Assembly: GCA_036226585.1 (NCBI GenBank) | Contig: CP108997.1 | Coordinates: forward strand, 5,022,001 to 5,086,000 | Direction: 5' to 3' | Length of the DNA stretch: 64,000 nt | Source: Streptomyces sp. NBC_00708 | GTDB lineage: Bacteria; Actinomycetota; Actinomycetes; Streptomycetales; Streptomycetaceae | In this document: positions 1 through 64,000 of the stretch, in pieces | Layout of the letters: each line of letters begins with the position of its first letter | Numbering within the stretch: the first letter of the stretch is position 1 | Position numbers and translations under genes: made by a program | The notes under the pieces: generated by a model | The model's input: the letters and a program-made list of their open reading frames with translations, nothing else | The model's database searches: none | What the model was told of the DNA's origin: nothing

Positions 1-1
1 G

Positions 2-1450
2 GCCCGCGCCGCGCTCGGCGCCACCGTGGTCGTCGCCCTCGCCCTGGGCGCCGCCGGGCTCGCCGTGCTGCTCGTGCTGCGCGCGAACCTCACCGACCAG
101 GCGGGCCTCCAGGCCGAGGTGGCCGCCCGGGAGGCCGCCGGACAGCTCGCCCTCGGTGTGCCGTACGACCGGCTGGACACGGGCGACGAGGAGGAGCACC
201 CGGTCCAGGTGACCGACGAGGACGGGCGCGTGGTGGCCGTCTCCAAGGACCTGGAGGCGATCTCCGGCACCGGCACGGACCGGGTCGCGCCGACGGCTGA
301 CGCGAGGACGGAGGGCAGCCGCGACGACGACCGTGATGACGACGACGACCGCGACGCCGGCCCCGGCGAGGTCTCCACGGACGACCCGGACTTCGCCAAC
401 GGCACCGCCACCGTGGACGGCGACCGCGCCGACTACCGGTTCGCCTCGGTCGAGGTGACGGACCCCGCCGGACGCACCCTGACCGTGCACGCGGGCGCCC
501 CGCTGGCCGCCGAGCAGCGGGCGGTGCGCAGTGTGCGCTCCGCGATGCTGGCCGGGCTGCCGGTGGTGCTGCTCGTCGTCGCCGGGGTGACCTGGCTGGT
601 GACCCGGCGGGCCCTGCGCCCCGTCGAGGGCATCCGGCGCGAGATGGCGGCGATCACCGCGTCCGAGGACCTGGGCCTGCGGGTGCCGGAACCGGCCTCC
701 CGGGACGAGGTCGCCCGGCTGGCCCGTACGACCAATGAGACGCTTGCCGCGCTGGAGGCGTCCGTCGGCCGGCAGCGGCGTTTCGTGGCGGACGCCTCGC
801 ACGAACTGCGCAGCCCGATCGCCTCGTTGCGCACCCAGCTGGAGGTGGGCGCCGCACACCCGGAGCTGCTGGACGTGCCGGGCGCGGTCGCCGACACCGT
901 ACGGCTCCAGGCGCTCGCCGCGGATCTGCTGCTGCTGGCGCGGCTGGACGCGGGGGAGCGGGTGGGGCGGACGCGGGTCGACCTGGGGGCGCTGGTCCGG
1001 GAGGAGATCGCGCAGCGGGTGGGTGACCGCGTCCCGGTCACGGTGTCCGTGCGGGACGGCGGCCTCGAAGTGGCGGGTTCGCGCGGCCAGTTGGCCCGGG
1101 TCCTCGGCAATCTGCTGGACAACGCCGAGCGGCATGCGGTGCGTTCGGTGTCAGTGACGGTGGGGCAATCCGCCGGTGGGGTGCTCGTCACGGTCACGGA
1201 CGACGGGTCCGGGGTGCCGGAGGCGGAACGCGAGCGCGTCTTCGAACGCTTCGTCCGCCTGGACGAGGCCCGAGCCCGGGACGACGGGGGAGCGGGCCTG
1301 GGCCTGGCGATCGCCCGCGATGTGGCTGCGCGCCACGGCGGAACCCTCACGGTGTCGGGTGCCCGCTTCGAACTACGACTGCCCCGCCACGACCCGGGGG
1401 CGCTGCCCCCGGACCCCCGCTCCTCAACCGCCGGAGGGGCTTACAGGTAG
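2..1450 (+). CDS. Sensor histidine kinase, 5' end outside window
   Basis: Transmembrane sensor kinase of a two-component system; its regulator gene would lie upstream, outside the window. The frame is open to the left edge, so the true start is not visible; the first in-window start is a GTG at 26, and residues here are numbered from it. A first membrane segment (about 1-20) is followed by an extracytoplasmic loop with a very acidic Asp/Arg run (98-110), a second membrane segment (173-192), HAMP (193-245), and a HisKA H-box SHELRSPIASLR with H259. An N-box NLLDNAERH near 365 and G-boxes DDGSGVPE and GAGLGLAIARDV follow. The last 17 or so residues (after RLPRHDP) are encoded by one arm of an intergenic-type inverted repeat, so this tail is probably not ancestral. 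The stimulus is unknown. Confidence 0.9.
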   Translation, partial: ARAALGATVVVALALGAAGLAVLLVLRANLTDQAGLQAEVAAREAAGQLALGVPYDRLDTGDEEEHPVQVTDEDGRVVAVSKDLEAISGTGTDRVAPTADARTEGSRDDDRDDDDDRDAGPGEVSTDDPDFANGTATVDGDRADYRFASVEVTDPAGRTLTVHAGAPLAAEQRAVRSVRSAMLAGLPVVLLVVAGVTWLVTRRALRPVEGIRREMAAITASEDLGLRVPEPASRDEVARLARTTNETLAALEASVGRQRRFVADASHELRSPIASLRTQLEVGAAHPELLDVPGAVADTVRLQALAADLLLLARLDAGERVGRTRVDLGALVREEIAQRVGDRVPVTVSVRDGGLEVAGSRGQLARVLGNLLDNAERHAVRSVSVTVGQSAGGVLVTVTDDGSGVPEAERERVFERFVRLDEARARDDGGAGLGLAIARDVAARHGGTLTVSGARFELRLPRHDPGALPPDPRSSTAGGAYR

Positions 1451-1494
1451 CCCCGCCGGCGTTTGAGGCGCGGGGTCTCGGGGCGGAGCCCCGG
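1395..1494. repeat. Imperfect inverted repeat pair at the 3' end of the kinase gene
   Basis: The reverse complement of 1395-1441 matches 1449-1494 closely (both begin AGCCCC, contain GGCG-TTGAGG and GCGGGG, and end in a GC-rich GGGGC...GCCCC section), separated by only a few bases. The pair can fold as one long hairpin. The left arm encodes the C-terminal residues of the kinase, and the kinase stop codon TAG sits at the start of the right arm. The sequence resembles the abundant GC-rich intergenic repeats I remember from Streptomyces genomes, and it may serve as a terminator. The family assignment is from memory. Confidence 0.75.
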
Positions 1495-1508
1495 TACGCG
1501 CCGCCCCA

Positions 1509-1979
1509 CTACCCCCGCTGCCCCCGCAAATGCTCCGCCACCGGCGTCAACGCCGCATGCAGCTCCGCCAGCGCCTCCGGCGACAACAGGTCCATGAAGT
1601 GCTTGCGGACCGACGCCACATGGTGCGGCGCCACCTTCCGCATCGTCTCCGCGCCCTCCTCCGTCAGCACCGCGTACAGCCCCCGGCGGTCCGACTCGCA
1701 GTTCTCGCGGCGGACCAGGCCGGCGCTCTCCATGCGCGTGATCTGGTGGGAGAGGCGGCTCTTGGACTGGAGGGTGGCGCCCGCGAGGTCGCTCATCCGC
1801 ATCCGGCGGTCCTCCGACTCCGAGAGATTGACCAGGATCTCGTAGTCGTTGTTGGTCAGCCCGAACGGCTGGAGGTCCTTCTCCAGCTGGTGCATCAGCA
1901 GCCTGCTGACGTCCAGGTGGGTGCGCCAGGCGCACTGCTCGGCGTCGCTCAGCCAGCGGGTGGCCGTCTCGGTCTCCAT
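1509..1979 (-). CDS. absC: MarR-family transcriptional regulator, AbsC-like
   Basis: Winged-helix MarR dimer of 156 aa, the usual length. The recognition region reads RMRMSDLAGATLQSKSRLSH and the wing contains RRENCESDRRGLYAVLT. The protein begins METETATRWLSDAEQCAWR, which I recognise as the AbsC type. AbsC of S. coelicolor is known to influence antibiotic production and zinc-responsive genes; that role here is by homology only. ATG 1979 has no Shine-Dalgarno sequence but lies 6 nt after a TAGAAT -10 element, so the mRNA is probably leaderless. It lies downstream of the AIM24 operon on the same strand, separated from it by a strong hairpin. Confidence 0.85.
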   Translation of the reverse strand: METETATRWLSDAEQCAWRTHLDVSRLLMHQLEKDLQPFGLTNNDYEILVNLSESEDRRMRMSDLAGATLQSKSRLSHQITRMESAGLVRRENCESDRRGLYAVLTEEGAETMRKVAPHHVASVRKHFMDLLSPEALAELHAALTPVAEHLRGQRG

Positions 1980-1985
1980 GTATGG

Positions 1986-1991
1986 ATTCTA
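1986..1991 (-). promoter_or_regulatory. Predicted -10 box of absC, leaderless
   Basis: Read on the minus strand, TAGAAT is followed by six bases and then ATG (1979), the exact spacing of a leaderless promoter. No convincing -35 is visible. The motif CTTTCAA lies just upstream (2001-2007) and could be part of an autoregulatory site, but its dyad is not complete. Confidence 0.55.
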
Positions 1992-2024
1992 CCTAAGAAG
2001 TTGAAAGCCGGACGAATGAGGAGC

Positions 2025-2075
2025 GTGTGACGCCCCGCACGCGCCAGGGCGGGGCGCAGGCGTTCGACGTCACAC
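2025..2075 (-). terminator. Nested hairpin downstream of the AIM24 operon
   Basis: GTGTGACG (2025-2032) pairs with CGTCACAC (2068-2075), and inside it GCCCCGC (2032-2038) pairs with GCGGGGC (2049-2055). It sits 16 bp beyond the last AIM24 stop codon, as expected for a terminator separating that operon from absC. There is no U-tract, which is common in Streptomyces. Confidence 0.6.
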
Positions 2076-2090
2076 TCCGCAGACTACCGT

Positions 2091-2852
2091 TCACAACCCG
2101 AAGCGACGCTGGAGGTCCCCCAGCTGACCGGGCGCCCGGGGTGCGGCGCCCGGACGGCCGCCGCCCGGCACCCCCGCCTGCTGCGGCACCGCCCCCGTCG
2201 GCTGCTCGGGCATCAGCGCCTCGGACGACTGGATCAGCACCGTACCGGCCCCCACGAACTCGAACTGGTGCTCCTCGCCCGACGCCCCGCCGATCCCGGT
2301 GAGCGCGCGCAGGCCGCCCATCACCCCGGTCATGTAGCCGTGGTCGTAGTGGTGGCAGGGGGAGGGGCAGTCCGCCCAGCCCACCAGGGCCTGCGGGTCG
2401 ACCCGCAGCGGCGGCTCCATGAAGACCACCGGCCCGTTGGACGCGGCGACGAACTTGCCCGTGCCGATCAGCGTCAGGAACCCGGGCACGATCGACTGCT
2501 TCAGCGCCAGCGAGGGCTGGTACGCGAGCAGGTTGCCGGAGCGGATCGTCAGGTTGCCGTCGTCCAGGTCGTAGGAGTTCACGTCGAACGCCCGGTCGGC
2601 GAGCAGCATCTTGCCGCTGCCCTCGGCCACCACCCAGTCGCTCGCGTGCAGCGGCGAGTGGAAGCTCGCCCGGACCAGCCGGTCGAACCGGCCGTGCCCG
2701 ATGCCGTCGAAGCCGATCTGCCCGTAGTAGGCGATCATCTTGCCCTTCTGCAGGAACCACTGGCTCCCCTTGAGCTCCACGCAGAAGGTGTACGGGTTGA
2801 CGTTGTCGTCCGACGGCAGCGTCATCGGGTCGAAGACCACGGGGCCGTTCAC
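2091..2852 (-). CDS. AIM24 family protein (third of three)
   Basis: 253-aa cytoplasmic beta-rich protein of the AIM24 (TIGR00266-like) family, whose biochemical function is not established. Family-typical segments are FLQKGKMIAYYGQIGFDGIG near the N-terminus and FVAASNGPVVFMEPPLRVDPQALVGW in the centre. Unlike its two paralogues it carries a Pro/Gly/Gln-rich tail of about 35 residues after PEQPTG. The GTG start at 2852 overlaps the stop of the upstream paralogue (GTGA), so it is translationally coupled. Family assignment is firm; function is unknown. Confidence 0.85.
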   Translation of the reverse strand: MNGPVVFDPMTLPSDDNVNPYTFCVELKGSQWFLQKGKMIAYYGQIGFDGIGHGRFDRLVRASFHSPLHASDWVVAEGSGKMLLADRAFDVNSYDLDDGNLTIRSGNLLAYQPSLALKQSIVPGFLTLIGTGKFVAASNGPVVFMEPPLRVDPQALVGWADCPSPCHHYDHGYMTGVMGGLRALTGIGGASGEEHQFEFVGAGTVLIQSSEALMPEQPTGAVPQQAGVPGGGRPGAAPRAPGQLGDLQRRFGL

Positions 2853-3499
2853 AGTTTTTCCTCCGACGCCTGGACGTACACCGCACCACTGCCGCTCAGC
2901 TCCAGCTGGAAGCCCTCGCCCGAGCCGCGGCCCACCATCTCGCGCCAGCCGAGCGCGGTGGAGAGCTTGTTGCGTACGTCGCCGTGGTGGGCGACATACG
3001 CCTGGGGGTCGACGTGCACGTCGCGGCCCGGGGCGATCGGCAGCTCGATGACCCCGCCGTGCGCCATCACCGCCACCGCGCCGTGGCCGGTGAGCGTCGT
3101 CGTGAACAGGCCCTGCCCGGTCACCTGGCCGCGCACCATGCCCATCACGCCGCCCTGCGAGCCCATGAACATCGTGCCCTGCTGGAGCGACCCGTCGAAG
3201 GCGAGCAGCCGGTCCGCCTCCACGTAGAGGGTGTCCCCGGTGAGGTTGATCACCTGGATGTGGTGGCCGCCGTGGCCGAACATCACCGTGCCGTTGCCCT
3301 CGACCGTCATCAGCGGCGTCGCCTCGTTCGCCAGCCGGCGGCCGAGCATCGACATCACGCCGCCCTGGCCGCTCTGGATGTTCGGCGTGAACGCCACCTC
3401 GCCCCGGTAGGCGAGCATCGCCCCGCGCTGGCTGAACATCTTCTGGCCGGGGATCACCGTCGCCTCGACCATCTTCGAGTTGATCTCGCGGAAGGGCAT
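2849..3499 (-). CDS. AIM24 family protein (second of three)
   Basis: 216-aa paralogue in the middle of the AIM24 operon. The recognisable core is KMFSQRGAMLAYRGEVAF at the N-terminus, VMFGHGGHHIQVINLTGDTLYVE in the middle, and the family-typical HVDPQAYVAHHGDV followed by GEGFQLELSGSGAVYVQ at the C-terminus. It starts at ATG 3499, overlapping the stop of the first gene by one base (TGATG), and overlaps the third gene by 4 bp. Three coupled paralogues suggest a hetero-oligomer (inference). No signal peptide or membrane segment is seen. Confidence 0.85.
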   Translation of the reverse strand: MPFREINSKMVEATVIPGQKMFSQRGAMLAYRGEVAFTPNIQSGQGGVMSMLGRRLANEATPLMTVEGNGTVMFGHGGHHIQVINLTGDTLYVEADRLLAFDGSLQQGTMFMGSQGGVMGMVRGQVTGQGLFTTTLTGHGAVAVMAHGGVIELPIAPGRDVHVDPQAYVAHHGDVRNKLSTALGWREMVGRGSGEGFQLELSGSGAVYVQASEEKL

Positions 3500-4131
3500 C
3501 AGAGATTCCCCCCGATCGTGTTCCGCTCGCTGGGCTGCACGTAGACCAGTCCCTCGCCCTCGAAACGGATCTGGAAGGACTCGCCCGAGCCCTCGCCGAT
3601 CAGCGTCCGGAAGTTCACCCCGGACTGCAAGTTCTGCTGCAGGTTGCCCTGGTGGGCGATGTACGCGCCCGGGTCGACGAACAGCGGGTACTGCGCGGAG
3701 ACCCGCAGCACCACGGCCGTGCCGTCCGACATGATCGCCGCCTGGCCGGTCCCCTCCACGGTGGTGGTGAACAGGCCGTTGCCCGACGCACCGCCGCGCA
3801 GCCCGGTGAACGTGGTGCCCGTGCGCAGCCCCGCGTCGGTGCAGAGCAGGTTGCTCGCCTCCACGTACAGCTTGTCGCCGTGCAGCGAGACGAGGTTGAT
3901 CTCGCTCGCGCGGTCGGCGAAATAGCAGGTGCCCTGCCCGGTGACCTGCATCACCGCCATCGACTCACCGGTCAGCCTGCGGGTCACCATCCCGCGCAGT
4001 CCCTCACCGCCGCCCGTCATCTTCTTGAACGTCATCTGGCCCTCGTACGCGACCATGGAGCCGTTCTTCGCCTTGACGGCATCGCCGGCCAGATCGACGG
4101 CGAGCGTCTTGCTTCCCTCAAGTCGGAACAT
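3499..4131 (-). CDS. AIM24 family protein (first of three)
   Basis: 210-aa AIM24 family member opening the operon. ATG 4131 (MFRLEGSKTLAVDLAG) is preferred over an upstream frame extension because the homologous core begins here and the extension is Arg/Gly/Pro-rich, like an out-of-frame translation of promoter DNA. Core segments are NGSMVAYEGQMTFKKMTGG, INLVSLHGDKLYVEASN and FVDPGAYIAHQGNL, with GESFQIRFEGEGLVYVQ at the end, directly comparable with the second gene. Its promoter must lie in the 256-bp gap shared with the divergent DUF3817 gene. Confidence 0.85.
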   Translation of the reverse strand: MFRLEGSKTLAVDLAGDAVKAKNGSMVAYEGQMTFKKMTGGGEGLRGMVTRRLTGESMAVMQVTGQGTCYFADRASEINLVSLHGDKLYVEASNLLCTDAGLRTGTTFTGLRGGASGNGLFTTTVEGTGQAAIMSDGTAVVLRVSAQYPLFVDPGAYIAHQGNLQQNLQSGVNFRTLIGEGSGESFQIRFEGEGLVYVQPSERNTIGGNL

Positions 4132-4387
4132 TGCCACCCGGCGAAAATAGCGGCAGCCACCGCCGCCGGAACAGGGGCAGTCGCGCGATCGGGCGCCCCG
4201 GAGCGCCCCTGATACGCATCCGGTACGGGACCCGGACGCAATCGGGACGTACTTCTTGCGGAACGGGCGGGCGCGGCCCTCTTCCCCCGGGACCCGCCGC
4301 CGGGCGGGCCGGGCGGCGATGTCACAATGGATGCCGCTTGTGCGTGCGTTCACAAGCTGTCACGACCCTCCCACCGAAGGTGCCCCC

Positions 4388-4738
4388 GTGGACATCAAGA
4401 CCGCTACCGCCCTGCACCGGCTGCGCCTCATCTCGATTCCCGAGGCGCTGTCCTTCCCCGCGCTGATCCTCTTCGGCTCGGTCCTGAGCCGGGTCTCCGA
4501 CATCGACTTCCTGATGATGCCGCTCGGCATGCTGCACGGCGTGCTCTTCGTGATCTACGTCGTCCTGCTGCTGGACGTGTGGGCGAAGACCAAGTGGCCG
4601 CTGAAGCGCGTCGCGTTCTTCTTCCTGCTGTGCGTGCTGCCGTTCGGCGGTCTGTACGGGGACAAGGTGCTCAAGCGCTACGAGGCGGACAGCGTCATCG
4701 CCGCGCGGGCCCGCCGCGAAGGCACGGTCAGCGCATGA
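4388..4738 (+). CDS. DUF3817 integral membrane protein (copy 1)
   Basis: 116-aa membrane protein with three predicted helices. It has the DUF3817 pattern: [19 protein letters not shown], then the conserved loop [18 protein letters not shown] followed by KTKWPLKRV, then [19 protein letters not shown] 4388 is chosen because GAAGG at 4376-4380 is a well-spaced Shine-Dalgarno and earlier in-frame starts lack one. The gene overlaps the following MTH1187-type gene by ATGA, so the two were co-translated. A paralogue lies at 8075. Function of the family is unknown; the short signature HGVLYxIY is shared by both copies. Confidence 0.85.
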
Positions 4739-5066
4739 TCGTCGCCTTCTCCGTCAGCCCGCTCGGGGTCGGCGAGGACGTCGGGGAGTACGTCGCCGAC
4801 GCCGTCCGGGTCGTCCGCGAGTCCGGGCTGCCCAACCGCACGGACGCGATGTTCACCTCCGTCGAGGGGGAGTGGGACGAGAGTGGGGTCTCCCCTGCTC
4901 GAACGTAGTTGAGAGCTTGGGGAAGGACGTCGTCAAGCGCGCCGTGGCCGCCGTCGAGGCGCGCGCCGGGCGGGTCTCCCTCGTGCTGAAGGCCGACATC
5001 CGGCCCGGGGTCACCGACGGACTGACCTCCAAGGTCGAGACGGTCGAGCGGTACCTCGCGGACTGA
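4735..5066 (+). pseudogene. MTH1187-family thiamine-binding protein gene, disrupted
   Basis: The first half ([20 protein letters not shown] to [10 protein letters not shown]) and the second half ([20 protein letters not shown] to ETVERYLAD) are those of one MTH1187/YkoF-type protein of about 100 aa, but they lie in different frames. Between them is a 40-odd bp palindromic element (4882-4925) that adds about 38 bp net and shifts the frame; the first half now terminates at 4908 after SGVSPART. Both halves are otherwise well preserved, so the insertion looks recent. A GTG at 4872 could in theory restart translation of the second half. It is coupled to the upstream DUF3817 gene by an ATGA overlap. 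Confidence 0.8.
4882..4925. repeat. Short palindromic element inserted in the MTH1187 gene
   Basis: The element folds as an imperfect hairpin: TCCCC then GCTC on the left (4891-4900), an inner CTC-AAC/GTTGAG stem around a GTA loop, and GAGC then GGGGA on the right (4913-4923). It is flanked by the two halves of a protein domain, which defines it as an insertion of roughly 38-44 bp with no coding capacity for mobility. It resembles short interspersed palindromes I recall in Streptomyces genomes; this was not checked. No second copy was noticed in the window. Confidence 0.75.
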
Positions 5067-5083
5067 CGCCCGCTCCGCGCACC

Positions 5084-5114
5084 GTGAGCCCCCGCCCCTC
5101 CGGCGGGGGCTCAC
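5084..5114. terminator. Bidirectional hairpin between convergent genes
   Basis: A perfect 13-bp stem, GTGAGCCCCCGCC (5084-5096) and its complement (5102-5114), encloses a CCTCC loop. It lies between the end of the MTH1187 pseudogene and the stop codon of the convergent ArsR-like gene, so it can serve both strands. Confidence 0.85.
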
Positions 5115-5115
5115 G

Positions 5116-6099
5116 TCATTCCGGGACCGCCAGCGCGATCCCCAGCGGCGTCCGCTCGTACAGCACCTGGTGGCCGTAGCGGCGCGAGGTCAGCAGCCCG
5201 GCCGCCCGCAGCACCGACAGATGCGCCGACACGGACGAGGGGGCGAGCCGCAGCCGGTGCGCGAGCGCGCTGGTGCCGGCCGGCTCGTCAAGCGCGCACA
5301 GGACGTCGGCCCGCGCCCGGCCGAGCAGCCGGGCCAGGGCCTCGGGGGTACTCGCGCCCGGCTCCGTCCACAGGCCCCCGATCCCGCGCGCCGGGTAGAT
5401 CACGGCGGGCGGCCAGGGCGGCTCGTATCCGCTGACCACGTCCGGCCAGGCGAAGACGCTCGGGATCAGCACGAGGCCCTGCCCGCCGAGCACCCGGGAG
5501 TGCCGGCCCCGCATCCCCACCAGGGTCAGGGTGGAGTCCGTCCATGTCAGCTGCGGGCTCAACTCCCCGAGAAGACGTGCGAATCCCACTTCGGCCAGCC
5601 GTCGCGAGTGGTACGCGATATCGGCCTCCAGCAGGGCGCGCAGCCTCGACCAGTCCGGTTCGATCAGCGTCCGCCACGCCTCTTCGAGCAGATCGGCCAG
5701 GTCCCGCAGGGCCCGCGCCGGGTCGGCGAGCAGCGCCCGGCCGGCGGGGGAGTCCAGGGCGCCCGGCCGGCCGGCCAGGGGCAGCTCCAGGTCCTGGGCG
5801 ACCAGCTCCGGGGCGGTGGCGCGTACGGCCGCGATCTCGTCCTCGAACGCGACGTACGGCCCCGTGGGCGGCGGGCAGAGGAAGTCCGGATTGTGCCCCC
5901 CGTCGGTCATCAGCGACCAGAGAGGCCGCAGATCGAGCCCCGAGGCCGCGTCCTCGATGCGCCGCAGCCAGGGCTGGTGGTACCCGTGCCGCCGGGGGCG
6001 CAGCAGCGTGCGCACGGCGGCCTGGGTCTCCCAGAGCGGGGAGAGCGCGAACCGGCAGCGCAACAGGTCGTTCTCGTCGAGATGCAGATGGAACGGCAT
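5116..6099 (-). CDS. ArsR-like winged-helix regulator (DUF5937 type)
   Basis: 327-aa regulator with a long N-terminal domain (MPFHLHLDENDLLRCRF onward, DUF5937-like) and a C-terminal ArsR-type helix-turn-helix. The latter shows LDEPAGTSALAHRLRLAPSS, VSAHLSVLRAAGLLTSRRYG and HQVLYERTPLG. It has no visible metal-binding Cys motif, so it is not a classical metal sensor. It is divergent from the MFS exporter gene with a 73-bp gap, the usual arrangement for a local repressor of a transporter. A short dyad, AGAC-GAAA-GTCT (6126-6137), lies in that gap and is a possible operator. Confidence 0.85.
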   Translation of the reverse strand: MPFHLHLDENDLLRCRFALSPLWETQAAVRTLLRPRRHGYHQPWLRRIEDAASGLDLRPLWSLMTDGGHNPDFLCPPPTGPYVAFEDEIAAVRATAPELVAQDLELPLAGRPGALDSPAGRALLADPARALRDLADLLEEAWRTLIEPDWSRLRALLEADIAYHSRRLAEVGFARLLGELSPQLTWTDSTLTLVGMRGRHSRVLGGQGLVLIPSVFAWPDVVSGYEPPWPPAVIYPARGIGGLWTEPGASTPEALARLLGRARADVLCALDEPAGTSALAHRLRLAPSSVSAHLSVLRAAGLLTSRRYGHQVLYERTPLGIALAVPE

Positions 6100-6172
6100 G
6101 GGCGGCCTCGCGAAGATTCGGCGTCAGACGAAAGTCTACGGAGCGGGGTCCCCCCTCCTCCAAGCTGCCGCC

Positions 6173-7489
6173 ATGCCGAGCAACAGCAGCCCACCGCAGG
6201 GCACCGCCCACGACACGGCGGACGCCCCGCCCGCCTCCCGCGGCTACCGCGCCGTCTTCGCCGTACGCGAGTTCCGGGCGGTGTTCGCCGCGCATCTGCT
6301 CTCGCTGCTCGGTGTCGTCGTCAGCGAACTCGCGCTCACCGTCCTTGTCTACGACCTCACCTCCTCGCCCCTGCTCAGCGCGCTCACCTTCGCGCTCGGC
6401 ATGCTCCCGTACCTCGTCGGCGGCATCCTCTTCGCCGGGATCGCGGACCGCTATCCCGCCCGCCGGGTGCTGGTCACCTGCGACCTCGTCTGCGCGGCCT
6501 GCGTCGCCGTGATGATCCTTCCGGGCACGCCGGTCGCCGGGCTCCTGGGGCTGCGCTGCCTGGTCGCCGCCGTCTCGCCGGTCTTCACCGGGACGCGGAT
6601 GGCCGCGCTCACCGACATCCTGGGCGAGGGCGAACTGTTCGTCCTGGGCCGCTCGCTGCTGCGGATCGTCTCGCAGAGCGCGCTGCTCGCCGGGTTCGGC
6701 GTCGGCGGGCTGCTCCTCGCCGTGATCTCCCCGCGCGGCGCGATCGCGATCACGGTGGTCACCTTCCTCTGCTCGGCGACGCTGCTGCGCTTCGGCACCC
6801 GCGACCGGCCCGCCCGCACGGCGCAGGGGGGCGGCGGCTCCACCCTGCTGCGGGAGTCGCTGTCCGGCGCCCGGCTGGTCCTGGGCCACCGCCGCGTCCG
6901 CGCCCTGATGCTGCTGTTCTGGCTGCCCCCGCTGTTCGTCGTGGCACCGGAGGCGGTCGCGGCGCCGTACGCCGACGAGATCGGGGCCGGCCCGGCCGCG
7001 CTCGGGCTGCTGATGTGCGCCATGCCCGTCGGCCACATCGCCTCCGAGCTGTACGCGGGCTCCGTGCTGCGCCCCCGTACCCGCGAGCGGATCGTGCTGC
7101 CGCTGGCCGCCGCCGGGCTGCTGCCCCTCGCGGTGTACGGGCTGACACCGGGGGTCGCGACGGCCGCCGTCGCGCTGGTGGTGGCCGGTGCCTCGGCCGC
7201 GTACGGCATCGGCCTCGACCAGTGGTTCGTCGCCGCCGTCCCCGAGGAGCTGCGCGGCCGGGCCATGACCCTGCTCACCGCGGGACTCATGACGCTCCAG
7301 GGCGTCGGGATGGCGCTCACAGGGCTCGCGGCCGAGTTCTTCCCCGTCCACCAGGTGGTCGCCGGGGCGGGTGTCCTCGGCACGCTGTGCCTGCTCCCGC
7401 TGGTCGCCGAGGTCCGCAGAACCGCACCCACGGCCCGGGACCGGACCGAAGTTCGAGACGGGGAGGACCGACAAGTTCCCCATGGGTAA
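6173..7489 (+). CDS. MFS transporter
   Basis: 438-aa major facilitator with about 12 predicted membrane helices, probably an exporter. After a Ser/Pro/Ala-rich N-terminus come FRAVFAAHLLSLLGVVVSEL and the loop between helices 2 and 3, GIADRYPARRVLV (the MFS motif A position). ATG 6173 is used because the preceding in-frame sequence is antisense to the regulator gene. The end overlaps the start of the following MarR gene by 8 bp. The substrate is unknown; the divergent ArsR-like regulator and the coupled MarR gene suggest response to a small molecule. Confidence 0.88.
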   Translation: MPSNSSPPQGTAHDTADAPPASRGYRAVFAVREFRAVFAAHLLSLLGVVVSELALTVLVYDLTSSPLLSALTFALGMLPYLVGGILFAGIADRYPARRVLVTCDLVCAACVAVMILPGTPVAGLLGLRCLVAAVSPVFTGTRMAALTDILGEGELFVLGRSLLRIVSQSALLAGFGVGGLLLAVISPRGAIAITVVTFLCSATLLRFGTRDRPARTAQGGGGSTLLRESLSGARLVLGHRRVRALMLLFWLPPLFVVAPEAVAAPYADEIGAGPAALGLLMCAMPVGHIASELYAGSVLRPRTRERIVLPLAAAGLLPLAVYGLTPGVATAAVALVVAGASAAYGIGLDQWFVAAVPEELRGRAMTLLTAGLMTLQGVGMALTGLAAEFFPVHQVVAGAGVLGTLCLLPLVAEVRRTAPTARDRTEVRDGEDRQVPHG

Positions 7490-8009
7490 GGTCGTGGCCG
7501 TGCCGAAGCCGCTCAGCCTTCCCTTCGATCCCATCGCCCGCGCCGACGAGCTCTGGCAGCAGCGCTGGGGCCCGGTCCCGTCCATGGGGGCGATCACCTC
7601 GATCATGCGGGCGCAGCAGATCCTGCTCGCCGAGGTCGACGCCGTCGTCAAGCCGTACGGACTGACCTTCGCGCGGTACGAGGCGCTGGTGCTGCTCACC
7701 TTCTCCAAGGCGGGCGAGCTGCCGATGTCCAAGATCGGCGAGCGGCTGATGGTCCACCCGACGTCCGTGACGAACACGGTGGACCGGCTGGTGCGCTCCG
7801 GCCTGGTCGACAAGCGCCCGAACCCCAACGACGGGCGGGGCACGCTGGCCTCCATCACGGACAAGGGCCGCGAGGTCGTGGAATCGGCGACCCGGGACCT
7901 GGTCGCGATGGAGTTCGGACTCGGGGTGTACGACGCCGAGGAGTGCGCCGAGATCTTCGCGCTGCTGCGGCCCCTGCGGATCGCCGCGCAGGACTTCGAG
8001 GAGATCTGA
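7482..8009 (+). CDS. MarR-family transcriptional regulator
   Basis: 175-aa MarR protein with a winged helix: LPMSKIGERLMVHPTSVTNT is the recognition region and KRPNPNDGRGTLASIT the wing. The N-terminal helix SMGAITSIMRAQQILLAEVD forms the dimer interface. ATG 7482 lies inside the end of the MFS gene (TAA at 7487), so translation is coupled and the two probably form one transcript. It is followed by a DUF3817 gene after 65 bp. This is a second MarR near a DUF3817 gene, and not closely similar to AbsC. Confidence 0.87.
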   Translation: MGKVVAVPKPLSLPFDPIARADELWQQRWGPVPSMGAITSIMRAQQILLAEVDAVVKPYGLTFARYEALVLLTFSKAGELPMSKIGERLMVHPTSVTNTVDRLVRSGLVDKRPNPNDGRGTLASITDKGREVVESATRDLVAMEFGLGVYDAEECAEIFALLRPLRIAAQDFEEI

Positions 8010-8074
8010 GAGACGCCGTTCCGGGGCCCGGCCCGCTGCAAGATCGCCCCGGACGTCCGGTTACGCTCGATGCC

Positions 8075-8410
8075 ATGAAACGCAGTGTGCTGACCCGATA
8101 CCGGGTGATGGCTTACGTCACCGCCGTCATGTTGCTGATCCTCTGCGTGTGCATGATCTTCAAATACGGCTTCGACAAGGGTGAGGGCCTGACGCTCGTC
8201 GTCTCCCAGATCCACGGCGTGCTGTACATCATCTACCTGATCTTCGCCTTCGACCTGGGCTCCAAGGCGAAGTGGCCGATGGGCAAGCTCCTGTGGGTGC
8301 TCATCTCGGGCACGATCCCGACGGCCGCGTTCTTCGTCGAGCGCAAGGTCGTCCGCGAGGTCGAGCCGCTGGTCGCCGACACGACGCCGACGGCCCCCGC
8401 GAACGTCTGA
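8075..8410 (+). CDS. DUF3817 integral membrane protein (copy 2)
   Basis: 111-aa paralogue of the protein at 4388. Predicted helices are YRVMAYVTAVMLLILCVCMI, the conserved loop region SQIHGVLYIIYLIFAFDLGS with KAKWPMGK, and a third helix LLWVLISGTIPTAAFFVE. ATG 8075 begins MKRSVLTRYRV; no strong Shine-Dalgarno is seen (TTACGCTCGATGCC precedes it). It is followed by a hairpin terminator at 8417. Function unknown. Confidence 0.83.
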   Translation: MKRSVLTRYRVMAYVTAVMLLILCVCMIFKYGFDKGEGLTLVVSQIHGVLYIIYLIFAFDLGSKAKWPMGKLLWVLISGTIPTAAFFVERKVVREVEPLVADTTPTAPANV

Positions 8411-8416
8411 CCTCAC

Positions 8417-8449
8417 CGAACCGCCCCGCGCGAAGCGCCGGGCGGTTTG
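8417..8449 (+). terminator. Hairpin terminator after DUF3817 copy 2
   Basis: AACCGCCC (8419-8426) pairs with GGGCGGTT (8440-8447), with an additional GCGC/GCGC inner stem and a GAA loop, followed by a short T-rich stretch. It separates the DUF3817 gene from the icmA promoter. Confidence 0.7.
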
Positions 8450-8452
8450 TCA

Positions 8453-8482
8453 TCGACATTTACTAGGACGTCCTAGTAAATT
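8453..8482 (+). promoter_or_regulatory. Predicted icmA promoter with a perfect 24-bp palindrome
   Basis: TCGACA (8453-8458) and TAAATT (8477-8482) are separated by 18 bp and resemble -35 and -10 boxes; the -10 ends six bases before the icmA ATG, so the transcript may be leaderless. A perfect palindrome centred on GACGTC runs from 8458 to 8481 (ATTTACTAGGAC and its complement) and fills the spacer, as expected for a dimeric repressor operator. The regulator is not identified; the TetR protein downstream at 10232 is one candidate. Confidence 0.65.
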
Positions 8483-8488
8483 GGAGGC

Positions 8489-10189
8489 ATGGACGCTGAC
8501 GCGATCGAGGAAGGCCGCCGCCGCTGGCAGGCCCGTTACGACAAGGCCCGCAAGCGTGACGCGGACTTCACCACGCTCTCCGGCGACCCGGTCGAGCCCG
8601 TCTACGGCCCCCGCCCCGGGGACGCGTACGAGGGCTTCGAGCGGATCGGCTGGCCCGGCGAGTACCCCTTCACCCGGGGACTCCACCCGACCGGCTACCG
8701 GGGCCGCACCTGGACCATCCGCCAGTTCGCCGGCTTCGGCAACGCCGAGCAGACCAACGAGCGCTACAAGATGATCCTGGCCGCCGGCGGCGGCGGGCTG
8801 AGCGTGGCCTTCGACATGCCGACGCTGATGGGCCGCGACTCCGACGACCCGCGCGCGCTCGGCGAGGTCGGCCACTGCGGCGTCGCCATCGACTCCGCCG
8901 CCGACATGGAGGTCCTGTTCCAGGACATCCCGCTCGGTGACGTCACGACGTCGATGACGATCAGCGGCCCGGCCGTCCCGGTCTTCTGCATGTACCTGGT
9001 CGCCGCCGAGCGCCAGGGCGTCGACCCGGCCGTCCTCAACGGCACGCTCCAGACGGACATCTTCAAGGAGTACATCGCGCAGAAGGAGTGGCTCTTCCAG
9101 CCCGAGCCCCATCTGCGCCTCATCGGGGACCTGATGGAGCACTGCGCGAGCTCCATCCCCGCGTACAAGCCGCTCTCCGTCTCCGGCTACCACATCCGCG
9201 AGGCCGGGGCGACGGCCGCGCAGGAGCTGGCGTACACCCTCGCCGACGGCTTCGGCTACGTGGAACTCGGCCTCTCGCGCGGGCTCGACGTCGACACCTT
9301 CGCGCCCGGCCTGTCCTTCTTCTTCGACGCGCACCTCGACTTCTTCGAGGAGATCGCCAAGTTCCGCGCCGCCCGCCGGATCTGGGCCCGCTGGATGAAG
9401 GAGACGTACGGCGCGAAGACCGACAAGGCCCAGTGGCTGCGCTTCCACACCCAGACCGCCGGTGTCTCGCTCACCGCGCAGCAGCCGTACAACAACGTCG
9501 TACGCACCGCCGTCGAGGCCCTGTCAGCCGTCCTCGGCGGCACCAACTCGCTGCACACCAACGCCCTCGACGAGACCCTGGCGCTCCCCTCCGAGCAGGC
9601 CGCCGAGATCGCGCTGCGCACCCAGCAGGTGCTGATGGAGGAGACCGGCGTCGCCAACGTGGCCGACCCGCTGGGCGGTTCCTGGTACGTGGAGCAGCTC
9701 ACCGACCGCATCGAGGCCGACGCCGAGAAGATCTTCGAGCAGATCAAGGAGCGCGGCACCCGCGCCCACCCCGACGGGCAGCACCCGGTCGGCCCGGTCA
9801 CCTCCGGCATCCTGCGCGGTATCGAGGACGGCTGGTTCACCGGCGAGATCGCCGAATCCGCCTTCCAGTACCAGCAGGCCCTGGAGAAGGGCGACAAGCG
9901 CGTCGTCGGCGTCAACGTCGCGCACGGCTCGGTCACCGGCGACCTGGAGATCCTGCGGGTCAGCCACGAGGTCGAGCGCGAGCAGGTCCGGGTGCTCGCC
10001 GGCCGCAAGGAGGCCCGCGACGACGCCCGGGTCAAGAGCGCCCTGGACGCCATGCTGGCCGCCGCACGCGACGGCTCCAACATGATCGCGCCGATGCTCG
10101 ACGCGGTCCGCGCGGAGGCGACCCTCGGCGAGATCTGCGGCGTCCTGCGCGACGAGTGGGGCGTCTACACGGAGCCGGCCGGCTTCTGA
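8489..10189 (+). CDS. icmA: Isobutyryl-CoA mutase large subunit
   Basis: 566-aa large subunit of coenzyme-B12-dependent isobutyryl-CoA mutase, which interconverts isobutyryl-CoA and n-butyryl-CoA, linking valine breakdown to butyryl-CoA and precursor supply. The TIM-barrel begins with [18 protein letters not shown]80 (RQF) and Q198 (YIAQKEW) are the residues that distinguish isobutyryl-CoA mutase from methylmalonyl-CoA mutase, which has Tyr and Arg there. The length is exactly that of known IcmA, and there is no C-terminal B12-binding domain; the B12-binding small subunit (IcmB) must be encoded elsewhere. GGAGG lies only one base before ATG 8489, too close for a good Shine-Dalgarno, which fits a leaderless start. 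Confidence 0.95.
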
Positions 10190-10231
10190 CGTACGTACGG
10201 CCGCAGCTAGGGCCTGTCCGCCGGGCAGGCG

Positions 10232-10861
10232 CTAACCGGCGGCGGCCGCGCCCAGCCCCGCCAGCAGCAGCAGCGTGAAGCGCCGGGCCCAGTCGGCATC
10301 GACGGGCTCGGCGCTCACCAGTGTCCGGTGCACCACCGCGCCGGCGATCACGTCGAAGATCAGGTCCGCCGTCAGCGCCGCCGTCGCCTCGTCCGGCTCG
10401 ACGGGCAGCTCGCCGCGCTCCTGTGCCCGCCGCCGCCCCTGGAGCACGAGGCGCTTCTGCCGGTTGACGATCGAGTCGCGGATACGGGCCCGCAGCGCCT
10501 CGTCCCGCGTCGACTCCGCGACCACCGCCATCAGCGCGGTCCGGGTCTCCGGCCGGTCCAGCAGCGCGGCGAACTGCAGCACCACCGCCTCCACATCGGC
10601 GGCCAGGCTGCCCAGGTCCGGCAGCTCCAGCTCGTCGAAGAGCACCGCGACCGCGTCCACGACCAGCTCGTTCTTGCCCGCCCAGCGCCGGTAGAGGGTC
10701 GTCTTGGCGACCCCCGCCCGCGTCGCCACGTCACCCATCGTCAGCTTCGACCAGCCGAGGTCCACGAGGGAGGCTCTGGTCGCCTCCAGGATCGCCTCGT
10801 CGGCCTCGGCGCTGCGCGGGCGTCCCGATCGTGCGGGTTTGGGGTGGCTGCGGCTGAGCAT
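10232..10861 (-). CDS. TetR-family transcriptional regulator
   Basis: 209-aa TetR repressor. The N-terminal HTH reads ILEATRASLVDLGWSKLTMG, DVATRAGVAKTTLYRRWAGK, NELVVDAV; the C-terminal ligand domain is all-alpha. ATG 10861 (MLSRSHPKPARSGRPRS) is chosen because the basic RSGRPR segment before the HTH is typical of the family and upstream residues look noncoding. It converges with icmA and diverges from the CnoX-like gene; the gap to the latter contains a perfect 9-bp inverted repeat that is a plausible operator. The ligand is unknown. Confidence 0.88.
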   Translation of the reverse strand: MLSRSHPKPARSGRPRSAEADEAILEATRASLVDLGWSKLTMGDVATRAGVAKTTLYRRWAGKNELVVDAVAVLFDELELPDLGSLAADVEAVVLQFAALLDRPETRTALMAVVAESTRDEALRARIRDSIVNRQKRLVLQGRRRAQERGELPVEPDEATAALTADLIFDVIAGAVVHRTLVSAEPVDADWARRFTLLLLAGLGAAAAG

Positions 10862-10956
10862 GCGGCGACCATACCCGCCAGTAGGTAAATCCGACCGGCC
10901 CCGATACCCGTGAGACAGATCACCGAACACTCTTGTGCACGAGGGGTCGTGGCCAG

Positions 10957-10979
10957 TTACGCTACGGGTCGTAGCGTAA
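10957..10979. promoter_or_regulatory. Inverted repeat in the TetR/CnoX divergent region
   Basis: TTACGCTAC (10957-10965), GGGTC spacer, GTAGCGTAA (10971-10979): a perfect 9-bp dyad with a 5-bp spacer, the size of a TetR-type operator. It is the only strong dyad in the 318-bp gap 10862-11179, which otherwise shows no gene. Confidence 0.6.
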
Positions 10980-11179
10980 GGCGTCGGCCCCGGCCGGCGT
11001 GAGCGCCACGAACGATCGACAGCCACAGGCGCCGGGTGGGGACCGGGCGCCGAACCGGGTCTTTCAGGGGCCCCGCGGCCGTGTCTGTCCGTCCACCTCG
11101 CACACCGGCGAGAGGCGCGGACGGGCGCGGTTCACGTATCGCTTTCCGGAACAGCGCACCGAGGGGGGAGGATGTACGC

Positions 11180-12151
11180 ATGCAGCCCAGAAACATGTCC
11201 ATGAGCGGCGTCGTCGACCTCGCCGCGGTGAAGGCGGCCGGAGAGGCCAAGGCGAAGGCGGAGCAGACCCGCGCCGAGTCCGCCCGGCAGGGCGGCCCCG
11301 CGGCCGTCCCCGCGTCCTCCCTCGTGATCGACGTCGACGAGGCGGGCTTCGAGAACGACGTCCTCCAGCGCTCCGCCGAAGTGCCCGTCGTCATCGACTT
11401 CTGGGCCGAGTGGTGCGAGCCGTGCAAGCAGCTGGGGCCGCTCCTGGAGCGCCTGGCCCACGAGTACAACGGCCGCTTCCTGCTGGCCAAGGTCGACGTC
11501 GACGCCAACCAGATGCTGATGCAGCAGTTCGGCATCCAGGGCATCCCGGCCGTCTTCGCCGTCGTCGCCGGACAGGCGCTGCCCCTCTTCCAGGGCGCGG
11601 CCCCCGAGGCCCAGATCCGCCAGACCCTGGACCAGCTGATCCAGGTCGGCGAGGAGCGCTTCGGCCTCACCGGTATCGCGGTCGACCCGGAGGGCGCCCC
11701 GGAGGTCCAGGCGGCGGCTCCGGCCCCTCCCGGCCCCTACGACGCTCTCCTGGAGGCGGCGGCGCAGGCGCTGGACGCCAATGACTTCCCGGGTGCCGTC
11801 CAGGCGTACAAGAACGTCCTGTCCGACGATCCGGCCAACACGGAGGCCAGGCTCGGTCTCGCTCAGGCGGAGCTGCTGGCCCGCGTGCAGCAGACGGATC
11901 CGCAGAAGGTGCGTCAGGAGGCCGCCGAGAAGCCGGCCGACGTGGACGCGCAGCTGGCGGCGGCCGACCTCGACCTCGTCGGCGGCCATGTGGAGGACGC
12001 CTTCGGGCGGCTCGTGGAGACGGTGCGCCGTACGTTCGGCGACGACCGCGACCGGGTCCGGCTGCGGCTGCTCGACCTCTTCGAGGTGATCGGCCCGGAG
12101 GACCAGCGGGTCGCTGCCGCGCGCACCGCGCTGGCGCGCGTCCTGTTCTGA
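11180..12151 (+). CDS. Thioredoxin/TPR co-chaperone, CnoX (YbbN)-like
   Basis: 323-aa cytoplasmic protein with an N-terminal Ala-rich region (1-45), a thioredoxin domain (about 48-155) and a C-terminal TPR-like helical domain (about 170-323: DANDFPGAVQAYKNVLSDDP, ARLGLAQAELL). The redox site is WCEPC with C79 and C82. The layout matches CnoX/YbbN, a holdase that protects clients from oxidation; unlike E. coli CnoX the CxxC is intact here, so it may also act in thiol exchange (inference). ATG 11180 follows a strong GGGGGAGG. A strong terminator follows the gene. Confidence 0.88.
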   Translation: MQPRNMSMSGVVDLAAVKAAGEAKAKAEQTRAESARQGGPAAVPASSLVIDVDEAGFENDVLQRSAEVPVVIDFWAEWCEPCKQLGPLLERLAHEYNGRFLLAKVDVDANQMLMQQFGIQGIPAVFAVVAGQALPLFQGAAPEAQIRQTLDQLIQVGEERFGLTGIAVDPEGAPEVQAAAPAPPGPYDALLEAAAQALDANDFPGAVQAYKNVLSDDPANTEARLGLAQAELLARVQQTDPQKVRQEAAEKPADVDAQLAAADLDLVGGHVEDAFGRLVETVRRTFGDDRDRVRLRLLDLFEVIGPEDQRVAAARTALARVLF

Positions 12152-12188
12152 TCCGATTGGTCCGGCGCGATTGTGCCGAACTGACAAC

Positions 12189-12225
12189 ACGGCCGCGGCA
12201 GCCTCCGGGCGCCGCGGCCGTTTTC
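12189..12225 (+). terminator. Rho-independent-like terminator after the CnoX-like gene
   Basis: ACGGCCGCGGC (12189-12199) pairs perfectly with GCCGCGGCCGT (12211-12221) and is followed by TTTT. Confidence 0.88.
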
Positions 12226-12282
12226 GCGATCAGGCGATAAGAGTAGGCCCTGCTTTACCAAATCTTGATAAAAGCACGGCCT

Positions 12283-12428
12283 GTTACTCGCAGTAAATCG
12301 ATCTTTGTGATCTGTCCCGTTTCGCTCGCCCTTCCTCCTTTTCGTCCGCCACTCCGGCGCAACCCTGTGTGGCCGCTCGGTGCCAGCAGGTCGTGGCCTG
12401 GTTATGAGGGCGTTACCAGCGAGTAACG
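12283..12428. promoter_or_regulatory. Two related dyads upstream of the DUF6230 gene
   Basis: TTACT-CGC-AGTAA (12284-12296) and CGTTAC-CAGCGA-GTAACG (12411-12428). The 9-mer GTTACTCGC occurs exactly in both, at 12283-12291 and, inverted, at 12419-12427, so they are probably sites for one regulator. They lie in the 628-bp gap 12152-12779, where no gene is seen. The remaining sequence is GC-rich with no further clear motif before the AAGGAGGA ribosome binding site of the DUF6230 gene. Confidence 0.55.
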
Positions 12429-12779
12429 AACCCCCTTGTGTCACGGCCGGGAATGGACCACGATCGGCCACGCTCGGTCCAATAACGCCAGTCCGGCTGC
12501 CAGCCGGGAGCGGCGGCTCCGTTGGGTCCCCACCGAGCGGGTCGGCGGCAGTGGCGCCGGCTCCGGACAGGGGGGTTCCTGCCGGTCGGCAGGGCCTGTC
12601 CGATCAGGTCACGCACACGCGTGACCCGTGGTTGTCGCTCGGGGGTGATCGCCGGTGATGCGGACGCGGTACATGCCTCCGTATGCGGGCGCTCTCCTTT
12701 CCGAGGACGTAGCACTTCTCCCATCCCAGGTCGGGCAGGATGCCGGACCGGAGATGTACGTCCGAGAAGGAGGAAAAAT

Positions 12780-13448
12780 ATGAGTTCCCAGGTTCGCGGT
12801 GGCACGAGATGGAAGCGTTTCGCTGTCGTCATGGTGCCGAGCGTCATAGCCACCGCCGCCGTCGGCGTCGGTCTGGCCCAGGGCGCGCTCGCCGCGTCCT
12901 TCAGCGTTTCGGGCCAGGAGTTCAAGGTCAAGGCCGGTGAACTCGAGGGCTACGACTTCGTGCAGTACGGGAGTGTGGCCACCGAGCAGGGTGCCGACCC
13001 CAAGGTGGCTGACGGCAAGGGCCACGCCGTGGCCGTGTCGGGCTTCAGCAAGGCCTACATCACGAACATGTGCCAGTCGGTCGTGACGCCCAACCTGCCG
13101 TTCGGTCTCGGCGACATCACCCTGCGGCTGGAGGCGGGTGGCGAGGGGCACGACCGTGTCTACGCCAAGGACCTCTACCTCGATGTGTCGGAACTCGACG
13201 GCGACGCCAAGTTCAGCAACATCGACATCGGCGTGGCCGCCGGTTCGCTGAAGAAGGACAAGCCGGGCAGCATCGGCATCCAGCCCGGTACGCAGGCCAA
13301 CCCCAACGGGTTCGCCCAGCGTGCCGAGAAGGCCGTGCTGACCGACGTCCACCAGAAGGCGTGGGCCACGACGGCCGGCACCTTCAACCTCAGTGGACTG
13401 AAGCTGCGCCTGCACAAGGGCTCCGGCGCCGGCAAGGAGTGCTACTAA
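12780..13448 (+). CDS. DUF6230 family exported protein
   Basis: 222-aa secreted or membrane-anchored protein of unknown function. It has a basic N-terminus (GGTRWKRFAVVM), a hydrophobic stretch VPSVIATAAVGVGLAQGALA (residues about 19-38) with an Ala-x-Ala site, and a beta-rich mature domain ending in ECY. Two Cys residues (in ITNMCQSVV and the terminal GKECY) could form a disulfide. ATG 12780 has an ideal AAGGAGGA Shine-Dalgarno at 12767-12774. It heads a three-gene set with a DUF6114 membrane protein and an exported repeat-rich protein. Confidence 0.85.
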   Translation: MSSQVRGGTRWKRFAVVMVPSVIATAAVGVGLAQGALAASFSVSGQEFKVKAGELEGYDFVQYGSVATEQGADPKVADGKGHAVAVSGFSKAYITNMCQSVVTPNLPFGLGDITLRLEAGGEGHDRVYAKDLYLDVSELDGDAKFSNIDIGVAAGSLKKDKPGSIGIQPGTQANPNGFAQRAEKAVLTDVHQKAWATTAGTFNLSGLKLRLHKGSGAGKECY

Positions 13449-13543
13449 GCACTCGCCCCGGGCGGCCGGGGGCGCTTCGCGTGCCCCCGGCCGCCCACCC
13501 TTCTCCTTCTCACAGCAGTACCGGTTCCAGGGAGCTGTTTTCC

Positions 13544-14122
13544 ATGAGCCCCGAATCCCAAGGGCAGAACGAGCACTACCTCTCCATCGCCTGGCGAGGC
13601 TTCCGCACCTGGCGGGGTGACCGGCCGTTCTGGGCCGGACTGTTCACCATGCTGGGCGGCTTGCCCATCATGTACTTCCCGTACGCGAACATGCACCTCG
13701 GCAACATGACGCTGGCGATGTCCACCACCGCCGGCGCCGGTTCGCTGATCATCGGTGTCCTGCTCGTCACGCTGGGCCTGACGATGTGGTTCCACAGCAT
13801 CGTCCGTGTGTTCGCCGGTGTCGCGGCGATTCTGCTGGCCCTGATCTCCATACCCGTCGCCAACATCGGCGGTTTCGTGATCGGCTTCGTCTTCGCCCTG
13901 CTCGGCGGCGCGCTCTCCGTGTCGTGGGTCCCGGGCGAGGCGCCGGCGGAGGGCGAGCCCGCGTCGGCCGCGGCCGCTCCCGCCGAGGAGGCCCCGGAGA
14001 CCGTCTCGTTCGCGAAGGACGAGCCGCTTCCCGAGGGCGTGCTCCACGGGGCGGGCATCCCCGAGCAGCAGGCGTACGACACGACCGTCGAGACCGAGGG
14101 CGGGAGGCATCGTGCGGGGTGA
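13544..14122 (+). CDS. DUF6114 integral membrane protein
   Basis: 192-aa protein with four predicted membrane helices (about residues 26-46, 52-70, 76-96 and 100-124) beginning after WRGFRTWRGDRPFWAGLFTM and including FVIGFVFALLGGALSVSW. A cytoplasmic Ala/Glu/Pro-rich tail follows (EAPAEGEPASAAAAPAEEAP). It overlaps the next gene by 11 bp. The adjacency of DUF6230 and DUF6114 suggests that this protein is the membrane partner of the exported product (inference). Confidence 0.85.
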   Translation: MSPESQGQNEHYLSIAWRGFRTWRGDRPFWAGLFTMLGGLPIMYFPYANMHLGNMTLAMSTTAGAGSLIIGVLLVTLGLTMWFHSIVRVFAGVAAILLALISIPVANIGGFVIGFVFALLGGALSVSWVPGEAPAEGEPASAAAAPAEEAPETVSFAKDEPLPEGVLHGAGIPEQQAYDTTVETEGGRHRAG

Positions 14123-15428
14123 CGACAAGCAGGTGAACGCCGCGGACGAGAGCGGGTTCCAGGAACGCAGAGGACCCCGTCACGCCGCCCCCAGGAAGTC
14201 GCTGCTGACGAAGCTCCACATGCCCTCGGGCAAGAAGGCGTTCGCGCTCGCCGCGATGCCGACGGCGGTCTTCGTCGGGATGGGGCTCACGCCGAAGCTG
14301 GCGATGGCCGACGACTCGACGGACATCCCCTACGCGCCCGGCCCCTGTGTGACCCGCTCCGACGAGCCGAGCGAGTCGGCCGACCCGACGCCCTCCGCGT
14401 CGAAGACGCCGTCCCCGTCGGCGAGCACGAGCAGCAAGCCGGCTCCGGAGACGAGCGATCAGGCGACTCCGAAGCCCACGGCCACCGGCTCGGCGGCCGA
14501 CAAGGGCAGCGAAGCCGCCGACACCGCGAAGCAGAAGAGCACCGACGCCGCACCGGCCGAGACCCCGGCCGCCACCCCGTCGCCCACCAAGTCGAAGAAC
14601 CCTCTCGACCCGCTGGGCCTCGGCGACGCGCTCAAGGACCTCTTCGACGGACCGGACAAGGAGACGGCGAGCCCGTCCCCGACAGCCACCACCGCGAGCC
14701 CGAAGCCCTCGGACTCCGCCACCGCGGACTCGAAGGACAAGGCCGAGGACAAGCCGGCCGAGAAGACCGTCGAGAAGGCCACCGGCGCGGCGAAGGACAC
14801 GGTCGACAAGACCACCGACGCCATCCGCGAGGCGGCCGGCAAGGCGGGCAGGACGGTCGAGGAACTCGACGAGGACGTCAAGGGCACCGACGCCAAGAAG
14901 GACGAGGACATCCCGGACGGCGCCAAGGAGCCGTTCCCGTGTCCGACCGCCGACCCGGAGGCCCTGGCCAACGCGAAGGCGGAGCCCGGCATTCCCATGC
15001 TGCCCAGCGACCCGTGGATCCTGGAGAGCTCGCTGCTCACCCTGAACGGGCTCGACTACAAGGGCATCGTCGAGGTGCAGAAGGCCGACGGCACCACCAA
15101 GAAGGTGCTGAAGTTCACCGCGTCCTCGATCGACATCAAGGACCTGCACCAGCTGACGACCGGTCCGCAGTCGGGCCTCACCGGCCATGTGCAGGCGAGC
15201 AAGGGGTCGACCTCCACCATCAGGAACGGCACGGTGACGATGTACACGGAGGAGCTGAAGGGCAACCTCTTCGGCCTCATCCCGATCACCTTCAGCCCGG
15301 AGACCCCGCCCCCGCTGAACGTCCCGTTCGCCTTCTTCACCAAGGTGAAGGTCACCCAGGCAGGCCAGTTCGGCGGCACGCTGACCGTGCCCGGCCTGCA
15401 CAACTATTTCACCAAGGACGGCGCCTGA
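14112..15428 (+). CDS. Exported Pro/Ala/Ser/Thr/Lys-rich protein with beta domain
   Basis: 438-aa protein with a basic N-terminus, a membrane or signal segment (about 44-66, ending KLAMADD), a long low-complexity region (about 80-285; PTPSASKTPSPSASTSS, TPAATPSPTKSK) resembling a cell-wall-spanning linker, and a C-terminal domain (about 295-438; DPWILESSLLTLNGLDYKGI, TIRNGTVTMYTEELKGNLFG). That domain has the same alternating-strand look as the DUF6230 mature domain. GTG 14112 overlaps the DUF6114 gene. I do not recognise a named family for the whole protein. A strong terminator ends the cluster. Confidence 0.8.
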   Translation: MRGDDKQVNAADESGFQERRGPRHAAPRKSLLTKLHMPSGKKAFALAAMPTAVFVGMGLTPKLAMADDSTDIPYAPGPCVTRSDEPSESADPTPSASKTPSPSASTSSKPAPETSDQATPKPTATGSAADKGSEAADTAKQKSTDAAPAETPAATPSPTKSKNPLDPLGLGDALKDLFDGPDKETASPSPTATTASPKPSDSATADSKDKAEDKPAEKTVEKATGAAKDTVDKTTDAIREAAGKAGRTVEELDEDVKGTDAKKDEDIPDGAKEPFPCPTADPEALANAKAEPGIPMLPSDPWILESSLLTLNGLDYKGIVEVQKADGTTKKVLKFTASSIDIKDLHQLTTGPQSGLTGHVQASKGSTSTIRNGTVTMYTEELKGNLFGLIPITFSPETPPPLNVPFAFFTKVKVTQAGQFGGTLTVPGLHNYFTKDGA

Positions 15429-15442
15429 CGCCTCTCGGTAGC

Positions 15443-15485
15443 ATGGCGAAGGCCCGCCACCTCTCGGGGTGCGGGCCTTCGCCAT
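15443..15485 (+). terminator. Perfect 15-bp hairpin ending the DUF6230 cluster
   Basis: ATGGCGAAGGCCCGC (15443-15457) pairs with GCGGGCCTTCGCCAT (15471-15485). It lies 15 bp after the stop of the exported protein and 26 bp before the next gene. Confidence 0.85.
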
Positions 15486-15510
15486 GCTCGTCAACGTCTG
15501 CGGGGGACAA

Positions 15511-16530
15511 GTGAGTTCGATGTATGTGACAGAGCCGGGCGAAGCCCGTATCGAGCCGGTGCGGGGGACGGCCGACGCCACCCGGCCCGCTGTCGACCCC
15601 GGCCGGGTGCCCGTCCGGGTCCACGATGCCGGGGTCTACTACCGCCGGTTCTTCGCGCCCGACGAGGACCACTTCGGGCGCATCCGTGCCGAGCACGCGT
15701 TCCAGTCGCTGACGGAGTCCACCAAGGCCGGCGCCGCCCACCGCACCGGGATCTACCTCACGCCCGTCACCCGGGACGGGGACGAGCTGCACTTCCGGCT
15801 GCTGCGGTGCTCCACGAACCTCTCGGGCCCGACCGAGAACTTCGGCCCGGCCGACACGGAGATCGTCGACGCGCTGAACCGTGAGGCCGCCACGGTCTTC
15901 CGGGATCACGCGCCGCTGAACCATGTCCTCGCGCAGACGTACCACAACACCCCTGCCACGACCGGGCGCAAGCAGTCCAAGGCCCGGATCTCGTCCCACG
16001 CCGACAAGACGAAGGACATGCCCCGCAACGGCGTCATGGCCTTCTGCACCTTCTACGACCGGCTCGACGGGCTGAGCCCCATGGCCGACGACCCCTACGA
16101 CTACGGTGTGGGGCGCGCGAGCGCGCTCACCCGGCTCCGCTTCCGCCTCAAGGACCCGGCGGACGAACGCGACGGCCGGCCCGCGCAGTTCACGCTGACG
16201 CTCCACCCCGGCTCGGTCTTCCTCATGCCGCTGTCCACCAACCGCCTGTACACGCACGAGGTCCGGCCCTCCACGCTGAACGCCGAGTACCTGCCGACCC
16301 GCCTGGGATACGTGGTGCGCTGTTCGAGCGCCGAGGCCGTGCACAGGGACGGCCGTACGTTCCTCAAGGGCGCGGCGGGCCCGGTGGAGCTGGAGGAGCC
16401 CACGGAGGCGGGCATGGAGGAGCTGCGCGGGCTGTACGCCGAGGAGAACCGGACCACGTCGTTCATCGACTACGGCGACCGGTTCCGCTTCAGCATGAAC
16501 GCGGGGGACTACCGTGCTCCCCGGATCTGA
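15511..16530 (+). CDS. Putative 2-oxoglutarate/Fe(II)-type oxygenase A
   Basis: 339-aa protein I cannot assign to a named family. The pattern H163-A-D165 (RISSHADKTKDM), H249 (LYTHEVRP) and R264 (PTRLGYVVRC) has the order expected for Fe and 2-oxoglutarate ligands in a double-stranded beta-helix; this is inferred from pattern only. It shares a C-terminal signature with the next protein (L-R-x-x-Y/R-x-E-N-x-x-T-x-F). GTG 15511 follows GGGGGACAA closely; ATG 15520 is an alternative. The gene overlaps the next by 17 bp, so the two paralogues are translationally coupled. It may act on protein or small-molecule substrates; nothing nearby indicates which. Confidence 0.7.
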   Translation: MSSMYVTEPGEARIEPVRGTADATRPAVDPGRVPVRVHDAGVYYRRFFAPDEDHFGRIRAEHAFQSLTESTKAGAAHRTGIYLTPVTRDGDELHFRLLRCSTNLSGPTENFGPADTEIVDALNREAATVFRDHAPLNHVLAQTYHNTPATTGRKQSKARISSHADKTKDMPRNGVMAFCTFYDRLDGLSPMADDPYDYGVGRASALTRLRFRLKDPADERDGRPAQFTLTLHPGSVFLMPLSTNRLYTHEVRPSTLNAEYLPTRLGYVVRCSSAEAVHRDGRTFLKGAAGPVELEEPTEAGMEELRGLYAEENRTTSFIDYGDRFRFSMNAGDYRAPRI

Positions 16531-17278
16531 GGACATCGTCCGGTGCTCCCTGCCGGGCGGGGTGGACCTCTTCGCGGAGCTGTGCGCGGCGACGCCCATG
16601 GAGGACGTCGGGAAGGGCCGCAAGGGCGCCGTGCTGACCCGGGCCGACGCGGACGGCGGGGTGCCGCTCGTACGGACGACGACGCGGTACGCGCGCCCCG
16701 CGCTGCGCTTCCGGGACGTACACGAGCGGCTGGCGCGGGAGATACGGGAGCGCGCGGGGCTCCCGGCCGTCCTCGACAACGCGCTCGCCGAGCGCTACAC
16801 GAGCGCGTACACGACGATGGGCCGGCACTCGGACCAGGCGCTCGACCTGGCCGACGACGGGTTCATCGCCGTCCTCTCCTGCTACCGGGACCCGGAGGCG
16901 GAGCCGCGGCGGCTGCTGATCTTCGAGTCGAAGGAGGAGCCCGGCGCCGGGACGCTGGAGATCCCGCTCGTCCACAACGGCGTCGTCGTCTTCTCCGTGG
17001 CGGCCAACCGGCGGCTCAGGCACCGGATCGTCGCGGATCCCGCCGGAGGGCCGGGGGACAACGAGTGGCTGGGCCTCACGTTCCGGACGTCGAAGACCGT
17101 ACTGCGCTTCCGCGACGGGCGGCCGTACCTCCCGCGGGGCGTACCGCTCACGCTGGCGGACGAGGAGCGGAGCCGTACGTTCTACGGGCTGCGGCGCCGC
17201 GAGAACAACGAGACGGACTTCGTCTACCCGGAGCTGGACTGCACCGTCAGCGCGAGCGACTTGGTGCCGCCGGTCTGA
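16514..17278 (+). CDS. Putative 2-oxoglutarate/Fe(II)-type oxygenase B
   Basis: 254-aa paralogue of the preceding protein. Candidate ligands are H105-S-D107 (TTMGRHSDQALDLADD), H170 (ANRRLRHRIV) and R191 (LGLTFRTSK). The C-terminal segment LRRRENNETDFVYPEL aligns with LYAEENRTTSFIDYGD of protein A, and DGRPYLPRG with DGRTFLKGA. It is shorter than A, mainly lacking A's insertion after the HxD motif. GTG 16514 is preceded by GGGGG and lies inside gene A. A bidirectional hairpin separates it from the convergent pyk gene. The function is unknown. Confidence 0.7.
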   Translation: MLPGSEDIVRCSLPGGVDLFAELCAATPMEDVGKGRKGAVLTRADADGGVPLVRTTTRYARPALRFRDVHERLAREIRERAGLPAVLDNALAERYTSAYTTMGRHSDQALDLADDGFIAVLSCYRDPEAEPRRLLIFESKEEPGAGTLEIPLVHNGVVVFSVAANRRLRHRIVADPAGGPGDNEWLGLTFRTSKTVLRFRDGRPYLPRGVPLTLADEERSRTFYGLRRRENNETDFVYPELDCTVSASDLVPPV

Positions 17279-17285
17279 AAAGGCC

Positions 17286-17316
17286 GGTGCCCCCGGTTCC
17301 GGGAACCGGGGGCACC
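17286..17316. terminator. Bidirectional hairpin between oxygenase B and pyk
   Basis: GGTGCCCCCGGTTCC (17286-17300) is fully complementary to 17302-17316. It lies between two convergent stop codons. Confidence 0.88.
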
Positions 17317-17334
17317 GTCGTCGTGCGGGGGGCG

Positions 17335-18765
17335 TCAGCCCTGGTCCTGGCCGCCCACGTGGTGGACGCGGACCATGTTGGTGGTGCCGGGGACACCGGG
17401 GGGCGAGCCGGCCGTGATGACCATCGTGTCGCCCGTGTTGTAGCGGCCGAGCTTCAGCAGCTCCGAGTCGACCAGGTCCACCATCGCGTCCGTGTTGTCC
17501 ACGTGCGGGACGACGTGGGCCTCGACGCCCCAGCTGAGGGCCAGCTGGTTGCGGGTGGCCTCGTCCGTGGTGAAGGCCAGGATCGGCTGGGCCGCGCGGT
17601 AGCGGGAGAGCCGGCGGGCGGTGTCACCGGACTTGGTGAAGGCGACCAGCGCCTCGCCGCCCAGGAAGTCCGCGATCTCGCAGGCCGCGCGGGCGACCGA
17701 ACCGCCCTGGGTACGGGGCTTCTTGCCCGGCACCAGCGGCTGGAGGCCCTTGGAGAGCAGCTCCTGCTCGGCGGCGACCACGATCTTCGACATGGTCTTG
17801 ACGGTCTCGATCGGGTACGCGCCGACCGAGGACTCCGCGGAGAGCATGACCGCGTCCGCGCCGTCCAGGATCGCGTTGGCGACGTCGGACGCCTCGGCGC
17901 GGGTCGGACGGGAGTTGGTGATCATCGACTCCATCATCTGGGTCGCCACGATCACCGGCTTGGCGTTGCGCCGGCACAGCTCCACCAGGCGCTTCTGCAC
18001 CATCGGGACCTTCTCCAGCGGGTATTCGACGGCGAGGTCGCCGCGGGCGACCATCACACCGTCGAACGCCATGACGACGCCCTCCATGTGCTCGACGGCC
18101 TGCGGCTTCTCCACCTTGGCGATGACGGGGACCCGGCGGCCCTCCTCGTCCATCACCTTGTGGACGTCCTTGACGTCGTTGGCGTCCCGGACGAAGGAGA
18201 GCGCGACCAGGTCGCAGCCCATCCGCAGCGCGAACCGCAGGTCCTCGACGTCCTTCTCGGACAGGGCCGGGACATTGACCGCGGCACCCGGCAGGTTGAT
18301 CCCCTTGTGGTCGGAGATCACCCCGCCCTCGATGACGATGGTGTGGACGCGGGGGCCCTCGACGGAGACGACCTTCAGCTCGACGTTGCCGTCGTTGATC
18401 AGGATCGGGTCGCCCTTGGCGACGTCACCGGGCAGGCCCTTGTAGGTCGTACCGCAGATCGACTTGTCCCCGGGGACGTCCTCGGCGGTGATGACGAACT
18501 CGTCCCCGCGGACCAGCTCGACCGGACCCTCGGCGAACTTCGCCAGGCGGATCTTCGGGCCCTGGAGGTCGGCGAGCACGCCGACCGCCCGCCCGGTCTC
18601 GGCGGCGGCCTTGCGGACCCGGTCGTACCGACCCTGGTGTTCCGCGTGGGAGCCGTGACTGAAGTTGAAACGGGCCACGCTCATGCCGGCCTCGATCAGA
18701 GCGACGAGCTGCTCATGGGAGTCGACGGCGGGGCCGAGGGTGCAGACGATTTTGGAACGGCGCAT
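17335..18765 (-). CDS. pyk: Pyruvate kinase
   Basis: 476-aa glycolytic enzyme converting phosphoenolpyruvate and ADP to pyruvate and ATP. It shows KIVCTLGPA at the N-terminus, the ADP/K+ site RFNFSHGSH, the catalytic VIAKVEKPQA segment and the signature GVMVARGDLAVE, then PTRAEASDVANAILDGADAV and a C-terminal allosteric domain. ATG 18765 fits the conserved MRRSKIV start and follows a TAGGAT box. It lies downstream of ackA on the same strand with a 74-bp gap containing its own predicted promoter. S. coelicolor has two pyk genes; this one sits in the same context as pyk2 (recalled from memory). Confidence 0.95.
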   Translation of the reverse strand: MRRSKIVCTLGPAVDSHEQLVALIEAGMSVARFNFSHGSHAEHQGRYDRVRKAAAETGRAVGVLADLQGPKIRLAKFAEGPVELVRGDEFVITAEDVPGDKSICGTTYKGLPGDVAKGDPILINDGNVELKVVSVEGPRVHTIVIEGGVISDHKGINLPGAAVNVPALSEKDVEDLRFALRMGCDLVALSFVRDANDVKDVHKVMDEEGRRVPVIAKVEKPQAVEHMEGVVMAFDGVMVARGDLAVEYPLEKVPMVQKRLVELCRRNAKPVIVATQMMESMITNSRPTRAEASDVANAILDGADAVMLSAESSVGAYPIETVKTMSKIVVAAEQELLSKGLQPLVPGKKPRTQGGSVARAACEIADFLGGEALVAFTKSGDTARRLSRYRAAQPILAFTTDEATRNQLALSWGVEAHVVPHVDNTDAMVDLVDSELLKLGRYNTGDTMVITAGSPPGVPGTTNMVRVHHVGGQDQG

Positions 18766-18772
18766 GAGGCGG

Positions 18773-18806
18773 ATCCTATCGGTTTGTTTCGCTGCGGAAT
18801 ATTCCG
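18773..18806 (-). promoter_or_regulatory. Predicted pyk promoter with 12-bp palindrome
   Basis: On the minus strand a consensus -10 TAGGAT (18778 to 18773) lies seven bases before the ATG. The perfect palindrome CGGAATATTCCG (18795-18806) covers the expected -35 position. A repressor or activator acting there would control pyk separately from pta-ackA. Confidence 0.6.
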
Positions 18807-18839
18807 GCTGGTGGAAGATACAAAAGGGCGCGGGCCCGC

Positions 18840-20081
18840 TCAGTTGTCGACCAGTGCGAAGGTCTGATTCGCGATCTCCAGCTCCTCGTCCGTCGGCACC
18901 ACGGCGACCGCGACCCGTGCGTAATCCGGCGAGATCAGCCGCGGCACCCCGGACCGTACGGCGTTGAGATCCGCGTCCACCACCAGGCCGAGCTCCTCCA
19001 GCCCTGCGATGGCAGCCTCCCGCACCGGGCTCGAGTTCTCCCCGACCCCCGCCGTGAAGACCACGGCATCCACCCGGCCGAGCACCGCCGTATAGGCGCC
19101 GATGTACTTCTTCAGCCGGTGGATGTAGATGTCGAAGGCGAGCGCGGCACGCTCGTCGCCCTCGTCGATCCGGCGCCGGATCTCCCGCATGTCGTTGTCG
19201 CCGCACAGCCCCACCAGGCCGCTGCGCTTGTTGAGCAGGACGTCGATCTCGTCCGCGGACATCCCCGCCACCCGCTTCAGGTGGAAGGTGACGGCCGGAT
19301 CGATGTCCCCGGAGCGGGTACCCATGACCAGCCCCTCCAAGGGGGTCAGGCCCATCGACGTCTCCACGCACCGCCCGCCCGCGACCGCCGACGCGGACGC
19401 CCCGTTGCCCAGGTGCAGCACGATGACGTTGACGTCCTCCGGCTCCTTGCCGAGCAGCCGGGCCGTCTTGCGGGAGACGTACGCGTGCGAGGTGCCGTGG
19501 AAGCCGTAGCGGCGGATGCGGTGCGCGTCGGCCGTCTCCACGTCGATCGCGTAGCGCGCCGCGTACTCCGGCATCGTCGTGTGGAACGCCGTGTCGAACA
19601 CCGCCACCTGCGGCAGGTCCGGGCGCAGGGCCATGGCGGTGCGGATGCCCGTGATGTTGGCCGGGTTGTGCAGCGGGGCGACCGGGACCAGCCGCTCGAT
19701 CTCCTTCAGCACGTCGTCGGTGATCACGGTCGGCTCGGTGAACCGCAGCCCGCCGTGCACCACCCGGTGCCCGATCGCCGCCAGCTCGGGGGAGTCCAGG
19801 CCGAGCCCGTCCGCCGCCAGCTCCTCGGCCGCCGCCTTCAGCGCCTCGTCGTGGTCGGCGATCCGGCCCTCGCGCTCCCGGGGCCCGCCGCCGCCGGCCA
19901 GCGGGGTGTGGACGAGCCGGGAGGTCTCCTCGCCGATGCGCTCGACGAGCCCGGACGCCAGCCGGGAGCGGTCGCGCATGTCGAGCAGCTGGTACTTCAC
20001 GGAGGAGGAGCCGGAGTTGAGCACGAGCACCCGGCTCGGCTTGCCCCGGGCCGCGGTCTCTTCGGTGTTCGGGGTGGTCAT
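18840..20081 (-). CDS. ackA: Acetate kinase
   Basis: 413-aa ASKHA-fold kinase interconverting acetate + ATP and acetyl phosphate + ADP. Motifs: VLNSGSSSVKYQL (phosphate 1), HRVVHGG, VFDTAFHTTMPEYA, YGFHGTSHAYVS and LGNGASASAVAGG, and near the C-terminus VFTAGVGENSSPVRE. ATG 20081 has GAGGAG eight bases upstream; a GTG at 20090 overlapping the pta stop is an alternative. The gene follows pta with a gap of only five bases to the chosen ATG, so Pta and AckA form the acetyl-CoA to acetate overflow pathway. Confidence 0.95.
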   Translation of the reverse strand: MTTPNTEETAARGKPSRVLVLNSGSSSVKYQLLDMRDRSRLASGLVERIGEETSRLVHTPLAGGGGPREREGRIADHDEALKAAAEELAADGLGLDSPELAAIGHRVVHGGLRFTEPTVITDDVLKEIERLVPVAPLHNPANITGIRTAMALRPDLPQVAVFDTAFHTTMPEYAARYAIDVETADAHRIRRYGFHGTSHAYVSRKTARLLGKEPEDVNVIVLHLGNGASASAVAGGRCVETSMGLTPLEGLVMGTRSGDIDPAVTFHLKRVAGMSADEIDVLLNKRSGLVGLCGDNDMREIRRRIDEGDERAALAFDIYIHRLKKYIGAYTAVLGRVDAVVFTAGVGENSSPVREAAIAGLEELGLVVDADLNAVRSGVPRLISPDYARVAVAVVPTDEELEIANQTFALVDN

Positions 20082-20086
20082 GCGGG

Positions 20087-22159
20087 TCACTCCTCGCCCT
20101 GTGCCTGGATCGCCGTGATGGCCACGGTATTCACGATGTCCTGCACGAGGGCTCCCCGGGACAGGTCGTTGACGGGCTTGCGCAGCCCCTGGAGGACCGG
20201 GCCGACGGCCACGGCGCCCGCCGAGCGCTGCACGGCCTTGTAGGTGTTGTTGCCGGTGTTGAGGTCCGGGAAGATCAGGACCGTCGCCTGGCCCGCCACC
20301 TCGGAGCCGGGCAGCTTGGTCGCGGCGACGCTCGGCTCGACCGCCGCGTCGTACTGGATGGGGCCCTCGATCCGGAGGTCCGGGCGGCTCGCGCGCACCC
20401 GGTCCGTCGCCTCGCGGACCTTGTCGACGTCGGCGCCGGTGCCCGAGGTCCCCGTCGAGTACGACAGCATCGCGATACGCGGTTCCACCCCGAAGCGGGC
20501 GGCGGTGGCGGCCGACTGGACGGCGATGTCCGAGAGCTGCTCGGCGTCCGGGTCCGGGTTGACCGCGCAGTCGCCGTACACCAGCACCTTGTCGGCGAGG
20601 CACATGAAGAAGACCGAGGACACGATCGACGCGTCCGGCTTGGTCTTGATGATCTCGAACGCGGGCCGGATGGTCGCCGCCGTGGAGTGCACCGCCCCGG
20701 AGACCATGCCGTCGGCCAGGCCCTCCTGGACCATCAGCGTGCCGAAGTAGTTCACGTCCGAGACGACGTCGTGCGCCAGCTCGACCGTCACCCCGCGATG
20801 CGCCCGCAGCTGTGCGTACCGCTCGGCGAACGACTGGCGCAGCTCCGAGGTCTGCGGGTCGATGAGCTGGGTGCCGGCCAGGTCGATGCCCAGGTCCGCG
20901 GCCTTCTTGCGGATGACGTCGACATCGCCGAGGAGGGTGAGGTCGCAGACGTCGCGCCGCATCAGGACGTCGGCCGCGCGCAGCACCCGCTCCTCGGTGC
21001 CCTCCGGCAGGACCACCCGGCGCCGGTCCGCGCGCGCCTGCTCCAGCAGCTCGTGCTCGAACATCATCGGCGTGACCCGGCCGCTGCGGGCGACCGAGAT
21101 CCGGTCGAGGAGGGCGGCGGTGTCGACATGGCGCTCGAAGAGGCCGAGCGCGGTCTCCGCCTTGCGCGGGGTGGCCGCGTTGAGCCTGCCCTCCAGGGCG
21201 AAGAGCTCCCCGGCCGTGGGGAAGGAGCCGCCGGCCACCGAGACGACCGGGGTGCCCGGTGCGAGTCGTGCGGCCAGCGTGAGTATCTCCTCGCCGGGCC
21301 GCTCGTTCAGCGTCAGCAGCACCCCGGCGATGGGCGGCGTCCCGGCGCTGTGCGCGGCGAGCGAGCCGACCACCAGGTCCGCGCGGTCCCCGGGCGTCAC
21401 CACCATGCACCCCGGGGTCAGCGCCTTCAGCAGGTTCGGCAGCATCGCGCCGCCGAAGACGAAGTCCAGCGCGTCCCTGGCGAGCCCCGCGTCGTCGCCC
21501 AGCAGCACCGTGCCGTCCAGGGCCGCGGTGATCTGGGCGACCGTCGGCGCCGAGAGGGCCGGTTCGTCGGGCAGCACCGAGCAGGGGACCGGCAGGGTGG
21601 CGGCGAGGCGTTCCGCGACGACATCGCGGTCGGCGGGGGCCACCCGGTTCACGATCATCGCGAGGACGTCGCAGCCCAGGCCCGAGTAGGCCCGGTACGC
21701 GTTGCGCGTCTCGGCGCGCACCGATTCGGCGTTCTGGTCCCGGCCGCCGACCACCGCGATCACGGAGGCGCCGAACTCGTTGGCGAGGCGGGCGTTGAGC
21801 GCCAGCTCGTCGGGGAGCTGGGTCGCGGAGTAGTCGGTGCCGAGGACGAGCACCACCTCGTAGTCCGCGGCCACCCGGTGGAAGCGCTCGACGAGCCGGG
21901 AGACCAGTTCGTCGGTACCCTGCTCCGCCTGGATCGCGGACGCCTCGTGGTAGTCCATCCCGTAGACCGTGCCCGGGTCCTGGGAGAGCCGGTAGCGGGC
22001 CCGCAGCAGTTCGAAGAGCCGGTCGGGGTCGTCGTGGACCAGGGGGCGGAAGACCCCGACCCGGTCCACCTGGCGGGTCAGCAGCTCCATGACGCCCAGA
22101 TCGACGACCTGGCGGCCGTCTCCCCGGTCGATCCCGGTCACGTACACGCTGCGCGTCAC
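20087..22159 (-). CDS. pta: Phosphate acetyltransferase, long form
   Basis: 690-aa enzyme interconverting acetyl-CoA + phosphate and acetyl phosphate. The order is an N-terminal P-loop-like/DRTGG regulatory part (SVYVTGIDRGDGRQVVDLGV; ALTPGCMVVTPGDRADLV is DRTGG-like) and a C-terminal catalytic PTA domain (RRVVLPEGTEERVLRAADVL, DGMVSGAVHSTAATIRPAFE, LIFPDLNTGNNTYKAVQRSA). GTG 22159 is chosen because GGGAGAG precedes it and the homologous sequence starts there; upstream residues in the open frame are promoter-derived. It is divergent from pfkA. Confidence 0.94.
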   Translation of the reverse strand: MTRSVYVTGIDRGDGRQVVDLGVMELLTRQVDRVGVFRPLVHDDPDRLFELLRARYRLSQDPGTVYGMDYHEASAIQAEQGTDELVSRLVERFHRVAADYEVVLVLGTDYSATQLPDELALNARLANEFGASVIAVVGGRDQNAESVRAETRNAYRAYSGLGCDVLAMIVNRVAPADRDVVAERLAATLPVPCSVLPDEPALSAPTVAQITAALDGTVLLGDDAGLARDALDFVFGGAMLPNLLKALTPGCMVVTPGDRADLVVGSLAAHSAGTPPIAGVLLTLNERPGEEILTLAARLAPGTPVVSVAGGSFPTAGELFALEGRLNAATPRKAETALGLFERHVDTAALLDRISVARSGRVTPMMFEHELLEQARADRRRVVLPEGTEERVLRAADVLMRRDVCDLTLLGDVDVIRKKAADLGIDLAGTQLIDPQTSELRQSFAERYAQLRAHRGVTVELAHDVVSDVNYFGTLMVQEGLADGMVSGAVHSTAATIRPAFEIIKTKPDASIVSSVFFMCLADKVLVYGDCAVNPDPDAEQLSDIAVQSAATAARFGVEPRIAMLSYSTGTSGTGADVDKVREATDRVRASRPDLRIEGPIQYDAAVEPSVAATKLPGSEVAGQATVLIFPDLNTGNNTYKAVQRSAGAVAVGPVLQGLRKPVNDLSRGALVQDIVNTVAITAIQAQGEE

Positions 22160-22422
22160 GCGTGCTCTCCCGTCGTCTCTGGTCCGGTATGGTGCCCGGT
22201 TCGAGTGGTAATCGCCCGTTTGACGATACCCGTGGGGGCGCAGGGGCCGCCCGCCGGACAACTGCCCCGCGAAGCCGCTCCCAGGCGGCCCCGGAGTATC
22301 CGGGAGCGCCGTCCGGGCGCCCGGCGTGGGACACTCGTCGGGACTCACGGTACGGGGGAGGCGGAAGAAGCCCCCGCCCCGGATGCCGACGGACGGGCCC
22401 AGCGAGCAGGAGATACAGCAGG

Positions 22423-23448
22423 ATGCGCATCGGAGTTCTCACCGCAGGCGGCGACTGCCCCGGCCTGAACGCAGTGATCCGTTCCGTCGTCCACCGGGCC
22501 GTCGTCGGCCACGGCGACGAGGTCATCGGCTTCGAGGACGGCTTCAAGGGCCTCCTCGACGGCCACTTCCGGCCCCTCGACCTGAACGCGGTCAGCGGCA
22601 TCCTGGCCCGCGGCGGCACCATCCTCGGCTCGGCCCGCCTGGAGCGCGACCGGCTGCGCGAGGCCGCCGAGAACTGCGCCGAGCTGAGCCGGCGTTACGG
22701 GATGGACGCGCTGATCCCGATCGGCGGCGAGGGCACCCTCACCGCGGCCCGGATGCTGTCGGACGCCGGGATGCCCGTCGTCGGTGTGCCCAAGACCATC
22801 GACAACGACATCTCCTCCACCGACCGCACGTTCGGGTTCGACACCGCCGTGGGCGTCGCGACCGAGGCCATAGACCGTCTGAAGACCACCGCCGAGTCCC
22901 ACCAGCGCGTGATGGTCGTCGAGGTGATGGGCCGCCACGCGGGCTGGATCGCGCTGGAGTCCGGCATGGCCGGCGGCGCGCACGGCATCTGCCTGCCGGA
23001 GCGCAGGTTCGAGGTCGACGACCTGGTCAAGATGGTCGAGGAGCGCTTCGCGCGCGGCAAGAAGTTCGCCGTCATCTGCGTCGCCGAGGGCGCGCACCCG
23101 GCCGAGGGCTCCATGCCGTACGCCAAGGGCGAGATCGACCAGTTCGGGCACGAGCGCTTCCAGGGCATCGGCAACCGGCTGGCCGTCGAGCTGGAGAAGC
23201 GGCTCGGCAAGGAGGCCCGGCCGGTCATCCTCGGCCACGTCCAGCGCGGTGGCACGCCGACCGCGTACGACCGGGTGCTCGCCACCCGCTTCGGCTGGCA
23301 CGCGGTGGAGGCGGCGCACCGCGGTGACTTCGGCCGCATGACCGCCCTGCGCGGCAACGACGTCGAGATGGTCCCGCTCGCCGAGGCCGTCACCCAGCTC
23401 AAGACGGTCCCGCTGGACCGGATGCACGAGGCCGAGTCGGTCTTCTGA
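22423..23448 (+). CDS. pfkA: 6-phosphofructokinase
   Basis: 341-aa PfkA-family enzyme phosphorylating fructose 6-phosphate. Motifs: GVLTAGGDCPGLNAVIRS (phosphate-binding), IGGEGTL, PKTIDNDISSTDRTFGFDTA (catalytic Asp) and VMVVEVMGRHAGWIAL, with LGHVQRGGTPTAYDR near the end. GGEG with Gly at the position that discriminates ATP from PPi, combined with Lys in PKTIDND, is the pattern of the actinobacterial ATP-dependent group III enzymes (family knowledge). ATG 22423 follows CAGGAG. It stands divergent from pta-ackA-pyk, so glycolytic input and output genes share this locus. Confidence 0.93.
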   Translation: MRIGVLTAGGDCPGLNAVIRSVVHRAVVGHGDEVIGFEDGFKGLLDGHFRPLDLNAVSGILARGGTILGSARLERDRLREAAENCAELSRRYGMDALIPIGGEGTLTAARMLSDAGMPVVGVPKTIDNDISSTDRTFGFDTAVGVATEAIDRLKTTAESHQRVMVVEVMGRHAGWIALESGMAGGAHGICLPERRFEVDDLVKMVEERFARGKKFAVICVAEGAHPAEGSMPYAKGEIDQFGHERFQGIGNRLAVELEKRLGKEARPVILGHVQRGGTPTAYDRVLATRFGWHAVEAAHRGDFGRMTALRGNDVEMVPLAEAVTQLKTVPLDRMHEAESVF

Positions 23449-23486
23449 CCGGACCGTGCCGCCGAAGGCGGCAGGCGGCAGGCAGG

Positions 23487-23515
23487 AGGGGGGTTCGCGG
23501 ACGCGGGCCCCCCTT
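23487..23515. terminator. GC-rich hairpin between pfkA and the XRE-type gene
   Basis: AGGGGGG (23487-23493) pairs with CCCCCCT around an inner CGCG/CGCG stem. It lies between convergent stop codons and is followed by TTT on the plus strand. Confidence 0.7.
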
Positions 23516-23520
23516 TCCCG

Positions 23521-24210
23521 TTACGCCGAAGGGTCCGCGGTCTCCCAGAACCGGGGCACGATCCGGGCGAGGAAGGCCCGGCCCTCCTCGCCGGTGTTGC
23601 CCGGCCGGTCCGTGCCCGTGCTGCTCCAGCTCAGCGTGGAGACCATCAGCGCCTGGTAGTCGGCGTGCAGCCGCTCCAGGATCTCCTGGATGCGGCGCCG
23701 GTCCAGCGGCACCAGCTTGGCCACCGGCCGGCTGTACGCCTGCCAGCGCGTCGTGACCGCGCTGCGCAGCAGCTCCGCCAGCTCCTCCTCCCGCCCGGTC
23801 GCCGTCACGAAGTCCGCGGGCGTCAGGCCCAGCGCCTCGCTCAGCGCGGCGGACTGGCGCTCGTTGCCGCGCCATCGCCCGGACTCCTCCATCCGCAGAT
23901 ACGCGGCGGTGGCCATCCCGAGCCGGGCGGCCAGCTCGTCCGGCGACAGCTCCCGGGAGACCCGGTGCTCGCGCAGGCTGCGCGCGGCGGTCAGCAGCTC
24001 GCCCGGGGCGCACCACAGCACCCCCGCGAGCGCGGTGAGTTCGTATTCCGAGGGGAGCGCGAGCCCGCGCTCCCAGGCGGCCACCGTCTCGGCGGTGATC
24101 CGTAGTCCGTACTGGGCGCCGAGGCCGTAGGCGACATGGCCGGGGGCCATACCCAGGGCCTCGCGAAGTCTTCGCGCGGCGGGAGCGTTGAAAGGCGGGG
24201 TGGGGTGCAC
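23521..24210 (-). CDS. Helix-turn-helix (XRE-like) DNA-binding protein
   Basis: 229-aa probable regulator with two HTH-like segments: residues about 8-60 (ARRLREALGMAPGHVAYGLG, ITAETVAAWERGLALPS) and about 75-125 (SREL SPDELAARLGMATAAYLRME, ESGRWRGNERQSAALSEAL). The C-terminal third is helical with no recognised domain and ends near RIVPRFWETADPSA. It starts at GTG 24208-24210. The gene stands alone between pfkA and the CitA/CitB-like pair. No function can be given beyond DNA binding. Confidence 0.75.
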   Translation of the reverse strand: MHPTPPFNAPAARRLREALGMAPGHVAYGLGAQYGLRITAETVAAWERGLALPSEYELTALAGVLWCAPGELLTAARSLREHRVSRELSPDELAARLGMATAAYLRMEESGRWRGNERQSAALSEALGLTPADFVTATGREEELAELLRSAVTTRWQAYSRPVAKLVPLDRRRIQEILERLHADYQALMVSTLSWSSTGTDRPGNTGEEGRAFLARIVPRFWETADPSA

Positions 24211-24325
24211 GCGCCCACCGTAAGAGGCCGGAGCCTGTCTGACTACGGTGTGTTCGCCCGAGAATACGGCTCATAGGAAGGTCCTAGGCACAAAAGCCGC
24301 ATGAGGGGACCGGTCGCCCTCCGGT

Positions 24326-25000
24326 TCAGCGCTTCTCGGCCCGCCACCGGTAGTGCAGCTCGGGCCGCCCCACCTGCCCGTACTGCGGACTGCGCACCGC
24401 CCGCCCCACGCTCACCAGGTGTTCCAGATAGCGGCGCGCGGTGATGCGGGACATCCCCAGCCGCAGGCCCGCCGCCGCGGCCGTCACCCCGTCCGGGGCC
24501 GCCCGCAGCGCCCCGGTCACCGCCTCCAGCGTCGGAGCGCTCAGCCCTTTGGGCAGCCGGGCGGGCTCCGGGGCGCGCAGCGCGGCCAGCGCCCGGTCCA
24601 CCTCGTCCTGCCCGCTCGCCTCACCGGCCGCCCCCCGGAACTCCGCGTACCGCACGAGCCGGTCCCGCAGGGTGGCGAAGGTGAACGGCTTCAGCACGTA
24701 CTGGACGACGCCCAGCGACACCCCTTCGCGGACCACGGCCAGATCGCGGGCCGAGGTCACCGCGATCACGTCCGCCCCGTGCCCGGCCGCGCGCAGCGAG
24801 CGCAGCAGCTGGAGCCCGTGGCCGTCGGGCAGGTAGAGGTCCAGGAGCAGCAGGTCGACCGGGGTGCGCTCCAGCGCCCGGACCGCCTCGGCGCGCGAGT
24901 GCGCCACGGCGGCCACGGTGAAGCCGGGCACCCGGCCCACGTACAGCTGATGGGCGTCGGCCGCCACGGGGTCGTCCTCGACGACCAGCACCTGGATCAC
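24326..25000 (-). CDS. Response regulator, CitB/DcuR type
   Basis: 224-aa regulator with a receiver domain (VLVVEDDPVAADAHQLY, phosphoacceptor D54 in LLLLDLYLPDGHG, conserved Lys in YVLKPFTFATLRDRL) and a C-terminal HTH (VTAAAAGLRLGMSRITARRY LEHLVSVGRA) of the CitB/DcuR class. GTG 25000 overlaps the kinase stop (GTGA), so kinase and regulator are translationally coupled. Divergence from dctA makes control of C4-dicarboxylate uptake the likely job (inference from context). Confidence 0.9.
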   Translation of the reverse strand: MIQVLVVEDDPVAADAHQLYVGRVPGFTVAAVAHSRAEAVRALERTPVDLLLLDLYLPDGHGLQLLRSLRAAGHGADVIAVTSARDLAVVREGVSLGVVQYVLKPFTFATLRDRLVRYAEFRGAAGEASGQDEVDRALAALRAPEPARLPKGLSAPTLEAVTGALRAAPDGVTAAAAGLRLGMSRITARRYLEHLVSVGRAVRSPQYGQVGRPELHYRWRAEKR

Positions 25001-26658
25001 GAGACCCCCTCCTTCCGCGTACGGCCGGCCCCGGCCGGCGCAGGCGCACCGCCGTCCCCGCCCAGCGGCAGCCGAACGGTGAACTCGGCGCCCCCGTCGG
25101 GCCCCTGCTCCAGGGTCACCGTGCCGCCGCCCCGGTGCGCGGCCTGCCGGACCAGGGCGAGGCCGAGCCCGCGCCCCGCGCCGTTGGTCGTCCAGCCACT
25201 GCGGAACACCTCGGCGGCATCCGCCGGGTCGACCCCGGCCCCGTTGTCGGCGACCCGCAGCAGCAGCTCGCCGTCCCCGGTGAGCGCGGTGACCGTGACC
25301 CGACCGCGCCGCGCCGGAACGGCCGCCTCCTGGGCGCCGGTCACCGCGTCCACCGCGTTGTCGATGAGATTGCCGAGGATGGTCACCAGATCGCGGGCGG
25401 GCAGCGTCGTGGGCAGCGCGCCGTCGTCGATCAGGCTGTCCTCCGCGAGCACCAGCTCCACGCCCCGCTCGTTCGCCTGGGCCGCCTTGCCCAGCAGCAG
25501 GGCCGCGAGGACCGGTTCGGCGACCGCGCCCACCACCCGGTCGGTGAGCGCCTGGGCCAGCTCCAGTTCCGCCGTGGCGAAGCCCACCGCCTCGTCCGCC
25601 CGGCCCAGCTCGATCAGCGAGACGACCGTGTGCAGCCGGTTCGCCGCCTCGTGCGCCTGGGAGCGCAGGGCCCGGGTGAACCCGCGCTCGGAGTCCAGCT
25701 CCCCGGACAGCGCCTGGAGCTCGGTGTGGTCCCGCAGGGTCACCACGGTCCCGCGCCGCTCGCCCCCGACCACCGGACGGGTGTTGACGACGATCACCCG
25801 GTCCGCCGTCAGGTGCACCTCGTCCACCCGTTCCTCGGAGGCGAGCAGCGCCCCGGTCAGCGGGGCCGGCAGATCGAGATCGGCGACCCGGCGGCCGACC
25901 GCGCCCGGGGCCAGGCCGAGCAGGTCCCGGCCCGCGTCGTTGACCAGGGCGATCCGGCGCTGCCCGTCCAGCATCAGCAGCCCCTCGCGCACCGCGTGCA
26001 GGGTCGCCTCGTGGTAGTCGTGCAGCCGGCTCAGCTCGGCCGCGTTCATCCCGTGCGTGTGGCGCCGCAGCCGGGCGTTGATCACGTACGTGCCGAGGCC
26101 GCCGAGCGCGAGCGCCGCGCCCGCCGCGAGCCCCAGCGCGCCCAGCTGCGCCCGCACCTGCGAGGAGACCCGGTCCACGGTGATGCCCGCGCTGACAAGC
26201 CCGGTGATCCGGCCGCCGTCGCGGACGGGGGTGACCACGCGTATCGAGGGCCCGAGCGTGCCGGTGTACGTCTCCGAGAACGTCTCGCCGCGCAGCGCCC
26301 GCGCGGTGTGCCCGAGGAAGGTCTCACCGATCCGGCCGGCGTCCGGGTGCGTCCAGCGGACCCGGTCCGGGCTCATGATCGTGATGAAGGCGATCCCGGT
26401 GTCCTTGCGCACCCGCTCCGCGTACGGCTGGAGCGAGGCCGAGGGGTCGTCCGTACGGATCGCCTCCCGGACCGACGGCGATCCGGCCACCGAGAGGGCC
26501 ACCGCCCGCACCTGCCGCGCCGCCGTCTCCTCGGCCTGCCCCCGCCCGGAGACGTACGCGAAGAACGCGCACCCCGCGACGACGGCCGCCACCAGCACCA
26601 CCTGCCACGCGAACAGCTGGCCGGCCAGGCTGCGCGGTCGGGTACGGGGGAAACGCAT
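24997..26658 (-). CDS. Sensor histidine kinase, CitA/DcuS type
   Basis: 553-aa membrane sensor. TM1 is about residues 14-36 (QLFAWQVVLVAAVVAGCAFF), an extracytoplasmic PDC/Cache-like sensor follows (FITIMSPDRVRWTHPDAGRI, RVVTPVRDGGRITGLVSAGI), TM2 is about 172-192, then a PAS domain, the dimerisation/phosphorylation segment LRSQAHEAANRLHTVVSLIE with its His, and an ATPase domain (LGNLIDNAVDAV, VADNGAGVDP, GRGLGLALVRQAAHRGGG). The sensor layout is that of citrate/C4-dicarboxylate kinases. ATG 26658 gives a proper membrane N-terminus. It is divergent from dctA with a 129-bp gap holding GTGACC-GG-GGTCAC (26707-26720), a possible operator. Confidence 0.9.
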   Translation of the reverse strand: MRFPRTRPRSLAGQLFAWQVVLVAAVVAGCAFFAYVSGRGQAEETAARQVRAVALSVAGSPSVREAIRTDDPSASLQPYAERVRKDTGIAFITIMSPDRVRWTHPDAGRIGETFLGHTARALRGETFSETYTGTLGPSIRVVTPVRDGGRITGLVSAGITVDRVSSQVRAQLGALGLAAGAALALGGLGTYVINARLRRHTHGMNAAELSRLHDYHEATLHAVREGLLMLDGQRRIALVNDAGRDLLGLAPGAVGRRVADLDLPAPLTGALLASEERVDEVHLTADRVIVVNTRPVVGGERRGTVVTLRDHTELQALSGELDSERGFTRALRSQAHEAANRLHTVVSLIELGRADEAVGFATAELELAQALTDRVVGAVAEPVLAALLLGKAAQANERGVELVLAEDSLIDDGALPTTLPARDLVTILGNLIDNAVDAVTGAQEAAVPARRGRVTVTALTGDGELLLRVADNGAGVDPADAAEVFRSGWTTNGAGRGLGLALVRQAAHRGGGTVTLEQGPDGGAEFTVRLPLGGDGGAPAPAGAGRTRKEGVS

Positions 26659-26787
26659 CCCACAAGTGTGCCTGGCCGAAATCGTATGAACGAAATGCAC
26701 GCAACGGTGACCGGGGTCACAGCGGGCGGGATAGTCGCCGGGACCCCCGGCACGGGGGTGGGACGAGGACGACCCGAGGAGACCCCC

Positions 26788-28170
26788 GTGGCTGTGACCG
26801 CCGCCGAGCCGGACCGCACCAAGCCGGACCGTACGAAGTATCTGTATCTCGCCGTGATCGCGGCCGTGGGCCTCGGCATCCTCGTGGGCTTCGTCGCCCC
26901 CGACGCCGCCGTGGAGCTCAAGCCCATCGGCACCGGGTTCGTGAACCTGATCAAGATGATGATCTCGCCGATCATCTTCTGCACGATCGTGCTGGGCGTC
27001 GGCTCGGTCCGCAAGGCCGCCAAGGTCGGTGCCGTCGGCGGGCTCGCCCTCGGCTACTTCCTGGTGATGTCCACGGTCGCCCTGGCCATCGGCCTGGTCG
27101 TCGGCAATCTCCTGGAGCCCGGCTCCGGCCTCCACCTCACCGAGGCCGTCCGCGCCGCCGGCGAGAAGCAGGCGTCCGGGGCCGGCGAGTCCACCACGGA
27201 GTTCCTGCTGGGCATCATCCCGACCACCATCGTGTCGGCCTTCACCGAGGGCGAGGTCCTGCAGACCCTGCTCATCGCCCTGCTCGCGGGCTTCGCGCTC
27301 CAGGCCCTGGGCTCGGCCGGCGAGCCGGTGCTGCGCGGCATCGGGCACATCCAGCGCCTCGTCTTCCGTATCCTCGCCATGATCATGTGGGCGGCCCCCG
27401 TCGGCGCGTTCGGCGCGATGGCCGCGGTGGTCGGCGAGACCGGCGTGGACGCGCTGAAGTCCCTCGCGGTCATCATGATCGGCTTCTACGTCACCTGTGC
27501 GCTCTTCGTCTTCGTGGTGCTCGGCGCCATCCTGCGCCTGGTGGCGGGGCTGAACATCTTCGCGCTGCTGAAGTACCTCGGCCGCGAGTTCCTGCTGATC
27601 CTGTCCACCTCCTCCTCCGAGTCGGCGCTGCCCCGGCTGATCGCGAAGATGGAGCACATGGGCGTCAGCAAGCCCGTCGTCGGCATCACCGTGCCGACCG
27701 GCTACTCCTTCAACCTGGACGGCACCGCGATCTACCTCACGATGGCCTCGCTGTTCATCGCCAACGCCACCGGCGACCCGCTGAGCATCGGTGAGCAGAT
27801 CTCGCTGCTGGTCTTCATGGTCATCGCGTCCAAGGGCGCGGCGGGCGTCACCGGCGCCGGTCTCGCCACCCTCGCCGGCGGCCTCCAGTCGCACCGTCCC
27901 GAGCTGGTCGACGGCGTCGGCCTGATCGTCGGCATCGACCGCTTCATGAGCGAGGCCCGCGCCCTGACGAACTTCGCGGGCAACGCGGTCGCCACGGTCC
28001 TCGTCGGCACCTGGACCAAGGAGATCGACCGCGAGCGGGTGGACCGGGTGCTCTCCGGCGCGCTCCCGTTCGACGAGAAGATGCTCACCGACGAGGGCCC
28101 CGCCGAGCCGTACGTCCCCGAGGCCCGCGAGGGAGGCCACGAGGAGACGCCCGAGCCCGCCAAGGTCTGA
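26788..28170 (+). CDS. dctA: C4-dicarboxylate transporter
   Basis: 460-aa SLC1/DAACS-family cation symporter for succinate, fumarate or malate. Family motifs are the serine-rich re-entrant loop LSTSSSESALPRLIAKME, VPTGYSFNLDGTAIYLTMAS, and FNLD/NAT-type ion sites (LFIANATGDPL, ALTNFAGNAVATVLVG). Eight helices and two hairpins are expected. GTG 26788 is chosen for the ideal GAGGAG six bases upstream; the open frame before it is an antisense extension. Divergence from the CitA/CitB-type two-component pair suggests substrate-induced expression. Confidence 0.93.
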   Translation: MAVTAAEPDRTKPDRTKYLYLAVIAAVGLGILVGFVAPDAAVELKPIGTGFVNLIKMMISPIIFCTIVLGVGSVRKAAKVGAVGGLALGYFLVMSTVALAIGLVVGNLLEPGSGLHLTEAVRAAGEKQASGAGESTTEFLLGIIPTTIVSAFTEGEVLQTLLIALLAGFALQALGSAGEPVLRGIGHIQRLVFRILAMIMWAAPVGAFGAMAAVVGETGVDALKSLAVIMIGFYVTCALFVFVVLGAILRLVAGLNIFALLKYLGREFLLILSTSSSESALPRLIAKMEHMGVSKPVVGITVPTGYSFNLDGTAIYLTMASLFIANATGDPLSIGEQISLLVFMVIASKGAAGVTGAGLATLAGGLQSHRPELVDGVGLIVGIDRFMSEARALTNFAGNAVATVLVGTWTKEIDRERVDRVLSGALPFDEKMLTDEGPAEPYVPEAREGGHEETPEPAKV

Positions 28171-28176
28171 CACTCC

Positions 28177-28207
28177 TTGCCTTGACGTCGGCGTCAAGGA
28201 TTACGGT
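28177..28207 (+). promoter_or_regulatory. MerR-type promoter: 19-bp spacer with central dyad
   Basis: TTGCCT (28177-28182) and TACGGT (28202-28207) are separated by 19 bp, the over-long spacing that MerR regulators require. CCTTGACG-TCGG-CGTCAAGG (28180-28199) is a perfect 8-bp dyad centred in the spacer. The -10 ends six bases before ATG 28214, so the message is probably leaderless; no Shine-Dalgarno is present. Confidence 0.8.
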
Positions 28208-28213
28208 CGCGGT

Positions 28214-28618
28214 ATGCGAATCGGGGAGCTGGCCGAACGGGCCGGGACGACGACGCGGACGCTGCGTTACTACGAGTCACGCGGGCTGCTGCCCGCGCGG
28301 CGGGCGGTGAACGGCTACCGCACGTACGGCGAGAGCGATCTGCGGCTCATCCAGCAGATCCGGACCCTCCAGGACTTCGGGTTCGACCTGGAGGAGACCC
28401 GGCCCTTCGTGGAGTGCCTGCGTGCCGGGCACCCCGCCGGGGACGCCTGCCCCGGCTCGCTCGCCGTCTACCGGCGCAAGCTCGGCGAGCTCGACCGGCT
28501 CATCGAGCAGCTGCGGGCGGTCCGCTCGGAGGTGGGCGCCCAGCTGGCCCGCGCCGAGCTGGAGGCGTCCGCCGGGCTGCCGGGCGGCCCCGAACCACGC
28601 TGCGAACTGGGAGGATGA
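28214..28618 (+). CDS. MerR-family transcriptional regulator
   Basis: 134-aa MerR protein. The N-terminal winged helix is RIGELAERAGTTTRTLRYYE with SRGLLPARRAVNGYRTYGE; a dimerisation coiled coil follows (YRRKLGELDRLIEQLRAVRS). Effector-domain cysteines are C84-like positions in FVECLRAGHPAGDACPGS and a third in the C-terminal EPRCELGG; they could sense thiol oxidation or metal, but the CXXC arrangement of SoxR is absent. It is co-transcribed with a thioredoxin gene starting 3 bp later, which points to redox sensing (inference). It presumably autoregulates through the dyad in its own promoter. Confidence 0.9.
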   Translation: MRIGELAERAGTTTRTLRYYESRGLLPARRAVNGYRTYGESDLRLIQQIRTLQDFGFDLEETRPFVECLRAGHPAGDACPGSLAVYRRKLGELDRLIEQLRAVRSEVGAQLARAELEASAGLPGGPEPRCELGG

Positions 28619-28621
28619 CAG

Positions 28622-28954
28622 ATGATCCACGTATCGGGTGTCGACGAGGTCACCGACGAGACCTTCGACGCCGAGGTGCTGGGGGAGGCCCGGCCCGTCC
28701 TGGTGGAGTTCACCGCCGACTGGTGCGGCCCCTGCCGCCAGCTCGCCCCCGTCCTGGGCGCCATCGCCGAGGAGGAGCGCGAACGGCTCCGTATCGTCCA
28801 GATCGACGTCGACCACAACCCCGGGATCAGCGCCCGGTACGGGATCCTGTCGATGCCCACCCTGATGGTCTTCCGGGCCGGTGAGCCGGTGAAGTCCATG
28901 GTGGGCGCCCGTCCGAAGCGCCGGCTCCTCCAGGAGCTGGAGGACGTGCTCTGA
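28622..28954 (+). CDS. Thioredoxin
   Basis: 110-aa classical thioredoxin fold with the active site WCGPC (C35, C38) in VEFTADWCGPCRQLAPVL and the cis-proline loop ILSMPTLMVF. Cytoplasmic disulfide reductant. It forms an operon with the upstream MerR gene (stop 28618, start 28622), so it is probably the regulator's target. A 14-bp hairpin terminator follows. It is not the housekeeping trxA next to trxB, as no reductase gene is adjacent. Confidence 0.93.
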   Translation: MIHVSGVDEVTDETFDAEVLGEARPVLVEFTADWCGPCRQLAPVLGAIAEEERERLRIVQIDVDHNPGISARYGILSMPTLMVFRAGEPVKSMVGARPKRRLLQELEDVL

Positions 28955-28960
28955 ACCGCC

Positions 28961-28993
28961 CGAGGGGCGGGGCCGCCCAGGCCCCGCCCCTCG
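28961..28993. terminator. Bidirectional hairpin between trx and glgB
   Basis: CGAGGGGCGGGGCC (28961-28974) pairs perfectly with GGCCCCGCCCCTCG (28980-28993) around GCCCA, between convergent stop codons. Confidence 0.88.
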
Positions 28994-28998
28994 TCGCG

Positions 28999-31455
28999 TC
29001 ACGCCGGCTTGAACCACACGGTGGCCAGCGGCGGCAGCGTCAGCGACACGCTCGACGGCCTGCCGTGGGACCCCACCGCCTCCGCCTTCAGCGGCTCCTC
29101 GTTGCGCACATCGCCGCCGCCGTACCGGGCCGCGTCCGTGTTCAGGACCTCCGCCCACAGCCGGGGGCCCTCCGGCACCCCGAGCCGGTAGTCGTGCCGC
29201 ACCACCGGTGAGAAGTTGCAGACCGCCAGCAGCGGCGCGCCCTTCGCGTCATGGCGCAGGAACGCGAACACGTTGTCCTCCGCCGCGCCCCCGTCCACCC
29301 AGGCGAAGCCCTCCGGACGGGTGTCGCGCTGCCAGAGCGCGGGCGTCGCCCCGTAGACCCTGTTCAGGTCGCCCACCAGGTCCCGCACCCCTCGGTGGTC
29401 GCCCGACGCCTCGTACGCGGGGTCCAGCAGCCACCAGTCCGGGCCGTGGCCCTCGGACCACTCCGCGCCCTGTGCGAACTCCTGGCCCATGAAGAGCAGT
29501 TGCTTGCCGGGATGGGCCCACATGAAGCCCAGGTAGGCGCGGTGGTTGGCGCGCTGCTGCCACCAGTCGCCGGGCATCTTGCTGACCAGCGCCTGCTTGC
29601 CGTGCACCACCTCGTCGTGCGAGATCGGCAGCACGTAGTTCTCGCTGTACGCGTACACCATCGAGAACGTCATCTCGTTGTGGTGGTACTTGCGGTGCAC
29701 CGGCTCCTTGGAGACGTAGACCAGCGAGTCGTGCATCCAGCCCATGTTCCACTTCAGCCCGAAGCCCAGGCCGCCGTGGTCGGTCGCCCGGGTCACGCCG
29801 TCCCAGGCGGTGGACTCCTCGGCGATGGTGACCACGCCCGGATTGCGCCGGTAGACCGTGGCGTTCATCTCCTGGAGGAAGGCGACCGCGTCCAGGTTCT
29901 CCCGCCCGCCGAACTCATTGGGCGACCACTGGCCGTCCTCGCGCGAGTAGTCCAGGTAGAGCATCGAGGCGACCGCGTCCACCCGCAGCCCGTCGATATG
30001 GAACTCCTCGCACCAGTACGTGGCGTTGGCGACCAGGAAGTTACGCACCTCGGTCCGGCCGTAGTCGAACTCCAGCGTCCCCCAGTCCGGGTGCGCGGCC
30101 CGCCTCGGGTCGGAGTGCTCGTACAGCGCCCGCCCGTCGAACTCCGCGAGCGCCCAGTCGTCGCGCGGGAAGTGCGCCGGCACCCAGTCCATGATCACGC
30201 CGATCCCGGCCCGGTGCAGCGCGTCGACCAGGAAGCGGAAGTCGTCCGGCGAACCCATCCGGGAGGTCGGGGCGTAGAAGCCGGTGACCTGGTAGCCCCA
30301 GGAGCCGCCGAAGGGGTGCTCGGCCACGGGCATCAGCTCCACATGCGTGAAGCCCAGCTCCTTGACGTACGCGGGCAGCTGCTCCGCCAGCTGACGGTAG
30401 GTCAGCCCCGGTCGCCAGGAGGCGAGATGCATCTCGTACACCGAGAACGGTGCCTCGTGGACGGGTACGTTGCCCCGCTTCGCCATCCACTCCTGGTCCT
30501 GCCAGACGTGGTGCGGGGCCGTCACGACCGAGGCGGTGGCGGGCGGCACCTCGGTGTGCCGGGCCATCGGGTCGGAGCGCGTCGTGTGCGAACCGTCGGG
30601 GCGGCAGATGTCGAACTTGTACAGTGCGCCCTCGCCGGTCCCGGGCAGGAACAGCTCCCACACCCCGGACGAGCCCAGCGACCGCATCGGGAAGCCCGTG
30701 CCGTCCCAGTAGTTGAAGTCACCGCACACCCGCACACCCCGGGCGTTGGGCGCCCACACCGTGAACCGGGTCCCGGCGACGCCCTGGTGCTCCATAGGCC
30801 GGGCCCCGAGCGCGGTCCACAGCTCCTCGTGCCGGCCCTCGCCGATCAGGTGCAGGTCCAGCTCCCCGAGCGCGGGCAGGAAGCGGTACGGGTCGTCGGT
30901 CTCGATCTCGTTGTCGTCGTACGCCACCAGCAGCCGGTACTCCGGGACCTCCGGCAGCGGCAGCACCCCGGAGAACAGCCCGTCCCCGTCGCTGTGCAGC
31001 GGCGCCCGCAGCCCCTTCGCGAGCACGGTGACCGACCGGGCGAACGGGCGCAGCACCCGGACCGCCACCCCGTCGGCCACCTGGCGCGCGCCCAGCAGGT
31101 CGTGCGGGGCGTGGTGCTCGCCGGCCAGCAGCCGGCCCCGGTCGGCGTCGTCCAGCGGGGCGGCCGGGCGCAGTTCCTGGCTGCCGGCGCTGCGGGGCCT
31201 GGGCGGGGCGGCGGCCTTCTTCGCGCGCTTCGCCGGGGCGGTCTTCTTCGGGGCCCGTGCCGCGCGCTTCTTCACGGGCGGCGCGGCCGGTTCCGCCGCC
31301 GCGGACCCGGCGGCCGGCCCGGCGACGGCCTCCGCGCGCTCGGCGGGGGCGGCCGGAGGCGCGGAGAGGGTGGCGGCGATCGGTTCCTCGGTGGGCGGGA
31401 GCTCCGGGGCGGGCGCGGCGGGCTCGGACGTGCGGGACGGCTTGCGGGCGGTCAC
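28999..31455 (-). CDS. glgB: 1,4-alpha-glucan branching enzyme
   Basis: 818-aa GH13 enzyme introducing alpha-1,6 branches into the glucan made by GlgE. After an unusual N-terminal extension of roughly 95 residues rich in Ala/Pro with a Lys/Arg cluster ([20 protein letters not shown]) come the N1 and CBM48 domains and the (beta/alpha)8 barrel. Catalytic residues: Asp in [12 protein letters not shown], Glu in [10 protein letters not shown], Asp in [15 protein letters not shown] 31455 is chosen because GAGGAGG lies eight bases upstream; an ATG at 31521 directly after the maltokinase stop lacks a usable Shine-Dalgarno. It probably shares a transcript with the maltokinase gene. Confidence 0.93.
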
Positions 31456-31523
31456 AGGGACAGCCTCCTCGGAGGTGTGGGCGGGGTGGGCGGAATCGGG
31501 CGGTACGGGGGAGCGCGCCATCC

Positions 31524-32918
31524 TCAGCGGGCGGAACCGGAGGCCAGGCGGTGGATCGCGGCCATCGGGACCGGGAGCCAGTCGGGCCGGTGCCGTGCCT
31601 CGTACAGCACCTCGTACACCGCCTTGTCGGTCTCGTGGGCGCGCAGCAGCTCCGGTTCGGCGCGCGGGTCGGCGCCCGCCGCCTCGGCGTAGCCGTCGCA
31701 GTAGGCGTCCCGGCAGCGGGCCGCCCACTCGGGCTTCCAGGGCCGGTGCGTACGGGCCGCGTAGTCGAAGGAGCGGAGCATTCCGGCGACGTCGCGCACC
31801 GGAGGCTGCGGGCTGCGGCGCTCCGGGAGCGGCCGGGCCGGCTCGCCCTCGAAGTCGATCAGTGACCAGAAACCGTCGGCGCGGCGCAGCGTCTGGCCGA
31901 GGTGGAGGTCGCCGTGCACCCGCTGCGCGGCCCAGCTGCGTCCCCGGTGCCCGAGCGCGGCGACCGCGTCGAAGGCGGTGCGCAGTCCGGGGACGTACGG
32001 CACCAGTTCCGGCACCGCGTGGGCGGCGGCCTCCAGCCGCTCCACCATGGCGGCGGCCAGTTCGTCGGTCTGCGAGCGGCGCAGCAACGGGGTGGGCAGG
32101 GCGGCGGCGAGCGCCGTGTGCACCTCGGCGGTGGCACGGCCCAGCGCCCTCGCCTCGGTCAGGAAGTCGTGCCCGGTGGCGAGGGCGCGCAGGGCGAGCT
32201 GCCAGCCGTCCTGGGCGCCGCGCAGGAACGGCTGGAGCACCCCGAGCGTCAGCCGCTCCGGGGTCGCCGCCTCGAACCAGGCGACCGGCGCGGGGACCCG
32301 GCCGCAGCCCTCGCGGGAGAGCGCGAGCGGCAGTTCGAGGTCGGGGTTGGTGCCCGGGAAGACCCGGCGGAAGATCTTGAGGATGTACGCATTGCCGTAC
32401 ACCAGCGAGGAGTTGGACTGCTCGGTGTCCAGCACGCGGGGCGGCAGGTCCTCCGGGATCGGTTCCGCGCCCCGGTCGAAGCGCACGGCGCCGAGCCGGC
32501 CGGGGGTGCGCAATCGTTCCAGCAGCAGCGAGGCCAGGCGCGGGTCGTGCAGACCGTCGTAGACCGCGAGTCCGGACAGCGGTCCGTCCGGCACCCGGCC
32601 GATGGCGGCGGGCGCGAGGTGCTGGGGCAGCACGGAGCGGACCCCGAGCAGCAACTGGTAGCAGTCGACGGGCGGCTGGGCGGGCATGGTGGGCTGATGG
32701 ACCCGGACCAGCAGGTGCAGGAGCCCGGGGGCGGAGTCGTCGCGGCCGTCCACCGGCAGTATCTCGGTGGCCGAGACGAGCGAGAAGGCGGTGATGGCCC
32801 GTCCCTTGCCCGCGAACCACCGCTGCCGGGGCAGCCATTCGTGGAGCAGCGGTCCGAGAGACGGAAGCAGGGCTGTGCTGTTCGCCAGGGTGACCTGAGC
32901 GGATGCAGCCTCCGACAT
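31524..32918 (-). CDS. pep2: Maltokinase
   Basis: 464-aa kinase phosphorylating maltose to maltose 1-phosphate, the donor for GlgE. The kinase fold is eukaryotic-protein-kinase-like: N-lobe beginning [16 protein letters not shown] (conserved in maltokinases), catalytic loop [13 protein letters not shown] and metal loop [19 protein letters not shown] 32918 has AAAGGA nine bases upstream. The gene is separated from treS upstream by 227 bp containing a hairpin and a 14-bp palindrome, so it may have its own promoter. In some actinobacteria TreS and maltokinase are fused; here they are separate and interact or act sequentially (family knowledge). Confidence 0.93.
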
Positions 32919-33062
32919 GGCATCGCGTCCTTTCCCCGGGCACACCACAGGATGCGAAGAGTGTCCCGGATTGCGGCATTGGCTGTCCGGCTGTGCGGGA
33001 CGTGTCGGGTCAGGATGATCCGTACGGACTCGACATGAGGGGATAGAAACGCCAGGAGAATC

Positions 33063-33076
33063 CAGGAAGCTTCCTG
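33063..33076. promoter_or_regulatory. 14-bp palindrome upstream of maltokinase
   Basis: CAGGAAGCTTCCTG is a perfect palindrome 145 bp upstream of the maltokinase start and beyond the treS hairpin. It could be an operator for a separate maltokinase-glgB promoter, which I cannot locate with confidence. Confidence 0.35.
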
Positions 33077-33106
33077 AACCACCCGGTATGGGTGCGAGTG
33101 CCCCGT

Positions 33107-33130
33107 GCGGGGCGGTGGAAACCGCCCCGC
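33107..33130 (-). terminator. Hairpin after treS
   Basis: GCGGGGCGGT and its perfect complement (33107-33116 and 33121-33130) enclose a GGAA tetraloop, 16 bp beyond the treS stop. It would terminate or attenuate the glgE-treS transcript before maltokinase and glgB. Confidence 0.7.
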
Positions 33131-33145
33131 CGGTGGCCTTACGGG

Positions 33146-34852
33146 TCAGCTCGGCGGCGCGTCCTTGCGCAACCGGAACCAGTAGAAGCCGTGTCCCGCG
33201 AGTGTCAGCAGGTAGGGCCACTGACCGATGGCGGGGAAGCGCACCCCGCCGATCAGCTCCACCGGATGACGCCCGTTGAAGGACCTGAGGTCGAGCTCCG
33301 TCGGCTGCGCGAACCGCGAGAAGTTGTGGACGCACAGCACGAGGTCGTCGCCGTGCTCACGCGTGAAGGCGAGCACGGCCGGGTTGGAGGAGGGCAGTTC
33401 GTTGTAGGTGCCGAGACCGAACGCCGGGTTCTGCTTGCGGATCTCGATCATCCGCCGCGTCCAGTGCAGCAGCGAGGACGGGGAGGCCATCGACGCCTCG
33501 ACGTTGGTGACCTGGTAGCCGTAGACCGGGTCCATGATCGTGGGGAGGTAGAGCCGCCCCGGATCGCTGGAGGAGAAGCCCGCGTTGCGGTCGGGCGTCC
33601 ACTGCATCGGGGTGCGTACGGCGTCCCGGTCGCCCAGCCAGATGTTGTCGCCCATCCCGATCTCGTCCCCGTAGTAGAGGATCGGGGAGCCCGGCAGCGA
33701 CAGGAGCAGCGCGGTGAACAGCTCGATCTGGTTGCGGTCGTTGTCCAGCAGCGGGGCCAGCCGGCGGCGGATGCCGATGTTGGCCCGCATCCGGGGGTCC
33801 TTGGCGTACTCCGCGTACATGTAGTCGCGTTCTTCGTCCGTGACCATTTCGAGCGTCAGCTCGTCGTGGTTGCGCAGGAAGATGCCCCACTGGCAGTTCT
33901 GCGGGATCGCCGGTGTCTTGGCCAGGATTTCCGAGACCGGGTAGCGGCTCTCGCGCCGTACGGCCATGAAGATCCGCGGCATCACGGGGAAGTGGAACGC
34001 CATGTGGCACTCGTCGCCGCCGCTCCCGTAGTCGCCGAAGTAGTCGACGACGTCCTCCGGCCACTGGTTGGCCTCGGCGAGCAGGACCGTGTCCGGGTAG
34101 TTGGCGTCGATCTCCTTGCGGACCCGCTTGAGGAAGTTGTGGGTCTCGGGGAGGTTCTCGCAGTTGGTGCCCTCGCGCTGGTACAGGTACGGCACGGCGT
34201 CGACCCGGAAGCCGTCGATACCGAGGTCCAGCCAGAAGCGGAGGGCGGAGATGATCTCCTCCTGCACCGCCGGGTTCTCGTAGTTGAGGTCGGGCTGGTG
34301 CGAGAAGAACCGGTGCCAGTAGTACTGCTTGCGCACCGGGTCGAAGGTCCAGTTGGACGTCTCCGTGTCGACGAAGATGATCCGGGCGTCCTGGAACTGC
34401 TTGTCGTCGTCGGCCCAGACGTAGTAGTCGCCGTACGGCCCGTCGGGGTCGGTCCGGGACTGCTGGAACCACTCGTGCTGGTCGCTGGTGTGATTCATGA
34501 CGAAGTCGATGATCACGCGCATGCCGCGCTGGTGGGCGGCGTCGACGAACTCCACGAAGTCGGCGAGGTCACCGAACTCGGGCAGCACGGCGGTGTAGTC
34601 GGACACGTCGTAACCGCCGTCGCGCAGCGGCGACTTGAAGAACGGCGGCAGCCAGAGGCAGTCGACGCCCAGCCACTGGAGGTAGTCCAGCTTGGCGGTG
34701 ATCCCCTTCAGGTCTCCGATGCCGTCGCCGTTGGAGTCCTGGAAGGACCGGACGAGGACCTCGTAGAACACGGCACGCTTGAACCAGTCGGGATCGCGGT
34801 CCTTGGCCGGGGTGTCCTCGAACGTGTCGTGGACGGGCTCATTGACGATCAT
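33146..34852 (-). CDS. treS: Trehalose synthase (maltose alpha-D-glucosyltransferase)
   Basis: 568-aa GH13 enzyme interconverting trehalose and maltose, feeding maltose to maltokinase. Catalytic residues: nucleophile Asp in [13 protein letters not shown], acid/base Glu in [12 protein letters not shown], and Asp in [13 protein letters not shown]. The N-terminal [20 protein letters not shown] and calcium-site residues [12 protein letters not shown] are typical. The length is that of stand-alone TreS (no maltokinase fusion). ATG 34852 overlaps the glgE stop by 4 bp. Confidence 0.95.
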
Positions 34853-36882
34853 GGTGTGGGTGACCCTCCGGTCGGCGGGGACGGTCGCAGGACGGCGATG
34901 TGCGCGGGCGTCACGCCCGGCTCAAGGCGCACATAGAACGTCCTGCCCCAGTGATAGGAAGTGCCGGTGAGCTCGTCGCGCACCGGCACGCTCTCGTGCC
35001 GGTCGAGGCCGAGTTGCGGCATGTCCAACGAGACGGTCGCCTCCTGGGTGTGGTGCGGGTCGAGGTTGACGACCACCAGAAGGATGTTCGAACCGGAGCG
35101 CTTGCTGTACACGATCAGGGCGTCGTTGTCCGACGCGTGGAAGTGCACGTCACGCAGCTGCTGCAGGGCCGGGTGGCGGCGCCTGATCCGGTTGAGCGAG
35201 GTGATGAGCGGGGCGAGCGAACGGCCCTCGCGCTCTGCGGCTTCCCAGTCCCTGGGCCGGATCTCGTACTTCTCCGAGTCGAGGTACTCCTCACTGCCGT
35301 GGTGGATCGGGGTGTTCTCGCACAGCTCGAACCCCGCGTACACCCCCCAGGAGGGGGAGAGGGTCGCCGCGAGCACCGCCCGTGCCTCGAAGGCGGGCCG
35401 GCCGCCCTTCTGAAGGTATCCGGGAAGGATGTCGGGGGTGTTCACGAAGAAATTCGGCCGCATGAACGCGGCGGTGTCATGGGCCAGTTCGTTCACGTAA
35501 TCCGTGATTTCCTGCCGGCTGTCGCGCCAGGTGAAATACGTGTACGACTGCTGGAAACCGATGGCGGCGAGGGTGCGCATCATCGCCGGCCGGGTGAATG
35601 CCTCGGCCAGGAAGATCACATCGGGATCGGTGCCGTTGATCTCCGCGATCACCTTCTCCCAGAAGATCACCGGCTTGGTGTGCGGATTGTCGACGCGGAA
35701 GATCCGTACGCCCCGGTCCATCCAGAACCGCAGGATGCGCACGCTCTCCGCGACGATGCCCTCAAGATCCTTGTCGAAGGCGATCGGGTAGATGTCCTGG
35801 TATTTCTTCGGCGGATTCTCCGCGTAGGCGATCGAGCCGTCCGCCCGGTGCTGGAACCACTCGGGATGCTTCTCCACCCACGGATGGTCGGGCGAGCACT
35901 GGAGGGCGAAATCCAGGGCCACTTCCATCCGCAGATTGCGGGCGGTCTCCACGAAATGGGCGAAGTCCTCCAGCGTGCCCAGGTCGGGGTGGACCGCGTC
36001 GTGCCCGCCCTCCGGCGAACCGATCGCCCAGGGCACGCCCACGTCCTCGGGTCCCGGGGTCAGCGAGTTGTTCGGGCCCTTGCGGTGCGTCGTACCGATG
36101 GGGTGGATGGGCGGCAGGTAGACCACGTCGAAGCCCATCGCGGCGACCGCCGGCAGCCGCTCGGCCGCCGTCCGGAAGGTGCCGCTCACCAGCCGGGCCG
36201 GCTGCGGCCCGGCGGACTTGGCGCCCCGGCCCTTGCGCGGCTTCGCGGCCTCGAAGCGGGCGCCCTCGGAGCGCGGGAACATCTCGTACCAGGAGCCGTA
36301 CAGCGCGCGCCGGCGCTCGACGACCAGCGGGTGCGGGCGGGAGGCGGTGACCAGTTCGCGCAGGGGGTGGCGGGCCAGCGCGTCCCCGGCCTCGGGGGCC
36401 AGGGCCGCCGCGAGCCGGGCCTCGGCCGGCCGGGACGCGTCGCGCAGCGCGTCCACGGCCGCCAGCACCGCCTCGCGGCCGTCGCGCTTGGGTACGCCCT
36501 CGGCGGCCCGCTCGTACAGCTGGGCGCCCTCGGCGAGCATCAGCTCGGTGTCGATGCCGGCCGGGATCTTGATCCGCGCCGCGTGGCGCCAGGTGGCGAC
36601 CGGGTCGCTCCACGCCTCGACCGTGTACGTCCAGCGGCCCTCGGCGTCCGGTGTCACCTCGGCGCCCCAGCGGTCGGTGCCCGGGGCCAGCTCGCGCATC
36701 GGGGTCCAGGGACCCGGGCGCCCGCTCGGACTGTGCAGCACGACATTCGCCGCCACCGCGTCGTGGCCCTCCCGGAAGACGGTCGCGGTGACCTGGAAGG
36801 TCTCACCGGCAACGGCCTTGGCGGGCCTTCTGCCGCAGTCGACGAGCGGATGGACGTCGAGAACGGGAATGCGACCGATCAT
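34849..36882 (-). CDS. glgE: Alpha-1,4-glucan:maltose-1-phosphate maltosyltransferase
   Basis: 677-aa GH13_3 enzyme that transfers maltosyl units from maltose 1-phosphate to growing alpha-glucan. It begins with an N-terminal beta domain ([20 protein letters not shown], the conserved start) and an inserted helical domain S. The barrel has catalytic Asp in [13 protein letters not shown] and Glu in [13 protein letters not shown], with the DRGVRI and [13 protein letters not shown] segments typical of GlgE. ATG 36882 has AGGTGA just upstream. It heads the leftward operon and is divergent from glgP across a 710-bp regulatory region. In Streptomyces this pathway makes storage glucan during differentiation. 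Confidence 0.95.
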
Positions 36883-37057
36883 GGAATCACCTGGGGACTG
36901 GAGCGCGGACTCGGCAACGTGGGCAGCGGGCGCCGAAGGCTGAACGCGCGCGCCGCGAGGATGGGGTTGCGTCCTTTCTAGCCGCTCGGTGGATGACTGG
37001 TGGGGTCTGGGCATGGCCGCTCCTGTCCGCGTTCACTCGAATGGCAGTCCAAACAGG

Positions 37058-37166
37058 TCGTATACGAATCGGGGACCGATCACCGGCGGCCAGGGAATGA
37101 ATCACGCGCGTGCCGGGGACGAACCGTCATCGCTGTCATCCGAATGCATTCGTTCCGGGTACCCGG
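37058..37166. promoter_or_regulatory. Palindrome cluster in the glgE/glgP divergent region
   Basis: Three perfect palindromes lie close together: TCGTATACGA (37058-37067), CGAATGCATTCG (37141-37152) and CCGGGTACCCGG (37155-37166). They fall in the 710-bp gap 36883-37592 between divergent glucan genes. No gene is visible in this gap; the open frames there are GC-rich artefacts. The palindromes are possible operators; no matching -35/-10 pair was identified with confidence. Confidence 0.4.
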
Positions 37167-37592
37167 GAAACCTTCCCCCACATCGCGGTGGGCCAATCCG
37201 GTGATATGTCGTCTGCTCGGGCGTATGGGGGACGTAGCGAATGCGCCGGGCTCCGCCGCGCGCACGCGGGATTGCGCGGAACCGGCGCACGCGGGTGGGA
37301 AAGGGCGCCACACGGCAGCTTTCCTTGTGCCGCGAAGGCCCACAAGGCCGCACGAGGGGAAGGAATCGGCCATAACGCCTGTGACATATGGGTCCGGTGA
37401 CGCAGGGGGAGATGTGCGGGGCGTACGGGACAGTGGCGCACGGGCGCCCGGAACGCCCCGGTCGCACACCGCGCGGAGCCTTCGCGCCGTGTCCGGCGAG
37501 GGGGACACCCGGCTACCGTCGAGGGTGACGGAGCGGCGCACATGGTGGTGCGTCCCGCTCGGATTCGTACGTCCCCTGTAAAGGTGGAATGC

Positions 37593-40196
37593 GTGAAGGC
37601 CATTCGTCGATTCACCGTGCGTCCCGTCCTTCCGGACTCCCTCCAACCCCTCAGCGACCTGGCGCGCAACCTGCGCTGGTCCTGGCACACCGAGACCCGT
37701 GAGCTCTTCCGGTCCGTCGACCCGGCGGCCGGCCCGGCGGCGGAGTGCGACCCCGTCCGCCTGCTCGGTTCCGTCTCCGCGGGGCGGCTCGCGGAGCTGG
37801 CCCGCGACGAACGGTTCCTGCACCGGCTCGCCGAGGCGTCCGCCGACCTCCGGGACTACCTCCGGGGGCCCCGCTGGTACCAGGAGCAGCGTGAGCAGGG
37901 CGCCGACCTGCCCGCCGCCATCGCCTACTTCTCACCCGAATTCGGGGTGACCGCCGCCCTGCCCCAGTACTCCGGCGGGCTCGGCATCCTCGCCGGTGAC
38001 CACCTCAAGGCCGCCAGCGACCTGGGCGTGCCCCTCGTCGGCGTCGGCCTGCTCTACCGCCACGGCTACTTCCGGCAGAGCCTGTCCCGGGACGGCTGGC
38101 AGCAGGAGCACTACCCCGTCCTCGACCCCAACGAGCTGCCGCTCACCCTGATCCGCGAGGCCGACGGCACCCCGACCCAGGTCGTCCTGGACCTGCCCGG
38201 CGGCCGGTCCCTGCACGCCCAGATCTGGCAGGCCCACGTCGGCCGGGTCCCGCTGCTCATGCTCGACTCCGACGTCGAGGAGAACGCCCCCGGCGAACGC
38301 GAGGTCACCGACCGGCTGTACGGCGGCGGCAGCGAGCACCGGCTGCTCCAGGAGATGCTGCTCGGCATCGGCGGCGTCCGTGCCGTGCGCGCCTACTGCC
38401 GGCTCACCGGCCACCCCGCCCCGGAGGTCTTCCACACCAACGAGGGCCACGCCGGCTTCCTCGGCCTGGAACGCATCCGCGAGCTGGCCACGACCGGCCT
38501 GGACTTCGACTCCGCGGTGGAGTCCGTGCGCGCCGGCACCGTCTTCACCACCCACACCCCGGTCCCGGCCGGAATCGACCGGTTCGACCGCGGACTTGTC
38601 GCCCGCCACTTCGGCGAGGACGGCGAACTGCCCGGGGTCCCCGCCGAACGCGTCCTGGAACTCGGCACCGAGACCTACACCGGCGGCGACCCGGGCGTCT
38701 TCAACATGGCGGTGATGGGGCTGCGGCTCGCCCGGCGCGCCAACGGCGTCTCCACGCTGCACGGCGCGGTCAGCCGGGAGATGTTCGCCGGGCTCTGGCC
38801 GGGCTTCGACGCCCCGGAGGTGCCGATCACCTCCGTCACCAACGGCGTTCACGCGCCGACCTGGGTCGCCCCCGAGGTCCTGCGGCTGCGCGCCGAGACG
38901 GGGGGCACCCCGGGCCGCTGGGACTCCGTCGCCGACATCCCCGCCCGCCGGCTCTGGGAGCTGCGCCGCACCCTGCGCGAACAGCTGGTCGGCGAGGTCC
39001 GGCAGCGGCTGCACGCCTCCTGGCGCCACCGGGGCGCCCAGCCCGCCGAGCTCGGCTGGATCGACGGCGTCCTCGACCCGGACGTGCTGACGATCGGCTT
39101 CGCCCGCCGCGTCCCCTCGTACAAGCGGCTGACGCTGATGCTGCGCGACCGCGACCGGCTGCGGGGGCTGCTGCTGCACCCCGAGCGGCCGGTCCAGATC
39201 GTCGTCGCGGGCAAGGCGCACCCGGCCGACGACGGCGGGAAGCGGCTGGTCCAGGAGCTGGTGAGGTTCGCCGACGACGCCCGGGTCCGCCACCGCATCG
39301 TCTTCCTGCCCGACTACGGGATGGCGATGGCCCAGAAGCTCTACCCGGGCTGCGACGTCTGGCTGAACAACCCGCTGCGCCCGCTGGAGGCCTGCGGGAC
39401 GAGCGGGATGAAGGCGGCGCTCAACGGCTGCCTCAACCTGTCCGTGCTGGACGGCTGGTGGGACGAGTGGTTCGAGCCGGACTTCGGCTGGGCGATCCCG
39501 ACGGCCGAGGGCAGCGCGCTGGACGAGGACCGGCGCGACGACCTGGAGGCCAATGCCCTGTACGAGCTGATCGAGGACCGGGTAGCGCCGCACTTCTACG
39601 ACCGCCGGGACGAGGGGCTGCCGGGGCGCTGGATCGAGATGGTCCGCCGCACGATGGGCACCCTGGGGCCCAAGGTGCTCGCCGACCGGATGGTCACGGA
39701 GTACGTGGAGCGGCTGTACGCCCCCGCCGCGCTCGACCAGCGGTCCATGGACGCGGCCAGGGCGCGGGACCTGGCGGGGTGGAAGGCGAAGGTCCGGGCG
39801 GCCTGGCCGCGGGTGGCCGTCGACCATGTGGAGGCGGTGACGCCGACCGCCTCCGGTACGACGGCGGAGCTGGGCTCCACGCTGGCGCTGCGGGTCCGGA
39901 TCTCGCTGGGCGCGCTGGCGCCGGACGACGTGGAGGTGCAGGCGGTGGCCGGGCGGGTGGACTCGTCCGACGCGATCTTCGACGCCCAGACCTTCCCGCT
40001 GAAGCCGGCGGGCGGCCAGGACCTGGAGGGCCACTGGCTGTACGAGGGCCCGCTCGCCCTGGACCGGACGGGCCCGTACGGCTACACCGTGCGCGTGCTG
40101 CCGGCCCACCGGCTGCTGGGGAGCGGCGCCGAACTCGGCCTGGTCGCCCAGCCGACGGGGACCACGGGTGAGGGCGCGGGTCTGCTGATGCGCTGA
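37593..40196 (+). CDS. glgP: Alpha-glucan phosphorylase
   Basis: 867-aa GT35 phosphorylase releasing glucose 1-phosphate from alpha-1,4-glucan, using pyridoxal phosphate. Conserved parts: PLSDLARNLRWSWHTETREL near the start, IAYFSPEFGVTAALPQYSGG, LGILAGDHLKAASDLGVPLV, EVFHTNEGHAGFLGLERI, ITSVTNGVHAPTW, VPSYKRLTLMLRD and the PLP-lysine segment LEACGTSGMKAALNG. This is the longer actinobacterial form with an N-terminal DUF3417 part. GTG 37593 has AAGGTGG five bases upstream. It lies divergent from glgE, so breakdown and synthesis genes share a control region. Confidence 0.94.
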   Translation: MKAIRRFTVRPVLPDSLQPLSDLARNLRWSWHTETRELFRSVDPAAGPAAECDPVRLLGSVSAGRLAELARDERFLHRLAEASADLRDYLRGPRWYQEQREQGADLPAAIAYFSPEFGVTAALPQYSGGLGILAGDHLKAASDLGVPLVGVGLLYRHGYFRQSLSRDGWQQEHYPVLDPNELPLTLIREADGTPTQVVLDLPGGRSLHAQIWQAHVGRVPLLMLDSDVEENAPGEREVTDRLYGGGSEHRLLQEMLLGIGGVRAVRAYCRLTGHPAPEVFHTNEGHAGFLGLERIRELATTGLDFDSAVESVRAGTVFTTHTPVPAGIDRFDRGLVARHFGEDGELPGVPAERVLELGTETYTGGDPGVFNMAVMGLRLARRANGVSTLHGAVSREMFAGLWPGFDAPEVPITSVTNGVHAPTWVAPEVLRLRAETGGTPGRWDSVADIPARRLWELRRTLREQLVGEVRQRLHASWRHRGAQPAELGWIDGVLDPDVLTIGFARRVPSYKRLTLMLRDRDRLRGLLLHPERPVQIVVAGKAHPADDGGKRLVQELVRFADDARVRHRIVFLPDYGMAMAQKLYPGCDVWLNNPLRPLEACGTSGMKAALNGCLNLSVLDGWWDEWFEPDFGWAIPTAEGSALDEDRRDDLEANALYELIEDRVAPHFYDRRDEGLPGRWIEMVRRTMGTLGPKVLADRMVTEYVERLYAPAALDQRSMDAARARDLAGWKAKVRAAWPRVAVDHVEAVTPTASGTTAELGSTLALRVRISLGALAPDDVEVQAVAGRVDSSDAIFDAQTFPLKPAGGQDLEGHWLYEGPLALDRTGPYGYTVRVLPAHRLLGSGAELGLVAQPTGTTGEGAGLLMR

Positions 40197-40211
40197 GGGG
40201 CGCGGCCCCAG

Positions 40212-40249
40212 GGGCCCGGTACCGGGAGAGACCTCCCGGCACCGGGCCC
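40212..40249 (+). terminator. Hairpin terminator after glgP
   Basis: GGGCCCGGT (40212-40220) pairs with ACCGGGCCC (40241-40249), with a further CCGGGAG/CTCCCGG inner stem, followed by TTCGCTTTCT. Confidence 0.85.
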
Positions 40250-40271
40250 TTCGCTTTCTGAACACAGAACC

Positions 40272-40300
40272 TTGACGTGTTCATGGAATGCCTTTAGGTT
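40272..40300 (+). promoter_or_regulatory. Vegetative-type promoter of the alginate-lyase-like gene
   Basis: TTGACG (40272-40277) and TAGGTT (40295-40300) with a 17-bp spacer match the HrdB consensus well. The start codon is 100 bp downstream, leaving a leader of about 90 nt. Confidence 0.75.
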
Positions 40301-40399
40301 CCTCACTCATTGCAGCGTTCACAACTCGACTCATGGTTCATGTATGTGAATGTCCAGGGCCGAGTGGTGGACCTCCTCCGCACCGGAAGGCACCCCCAC

Positions 40400-41617
40400 A
40401 TGCGCACCGGAACCATCGCGCGCGGCCTCGGCCTCGCCGCCGCCCTCGCCGCACTGACCACCGGTCTCTCCATGGCCCCGGCCTCCGCCGGCGGACCGGC
40501 CGCCCCGCCCGCCCCGGCGCGGGCCGCCGCCCCCGCCGCCTTCACCCATCCCGGCGTACTCGTCAGCCGCCCCCAGCTCGACTTCGTACGGTCCAAGGTC
40601 CAGGCGGGCGCCCAGCCCTGGAAGAGTGCCTACGACCAGATGATGGGAAGCAAGTACGCCTCGCTGACCAGGGCCGCGAAGCCCCGCGCGGTCGTCGAGT
40701 GCGGCTCGTACTCCAACCCCAACTACGGCTGCACCGACGAGCGCGAGGACGCGATCGCCGCGTACACCCTCTCGCTGGCCTGGTACATCACCCAGGACAG
40801 CCGCTACGCGCGGAAGGCGATCGAGATCATGGACGCCTGGTCGTCCGCGATCAAGGATCACACCAACAGCAACGCCCCGCTCCAGACCGGCTGGGCGGGC
40901 TCCTCCTGGCCCCGGGCCGCCGAGATCATCAAGTACACGTACAGCTCCTGGCCGAACTCCGGCCGGTTCGCCACCATGCTGCGCGACGTCTACCTGCCCA
41001 AGGTCATCAACGGCTCCCAGAGCAACGGCAACTGGGAGCTGAGCATGACCGAGGCCGCGATCGGCATCGCGGTCTTCCTGGAGGACCGGACCTCGTACGA
41101 CAAGGCGGTCGCGAAGTTCCGCGGCCGGGTGCCCGCGTACATCTATGTGAGCGCGGACGGCGCGCTGCCGAGGACGGCGCCCGGCAGCGGCCTGGACACC
41201 AAGGACAAGATCATCAAGTACTGGCAGGGGCAGTCCACCTTCATGGACGGGCTCTCCCAGGAGACCTGCCGCGACCTCACGCACACCGGATACGGCCTGT
41301 CGGCCATCTCGCACATCGCCGAGACCAGCCGGATCCAGGGGCAGGACCTCTATCCGGAGATCGCCGAGCGGCTGCGCCACGCGCTCGGGCTGCACGCCAC
41401 GTACCAGGTGGGCAACCCCGTCCCGGGCAGTCTCTGCGGCGGAAGCCTCAAGGACAGCCTCGGCCCGGTCACCGAGGTCGGGTTCAACGCGCTGCACAAC
41501 CGGATGGGCATCGCGATGACCAACACCCAGACGCTCACCGAGCGGCAGCGGCCCGCCGGGTCCAACAACCTGTTCGTCGCCTGGGAGACCCTGACCCACG
41601 CGGACAACCCGAACTGA
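40400..41617 (+). CDS. Secreted alginate-lyase-family protein
   Basis: 405-aa exported protein with a signal peptide (RTGTIARGLGLAAALAALTT to PASAGG, about residues 1-33) and an alpha/alpha-toroid alginate-lyase-type domain. Its recognisable segments are HPGVLVSRPQLDFVRSKV at the domain start and GNWELSMTEAAIGIAVFLED with the conserved Asn/Trp/Glu, then LSQETCRDLTHTGYGLSAIS with His residues that could be catalytic. It probably cleaves a uronic-acid polysaccharide outside the cell, but the substrate cannot be read from sequence. ATG 40400 follows GGAAGG; an upstream frame extension would bury the signal peptide. Confidence 0.85.
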   Translation: MRTGTIARGLGLAAALAALTTGLSMAPASAGGPAAPPAPARAAAPAAFTHPGVLVSRPQLDFVRSKVQAGAQPWKSAYDQMMGSKYASLTRAAKPRAVVECGSYSNPNYGCTDEREDAIAAYTLSLAWYITQDSRYARKAIEIMDAWSSAIKDHTNSNAPLQTGWAGSSWPRAAEIIKYTYSSWPNSGRFATMLRDVYLPKVINGSQSNGNWELSMTEAAIGIAVFLEDRTSYDKAVAKFRGRVPAYIYVSADGALPRTAPGSGLDTKDKIIKYWQGQSTFMDGLSQETCRDLTHTGYGLSAISHIAETSRIQGQDLYPEIAERLRHALGLHATYQVGNPVPGSLCGGSLKDSLGPVTEVGFNALHNRMGIAMTNTQTLTERQRPAGSNNLFVAWETLTHADNPN

Positions 41618-41631
41618 GCGCCCACGGACGA

Positions 41632-41671
41632 GCAGCCGCCCGGGAGAGGGGGTCCTCTCCCGGGCGGCTGC
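41632..41671. terminator. Long perfect hairpin between convergent genes
   Basis: An 18-bp stem, GCAGCCGCCCGGGAGAGG (41632-41649), pairs with 41654-41671 around a 4-nt loop, between the lyase-like gene and the metalloprotease gene. Confidence 0.9.
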
Positions 41672-41718
41672 GCCGCGTCAGCGACGGGTCATGCGGTGGG
41701 GGGTGTGGCGGGGGTGGT

Positions 41719-43767
41719 TCAGAAGGTCAGCTTGAAGCTGTTGATCTTCCCGGTGTCCCCGCTGTAGACGTCCTGGACCTTGAGCTTCCAGGTGCCGTTG
41801 GCCGTCTCCGACGAGGCGTTGACCGTGTAGGTCGTCTTGACGTTGTCCGCCGAGTCGCTGGAGGAGGAGTTCTTCAGGCGGTAGGTGCTGCCGTCCGGCG
41901 CGACGAGGTCGATGACCAGGTCGCCGCGGTAGGTGTGGGTGATGTCCACGCCGACCTTGAGGGCGCTCGGGGCGTTGCCGGTGCGGCCGGTGACGGTGAC
42001 CGAGCTGGTGACGGCGGAGCCGCGGTCCGGGATGGAGACAGCGGTCTTGTTCTCGAAGACCGTGCCGTCACCGGGGTCCGGGTCGGTGCCGCCGGAGCGC
42101 GCACCGACGTTGATCCCGGCCCAGGCGTCCTGGACGGCCTTGTACTCGGCGCTGGTCGTGCCGTACAGCTCACCGGCCACCGCGAGCGTGCCGGTGCGGG
42201 CCCCCGCGTAGTTGGTGGTGGAGGTGAACTTGGTGCTGAGCGCCTTGAACCAGATCTGCTCGGCCTTCGCGCGGCCGATGCCGGTCACCGGCAGGCCGTC
42301 GGAGGTCGGGGAGTTGTAGCTGACGCCGTTGATGGTCTTCGCGCCGCTGCCCTCGGACAGCAGGTAGAAGAAGTGGTTGGCCGGACCCGACGAGTAGTGC
42401 ACGTCGATGTTGCCGATGCCCGAGTACCAGGCGTCGGGGGACGTGCCGTCGCGGCTCGGCTTGTCCTGGTAGCGCAGCGGGGTGCCGTCGCCGTTGATGT
42501 CGATCTTCTCGCCGATGAGGTAGTCGCCGACGTCGGTGGAGTTGTTGGCGTAGAACTCGACGGCGCTGCCGAAGATGTCGCTGGTCGCCTCGTTGAGGCC
42601 GCCGGACTCACCGCTGTAGTTCAGGCCGGCGGTGTTCGAGGTGACGCCGTGGCTCATCTCGTGGGCCGCCACGTCCAGCGCGGTCAGCGGGTGGGCGTTC
42701 CCGCTGCCGTCGCCGTACGTCATGCAGAAGCAGCTGTCGTCCCAGAAGGCGTTGACGTAGTTGTTGCCGTAGTGGACGCGGGAGTACGCGCCGACGCCGT
42801 CGCCCTTGATGCCGTTGCGGCCGTGGACGTTCTTGTAGTAGTCCCAGGTCTCGGCCGCGCCGTAGTGGGCGTCCGCCGCCGCGGTCTCCGGGCTGGTGCC
42901 GTTGCCGTCTCCCCAGACGTCGTCGGCGCCGGAGAAGAGGGTGCCCTTGCCGGACGTGCCGTGGTTCAGGTTGTACGTCTTGTGGCTGCCGCGCGCGGTG
43001 TCGGTCAGGTTGTACGAGCCGGAGGACCCGGAGGTGCCCAGGGTGACCTGGCCGCTGTACTCGGTGTTGCCGACGCCGTTCTCGATGGCCTGCCACTCGT
43101 AGAGCTTCGCTCCGGTGGAGGCGTCCGTGATGACGTGCAGCGCGTTCGGGGTGCCGTCCTCCTGGAGGCCGCCGACCACGGTCTCGTACGCGAGCTGCGG
43201 GGTGCCCGAGGCCATCCAGACGACCTTGCGGGGAGCCTTGTCCGCCTTGGCCCTGTCCGAGCCGGCCGCCTTCGCCGCGCCGAGCGCCTGCTTGGAGGCC
43301 GCCGCCGGGGTGATGTCCGCGACCGTGTCCACGGCCTTGAGCTGGGAGGTGGTGGCGCGGGACGCCTTGACGACGCTCTCGGTCGCGCCGGCCTTCGACT
43401 CCTGGACGACCAGGTCGCCGCCGAGGACCGGGAGGCCGTCGAGGGTGCGCTCGTAACGGGTGTGCGTGGTGCCGTCGTTGTCCTGGACGACGTCCTTGAC
43501 GACGAGCTTCTCCTGGGACCCGAGGCCGAGCTTCTTCGCGGTGGCCGCCGTGCTCGCGGTGGCCTCGCGGATCAGCTCGGCCCGCTGCGAGGGGGAGAGC
43601 TGCTTGGCGAGGGCGCCGGGGTTCGCCTTGGAGGCGGTGGCGGTCCTTGCGGTGCCGCTGTCCGGGGCGGCCGAGGCCGCTCCGGTCTGGACTCCTACGG
43701 CGAGGAGGGCAGCTGCGGCTATGAGAGCGCCGGTCGCGGTGGTACGACGGCTGTGCGTGGATCTCAC
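41719..43767 (-). CDS. M4 (thermolysin-like) metalloprotease with P-domain
   Basis: 682-aa secreted zinc endopeptidase. Order: signal peptide (1-34, TGALIAAAALLAVGVQTGAA), FTP/PepSY propeptide (about 50-225), catalytic domain with HEMSH at 369-373 and the third ligand E393 in GGLNEATSDIFG, then a C-terminal proprotein-convertase P-domain (about 568-682; VSIPDRGSAVTSSVTVTGRT, VDITHTYRGDLVIDLVAPDG). The propeptide is expected to be removed by self-cleavage. GTG 43767 has AAGGAG five bases upstream. Upstream, TGTCAGGA occurs twice exactly 20 bp apart (43851 and 43871). Confidence 0.93.
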   Translation of the reverse strand: MRSTHSRRTTATGALIAAAALLAVGVQTGAASAAPDSGTARTATASKANPGALAKQLSPSQRAELIREATASTAATAKKLGLGSQEKLVVKDVVQDNDGTTHTRYERTLDGLPVLGGDLVVQESKAGATESVVKASRATTSQLKAVDTVADITPAAASKQALGAAKAAGSDRAKADKAPRKVVWMASGTPQLAYETVVGGLQEDGTPNALHVITDASTGAKLYEWQAIENGVGNTEYSGQVTLGTSGSSGSYNLTDTARGSHKTYNLNHGTSGKGTLFSGADDVWGDGNGTSPETAAADAHYGAAETWDYYKNVHGRNGIKGDGVGAYSRVHYGNNYVNAFWDDSCFCMTYGDGSGNAHPLTALDVAAHEMSHGVTSNTAGLNYSGESGGLNEATSDIFGSAVEFYANNSTDVGDYLIGEKIDINGDGTPLRYQDKPSRDGTSPDAWYSGIGNIDVHYSSGPANHFFYLLSEGSGAKTINGVSYNSPTSDGLPVTGIGRAKAEQIWFKALSTKFTSTTNYAGARTGTLAVAGELYGTTSAEYKAVQDAWAGINVGARSGGTDPDPGDGTVFENKTAVSIPDRGSAVTSSVTVTGRTGNAPSALKVGVDITHTYRGDLVIDLVAPDGSTYRLKNSSSSDSADNVKTTYTVNASSETANGTWKLKVQDVYSGDTGKINSFKLTF

Positions 43768-44159
43768 GCGGACTCCTTCTGCGAGGGGGGTACCGGCGGC
43801 TGGGTGAGCCGTCCGGGCAGAGCAAGCAGTGCGCAGAACGGGGTGAAGAGTGTCAGGAGTCGGCCATCCCTGTCAGGACCGCGTCAACAACTTGGCCGGA
43901 ATTCGTTCGTTGCCGGAATGGTCATGTTCGTTAAGCGGACGTTTCACCGATCTTCACGGGGTGACCCCGAGGGGTCCCCGGAGGGCGTCGGGGGCCCGAA
44001 GGTGCAGGGCGCGTCGGGGTTTCGTGCACGGGAGCGGAGTGCGACGCGAGTGTGAACAAGCGGAAAGTTCCCACCTGTCGAGACAGAGCGGGGGCGTGGC
44101 TCGATCCCGACCGTCCGTCCCGGGACGAATCGGGCGGACGGCCGGGCCGGGCCGGGGTG
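43768..44159. other. Intergenic region between ABC exporter and metalloprotease
   Basis: 392 bp with no supported gene. It must hold the metalloprotease promoter. Notable are the direct repeats TGTCAGGA at 43851-43858 and 43871-43878, and TTGACG read on the minus strand at 43887-43882, a possible -35. No terminator hairpin was clear after the ABC gene. Confidence 0.5.
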
Positions 44160-46151
44160 TCAGGCCAGGCTCTCCCGCCAGGCACGGTGCAGCCCGGCGA
44201 ACCTGCCGGTACCGGCGATGAGTTCGGCCGGCGCACCGTCCTCCACGACCCGCCCCCGCTCCATCACCAGCACCCGGTCCGCCACCTCCACGGTCGACAG
44301 CCGGTGCGCGATCACCACCGCGGTGCGGCCGTGCAGCACGGTGTCCATCGCCTGCTGCACCGCGCGCTCGCCGGGGATGTCCAGCGAACTGGTCGCCTCG
44401 TCGAGGATCAGCACCGCCGGGTCCGCCAGCAGCGCCCGCGCGAACGCCACCAACTGCCGCTGGCCGGCCGAGATCCGGCCGCCCCGCTTGCGGACATCGG
44501 TGTCGTAGCCGTCGGGCAGGCCGGTGATGAAGTCATGGGCGCCGATCGCCTTCGCCGCGCGCTCGATCTCCTCGCGGCTCGCCTCCGGACGGCCGATCGC
44601 GATGTTCTCCGCGACCGTCCCGGAGAACAGGAACGCCTCCTGGGTCACCATCACCACCCCGCGCCGCAGGTCGGGCGTGGCAAGGTCCCGCAGGTCGGTG
44701 CCGTCGAGCAGGACCCGGCCCTCGGTCGGGTCGTAGAACCGGGCCAGCAGCTTGGCCAGCGTCGACTTGCCCGCGCCCGTGGCACCGACCACCGCGACCG
44801 TCTGCCCCGCCGGGATCGTCAGGTCGAAGCGGGGCAGTACCTCGCCGCCCGTCCGGTACGCGAACCTCACCGCGTCGAAGACCACTTCGCGGCCCGGCTC
44901 GGCGCCCGTCCGGACGGGCAGCTCCCGGGGCTCCGGTGCCTCCGGGACGGTGGGCGTCTGGGCCAGCAGGCCGGCGATCTTCCCCAGGGAGGCGGCGGCG
45001 GACTCGAAGGAGTTGAGGAACATGCTGAGCCGGTCGATCGGGTCGTAGAGCCGCCGCAGATAGAGCACCACCGCGGCCAGCACCCCGAGCGCGAGGTCCC
45101 CGGAGGCGACGCGGTACGCGCCCCACAGCACGATTCCGGCCACGGCCGTGTTGGCGACGAGCCGTGAGCCGATGACGTACCGCGCGTTCTCCAGCATCGC
45201 GGCGCCGTTGGTGCCGCGGTGACGCGTGTTCAGCTCCCGGAACGCCGCGTCGTTGACCGGCTCGCGGCGGAACGCCTGGACCGGCCGGATGCCGTTCATC
45301 GTCTCCGCGAACTTCACGATGACCGCGGCGATCGCGGTCGAACGGGCGGCGAAGATCACCGAGGAGCGCTTCCGGTAGAGCCGCACCAGCAGATACAGCG
45401 GCAGGAAGGACGCCACCGCCGCCGCACCCGTGGCCAGGTCGAGCCAGAGCAGGATCACGGCGATGGAGGCGAACGAGAGGAGGACGTAGATCAGTTCCTG
45501 GAGGCCCTCGTCCAGCAGCTCACGCAGCGACTCCAGGTCGGTGGAGGACCGCGAGATCAGCCGCCCGGAGGTGTAGCGCTCGTGGAAGTCCACACTCAGG
45601 GCCTGCGCATGGCGGAAGATCCGGCCGCGCAGGTCGAGCAGGACGTCCTGGTTGACCCGCGCCGACTGCCGGATGAACGCGTACTGCAGGGCGCCCGCAC
45701 CGGCCGAGAAGAACGCGTAGCCCAGCGCGACGGCGATCAGCGGCCCGTAGTCGTCCTCGCGGAAGGCGGGCACCCCGCTGTCGATGGCGTAGGCGACCAG
45801 CAGCGGACCCGCCTGCACCGCGGCCTGCTGCACCAGGACGAACAGGGCGGCGAGCGCCGCCCGCCCCCGCATCGGCCGCAGCAGCGAGCGGACCAGCTGC
45901 CGGGTGGCCCCGCGCGGGGCCGGCAGGTCGTCCCGGTCGAAGGGATCACCGGGAGCCCCGGCGGACGCCTGCGGAGGGCCGATTTCCGGTGTGCCGTCCG
46001 CCTGGGCGTCCTGGGCCCGGGTGTTCTGGGCCTGGGCGTCCTGCGCCTGGGTGTCCTGGGCCTGGGTGTCCTCCGCCGGTACGTCGTGCGCCCGGCGTTC
46101 GTCCTCGCCGTCGCCCGGTTCCGCGGGCCGTCCGGTCGTCGTGCTGGTCAT
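44160..46151 (-). CDS. ABC exporter half-transporter, subunit 2
   Basis: 663-aa fused membrane/ATPase subunit of a probable heterodimeric exporter. An N-terminal cytoplasmic region contains a low-complexity AQD/TQ repeat (residues about 28-52, QDTQAQDAQAQNTRAQDAQA). Six membrane helices follow (about 90-360), then the nucleotide-binding domain: Walker A VGATGAGKSTLAKLL, signature ISAGQRQLVAFARALL, Walker B AVLILDEATSSLD, H-loop VVIAHRLSTVEVAD. All catalytic residues are intact. ATG 46151 overlaps the stop of subunit 1. The substrate is unknown. Confidence 0.9.
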   Translation of the reverse strand: MTSTTTGRPAEPGDGEDERRAHDVPAEDTQAQDTQAQDAQAQNTRAQDAQADGTPEIGPPQASAGAPGDPFDRDDLPAPRGATRQLVRSLLRPMRGRAALAALFVLVQQAAVQAGPLLVAYAIDSGVPAFREDDYGPLIAVALGYAFFSAGAGALQYAFIRQSARVNQDVLLDLRGRIFRHAQALSVDFHERYTSGRLISRSSTDLESLRELLDEGLQELIYVLLSFASIAVILLWLDLATGAAAVASFLPLYLLVRLYRKRSSVIFAARSTAIAAVIVKFAETMNGIRPVQAFRREPVNDAAFRELNTRHRGTNGAAMLENARYVIGSRLVANTAVAGIVLWGAYRVASGDLALGVLAAVVLYLRRLYDPIDRLSMFLNSFESAAASLGKIAGLLAQTPTVPEAPEPRELPVRTGAEPGREVVFDAVRFAYRTGGEVLPRFDLTIPAGQTVAVVGATGAGKSTLAKLLARFYDPTEGRVLLDGTDLRDLATPDLRRGVVMVTQEAFLFSGTVAENIAIGRPEASREEIERAAKAIGAHDFITGLPDGYDTDVRKRGGRISAGQRQLVAFARALLADPAVLILDEATSSLDIPGERAVQQAMDTVLHGRTAVVIAHRLSTVEVADRVLVMERGRVVEDGAPAELIAGTGRFAGLHRAWRESLA

Positions 46152-48061
46152 CGGGTGCTGCCCTCCTCGGCAGGGGCCTTCGCGCCCAGGGATTCGTTCG
46201 CGCCGGTCGCGGCGACGGACGCGCCGGCCGCCACGACGGATGCGTCGGTCGCGGCGGCGGACGCGCCGGTGACCGGCGCGTCCGCGCCGTCGCCCGACGG
46301 CCCCGCGCCGGACATCAGCCAGGCGTACTCGGCGTTGGTGCGCAGGAGTTCCTGATGGGTGCCGACCGCGCTGATCCGGCCCTCCGACAGCAGTGCCACC
46401 CGGTCCGCGAGCATCACGGTGGACGGCCGGTGCGCGACCACCACCGCGGTGGTCTCCGCCAGGACCCGGCGCAGCGCCGTCTCCACCAGGGCCTCCGTGT
46501 GCACGTCGAGCGCCGAGAGCGGGTCGTCGAGGACCAGGAAGCGCGGCCGGCCCACGACCGCCCTGGCCAGGGCGAGGCGCTGGCGCTGACCGCCGGACAG
46601 GCTCAGGCCCTGCTCACCGACCTCCGTGCGCGTGCCCTGCGGCAGGTCGTGGACGAAGTCGGCCTGGGCCACCGAGAGCGCCCGCAGCAACTCCTCCTCG
46701 CCCGCGTCCGCGGCGCCCATCAGCACGTTCTCGCCGACGCTCGCGGAGAACAGCGTCGGCTCCTCGAACGCCACCGACACCAGCTCCCGCAGCCGGGCGC
46801 GCGGCATCGTGGTGATGTCCTCGCCGTCCAGGGTGATACGCCCGCCGGTGGCCTCGTAGAGCCGGGGCACCAGTGAGGTGAGCGTGGTCTTGCCCGAGCC
46901 CGTCGCGCCCACCAGGGCCATCGTCTCGCCCGGCCGGATGTGCAGATCGATGCCGGCCAGGACGGGCGCCGAGCCCTCCTCCGCGTCGGGATAGCGGAAC
47001 TCGACGCGCTCGAAGACCATGCCGTCCGCCCCGGCGGCCCCGCCCGCGTCCGGCCGGCCGGCGTCCTCCTCCTCGGCGACGTCCATCACCTCGAAGAACC
47101 GCTCGGTCGCCGTCGCCGCCTCCTGGCTCATCGCCAGCAGGAAGCCGATCGACTCGACGGGCCAGCGCAGCGCGAGCGCGGTGGAGAGGAACGCGACCAG
47201 CGTGCCCGCCGACAGACCGCCGTCCGCGACCTGGATCGTGCCGAACACCAGCGCGGCCCCGATCGCGAGTTCGGGCAGTGTGGTGATGAGGGCCCAGATG
47301 CGGGCGAGCAGCCGGGCCTTGCCCAGCTCCGTGGTGCGCAGCCGCTCGGCGAGGCCCCGGAAGGTGTCGGCCTGGCTGCGGTGGCGGCCGAAGCCCTTGA
47401 CGATGCGGATGCCGAGCACGCTCTCCTCGACCACGGTCGTCAGGTCACCGACCTGGTCCTGGGCCAGGCGCGCGACCTTCGCGTACTTCGTCTCGAAGGC
47501 CGAGCAGATGAGGACGAGCGGCACGACGGGGGTGAGCAGCACCAGACCGAGCGTCCACTCCTGGAGCAGCAGGACCACGAAACCGACGAGGATCGTGGTG
47601 GCGTTGACCAGCAGGAAGGTCAGCGGGAAGGCCAGGAACATCCGCAGCAGCATCAGGTCCGTCGTCCCGCGCGACAGCAGCTGCCCCGACGCCCAGCGGT
47701 CGTGGAAGGCCACCGGCAGCCGTTGCAGATGCCGGTAGAGGTCGGCCCGCATCGACGCCTCGACCCCGGCCAGCGGACGCGCCACCATCCATCGCCGCAC
47801 CCCGAACAGCACCGCCTCCGCGATGCCCAGGAGCAGCAGGTACAGGGCGCCGAGCCAGACCCCGCCCGGGTCCCGGCCCGCGATCGGGCCGTCCACGATC
47901 CACTTCAGGACCAGCGGGATCACCAGGCCCAGACAGGAGGCGACGACCGCCACCAGGGCCGCGCCGAAGAGCCGGGTCCGTACCGGCTTCACATACGGCC
48001 ACAACCGCAGCAGGGAGCGTACGGCGGACCGGTCCTTGGGCTCTACATGTTCCTGGGGCAT
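46148..48061 (-). CDS. ABC exporter half-transporter, subunit 1
   Basis: 637-aa half-transporter with six membrane helices (LFGAALVAVVASCLGLVIPL onward) and an ATPase domain: Walker A VGATGSGKTTLTSL, signature LSLSGGQRQRLALARAV, Walker B RFLVLDDPLSALD. Asp replaces the Walker-B catalytic Glu (DDPLSALD rather than DEA), as in the degenerate site of heterodimeric exporters, so the pair with subunit 2 probably has one active site. The C-terminal tail (about 47 residues) is a low-complexity ADAPVTGAS/AAATDAS repeat. ATG 48061 has no good Shine-Dalgarno; TAGGCT eight bases upstream could be a -10 of a nearly leaderless promoter. Confidence 0.9.
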   Translation of the reverse strand: MPQEHVEPKDRSAVRSLLRLWPYVKPVRTRLFGAALVAVVASCLGLVIPLVLKWIVDGPIAGRDPGGVWLGALYLLLLGIAEAVLFGVRRWMVARPLAGVEASMRADLYRHLQRLPVAFHDRWASGQLLSRGTTDLMLLRMFLAFPLTFLLVNATTILVGFVVLLLQEWTLGLVLLTPVVPLVLICSAFETKYAKVARLAQDQVGDLTTVVEESVLGIRIVKGFGRHRSQADTFRGLAERLRTTELGKARLLARIWALITTLPELAIGAALVFGTIQVADGGLSAGTLVAFLSTALALRWPVESIGFLLAMSQEAATATERFFEVMDVAEEEDAGRPDAGGAAGADGMVFERVEFRYPDAEEGSAPVLAGIDLHIRPGETMALVGATGSGKTTLTSLVPRLYEATGGRITLDGEDITTMPRARLRELVSVAFEEPTLFSASVGENVLMGAADAGEEELLRALSVAQADFVHDLPQGTRTEVGEQGLSLSGGQRQRLALARAVVGRPRFLVLDDPLSALDVHTEALVETALRRVLAETTAVVVAHRPSTVMLADRVALLSEGRISAVGTHQELLRTNAEYAWLMSGAGPSGDGADAPVTGASAAATDASVVAAGASVAATGANESLGAKAPAEEGSTR

Positions 48062-48235
48062 CAGGGAGGAGCCTACGGTCCGTCCGGATACCGGTCCTGG
48101 GGTTTTATCCGGCCGCCGGGCGCGGCGGCGGCGTGCCGCGGACGAGTCGTAGGGCGGTATCAACCGATCGGCTGATGCCGGTTCGAGCGCGATGGCCGAT
48201 ACCGCGGCGGAGCCGCCGCGCGGATGCTCGGTGCC

Positions 48236-49165
48236 ATGGCAATCATCGAAGCGAACGGGATGCGCAAGGCCTACGCCGGACGCCCCGTGGTCGACGGGAT
48301 CACGTTCTCCGTCGACGAGGGGGAGATCTTCGGGATTCTCGGCCCCAACGGCGCGGGCAAGACCACCACCGTCGAGTGCGTCGCGGGACTGCGCGTCCCC
48401 GACGCCGGGACCGTCCGGGTCGCCGGCCTGGACCCGGTCGCCGACCGCGACCGGGTGACCGGACTGCTCGGCGCCCAGCTCCAGGAGAGCGAACTCCAGC
48501 CCAGAATCACCGTGCGCGAGGCCCTGGACCTGTACAGCGCCTTCTACCCCGAGCCCGCCGACTGGCGCCCGCTCGCCGAACGGCTCGGGCTGCACGCCAA
48601 GCTGGACACCCGCTTCCACCGGCTCTCCGGCGGCCAGAAGCAGCGCCTGTCCATCGCGCTCGCCCTCGTCGGCCGGCCCCGCGTCGTCGTCCTCGACGAA
48701 CTGACCACCGGTCTGGACCCGCGCGCCCGGCGCGACACCTGGCAGCTGATCCAGGACGTACGCGACGGCGGTGTCACCGTCGTCCTCGTCACCCACTTCA
48801 TGGAGGAGGCCCAGCGCCTCTGCGACCGCATCGCCGTCATCGACAAGGGACGCGTCGTCGCGCTCGACACCCCGGCCGGTCTCGTCGCCGGCGCCGACGG
48901 CTCCACCGTCATCTCCTTCACACCCTCCGAGCCGCTGCCCGACGCCGAACTCGCGGGGCTGCCCGGCGCGGTGTCGTACGAGACACGGGACGGCCGGGTC
49001 GTCATCAACGGCACCGACGCGACCGTCAACGCCGTCATCTCGCTGCTGGCCCGGCTCCGTGTCACCGCCCACCGCCTCCGCGTCGCCGAGGCCACCCTCG
49101 ACGACGCCTTCCTCGACCTCACCGGCCCCGCCGACGGGCACGGACTCACAGAACGGGCAGCCTGA
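48236..49165 (+). CDS. ABC transporter ATP-binding protein (DrrA-like)
   Basis: 309-aa ATPase of a drug- or lipid-type exporter. Walker A LGPNGAGKTTTVECV, Q-loop LLGAQLQESEL, signature LSGGQKQRLSIALALV, Walker B RVVVLDELTTGLD, H-loop VVLVTHFMEEAQ. It has the C-terminal accessory region of the DrrA/NodI class (LLARLRVTAHRLRVAEATLD). ATG 48236 gives the usual MAIIEANGM start. It forms a tight operon with the permease (ATG 49167, one base after its stop codon) and a two-component system. Confidence 0.92.
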   Translation: MAIIEANGMRKAYAGRPVVDGITFSVDEGEIFGILGPNGAGKTTTVECVAGLRVPDAGTVRVAGLDPVADRDRVTGLLGAQLQESELQPRITVREALDLYSAFYPEPADWRPLAERLGLHAKLDTRFHRLSGGQKQRLSIALALVGRPRVVVLDELTTGLDPRARRDTWQLIQDVRDGGVTVVLVTHFMEEAQRLCDRIAVIDKGRVVALDTPAGLVAGADGSTVISFTPSEPLPDAELAGLPGAVSYETRDGRVVINGTDATVNAVISLLARLRVTAHRLRVAEATLDDAFLDLTGPADGHGLTERAA

Positions 49166-49166
49166 G

Positions 49167-49955
49167 ATGGCCACAGCGCACACCGCACCCGCCCCCGCGC
49201 CCCGTACCGCCGTCCCCGGCGCGACGCTCGCCGTCCTCAGAGCGGAGACCCGGCTCTTCCTGCGGGAACCCGGCAGCCTCTTCTGGATCGTCGTCTTCCC
49301 GACCGTGCTCCTGACGATCCTGGGCTTCGTCCCGTCCTTCCGGGAGCACGACGACGGACTCGGCGGCCGGCGCGTCATCGACCTGTACGTGCCCGTCGCG
49401 GTGCTGCTCGCCCTGATCATGTCCGGGCTCCAGGCGATGCCGCCCGTCCTGACCGGCTACCGCGAACGCGGCATCCTGCGCCGCATGTCCACCACCCCCG
49501 TGCGGCCCTCCGCGCTGCTCGGCGCGCAGATCGCGCTGCACGGCGCCGCCGCGCTCGTCTCCGCCCTGCTGGTCGTGGCGGTGGGCCGGACCGCATACGG
49601 GGTGCGGCTGCCGGAGCAGCCGTTCGGCTATCTGCTGGCGCTGCTGCTCGCGGTCGCCTGCGTGCTGGCCATCGGCTCGCTGATCTGCGCCCTCTCCCGT
49701 ACGACGAAGATCGCCGCCGCCGCGGGCTCGCTCGTCTACTTCTCCATGATGTTCACGGCGGGCGTCTGGGTCCCCGTCCAGGCCATGCCCGACGCACTGC
49801 GCCGGATCATCCAGGCCACCCCCTTCGGCGCCGCTTCCCAGGCCCTGGACCAGGCCGCCCGGGGCGACTGGCCGGGCTGGGCGTACCTCGGCGCGGTCGC
49901 CGCCTGGGCGCTGGCGGCGGGGTGGACCGCGATCCGTACGTTCCGGTGGCAGTAG
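49167..49955 (+). CDS. ABC-2 type permease
   Basis: 262-aa membrane subunit with six predicted helices, partner of the ATPase encoded directly upstream. Segments: RLFLREPGSLFWIVVFPTVL (first helix), VAVLLALIMSGLQAMPPVLT, the coupling region YRERGILRRMSTTPVRPS and FTAGVWVPVQAMPDALRRII. ABC-2 family of the DrrB kind. The following NarL-type two-component genes suggest regulated drug or envelope-stress export (context inference). Confidence 0.9.
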   Translation: MATAHTAPAPAPRTAVPGATLAVLRAETRLFLREPGSLFWIVVFPTVLLTILGFVPSFREHDDGLGGRRVIDLYVPVAVLLALIMSGLQAMPPVLTGYRERGILRRMSTTPVRPSALLGAQIALHGAAALVSALLVVAVGRTAYGVRLPEQPFGYLLALLLAVACVLAIGSLICALSRTTKIAAAAGSLVYFSMMFTAGVWVPVQAMPDALRRIIQATPFGAASQALDQAARGDWPGWAYLGAVAAWALAAGWTAIRTFRWQ

Positions 49956-49988
49956 AAGGGGGCCCGGGTGCGGGGGGAGACTGCCCGT

Positions 49989-51254
49989 ATGAGTGAACAG
50001 GTGACGACGGCCGAGCAGTGGTGGGGCCGGTTCTTCCGCTACGGGCCGTACGGGCTGCTCGGCCTCGCCACCATCGTCTCGGCCGTCACCCGGGACCTCG
50101 TCATGTCCCCGGCCGACGTGCGCGCCGCCGCCGTGTTCCTCCCGGCGGCGCTCGTCCTCCAGCTCTGGTGGTCCCGGGCCCCGGCGGGCCCGGGAACACG
50201 GGCCGGGCGCTGCTACTTCACCGTGCGCACCCTGCTGGCCCTCGGGCTCACCTGGTGCAACCCCTTCTTCTCGATCTACGCCGTGATGGGCTACTTCGAC
50301 GCCGGCCGGGTCCTCCCGCGACGCGGCGTCCGGCCCGGACTGCTGGCGGTCGCCGTCATCATGGCGGGCGCGCAGAGCGGCAGCCCCCTGCCGCCCGCCA
50401 CCCTCATGAACTGGGTCGTCTTCGGTGTCGTGCTGGCCGTGCACGCCACCCTCACCATGGTCTTCGCGCAGATCGGCGACCGGGAGGCCGAACAGGACCG
50501 GGCCCGGACCGACACCATCAGCGCCCTGGAGTCCGCCAACGCCCGCCTCGAACAGGCCCTCGCCGAGAACGCCGGACTCCACGCCCAGCTCCTCGTCCAG
50601 GCCCGTGAGGCCGGGGTGGCCGACGAGCGGCGCCGGCTGGCCGCCGAGATCCACGACACCATCGCCCAGGGCCTCACCGGCATCATCGCCCAGCTCCAGG
50701 CCGTCACCTCCACCGCCGGCACCGACCCCGCGCTCGCCCGGGAACACCTCGTACGCGCCGCCGCCCTCGCCCGGCACAGCCTCGGCGAGGCCCGCCGCTC
50801 GGTCCACAACCTGCTGCCGGCCGCCCTGGAACACGACGACCTGCCCGGCGCGCTCAGGAAGACCGTCGCCACCTGGTCCCAGCGCACCGGAGTCCGCGCC
50901 GAGTTCACCGTCACCGGCACCGTCGAACCCCTCCACGACGAGGTCGGCGCCACCCTGCTCCGCATCGCCGAGGAGGCCCTGGCCAACGCGGACCGCCACG
51001 CGGAGGCCTCCCGGGCCGGGGTCACCCTCTCCTACATGGGCGACGAGATCACCCTCGATGTGCGCGACGACGGCCGCGGCTTCGACCCGGCCGCGCTGCC
51101 CCCGTACCGGGGCGCCGGCGGCTTCGGGCTCGGCGGGATGCGCTCCCGCGCCGAACGCATCGCGGGCACCGTCGAGGTGGAGACCGGCCCCGGCCTGGGC
51201 ACGGCGGTCAGCGCCCGCGTCCCGATGGTGCCGCACGCCCGGAACGCCGCCTGA
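49989..51254 (+). CDS. Sensor histidine kinase, NarL-associated (HisKA_3)
   Basis: 421-aa kinase with four to five membrane helices (about residues 20-160) and almost no extracytoplasmic loops, suggesting intramembrane sensing. A coiled coil (ESANARLEQALAENAGLHAQ) precedes the HisKA_3 domain, with phosphoacceptor H222 in RLAAEIHDTIAQGLTGIIAQ. The ATPase domain has EEALANADRHAEAS, VRDDGRGFDP and GGFGLGGMRSRAERI. Such small-loop kinases next to ABC exporter genes often respond to membrane-active compounds (family tendency). ATG 49989 follows GGGGGGAGA; GTG 49968 is an alternative. Confidence 0.9.
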   Translation: MSEQVTTAEQWWGRFFRYGPYGLLGLATIVSAVTRDLVMSPADVRAAAVFLPAALVLQLWWSRAPAGPGTRAGRCYFTVRTLLALGLTWCNPFFSIYAVMGYFDAGRVLPRRGVRPGLLAVAVIMAGAQSGSPLPPATLMNWVVFGVVLAVHATLTMVFAQIGDREAEQDRARTDTISALESANARLEQALAENAGLHAQLLVQAREAGVADERRRLAAEIHDTIAQGLTGIIAQLQAVTSTAGTDPALAREHLVRAAALARHSLGEARRSVHNLLPAALEHDDLPGALRKTVATWSQRTGVRAEFTVTGTVEPLHDEVGATLLRIAEEALANADRHAEASRAGVTLSYMGDEITLDVRDDGRGFDPAALPPYRGAGGFGLGGMRSRAERIAGTVEVETGPGLGTAVSARVPMVPHARNAA

Positions 51255-51282
51255 CGCCGTCCGACGTCCCGGACCCGTCCCG

Positions 51283-51288
51283 TACGGT
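51283..51288 (+). promoter_or_regulatory. Possible leaderless -10 box of the response regulator gene
   Basis: TACGGT lies seven bases before ATG 51296 and there is no Shine-Dalgarno, so the regulator may be transcribed leaderlessly in addition to read-through from the kinase gene. The same -10 hexamer is used at 28202. Confidence 0.4.
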
Positions 51289-51295
51289 GTGCGTC

Positions 51296-51946
51296 ATGGA
51301 CCGGGAACCCGCGCGCGTCATCACCCTGATCGTCGTCGACGACCACCCCGTCGTACGGGACGGACTGCGCGGAATGTTCGCCGCCGCACCGGAGTTCCGG
51401 GTGCTCGGCGAGGCGGCCGACGGGGTCGAGGGCGTCGAGATGGCGGCCCGGCTCGACCCCGACGTGGTGCTGATGGACCTGCGGATGCCGGGCGGCGGCG
51501 GGGTCGCCGCGATCACCGAGCTGACCCGGCGCGGCGCCCGTTCCAAGGTCCTCGTCCTCACCACGTACGACACCGACTCCGACACCCTGCCGGCCATCGA
51601 GGCGGGCGCGACCGGCTACCTGCTCAAGGACGCGCCCCGCGAGGAGCTGTTCACCGCCGTGCGGGCCGCCGCCGAGGGCCGGACCGTGCTCTCACCGGCC
51701 GTCGCCTCCCGGCTCGTCTCGGCGGTGCGCGCCCCGGCCGCCGCCGGCAACGAGACGCTGTCGGCCCGGGAGCGCGAGGTGCTGACGCTGGTCGCCCGGG
51801 GGACCTCCAACCGGGAGATCGCCGCCGGACTGTTCATCAGCGAGGCGACCGTGAAGACCCACCTCACCCACCTCTTCGCCAAGCTGGGCGTCAAGGACCG
51901 GGCCGCCGCCGTCGCCGCCGGCTACGACCGCGGCATCCTCGGCTAG
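51296..51946 (+). CDS. Response regulator, NarL/LuxR type
   Basis: 216-aa regulator partnered with the upstream kinase. Receiver: LIVVDDHPVVRDGLRGMF, phosphoacceptor D61 in VVLMDLRMPGGGG, conserved Lys in GYLLKDAPREELF. The C-terminal LuxR HTH is LSAREREVLTLVARGTSNRE then IAAGLFISEATVKTHLTHLF. ATG 51296 is used; GTG 51287 is an in-frame alternative. Likely target: the adjacent ABC exporter operon. Confidence 0.92.
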   Translation: MDREPARVITLIVVDDHPVVRDGLRGMFAAAPEFRVLGEAADGVEGVEMAARLDPDVVLMDLRMPGGGGVAAITELTRRGARSKVLVLTTYDTDSDTLPAIEAGATGYLLKDAPREELFTAVRAAAEGRTVLSPAVASRLVSAVRAPAAAGNETLSAREREVLTLVARGTSNREIAAGLFISEATVKTHLTHLFAKLGVKDRAAAVAAGYDRGILG

Positions 51947-51955
51947 GCCGCCCCC

Positions 51956-54202
<2,247 letters not shown>

Positions 54203-54355
54203 CTGCTCGCCTCCCGCGGCTCGTGGGACCGGCACCGAAAGGGGGGCGCGCGGCGTCCCGGCCGCGGCTCCCCGAGTGTGGTCGTCCCCTGTGTTCTGCC
54301 CACCGGGCGGCCCCCACTCACGTTTCCCCCGACCGGCCCGCGTCGTTGGGGGGAC

Positions 54356-55576
54356 GTGAATCACGTAGCGAAGAAGGCAGGGGCGAGCCCGGTCACCGCG
54401 CCGGGGCTGCTCGCCGTACTGGTCCTCCTGGCCGTTCTCACCGGCTGCTCGGGCACCGGCTCGTTCATCGGCGGGAAGCCGGGGCCGCCGCAGGAGGCGA
54501 TCCGGATCACCCCAGCGGACCGGGCCGAGGACGTCCGGGCGGACGGCCGGGTGGCGGTGGAGGTCCCCGAGGGCCGGCTGGAGAGCGTCCGGGTGCGGCG
54601 GATCGAGGACGCCCAGGAACAGGAGGTACCGGGAGAGATCGCCGAGGACGGCCACTCCTGGGCGCCGAGGAAGGGCGCGCGGCTCGGGCTGGCCGCCAAG
54701 TACAGCGTGGACGCGGTCGCGGTGAACGGCGGCGGCCACCGCGCGGCGCGCCACACGACCTTCACCACCGCGGTGCCCAAGGACCGCTTCATCGGGTACT
54801 TCAAGCCGGAGAACCGCTCGACCGTCGGCACCGGCATGATCGTCTCCTTCGAGTTCAGCCGCCCGGTCACCCGGCGCGCGGCGGTGGAGCGCGCCATCCG
54901 GGTGACCGCCGATCCGCCGGTGGCCGTGGCCGGGCACTGGTTCGGCACGAGCCGGCTGGACTTCCGCCCGGCGGCCTACTGGCGGTCCGGCACCGAGGTC
55001 ACCGTGGACATCGGGCTGCGCGATGTGGAGGGCGCCCCGGGGGTGTACGGCAGCCAGCGCAAGACGGTGCGGTTCACGGTGGGCCGGGAGCAGATCTCCC
55101 GCGTCGACTCGGAGGCGCACACCATGGAGGTGCGCCGGGACGGGCAGCTCGTCTCCACGGTCCCGATCACCGCGGGCTCCCCGACGACCACCACGTACAA
55201 CGGCAAGATGGTGGTCAGCGAGATGCACGAGGTGACGCGGATGGACGGGCGGACCGTTGGCTTCGGCGGCGAGTACGACATCAAGGACGTGCCGCACGCC
55301 ATCCGGCTGACGAAGTCCGGCACCTTCCTCCACGGCAACTACTGGTCCGACGACGAGGTCTTCGGCTCCACCAACGTCAGCCACGGCTGCATCGGGCTGC
55401 GCGACGTCCAGGGCGGCAGCGGCTCCACCCCGGCCGGCTGGTTCTTCGACCGCACCCTGATCGGGGATGTCGTCGAGGTCGTCAACTCCCCGGACAAGAC
55501 GGTCGCACCGGACAACGGACTCGGCGGCTGGAACCTCGGCTGGACCCAGTGGCGGGCCGGTTCCGCCCTGCGCTAG
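54356..55576 (+). CDS. L,D-transpeptidase lipoprotein (first of two)
   Basis: 406-aa envelope lipoprotein making 3-3 peptidoglycan cross-links. Lipobox LTGC with C31, two Ig-like domains (about 55-265), then a YkuD catalytic domain with KSGTFLHGNYW and SHGCIGL, catalytic C345. The C-terminal WNLGWTQW segment is typical of the actinobacterial LdtMt2-like group. GTG 54356 follows GGGGGG closely; the long open frame before it is antisense to glgX and rejected. A paralogue follows after 203 bp. Confidence 0.92.
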   Translation: MNHVAKKAGASPVTAPGLLAVLVLLAVLTGCSGTGSFIGGKPGPPQEAIRITPADRAEDVRADGRVAVEVPEGRLESVRVRRIEDAQEQEVPGEIAEDGHSWAPRKGARLGLAAKYSVDAVAVNGGGHRAARHTTFTTAVPKDRFIGYFKPENRSTVGTGMIVSFEFSRPVTRRAAVERAIRVTADPPVAVAGHWFGTSRLDFRPAAYWRSGTEVTVDIGLRDVEGAPGVYGSQRKTVRFTVGREQISRVDSEAHTMEVRRDGQLVSTVPITAGSPTTTTYNGKMVVSEMHEVTRMDGRTVGFGGEYDIKDVPHAIRLTKSGTFLHGNYWSDDEVFGSTNVSHGCIGLRDVQGGSGSTPAGWFFDRTLIGDVVEVVNSPDKTVAPDNGLGGWNLGWTQWRAGSALR

Positions 55577-55632
55577 CGCGCCGGCCGGACACCTCCGGGC
55601 CGGGCGGCGTCAACCCCGGGGCCACTTGGGAC

Positions 55633-55659
55633 GGAACGGTGACATTCCTGCGAGGATCT
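55633..55659 (+). promoter_or_regulatory. Possible sigma-E-like promoter of the second transpeptidase gene
   Basis: GGAAC (55633-55637) is followed after 16 bp by GGATCT (55654-55659), partly matching the cell-envelope stress sigma-E pattern known in Streptomyces. The -10 match is weak. Confidence 0.3.
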
Positions 55660-55717
55660 GCCCACAGTCGGTGTGATTATCTCTTTGCTGAGCGCGCATT
55701 GTGCAGCGCGCGGGGGA

Positions 55718-55735
55718 GGGAACCCATGGGTTCCC
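55718..55735. promoter_or_regulatory. 18-bp perfect palindrome in the leader of the second transpeptidase gene
   Basis: GGGAACCC ATGGGTTCCC is a perfect palindrome 45 bp before the start codon; just upstream GCGCGC is repeated at 55692 and 55706. It could be an operator or a leader hairpin. Confidence 0.4.
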
Positions 55736-55779
55736 GGGGCCTTGGGCGGGACCAGGCCGTGTGAGGGGAGACGACCACA

Positions 55780-57030
55780 TTGAACGGGCAGCCGATATCG
55801 GGGACATCGGCCGGGGGCGGCAGGCGGCGCGTGCGGAGGGCCACCGGTCTGCCGGCCCTGGCGGTCGGTGCGCTGTTGCTGCTGGTGACGGCGTGCGGCG
55901 GGGGAGACGAGGGCGGCGCTGGCAAGGACGGCAAGGCCGGCGGGGTCAAGGACCAGGACACCAGCGCCTCGCAGGCCGTGGTGACCGTCGCGCCCAAGGA
56001 CGGGACCGATGACGTCGCCACGAGCGGGGCGCTGAAGATCACGGCCGCCCAGGGGAAGCTGACGGTCGTCAAGGTCTCGGACCCCAAGGGCACCGAGGTC
56101 GAGGGGAAGATCGCGTCGGACGGCGCGAGCTGGGTGCCCGACCAGCACCTGGCCTCCGCGACCAAGTACAAGGTCCACGCGGTGGCCAAGGACGCGAAGG
56201 GGCTCGAGTCCGCGAAGGACACCACCTTCACCACGCTCGTCCCGAAGAACACCTTCATCGGCCAGTACACCCCGGAGGACGGCTCGACCGTCGGCGTCGG
56301 CATGCCGGTCTCCATCCACTTCACCCGGGGCATCACCGACCCGGAGGCCGTCGAGAAGGCCATCAAGGTGACCGCCGAGCCGGCCGTCCCCGTCGAGGGC
56401 CACTGGTTCGGCAACGACCGCCTGGACTTCCGCCCCGAGGAATACTGGGCCGCCGGCACCAAGGTGACCGTCAAGCTCAACCTCGACGGCGTGGAGGGGC
56501 GGCCCGGCGTCTACGGCAAGCAGGCCAAGACCGTCTCGTTCACCATCGGCCGCAGCCAGGTCAGCACCGTCGACGCGGACTCGCACCGGATGAAGGTCGT
56601 CCGCGACGGCAAGCAGATCAAGGACATCCCGATCTCGGCGGGCGCCCCGGCCACCACCACGTACAACGGCCAGATGGTCATCAGCGAGAAGCTGCGGGTG
56701 ACCCGGATGAACGGCGACACCGTCGGCTTCGGCGGTGAGTACGACATCAAGGACGTGCCGCACGCGATGCGTCTGTCCACCTCGGGCACCTTCATCCACG
56801 GCAACTACTGGGGCGGCTCCGGGGTCTTCGGCCATGCCAACACCAGCCACGGCTGCGTCGGCCTCCAGGACCAGCGCGGCGGGGGCGACTCGTCCACGCC
56901 GGCCGCCTGGTTCTTCAACAGCTCGCTCATCGGCGACGTCGTGATCGTGAAGAACTCCCACGACAAGACGATCAGCCCGGACAACGGCCTCAACGGCTGG
57001 AACATGAGCTGGTCGGAGTGGACCAAGTAG
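55780..57030 (+). CDS. L,D-transpeptidase lipoprotein (second of two)
   Basis: 416-aa paralogue of the preceding lipoprotein. Lipobox VTAC with C39, a Gly/Lys-rich linker, Ig-like domains, and a YkuD domain with SGTFIHGNYW and SHGCVGLQD, catalytic C359. Long blocks such as YDIKDVPHA and TTTYNG are identical in both proteins, so they arose by tandem duplication. The start is TTG 55780, supported by GAGGGGAG nine bases upstream. A 16-bp hairpin terminator follows. Confidence 0.92.
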   Translation: MNGQPISGTSAGGGRRRVRRATGLPALAVGALLLLVTACGGGDEGGAGKDGKAGGVKDQDTSASQAVVTVAPKDGTDDVATSGALKITAAQGKLTVVKVSDPKGTEVEGKIASDGASWVPDQHLASATKYKVHAVAKDAKGLESAKDTTFTTLVPKNTFIGQYTPEDGSTVGVGMPVSIHFTRGITDPEAVEKAIKVTAEPAVPVEGHWFGNDRLDFRPEEYWAAGTKVTVKLNLDGVEGRPGVYGKQAKTVSFTIGRSQVSTVDADSHRMKVVRDGKQIKDIPISAGAPATTTYNGQMVISEKLRVTRMNGDTVGFGGEYDIKDVPHAMRLSTSGTFIHGNYWGGSGVFGHANTSHGCVGLQDQRGGGDSSTPAAWFFNSSLIGDVVIVKNSHDKTISPDNGLNGWNMSWSEWTK

Positions 57031-57050
57031 GTCCTCCCCTCGCACACCCC

Positions 57051-57089
57051 GGCGGGCCCGGCACCGAGATCCACGGTGCCGGGCCCGCC
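57051..57089 (+). terminator. Hairpin terminator after the transpeptidase genes
   Basis: GGCGGGCCCGGCACCG (57051-57066) pairs perfectly with 57074-57089 around a 7-nt loop. Confidence 0.88.
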
Positions 57090-57161
57090 CGCGTCCGCCG
57101 TGACCAACGGCACCGCCCCCGGCCCCTGCGGGCCCGCGTTAGCGCCGGTTAACCTGCCTCC

Positions 57162-57929
57162 ATGACCGTAACCCTCGAAGTGACCGACGGCGTCGGCACC
57201 ATCCGTCTGGACCGCCCGCCGATGAACGCCCTGGACGTCGCGACCCAGGACCGGCTGCGAGAACTCGCGGAAGAGGCGTCCCGGCGCGACGACGTCAGGG
57301 CCGTGGTGCTCTACGGCGGCGAGAAGGTGTTCGCGGCGGGCGCGGACATCAAGGAGATGCAGGCGATGGACCACGCGGCGATGGTGCTGCGGTCCAAGGC
57401 CCTCCAGGACTCCTTCACCGCGGTCGCCCGCATCCCCAAGCCCGTCGTCGCGGCCGTCACCGGCTACGCACTGGGCGGCGGCTGCGAACTGGCCCTCTGC
57501 GCGGACTTCCGCATCGCCGGGGACAACGCCAGGCTCGGCCAGCCGGAGATCCTGCTCGGCCTCATCCCGGGCGCCGGCGGCACCCAGCGGCTCGCCCGGC
57601 TGGTGGGCCCGGCCAAGGCCAAGGACCTCATCTTCACCGGCCGCCACGTCAAGGCCGAAGAGGCCCTGACCATGGGCCTGGTGGACCGCGTGGTGCCCGC
57701 CGCCGAGGTGTACGAGCAGGCGCACGCCTGGGCGGCCAAGCTGGCGAAGGGCCCGGCGCTGGCCCTGCGCGCCGCCAAGGAGGCCGTCGACGCCGGACTG
57801 GAGACGGACATCGACACGGGCCTCACGATCGAGCGGACCTGGTTCGCCGGTCTGTTCGCCACGGAGGACCGGGAGCGCGGAATGCGCAGCTTCGTGGAGG
57901 AGGGTCCGGGCAAGGCGAAGTTCCTCTGA
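57162..57929 (+). CDS. Enoyl-CoA hydratase/isomerase family protein
   Basis: 255-aa crotonase-fold enzyme, probably a beta-oxidation enoyl-CoA hydratase. Oxyanion-hole segments are KVFAAGADIKEM and GYALGGGCELALCADFRIAG. The catalytic Glu positions are both present: one near GQPEILLGLIPGAGGTQRLA and the other in the GGGCELAL region's neighbour typical of hydratases. ATG 57162 begins MTVTLEVTDGVGTIRLDRPP. It is a single gene with no beta-oxidation partners next to it. Confidence 0.9.
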   Translation: MTVTLEVTDGVGTIRLDRPPMNALDVATQDRLRELAEEASRRDDVRAVVLYGGEKVFAAGADIKEMQAMDHAAMVLRSKALQDSFTAVARIPKPVVAAVTGYALGGGCELALCADFRIAGDNARLGQPEILLGLIPGAGGTQRLARLVGPAKAKDLIFTGRHVKAEEALTMGLVDRVVPAAEVYEQAHAWAAKLAKGPALALRAAKEAVDAGLETDIDTGLTIERTWFAGLFATEDRERGMRSFVEEGPGKAKFL

Positions 57930-58180
57930 CCGAACGCCGTTTGAGAACTAAAACCGACGCGTTCATCCGTGCGGGCGGATTAGCGGAGCCTTAAGAAAAC
58001 CTTGCGGGGCGCCGCACCCGGTGCGGCGGCGAACCCCGCCGAGGGCATCGTCGCCGCAGGTCAGACGGGGTATTCCGACACGTTTCCTGCCCCTGGCATA
58101 TGCCTACCCCCCCTCGGGGGGCGACTGATTACCGGTCGGGGATTCCCCCGGAACGGCCCCGGAGGGCCCGCCGTGCGGCC

Positions 58181-58696
58181 ATGATGGTGGGCATGGCGGG
58201 CCTGGAGGGTGTGGAGCAGCCGCGACCGCGCAGCAGCGCGACAGCGGCACGGAATTTACCGGCCGTCGAGGACGAACAGGCGTTCAAGGCGCTGGAGTTG
58301 TTCGGAAACCCGACGGAGGAGGAAGTCCGGCTGCCCTCCCGCCCGGAGTCCGCGGCCACCGCGCGCCGGCTCACCTCGTGCGTCGTCCTCCATCAGTGGG
58401 CGCTCTCCTCGCAGGCCGCCGAACACGCCGTCCTGCTCGTCTCCGAACTCGTCGGGAACGCCGTGCGGCACACCGGCGCCCGGGTCTTCGGACTGCGTAT
58501 GCTCCGCCGCCGCGGCTGGATCAGGATCGAGGTGCGCGACCCCTCGCGCGGCCTGCCGTGCCTCATGCCGGTCCGGGAGATGGACATCAGCGGGCGAGGT
58601 CTCTTCCTCGTCGACAAGCTCTCCGACCGGTGGGGCGTGGACCTCTTACCCCGGGGCAAGACCACCTGGTTCGAGATGCGCATCTCCGACCGCTGA
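58181..58696 (+). CDS. RsbW-like ATPase-domain regulator with two TTA codons
   Basis: 171-aa protein with a single HATPase_c_2 (anti-sigma/serine kinase-like) domain: N-box LLVSELVGNAVRHTG, G-box-like DISGRGLFLVDKLSDRWG. It probably binds ATP and a sigma or anti-anti-sigma partner, but no partner gene is adjacent. Two leucines are encoded by TTA, at 58256-58258 (RNLP) and 58646-58648 (DLLP); TTA needs the bldA tRNA, so the protein should be made late in development. Start choice is uncertain: ATG 58181, 58184 or 58193 are in frame. These are the only in-frame TTA codons I noticed in the window. Confidence 0.85.
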   Translation: MMVGMAGLEGVEQPRPRSSATAARNLPAVEDEQAFKALELFGNPTEEEVRLPSRPESAATARRLTSCVVLHQWALSSQAAEHAVLLVSELVGNAVRHTGARVFGLRMLRRRGWIRIEVRDPSRGLPCLMPVREMDISGRGLFLVDKLSDRWGVDLLPRGKTTWFEMRISDR

Positions 58697-58721
58697 CCGC
58701 CCGGGGTCCCTCTGGGACATG

Positions 58722-58767
58722 CAGAAACCCCCGTGTCGGCCGTGGTGCGGCGCCTCGGGGGCTTCTG
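58722..58767 (+). terminator. Hairpin after the ATPase-domain gene
   Basis: CAGAAACCCCCG (58722-58733) pairs with CGGGGGCTTCTG (58756-58767) with one mismatch. Confidence 0.65.
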
Positions 58768-58953
58768 TGGGGACCGTGAAATGGGGGGTGTGTTCACGGC
58801 CGCTCGTGACGACCTGGCCCGGGTCAATGGGGGTCGTTCCCTCGACTATGGCAGACGGACGACTCCCCAGCCAAAGCCGCAAACAACTCTTCCTGGCCTA
58901 TTTCCGGACATTTCAGCGAAGAAACGCAGGTGTGCTGGGTCACTTGCCTGTAA

Positions 58954-58992
58954 ATCCATGAATATCCATGGGTATCCACGCATGATCCATTG
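58954..58992. repeat. Helically phased ATCCATG direct repeats
   Basis: ATCCATG at 58954 and 58964, ATCCACG at 58974 and ATCCATTG at 58985: four copies at 10, 10 and 11 bp, i.e. on one face of the helix. They lie in the 394-bp gap 58697-59090, about 100-135 bp before the deacetylase-like gene, in locally AT-rich DNA. The gap otherwise holds only the hairpin at 58722. Such phased repeats usually bind a cooperative regulator (inference). Confidence 0.6.
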
Positions 58993-59090
58993 ATCGTCCA
59001 CGATGTGGACGGCCCGCGCACTGACGGTCCGTCGGGGGAGTCGGTGGAGTCGGCCGGGATTTTCCGGTCATATCGCCCTACTGTGCAGCC

Positions 59091-59891
59091 ATGAACGCCT
59101 CCCACGCACCGGTGCACCGCCGCCATGCCCTGCGGGCGGGAGCCGCGGCCGCCGTCGTCCTCACCGCCGGCTGCGGGGAGCACGACGCCGGTACGTCCGC
59201 CGGGGCCGTCACCCACGCGGCACCCAGGAAGCCCGCCGCCACCGCCGCCGGGGCCCACGCCCCCGCACCCGCCCCGCGCCGCTTCCCCGGGCAGCCGGTC
59301 CAGATCACCCACGGCCCCCGCGACCGAGCCCGCGTCGCCCTCACCTTCCACGGCCAGGGCGACCCCGCCGTCGCCAGGACCGTGCTCGGCGAGGCCGAAC
59401 GCGCCGGGGCCCGGGTCACCGTCCTCGCCGTCGGCAGCTGGCTCGACGAACACCCCGAGATGGCCCGCCGCATCCTCGACGGCGGGCACGACCTCGGCAA
59501 CCACACCCAGCACCACATCGACATCTCCGCGCTCGACGAGACCCGGGCGTACGCGGAGATCACCGGCTGCGCCCAGCGGCTGCGCCGGCTCACCGGCTCC
59601 ATCGGCACCTGGTTCCGCCCCTCCCGCGCCCAGTCCGCCACCCCGCTCGTCCAGCGGCTCGCCGTCCGGGCGGGCTACCCGCACGTCCTCTCGTACGACG
59701 TGGACTCCCTCGACTTCACCTCGCCCGGCGCCGCGGCCGTCACCCGCAAGGTGGCCGGGGAGATCCGCAACGGATCGGTGGTGAGCCTGCACTTCGGCTA
59801 CGCGGACACGGTCGCCGCGCTGCCCCTCCTCCTCACCGAAATCGACCGCCGCGGACTGCGCGCGGTGACGACCACGGAGCTGCTGACGTGA
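59091..59891 (+). CDS. Polysaccharide-deacetylase-like lipoprotein, divergent active site
   Basis: 266-aa exported protein. The N-terminus has a twin-Arg pattern (HRRHALRAGAAAAVVLTAGC) ending in a lipobox Cys near residue 28, so it is probably a Tat-exported lipoprotein. The NodB-like domain (about 75-266) has motif 1 as ALTFHGQGDP instead of TFDDG, so both Asp residues are replaced. Motif 2 is intact (LGNHTQHHID), as are a motif-4-like SYDVDSLDF and a motif-5-like VVSLHFG. It may be a metal-binding or catalytically altered relative. The stop overlaps the next ATG (TGATG), so the two lipoproteins are coupled. Confidence 0.85.
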   Translation: MNASHAPVHRRHALRAGAAAAVVLTAGCGEHDAGTSAGAVTHAAPRKPAATAAGAHAPAPAPRRFPGQPVQITHGPRDRARVALTFHGQGDPAVARTVLGEAERAGARVTVLAVGSWLDEHPEMARRILDGGHDLGNHTQHHIDISALDETRAYAEITGCAQRLRRLTGSIGTWFRPSRAQSATPLVQRLAVRAGYPHVLSYDVDSLDFTSPGAAAVTRKVAGEIRNGSVVSLHFGYADTVAALPLLLTEIDRRGLRAVTTTELLT

Positions 59892-61087
59892 TGCCTCCCA
59901 CCCTGCGTACGACCACCTCGTGCACCGCCGCCCTCCTCGGCGGCGTCCTGCTCGCCGCGCTTGCCGGCTGCGGCGCCCCCGCGGAGAAGACGGCGGACGC
60001 CCCCGCCTCCGCGACCCCGAGCGTCCGGGCCCGGCAGGTCACCCCGCCGGAGCCTCCGGGGCTGGCCGGGATGCCGCCGGTGCTCGACCCGCGGAACGTG
60101 TACGCGGCCGACGCGCCCGGCAAGCTCTCCCCGGTCGTCAAGGACTTCCCGTCCCGCGTCTACGTGCCCAACACCAACTCCGACACCGTCTCGGTGATCG
60201 ACCCCGCCACGTACAAGGTCATCGAGACCATCCCGGTCGGCCGGCAGCCGCAGCACGTCGTGCCGTCCTGGGACCTGAAGACGCTCTGGGTCAACAACGA
60301 CCTCGGCGACAGCCTCACCCCGATCGACCCGGCGACCGGGAAGCCGGGGAAGACGGTCGCGGTCTCCGACCCGTACAACCTCTACTTCACGCCCAACGGG
60401 AAGTACGCCATCGTGATGGCCTCCATGGACCGCGAGCTGGTCTTCCGGGACGCGCACACCATGAAGACCGCCAAGGCGGTGCCGGTCAGCTGCGCGGGCG
60501 TCAACCACGCGGACTTCTCCGCCGACGGCCGGTACTTCATCGTCTCCTGCGAGTTCTCCGGCGAACTCCTCAAGGTCGACACCGAGAAGATGAAGGTCGT
60601 CGCCCAGCAGAAGCTGCCCTTCGACGGCGCCATGCCGCAGGATGTGAAGCTGTCCCCGGACGGCGGCACGTTCTACATCGCGGACATGAAGGCCGACGGG
60701 ATGTGGGTGCTGGACGGCGAGAAGTTCACCACCCCGAAGCTGCTGCCGACCGGCAAGGGCTGCCACGGCCTCTACGTCAGCCGCGACGCCAAGGAGATGT
60801 ACATCTCCAACCGGGGCGAGGGCTCGGTCTCCGTCTTCGACTTCGCGCACAAGAAGCTGGCGAAGAAGTGGCACCTGCCGGGCGGCGGCAGCCCGGACAT
60901 GGGCGGTGTCTCCGCCGACGGCAAGGTCCTCTGGCTGGCCGGGCGTTACGACGCCGAGGTGTACGCCATCGACACCGCCACCGGCAAACAGCTCGCCCGC
61001 ATCCCCGTGGGCAGCGGACCGCACGGTCTCGCCGTCTACCCCCAGCCCGGCCGCTACTCGCTCGGCCACACCGGCGTCTTCCGCTGA
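59891..61087 (+). CDS. YVTN/YncE-like beta-propeller lipoprotein
   Basis: 398-aa exported protein with lipobox LAGC (residue about 27) and a seven-bladed-type propeller of about 40-residue repeats: VYVPNTNSDTVSVIDPATYK, LWVNNDLGDSLTPIDPATGK, MYISNRGEGSVSVFDFAHKK and LWLAGRYDAEVYAIDTATGK. Four Cys residues remain in the mature protein besides the lipidated one. No catalytic motif is seen; it is likely a binding or scaffold protein at the cell surface, coupled to the deacetylase-like gene. Confidence 0.87.
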   Translation: MPPTLRTTTSCTAALLGGVLLAALAGCGAPAEKTADAPASATPSVRARQVTPPEPPGLAGMPPVLDPRNVYAADAPGKLSPVVKDFPSRVYVPNTNSDTVSVIDPATYKVIETIPVGRQPQHVVPSWDLKTLWVNNDLGDSLTPIDPATGKPGKTVAVSDPYNLYFTPNGKYAIVMASMDRELVFRDAHTMKTAKAVPVSCAGVNHADFSADGRYFIVSCEFSGELLKVDTEKMKVVAQQKLPFDGAMPQDVKLSPDGGTFYIADMKADGMWVLDGEKFTTPKLLPTGKGCHGLYVSRDAKEMYISNRGEGSVSVFDFAHKKLAKKWHLPGGGSPDMGGVSADGKVLWLAGRYDAEVYAIDTATGKQLARIPVGSGPHGLAVYPQPGRYSLGHTGVFR

Positions 61088-61181
61088 CCGCGGCTCCGCA
61101 CACCGACCGGCCGCCTCGGAGATCATCCGGGGCGCCGGTTAATCTGACCCTCGTCAGACAGTCATACGAAGGGGCGGAACA

Positions 61182-61397
61182 GTGGCGGACATCGAGTCGG
61201 CGCGCAAGGCGTTCGAGCGGTACGACCTGAACGGCGACGGGCTGATCTCGGCCGCCGAGTACAAGAGCGTCATGGCGCAGCTGGGTGACCCCTACGTCAC
61301 CGAGCCGGTCGCGCAGGCCGTGATCAACTCCCACGACGCCAACGGCGACGGGCTCCTCACGTTCGACGAGTTCTGGGCCGCGCAGAACAAGGCCTGA
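61182..61397 (+). CDS. cabC: EF-hand calcium-binding protein CabC
   Basis: 71-aa protein with two canonical EF-hands: DLNGDGLISAAE (about 15-26) and DANGDGLLTFDE (about 52-63), with all liganding side chains present. It matches CabC of S. coelicolor, which buffers calcium and affects spore germination and aerial growth; role by homology. GTG 61182 is preceded by AAGGGG. A hairpin (61407-61431) ends the transcript before the convergent esterase gene. Confidence 0.9.
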   Translation: MADIESARKAFERYDLNGDGLISAAEYKSVMAQLGDPYVTEPVAQAVINSHDANGDGLLTFDEFWAAQNKA

Positions 61398-61406
61398 TCC
61401 CGGACG

Positions 61407-61431
61407 GGCGCCGGGCGCAGGCCCCGGCGCC
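61407..61431. terminator. Hairpin between cabC and the esterase gene
   Basis: GGCGCCGGG (61407-61415) pairs with CCCGGCGCC (61423-61431), followed by TTCCT, between convergent genes. Confidence 0.8.
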
Positions 61432-61434
61432 TTC

Positions 61435-62895
61435 CTACCGGTACGGGGGCCAGCCGCGCAGCTCGTCGTCGCGCGGGGCCCGTACCACCCCGGGGGCGCC
61501 CGGCCCGAAGCGCATCACCGGGCGCGAGGCGTCCCAGCCCGGCCAGCCCGGGTCGCCGAACGTGGCGAACCGCACCCAGGCGGCGTGCATCGAGTCGGCC
61601 AGCTCCTGCGGGGCGTCGTACCCGGCGAGCGCGACCGCGTCCGGGCCGCGCAGGGTGTCGAAGACGAAGCCGATCTCCAGCCCGTGGCAGGCCCCGAGCC
61701 CCTCGACGGGGGACGGCCAGCCGAACTCGTACAGATGCGTCGTCCCCGGGGCGCGTGCATCGGCCAGCCGGTTCAGCGGCACCCGCAGCAGCACATCGGT
61801 GGCGAGCGCGCCCAGCAGTTCGCCGGGCGTGGCCCCGGGCCGGTTGGCGCGGTACGTACGGGCGGTGGCGCGCGGCACCCGGAACTTCAGGAGCGCGAGG
61901 CGCAGCTTCGCCCGGGAGAGCCGTTCGGTCAGGCCGCTCGGTACGAACCACAGCCGGTACTCCTCGGTGTTCGAGCCCATCAGCAGCCCGACCCCGGACG
62001 CGGCCCCGTCGAGCAGGGCCTCCAGGGGATCGCGGGGCAGCAGGTCCCCGTCCACCACGAGGTGGAAGGAAGGGCCGCCGGTCAGCGGGGAACCGCCGGC
62101 CGTCACCTCGCTCTGTGCGGCCAGCAGCGCGGCCGGGTCCACCCCGGCCAGCTCCCGCGCCGTCGCCGCGACCCCGAGCCGCTTGGCGACGAGTGCGGTG
62201 GTCCGCCGGCCCTCGGCCACGGGCAGCGCGGCCGGCACCCCGCTCTGCAGCACCGCCCGCCGGAACAGCCCCCGGGCCCGGGGCGCGGCCAGCAGTGCCC
62301 CGACGCCGATGGCGCCCGCCGACTCCCCGCACACGGTGACCCGGTCCGGGTCGCCGCCGAACGCCGCGATGTTGTCCCGCACCCAGGTCAGGGCGGCCAG
62401 CTGGTCGAGCAGGCCCCGGTTGGCCGGTGCGTCGGGCAGGACGCCGAACCCCTCCATGCCCAGCCGGTAGTTGAGCGACACGAGCACCACCCCGTCACGG
62501 GCGAACGCCGTCCCGTCGTACAGCGGCAGGGCGGACGAGCCGTGCAGCAGGGAGCCGCCGTGGATCCAGACCAGGACGGGCAGGCCGGTGCCTGCGGGCG
62601 CCGGTGTCCACACGTTCAGGTTGAGACAGTCCTCGCCCGGCACCGAGGGGTCGGCCAGCAGCCGGTCGAGCGGCGGGGCGTAGGGCCGCTTGGGCGCGGT
62701 GGGCCCGAACGCGGTCGCCGCCCGCACCCCCGTCCAGGGCTCCGGCGGTGCGGGCGGGCCGAAGCGCCGGTGACCCACCGGGGCCGCCGCGTACGGGATG
62801 CCCCGGAACACGGCCACCCCGCCCTCGTGCGTGCCCCGGACGGTGCCGTGGACCGTCTCGGCGCACGGGGCGGGCGGCGGGGGTGGCGCTGTCAT
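61435..62895 (-). CDS. Type-B carboxylesterase
   Basis: 486-aa alpha/beta-hydrolase of the carboxylesterase/para-nitrobenzyl esterase family. It shows GIPYAAAPVGHRRFGPP, EDCLNLNVWTP, the oxyanion-hole segment VLVWIHGGSLLHGSS, the nucleophile elbow TVCGESAGAIGV, a Glu/Asp in GLLMGSNTEEYR and the catalytic His in GLGACHGLEIGFVF. No signal peptide is seen, so it is probably cytoplasmic. ATG 62895 gives a Pro-rich N-terminus. Natural substrate unknown. Confidence 0.9.
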   Translation of the reverse strand: MTAPPPPPAPCAETVHGTVRGTHEGGVAVFRGIPYAAAPVGHRRFGPPAPPEPWTGVRAATAFGPTAPKRPYAPPLDRLLADPSVPGEDCLNLNVWTPAPAGTGLPVLVWIHGGSLLHGSSALPLYDGTAFARDGVVLVSLNYRLGMEGFGVLPDAPANRGLLDQLAALTWVRDNIAAFGGDPDRVTVCGESAGAIGVGALLAAPRARGLFRRAVLQSGVPAALPVAEGRRTTALVAKRLGVAATARELAGVDPAALLAAQSEVTAGGSPLTGGPSFHLVVDGDLLPRDPLEALLDGAASGVGLLMGSNTEEYRLWFVPSGLTERLSRAKLRLALLKFRVPRATARTYRANRPGATPGELLGALATDVLLRVPLNRLADARAPGTTHLYEFGWPSPVEGLGACHGLEIGFVFDTLRGPDAVALAGYDAPQELADSMHAAWVRFATFGDPGWPGWDASRPVMRFGPGAPGVVRAPRDDELRGWPPYR

Positions 62896-63127
62896 GGCAT
62901 TCCGGCCCTTCCGCGTGCGTCGGGCGTGTGCTCCAGCAGATCACGGACCCGGACGGGCGGCCAGGCGGGGGACGCGGGCGTGGGCGGCTTCCGGCACCCA
63001 CGCGTTCCGGCCGCCGACGGGCCTCGGGGGCCCGGCGGGGCAGGCGGGGCGAGAAATGTCCGGAAATCGCTGACGCGGGCCCGCGCCCCTGTCCGGCCGT
63101 CGCCCGGCCTTCCCCGCCGGCGGCCGG

Positions 63128-64000
<873 letters not shown>

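Follow-up and report, generated by a model that had tools for sequence, protein, structure and literature searches.

Do the two overlapping genes at this locus encode one oxygenase built of two related chains, or two enzymes that are produced together? The locus lies in a stretch of 64,000 nucleotides (the window) from Streptomyces sp. NBC_00708, whose genome is 7.65 Mb. The preliminary description of this DNA had reported two overlapping genes, and both were found at the positions it gave, with an overlap of 17 nt. The residues listed there (H163, D165, H249 and R264 in A; H105, D107, H170 and R191 in B) were also all found at those numbers. The features of the pair are as follows:

15511..16530, + strand: gene A, a predicted AlkB-fold Fe(II)/2-oxoglutarate (2OG) oxygenase of 339 aa with a GTG start and the pattern HxD...H...Rx5R; codons of H163 at 15997-15999, D165 at 16003-16005, H249 at 16255-16257, R264 at 16300-16302 and R270 at 16318-16320
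16514..17278, + strand: gene B, a predicted AlkB-fold paralogue of A, 254 aa, with a GTG start and HxD...H intact; residues H105, D107, H170 and R191, together with W185 (codon 17066-17068) and E93 (codon 16790-16792)
16503..16530, + strand: putative translational coupling signal read from the sequence, made up of a Shine-Dalgarno-like GGGGGA (16503-16508, inside A) and the A/B overlap

Strict pairing of A and B

The GGGGGA lies 5 nt before the GTG of B. A gene-neighbourhood survey had been proposed as a check on the pairing, and it showed the pairing to be strict. Among 61 near genomes, A was found in 10 and B in the same 10. Among 392 genomes of the genus, 37 (9%) carry A and the same 37 carry B, a count that leaves out two A matches (E 0.086-0.098) and three B matches (0.047-0.083); one genome (G712) has an additional partial B match. 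Only two of 396 phylum-wide genomes have A, one of them the window's own, and the same two have B. A scan of 84,980 species genomes with two A peptide patterns gave 166 stretches that encode an A relative. In the best 80 of these, the named loci, B adjoins A on the same strand and overlaps it in every case (80/80).

The junction itself is conserved. A homologous B start is present in all 89 loci other than the window, and a Shine-Dalgarno-like sequence precedes B in 88 of them; the overlap is 17 nt long in 83 and 29 nt long in the other six. These 89 loci are the 80 named loci and nine more, at least three of which come from the same strains. The start codon of B varies (TTG in 60, GTG in 21, ATG in 6 and CTG in 2). 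The protein distances of A and B are correlated (n = 90, r = 0.75), and none of 999 permutations gave a correlation as high. At E up to 1e-3, A has 2442 matches and B has 1236, and A relatives without B are possible farther out. In Nonomuraea gerenzanensis (L186:5737-7571), the alignment of A ends at residue 375 of 409, and B begins immediately afterwards in a different frame; this junction reads as a variant with a shortened A tail.

The insertion, its distribution and its hairpins

The pair had been described as lying within an otherwise conserved region, and flank alignment agreed with this: six of the 11 relatives compared have both flanks without the two genes, with gaps of about 113-333 bp. 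For the remaining five, the pyruvate kinase side alone gave an alignment. The flanks of the closest relative (L172) align at 14238-15406 and 17330-20146 and are 333 bp apart. The features surrounding the pair are listed here:

15407..17329, no strand: inserted cassette, the stretch missing from relatives at the same place, from flank alignment
15440..15488, + strand: strong hairpin upstream of A, from folding, with a 3' arm like that of the relatives' conserved leader hairpin
17282..17322, no strand: hairpin between B and the convergent pyruvate kinase gene, from folding

On one side of the pair is a gene at 14112-15428 with no Pfam match, and on the other the convergent pyruvate kinase gene. 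A DUF6230 gene, a DUF6114 gene and this third gene stand in a row before pyruvate kinase (12522-15428); by eye, the product of the third is Ser/Thr/Pro/Lys-rich and probably exported. No gene besides A and B recurs beside the pair in the 80 loci, within at most 10 kb. The commonest neighbour families occur in 7 of the 80, at scattered distances. A and B are a patchy, stand-alone cassette without conserved neighbours.

The 80 named loci belong to Streptomyces, Kitasatospora, Actinomadura, Nocardia, Nocardiopsis, Catenulispora and other genera. The nearest named relatives of both families, among the matches listed, are Streptomyces. A tree required 18 label changes for nine genera, compared to a shuffled mean of 28.9, and these genus label changes are suggestive of gene transfer. 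No relative of B was found in IMG/VR or in phage records, neither A nor B matched a PHROG, and the anti-phage defence families of PADLOC-DB gave no matches for either protein. In the plasmid collection, A occurs in three records of 3.1-11.9 Mb, and B was also present in both of the two records examined.

The preliminary description had also placed strong terminators on both sides of the pair. The hairpins are there (-45.1 kcal/mol, z -7.8 for the fold of 15436-15500; -37.5 kcal/mol, z -3.9 for that of 17275-17330), but neither was called a terminator by a consensus scan that requires a run of T. The hairpin at 17282..17322 is probably a bidirectional terminator.

About 200 bp upstream of A are conserved and colinear in 36 of 78 loci (five or more partners), and downstream of the pair none of the 80 loci showed conservation at five or more partners. 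This leader element combines a promoter-like CCGTTGCCCGC...CCGTGAGAGCATC with a long hairpin that was found by pattern in 20 of 23 candidate loci; examples of the motif with its 24-pair hairpin are L068:2701-2758 and L104:9602-9659. Covariation was examined in the 11 loci of equal length among the 20. In these 11 rows, 85.9% of cells pair, and 8 of the 24 pairs are changed on both sides, although two of the eight are unpaired in 9 of the 11 rows. Eight both-side changes were reached by 12 of 500 shuffles and the further pair types by 57 of 500, and the covariation score was above all 500 shuffles and all slid controls. Upstream fold energy was discarded as evidence (median -36.3 for the best fold in the last 230 nt, -38.0 in a control stretch). 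Since it did not exceed the control, the leader hairpin was judged by homology and pair changes alone. Rfam gave only matches far below gathering scores for the leader. It is possible that the leader is an attenuator or regulatory RNA of the pair. The 3' arm of the window hairpin at 15440-15488 matches that of the leader, so this hairpin may be what is left of the leader of the cassette, or it may be the terminator of the upstream gene.

Fold, paralogy and active-site residues

Structure models of A and B both gave human ALKBH2 as the best match, followed by ALKBH3, E. coli AlkB and FTO. In these models, which are single chains without ligands, both proteins have the double-stranded beta-helix Fe(II)-oxygenase fold of the AlkB type, and the predicted structures thus bear out the fold that had been proposed. 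Mean pLDDT is 90.7 for B and 61 for A. Residues 171-250 of A average 76-90, the HxD stretch (161-170) has 48 and the R264/R270 stretch (261-270) has 59. Because these two stretches are weak in the model, the register of A rests more on sequence than on structure.

The preliminary description had recognised no named family. This no longer stands, as the fold and, weakly, PF13532 (2OG-FeII_Oxy_2) put A and B near the AlkB family. The window A matches PF13532 at E 7.6e-5 and 23.4 bits, below the curated cut-off of 31.2, and the window B gave no match to it. At E up to 10, PF13532 was seen in 17 of 20 A-family members (best E 1e-5) and 12 of 20 B-family members (best E 2.9e-9), and some A and B relatives carry a precomputed PF13532 label. 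NCBIfam has no family for either protein. In searches of solved structures by sequence, the B profile found ALKBH2/3 plus chance matches (best E 0.0027), B alone found none and A gave chance matches only.

A and B are also related to each other. Their family profiles align at E 4.5e-7 and 1.3e-8, over 203 and 218 columns, with 26% and 24% identity; HxD and H coincide. The alignment takes in both C-terminal signatures noted earlier, DGRTFLKG/DGRPYLPRG and LYAEENRTTSF/LRRRENNETDF. One B protein matched one relative's A gene directly (tblastn, L185; E 6.8e-6, 23% over 244 residues). Judging from these alignments, A and B are true paralogues of common ancestry, as had been claimed.

The earlier matching of A R264 with B R191 did not survive. 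It was ruled out by the A-B profile alignment, which pairs R264 with W185 and R270 with R191, together with the structural end points, where B195 and A274 both pair with AlkB 214 and ALKBH2 258. If the last 10 or so residues are ungapped, R264 of A and W185 of B fall at AlkB Arg204, and R270 of A and R191 of B at Arg210. The same register is seen by eye when GRLNVTLRE of the host AlkB is set against TRLGYVVRC of A and EWLGLTFRT of B; a profile comparison of A and B with the host AlkB was uninformative. In the alignment of the B profile with ALKBH2, E93 of B stands over an Asn, which we take to be the AlkB Asn120 position with its 2OG contact.

The residues concerned do not vary. H163, D165, H249, R264 and R270 of A, and E93, Y95, H105, D107, K140, H170, W185 and R191 of B, are identical in 210 of 210 aligned rows, which answers the earlier question of whether the listed His, Asp and Arg are conserved among homologues. 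The 210 rows per protein come from 89 loci, from the window and from 120 listed matches, the best of 2442 for A or of 1236 for B, and at least three of the loci are duplicates. This invariance is beyond chance. Within the window clade, dN/dS for four pairs is about 0.17-0.28 for A and about 0.33-0.49 for B, and the higher values are compatible with weaker constraint on B.

We take FTO Arg316 to correspond to AlkB Arg204. At this place, A has the 2OG-anchoring arginine (R264) and no such arginine was found in B, which has W185 in all 210 rows. An arginine of the Arg210 type is present in both (R270 and R191). According to one study, AlkB Arg204 binds the C5 carboxylate of 2OG (PMC7467159). FTO Arg316 coordinates 2OG and is reportedly absolutely conserved (PMC11431407), and Arg210 reportedly sets the AlkB family apart (PMC8508711). 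By its residues, A has the appearance of a complete Fe/2OG enzyme and B that of a protein that has uniformly kept the metal site and lost the standard 2OG anchors. Because the position of the anchoring arginine is an invariant Trp, B is probably not simply 2OG-dependent and would stand outside the AlkB-family 2OG oxygenases, having the AlkB fold at most. Thus, the claim that both proteins are 2OG oxygenases fits A, with its set of HxD, H, R264 and R270, but does not simply extend to B.

A and B resemble the AlkB family (E. coli AlkB, ALKBH2/ALKBH3 and FTO) in fold and in the HxD...H triad; the Arg204/Arg210 pattern (Rx5R) is complete in A, and B has the Arg210 equivalent. Unlike that family, they form a paired, overlapping two-gene unit in which B carries Trp for Arg204 and Glu for Asn120. 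Unlike ALKBH2, they also share a C-terminal tail past the aligned part (A 275-339, B 196-254), which bears the DGR..L and EN...F signatures. Most of the listed A homologues (112 of 120) are at least 373 aa long, owing to some 70 or more additional N-terminal residues that are missing from the window A; the other eight are 315-336 aa. At 15511-15610 of the window, A of this clade begins with the residues that usually open the protein (MYVTEPGEARIE), after which about 70-95 residues are missing. This reads as an in-frame internal deletion relative to most listed relatives.

The ordinary AlkB of the host is encoded elsewhere (L183:1480-2786; G000:C1 near 4242460), by an ORF that overlaps one resembling O6-alkylguanine-DNA methyltransferase by its PCHRVI motif. 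These two ORFs look like a separate, conventional alkylation repair pair. AlkB is already the automatic annotation of a number of B homologues (among 120 listed). Since B is without the 2OG anchor and a true AlkB lies elsewhere in the genome, this name is probably misleading.

One heteromeric enzyme or two

We give an even chance to the explanation that A and B are obligate, co-translated AlkB-fold paralogues that form one heteromeric oxygenase, a complex to which the strict pairing and the gene overlap point. In such an enzyme, A would bind Fe(II) and 2OG and oxidise the substrate. B would be produced at a fixed ratio to A through translational coupling, bind A and, as a degenerate partner that still holds a metal, help in substrate recognition or activation, with roles divided as in other pairs of an active and an inactive paralogue. 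No pathway genes travel with the pair, so the substrate should be common to most actinomycete cells; it would most plausibly be a nucleic acid or a common metabolite. Several observations weigh against a heteromer. Translational coupling also fits two free enzymes, the metal ligands of B are all kept in 210 of 210 rows, which would be needless for a mere scaffold, confidence in the A model is low (mean pLDDT 61), and PF13532 is under the cut-off for A and absent from the window B. The same coupling and co-occurrence fit two separate oxygenases that act in sequence on one substrate, where A uses 2OG and B is an active iron enzyme that works without 2OG or anchors it otherwise, for example through the invariant K140. 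The invariance of the metal triad, R191, Y95 and K140 of B also speaks for this arrangement, but no further pathway gene is conserved beside the pair, and repulsion of the 2OG carboxylate would be expected from the Glu that always occupies the Asn120 place. On balance, we find two sequential enzymes, the main rival of the heteromer, rather doubtful.

An extra cassette that repairs alkylated DNA or RNA, or demethylates it, by AlkB-type chemistry would account for the nearest solved folds, those of ALKBH2 and ALKBH3, both DNA repair enzymes, and for the stand-alone, patchy occurrence expected of a repair or resistance gene. We consider it improbable: a common fold shows no function, an AlkB with a full score (about 170 bits) is already encoded elsewhere in the host genome, and by position the AlkB residues after HxD, which we take to be D135 and E136, are T and K in A. 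Nor was a sign of SOS control seen, as the best-mismatch counts for TCGAAC-N4-GTTCGA in the upstream 250 nt of 78 loci resembled those of a control stretch. The S. venezuelae LexA paper names an alkB, vnz_32390 (PMC9380542), and the box printed there for this gene was found, with up to one mismatch, in none of the loci scanned. The actinomycete distribution of the pair agrees with another possibility, in which the pair tailors or inactivates an antibiotic or other small molecule and plays no part in nucleic acids. Many Fe/2OG oxygenases act on small molecules in this way. However, the 80 loci have no conserved biosynthetic gene next to the pair, the top neighbour families reaching only 7 loci at varying distances, and we regard a small-molecule role as very unlikely.

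Within the heteromeric reading, we tentatively suggest, as a less probable proposal, that B has rebuilt the 2OG pocket (Asn120 to Glu, Arg204 to Trp) and kept the metal, and so would use another co-substrate or act as a metal-sensing regulatory subunit. The pair would then be the first heteromeric oxygenase of two AlkB paralogues, carried on a free-standing cassette that has a leader hairpin of its own. To our knowledge, no AlkB-type enzyme consists of two AlkB paralogues, and a literature search, with most subscription journals outside its scope, found no description of such an A/B pair. METTL3-METTL14 is a complex of an active and a degenerate paralogue, and is similar in that one complete and one defective paralogue are kept together. 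It differs from the present pair in its fold, in that B keeps its metal ligands and in that the A-B complex is deduced here from the genes. The invariant change of a co-substrate residue in one partner, across several actinomycete genera, is a natural test of the role of the arginine. The pair also offers a convenient two-gene system: deleting or expressing it would reveal a new oxygenase function.
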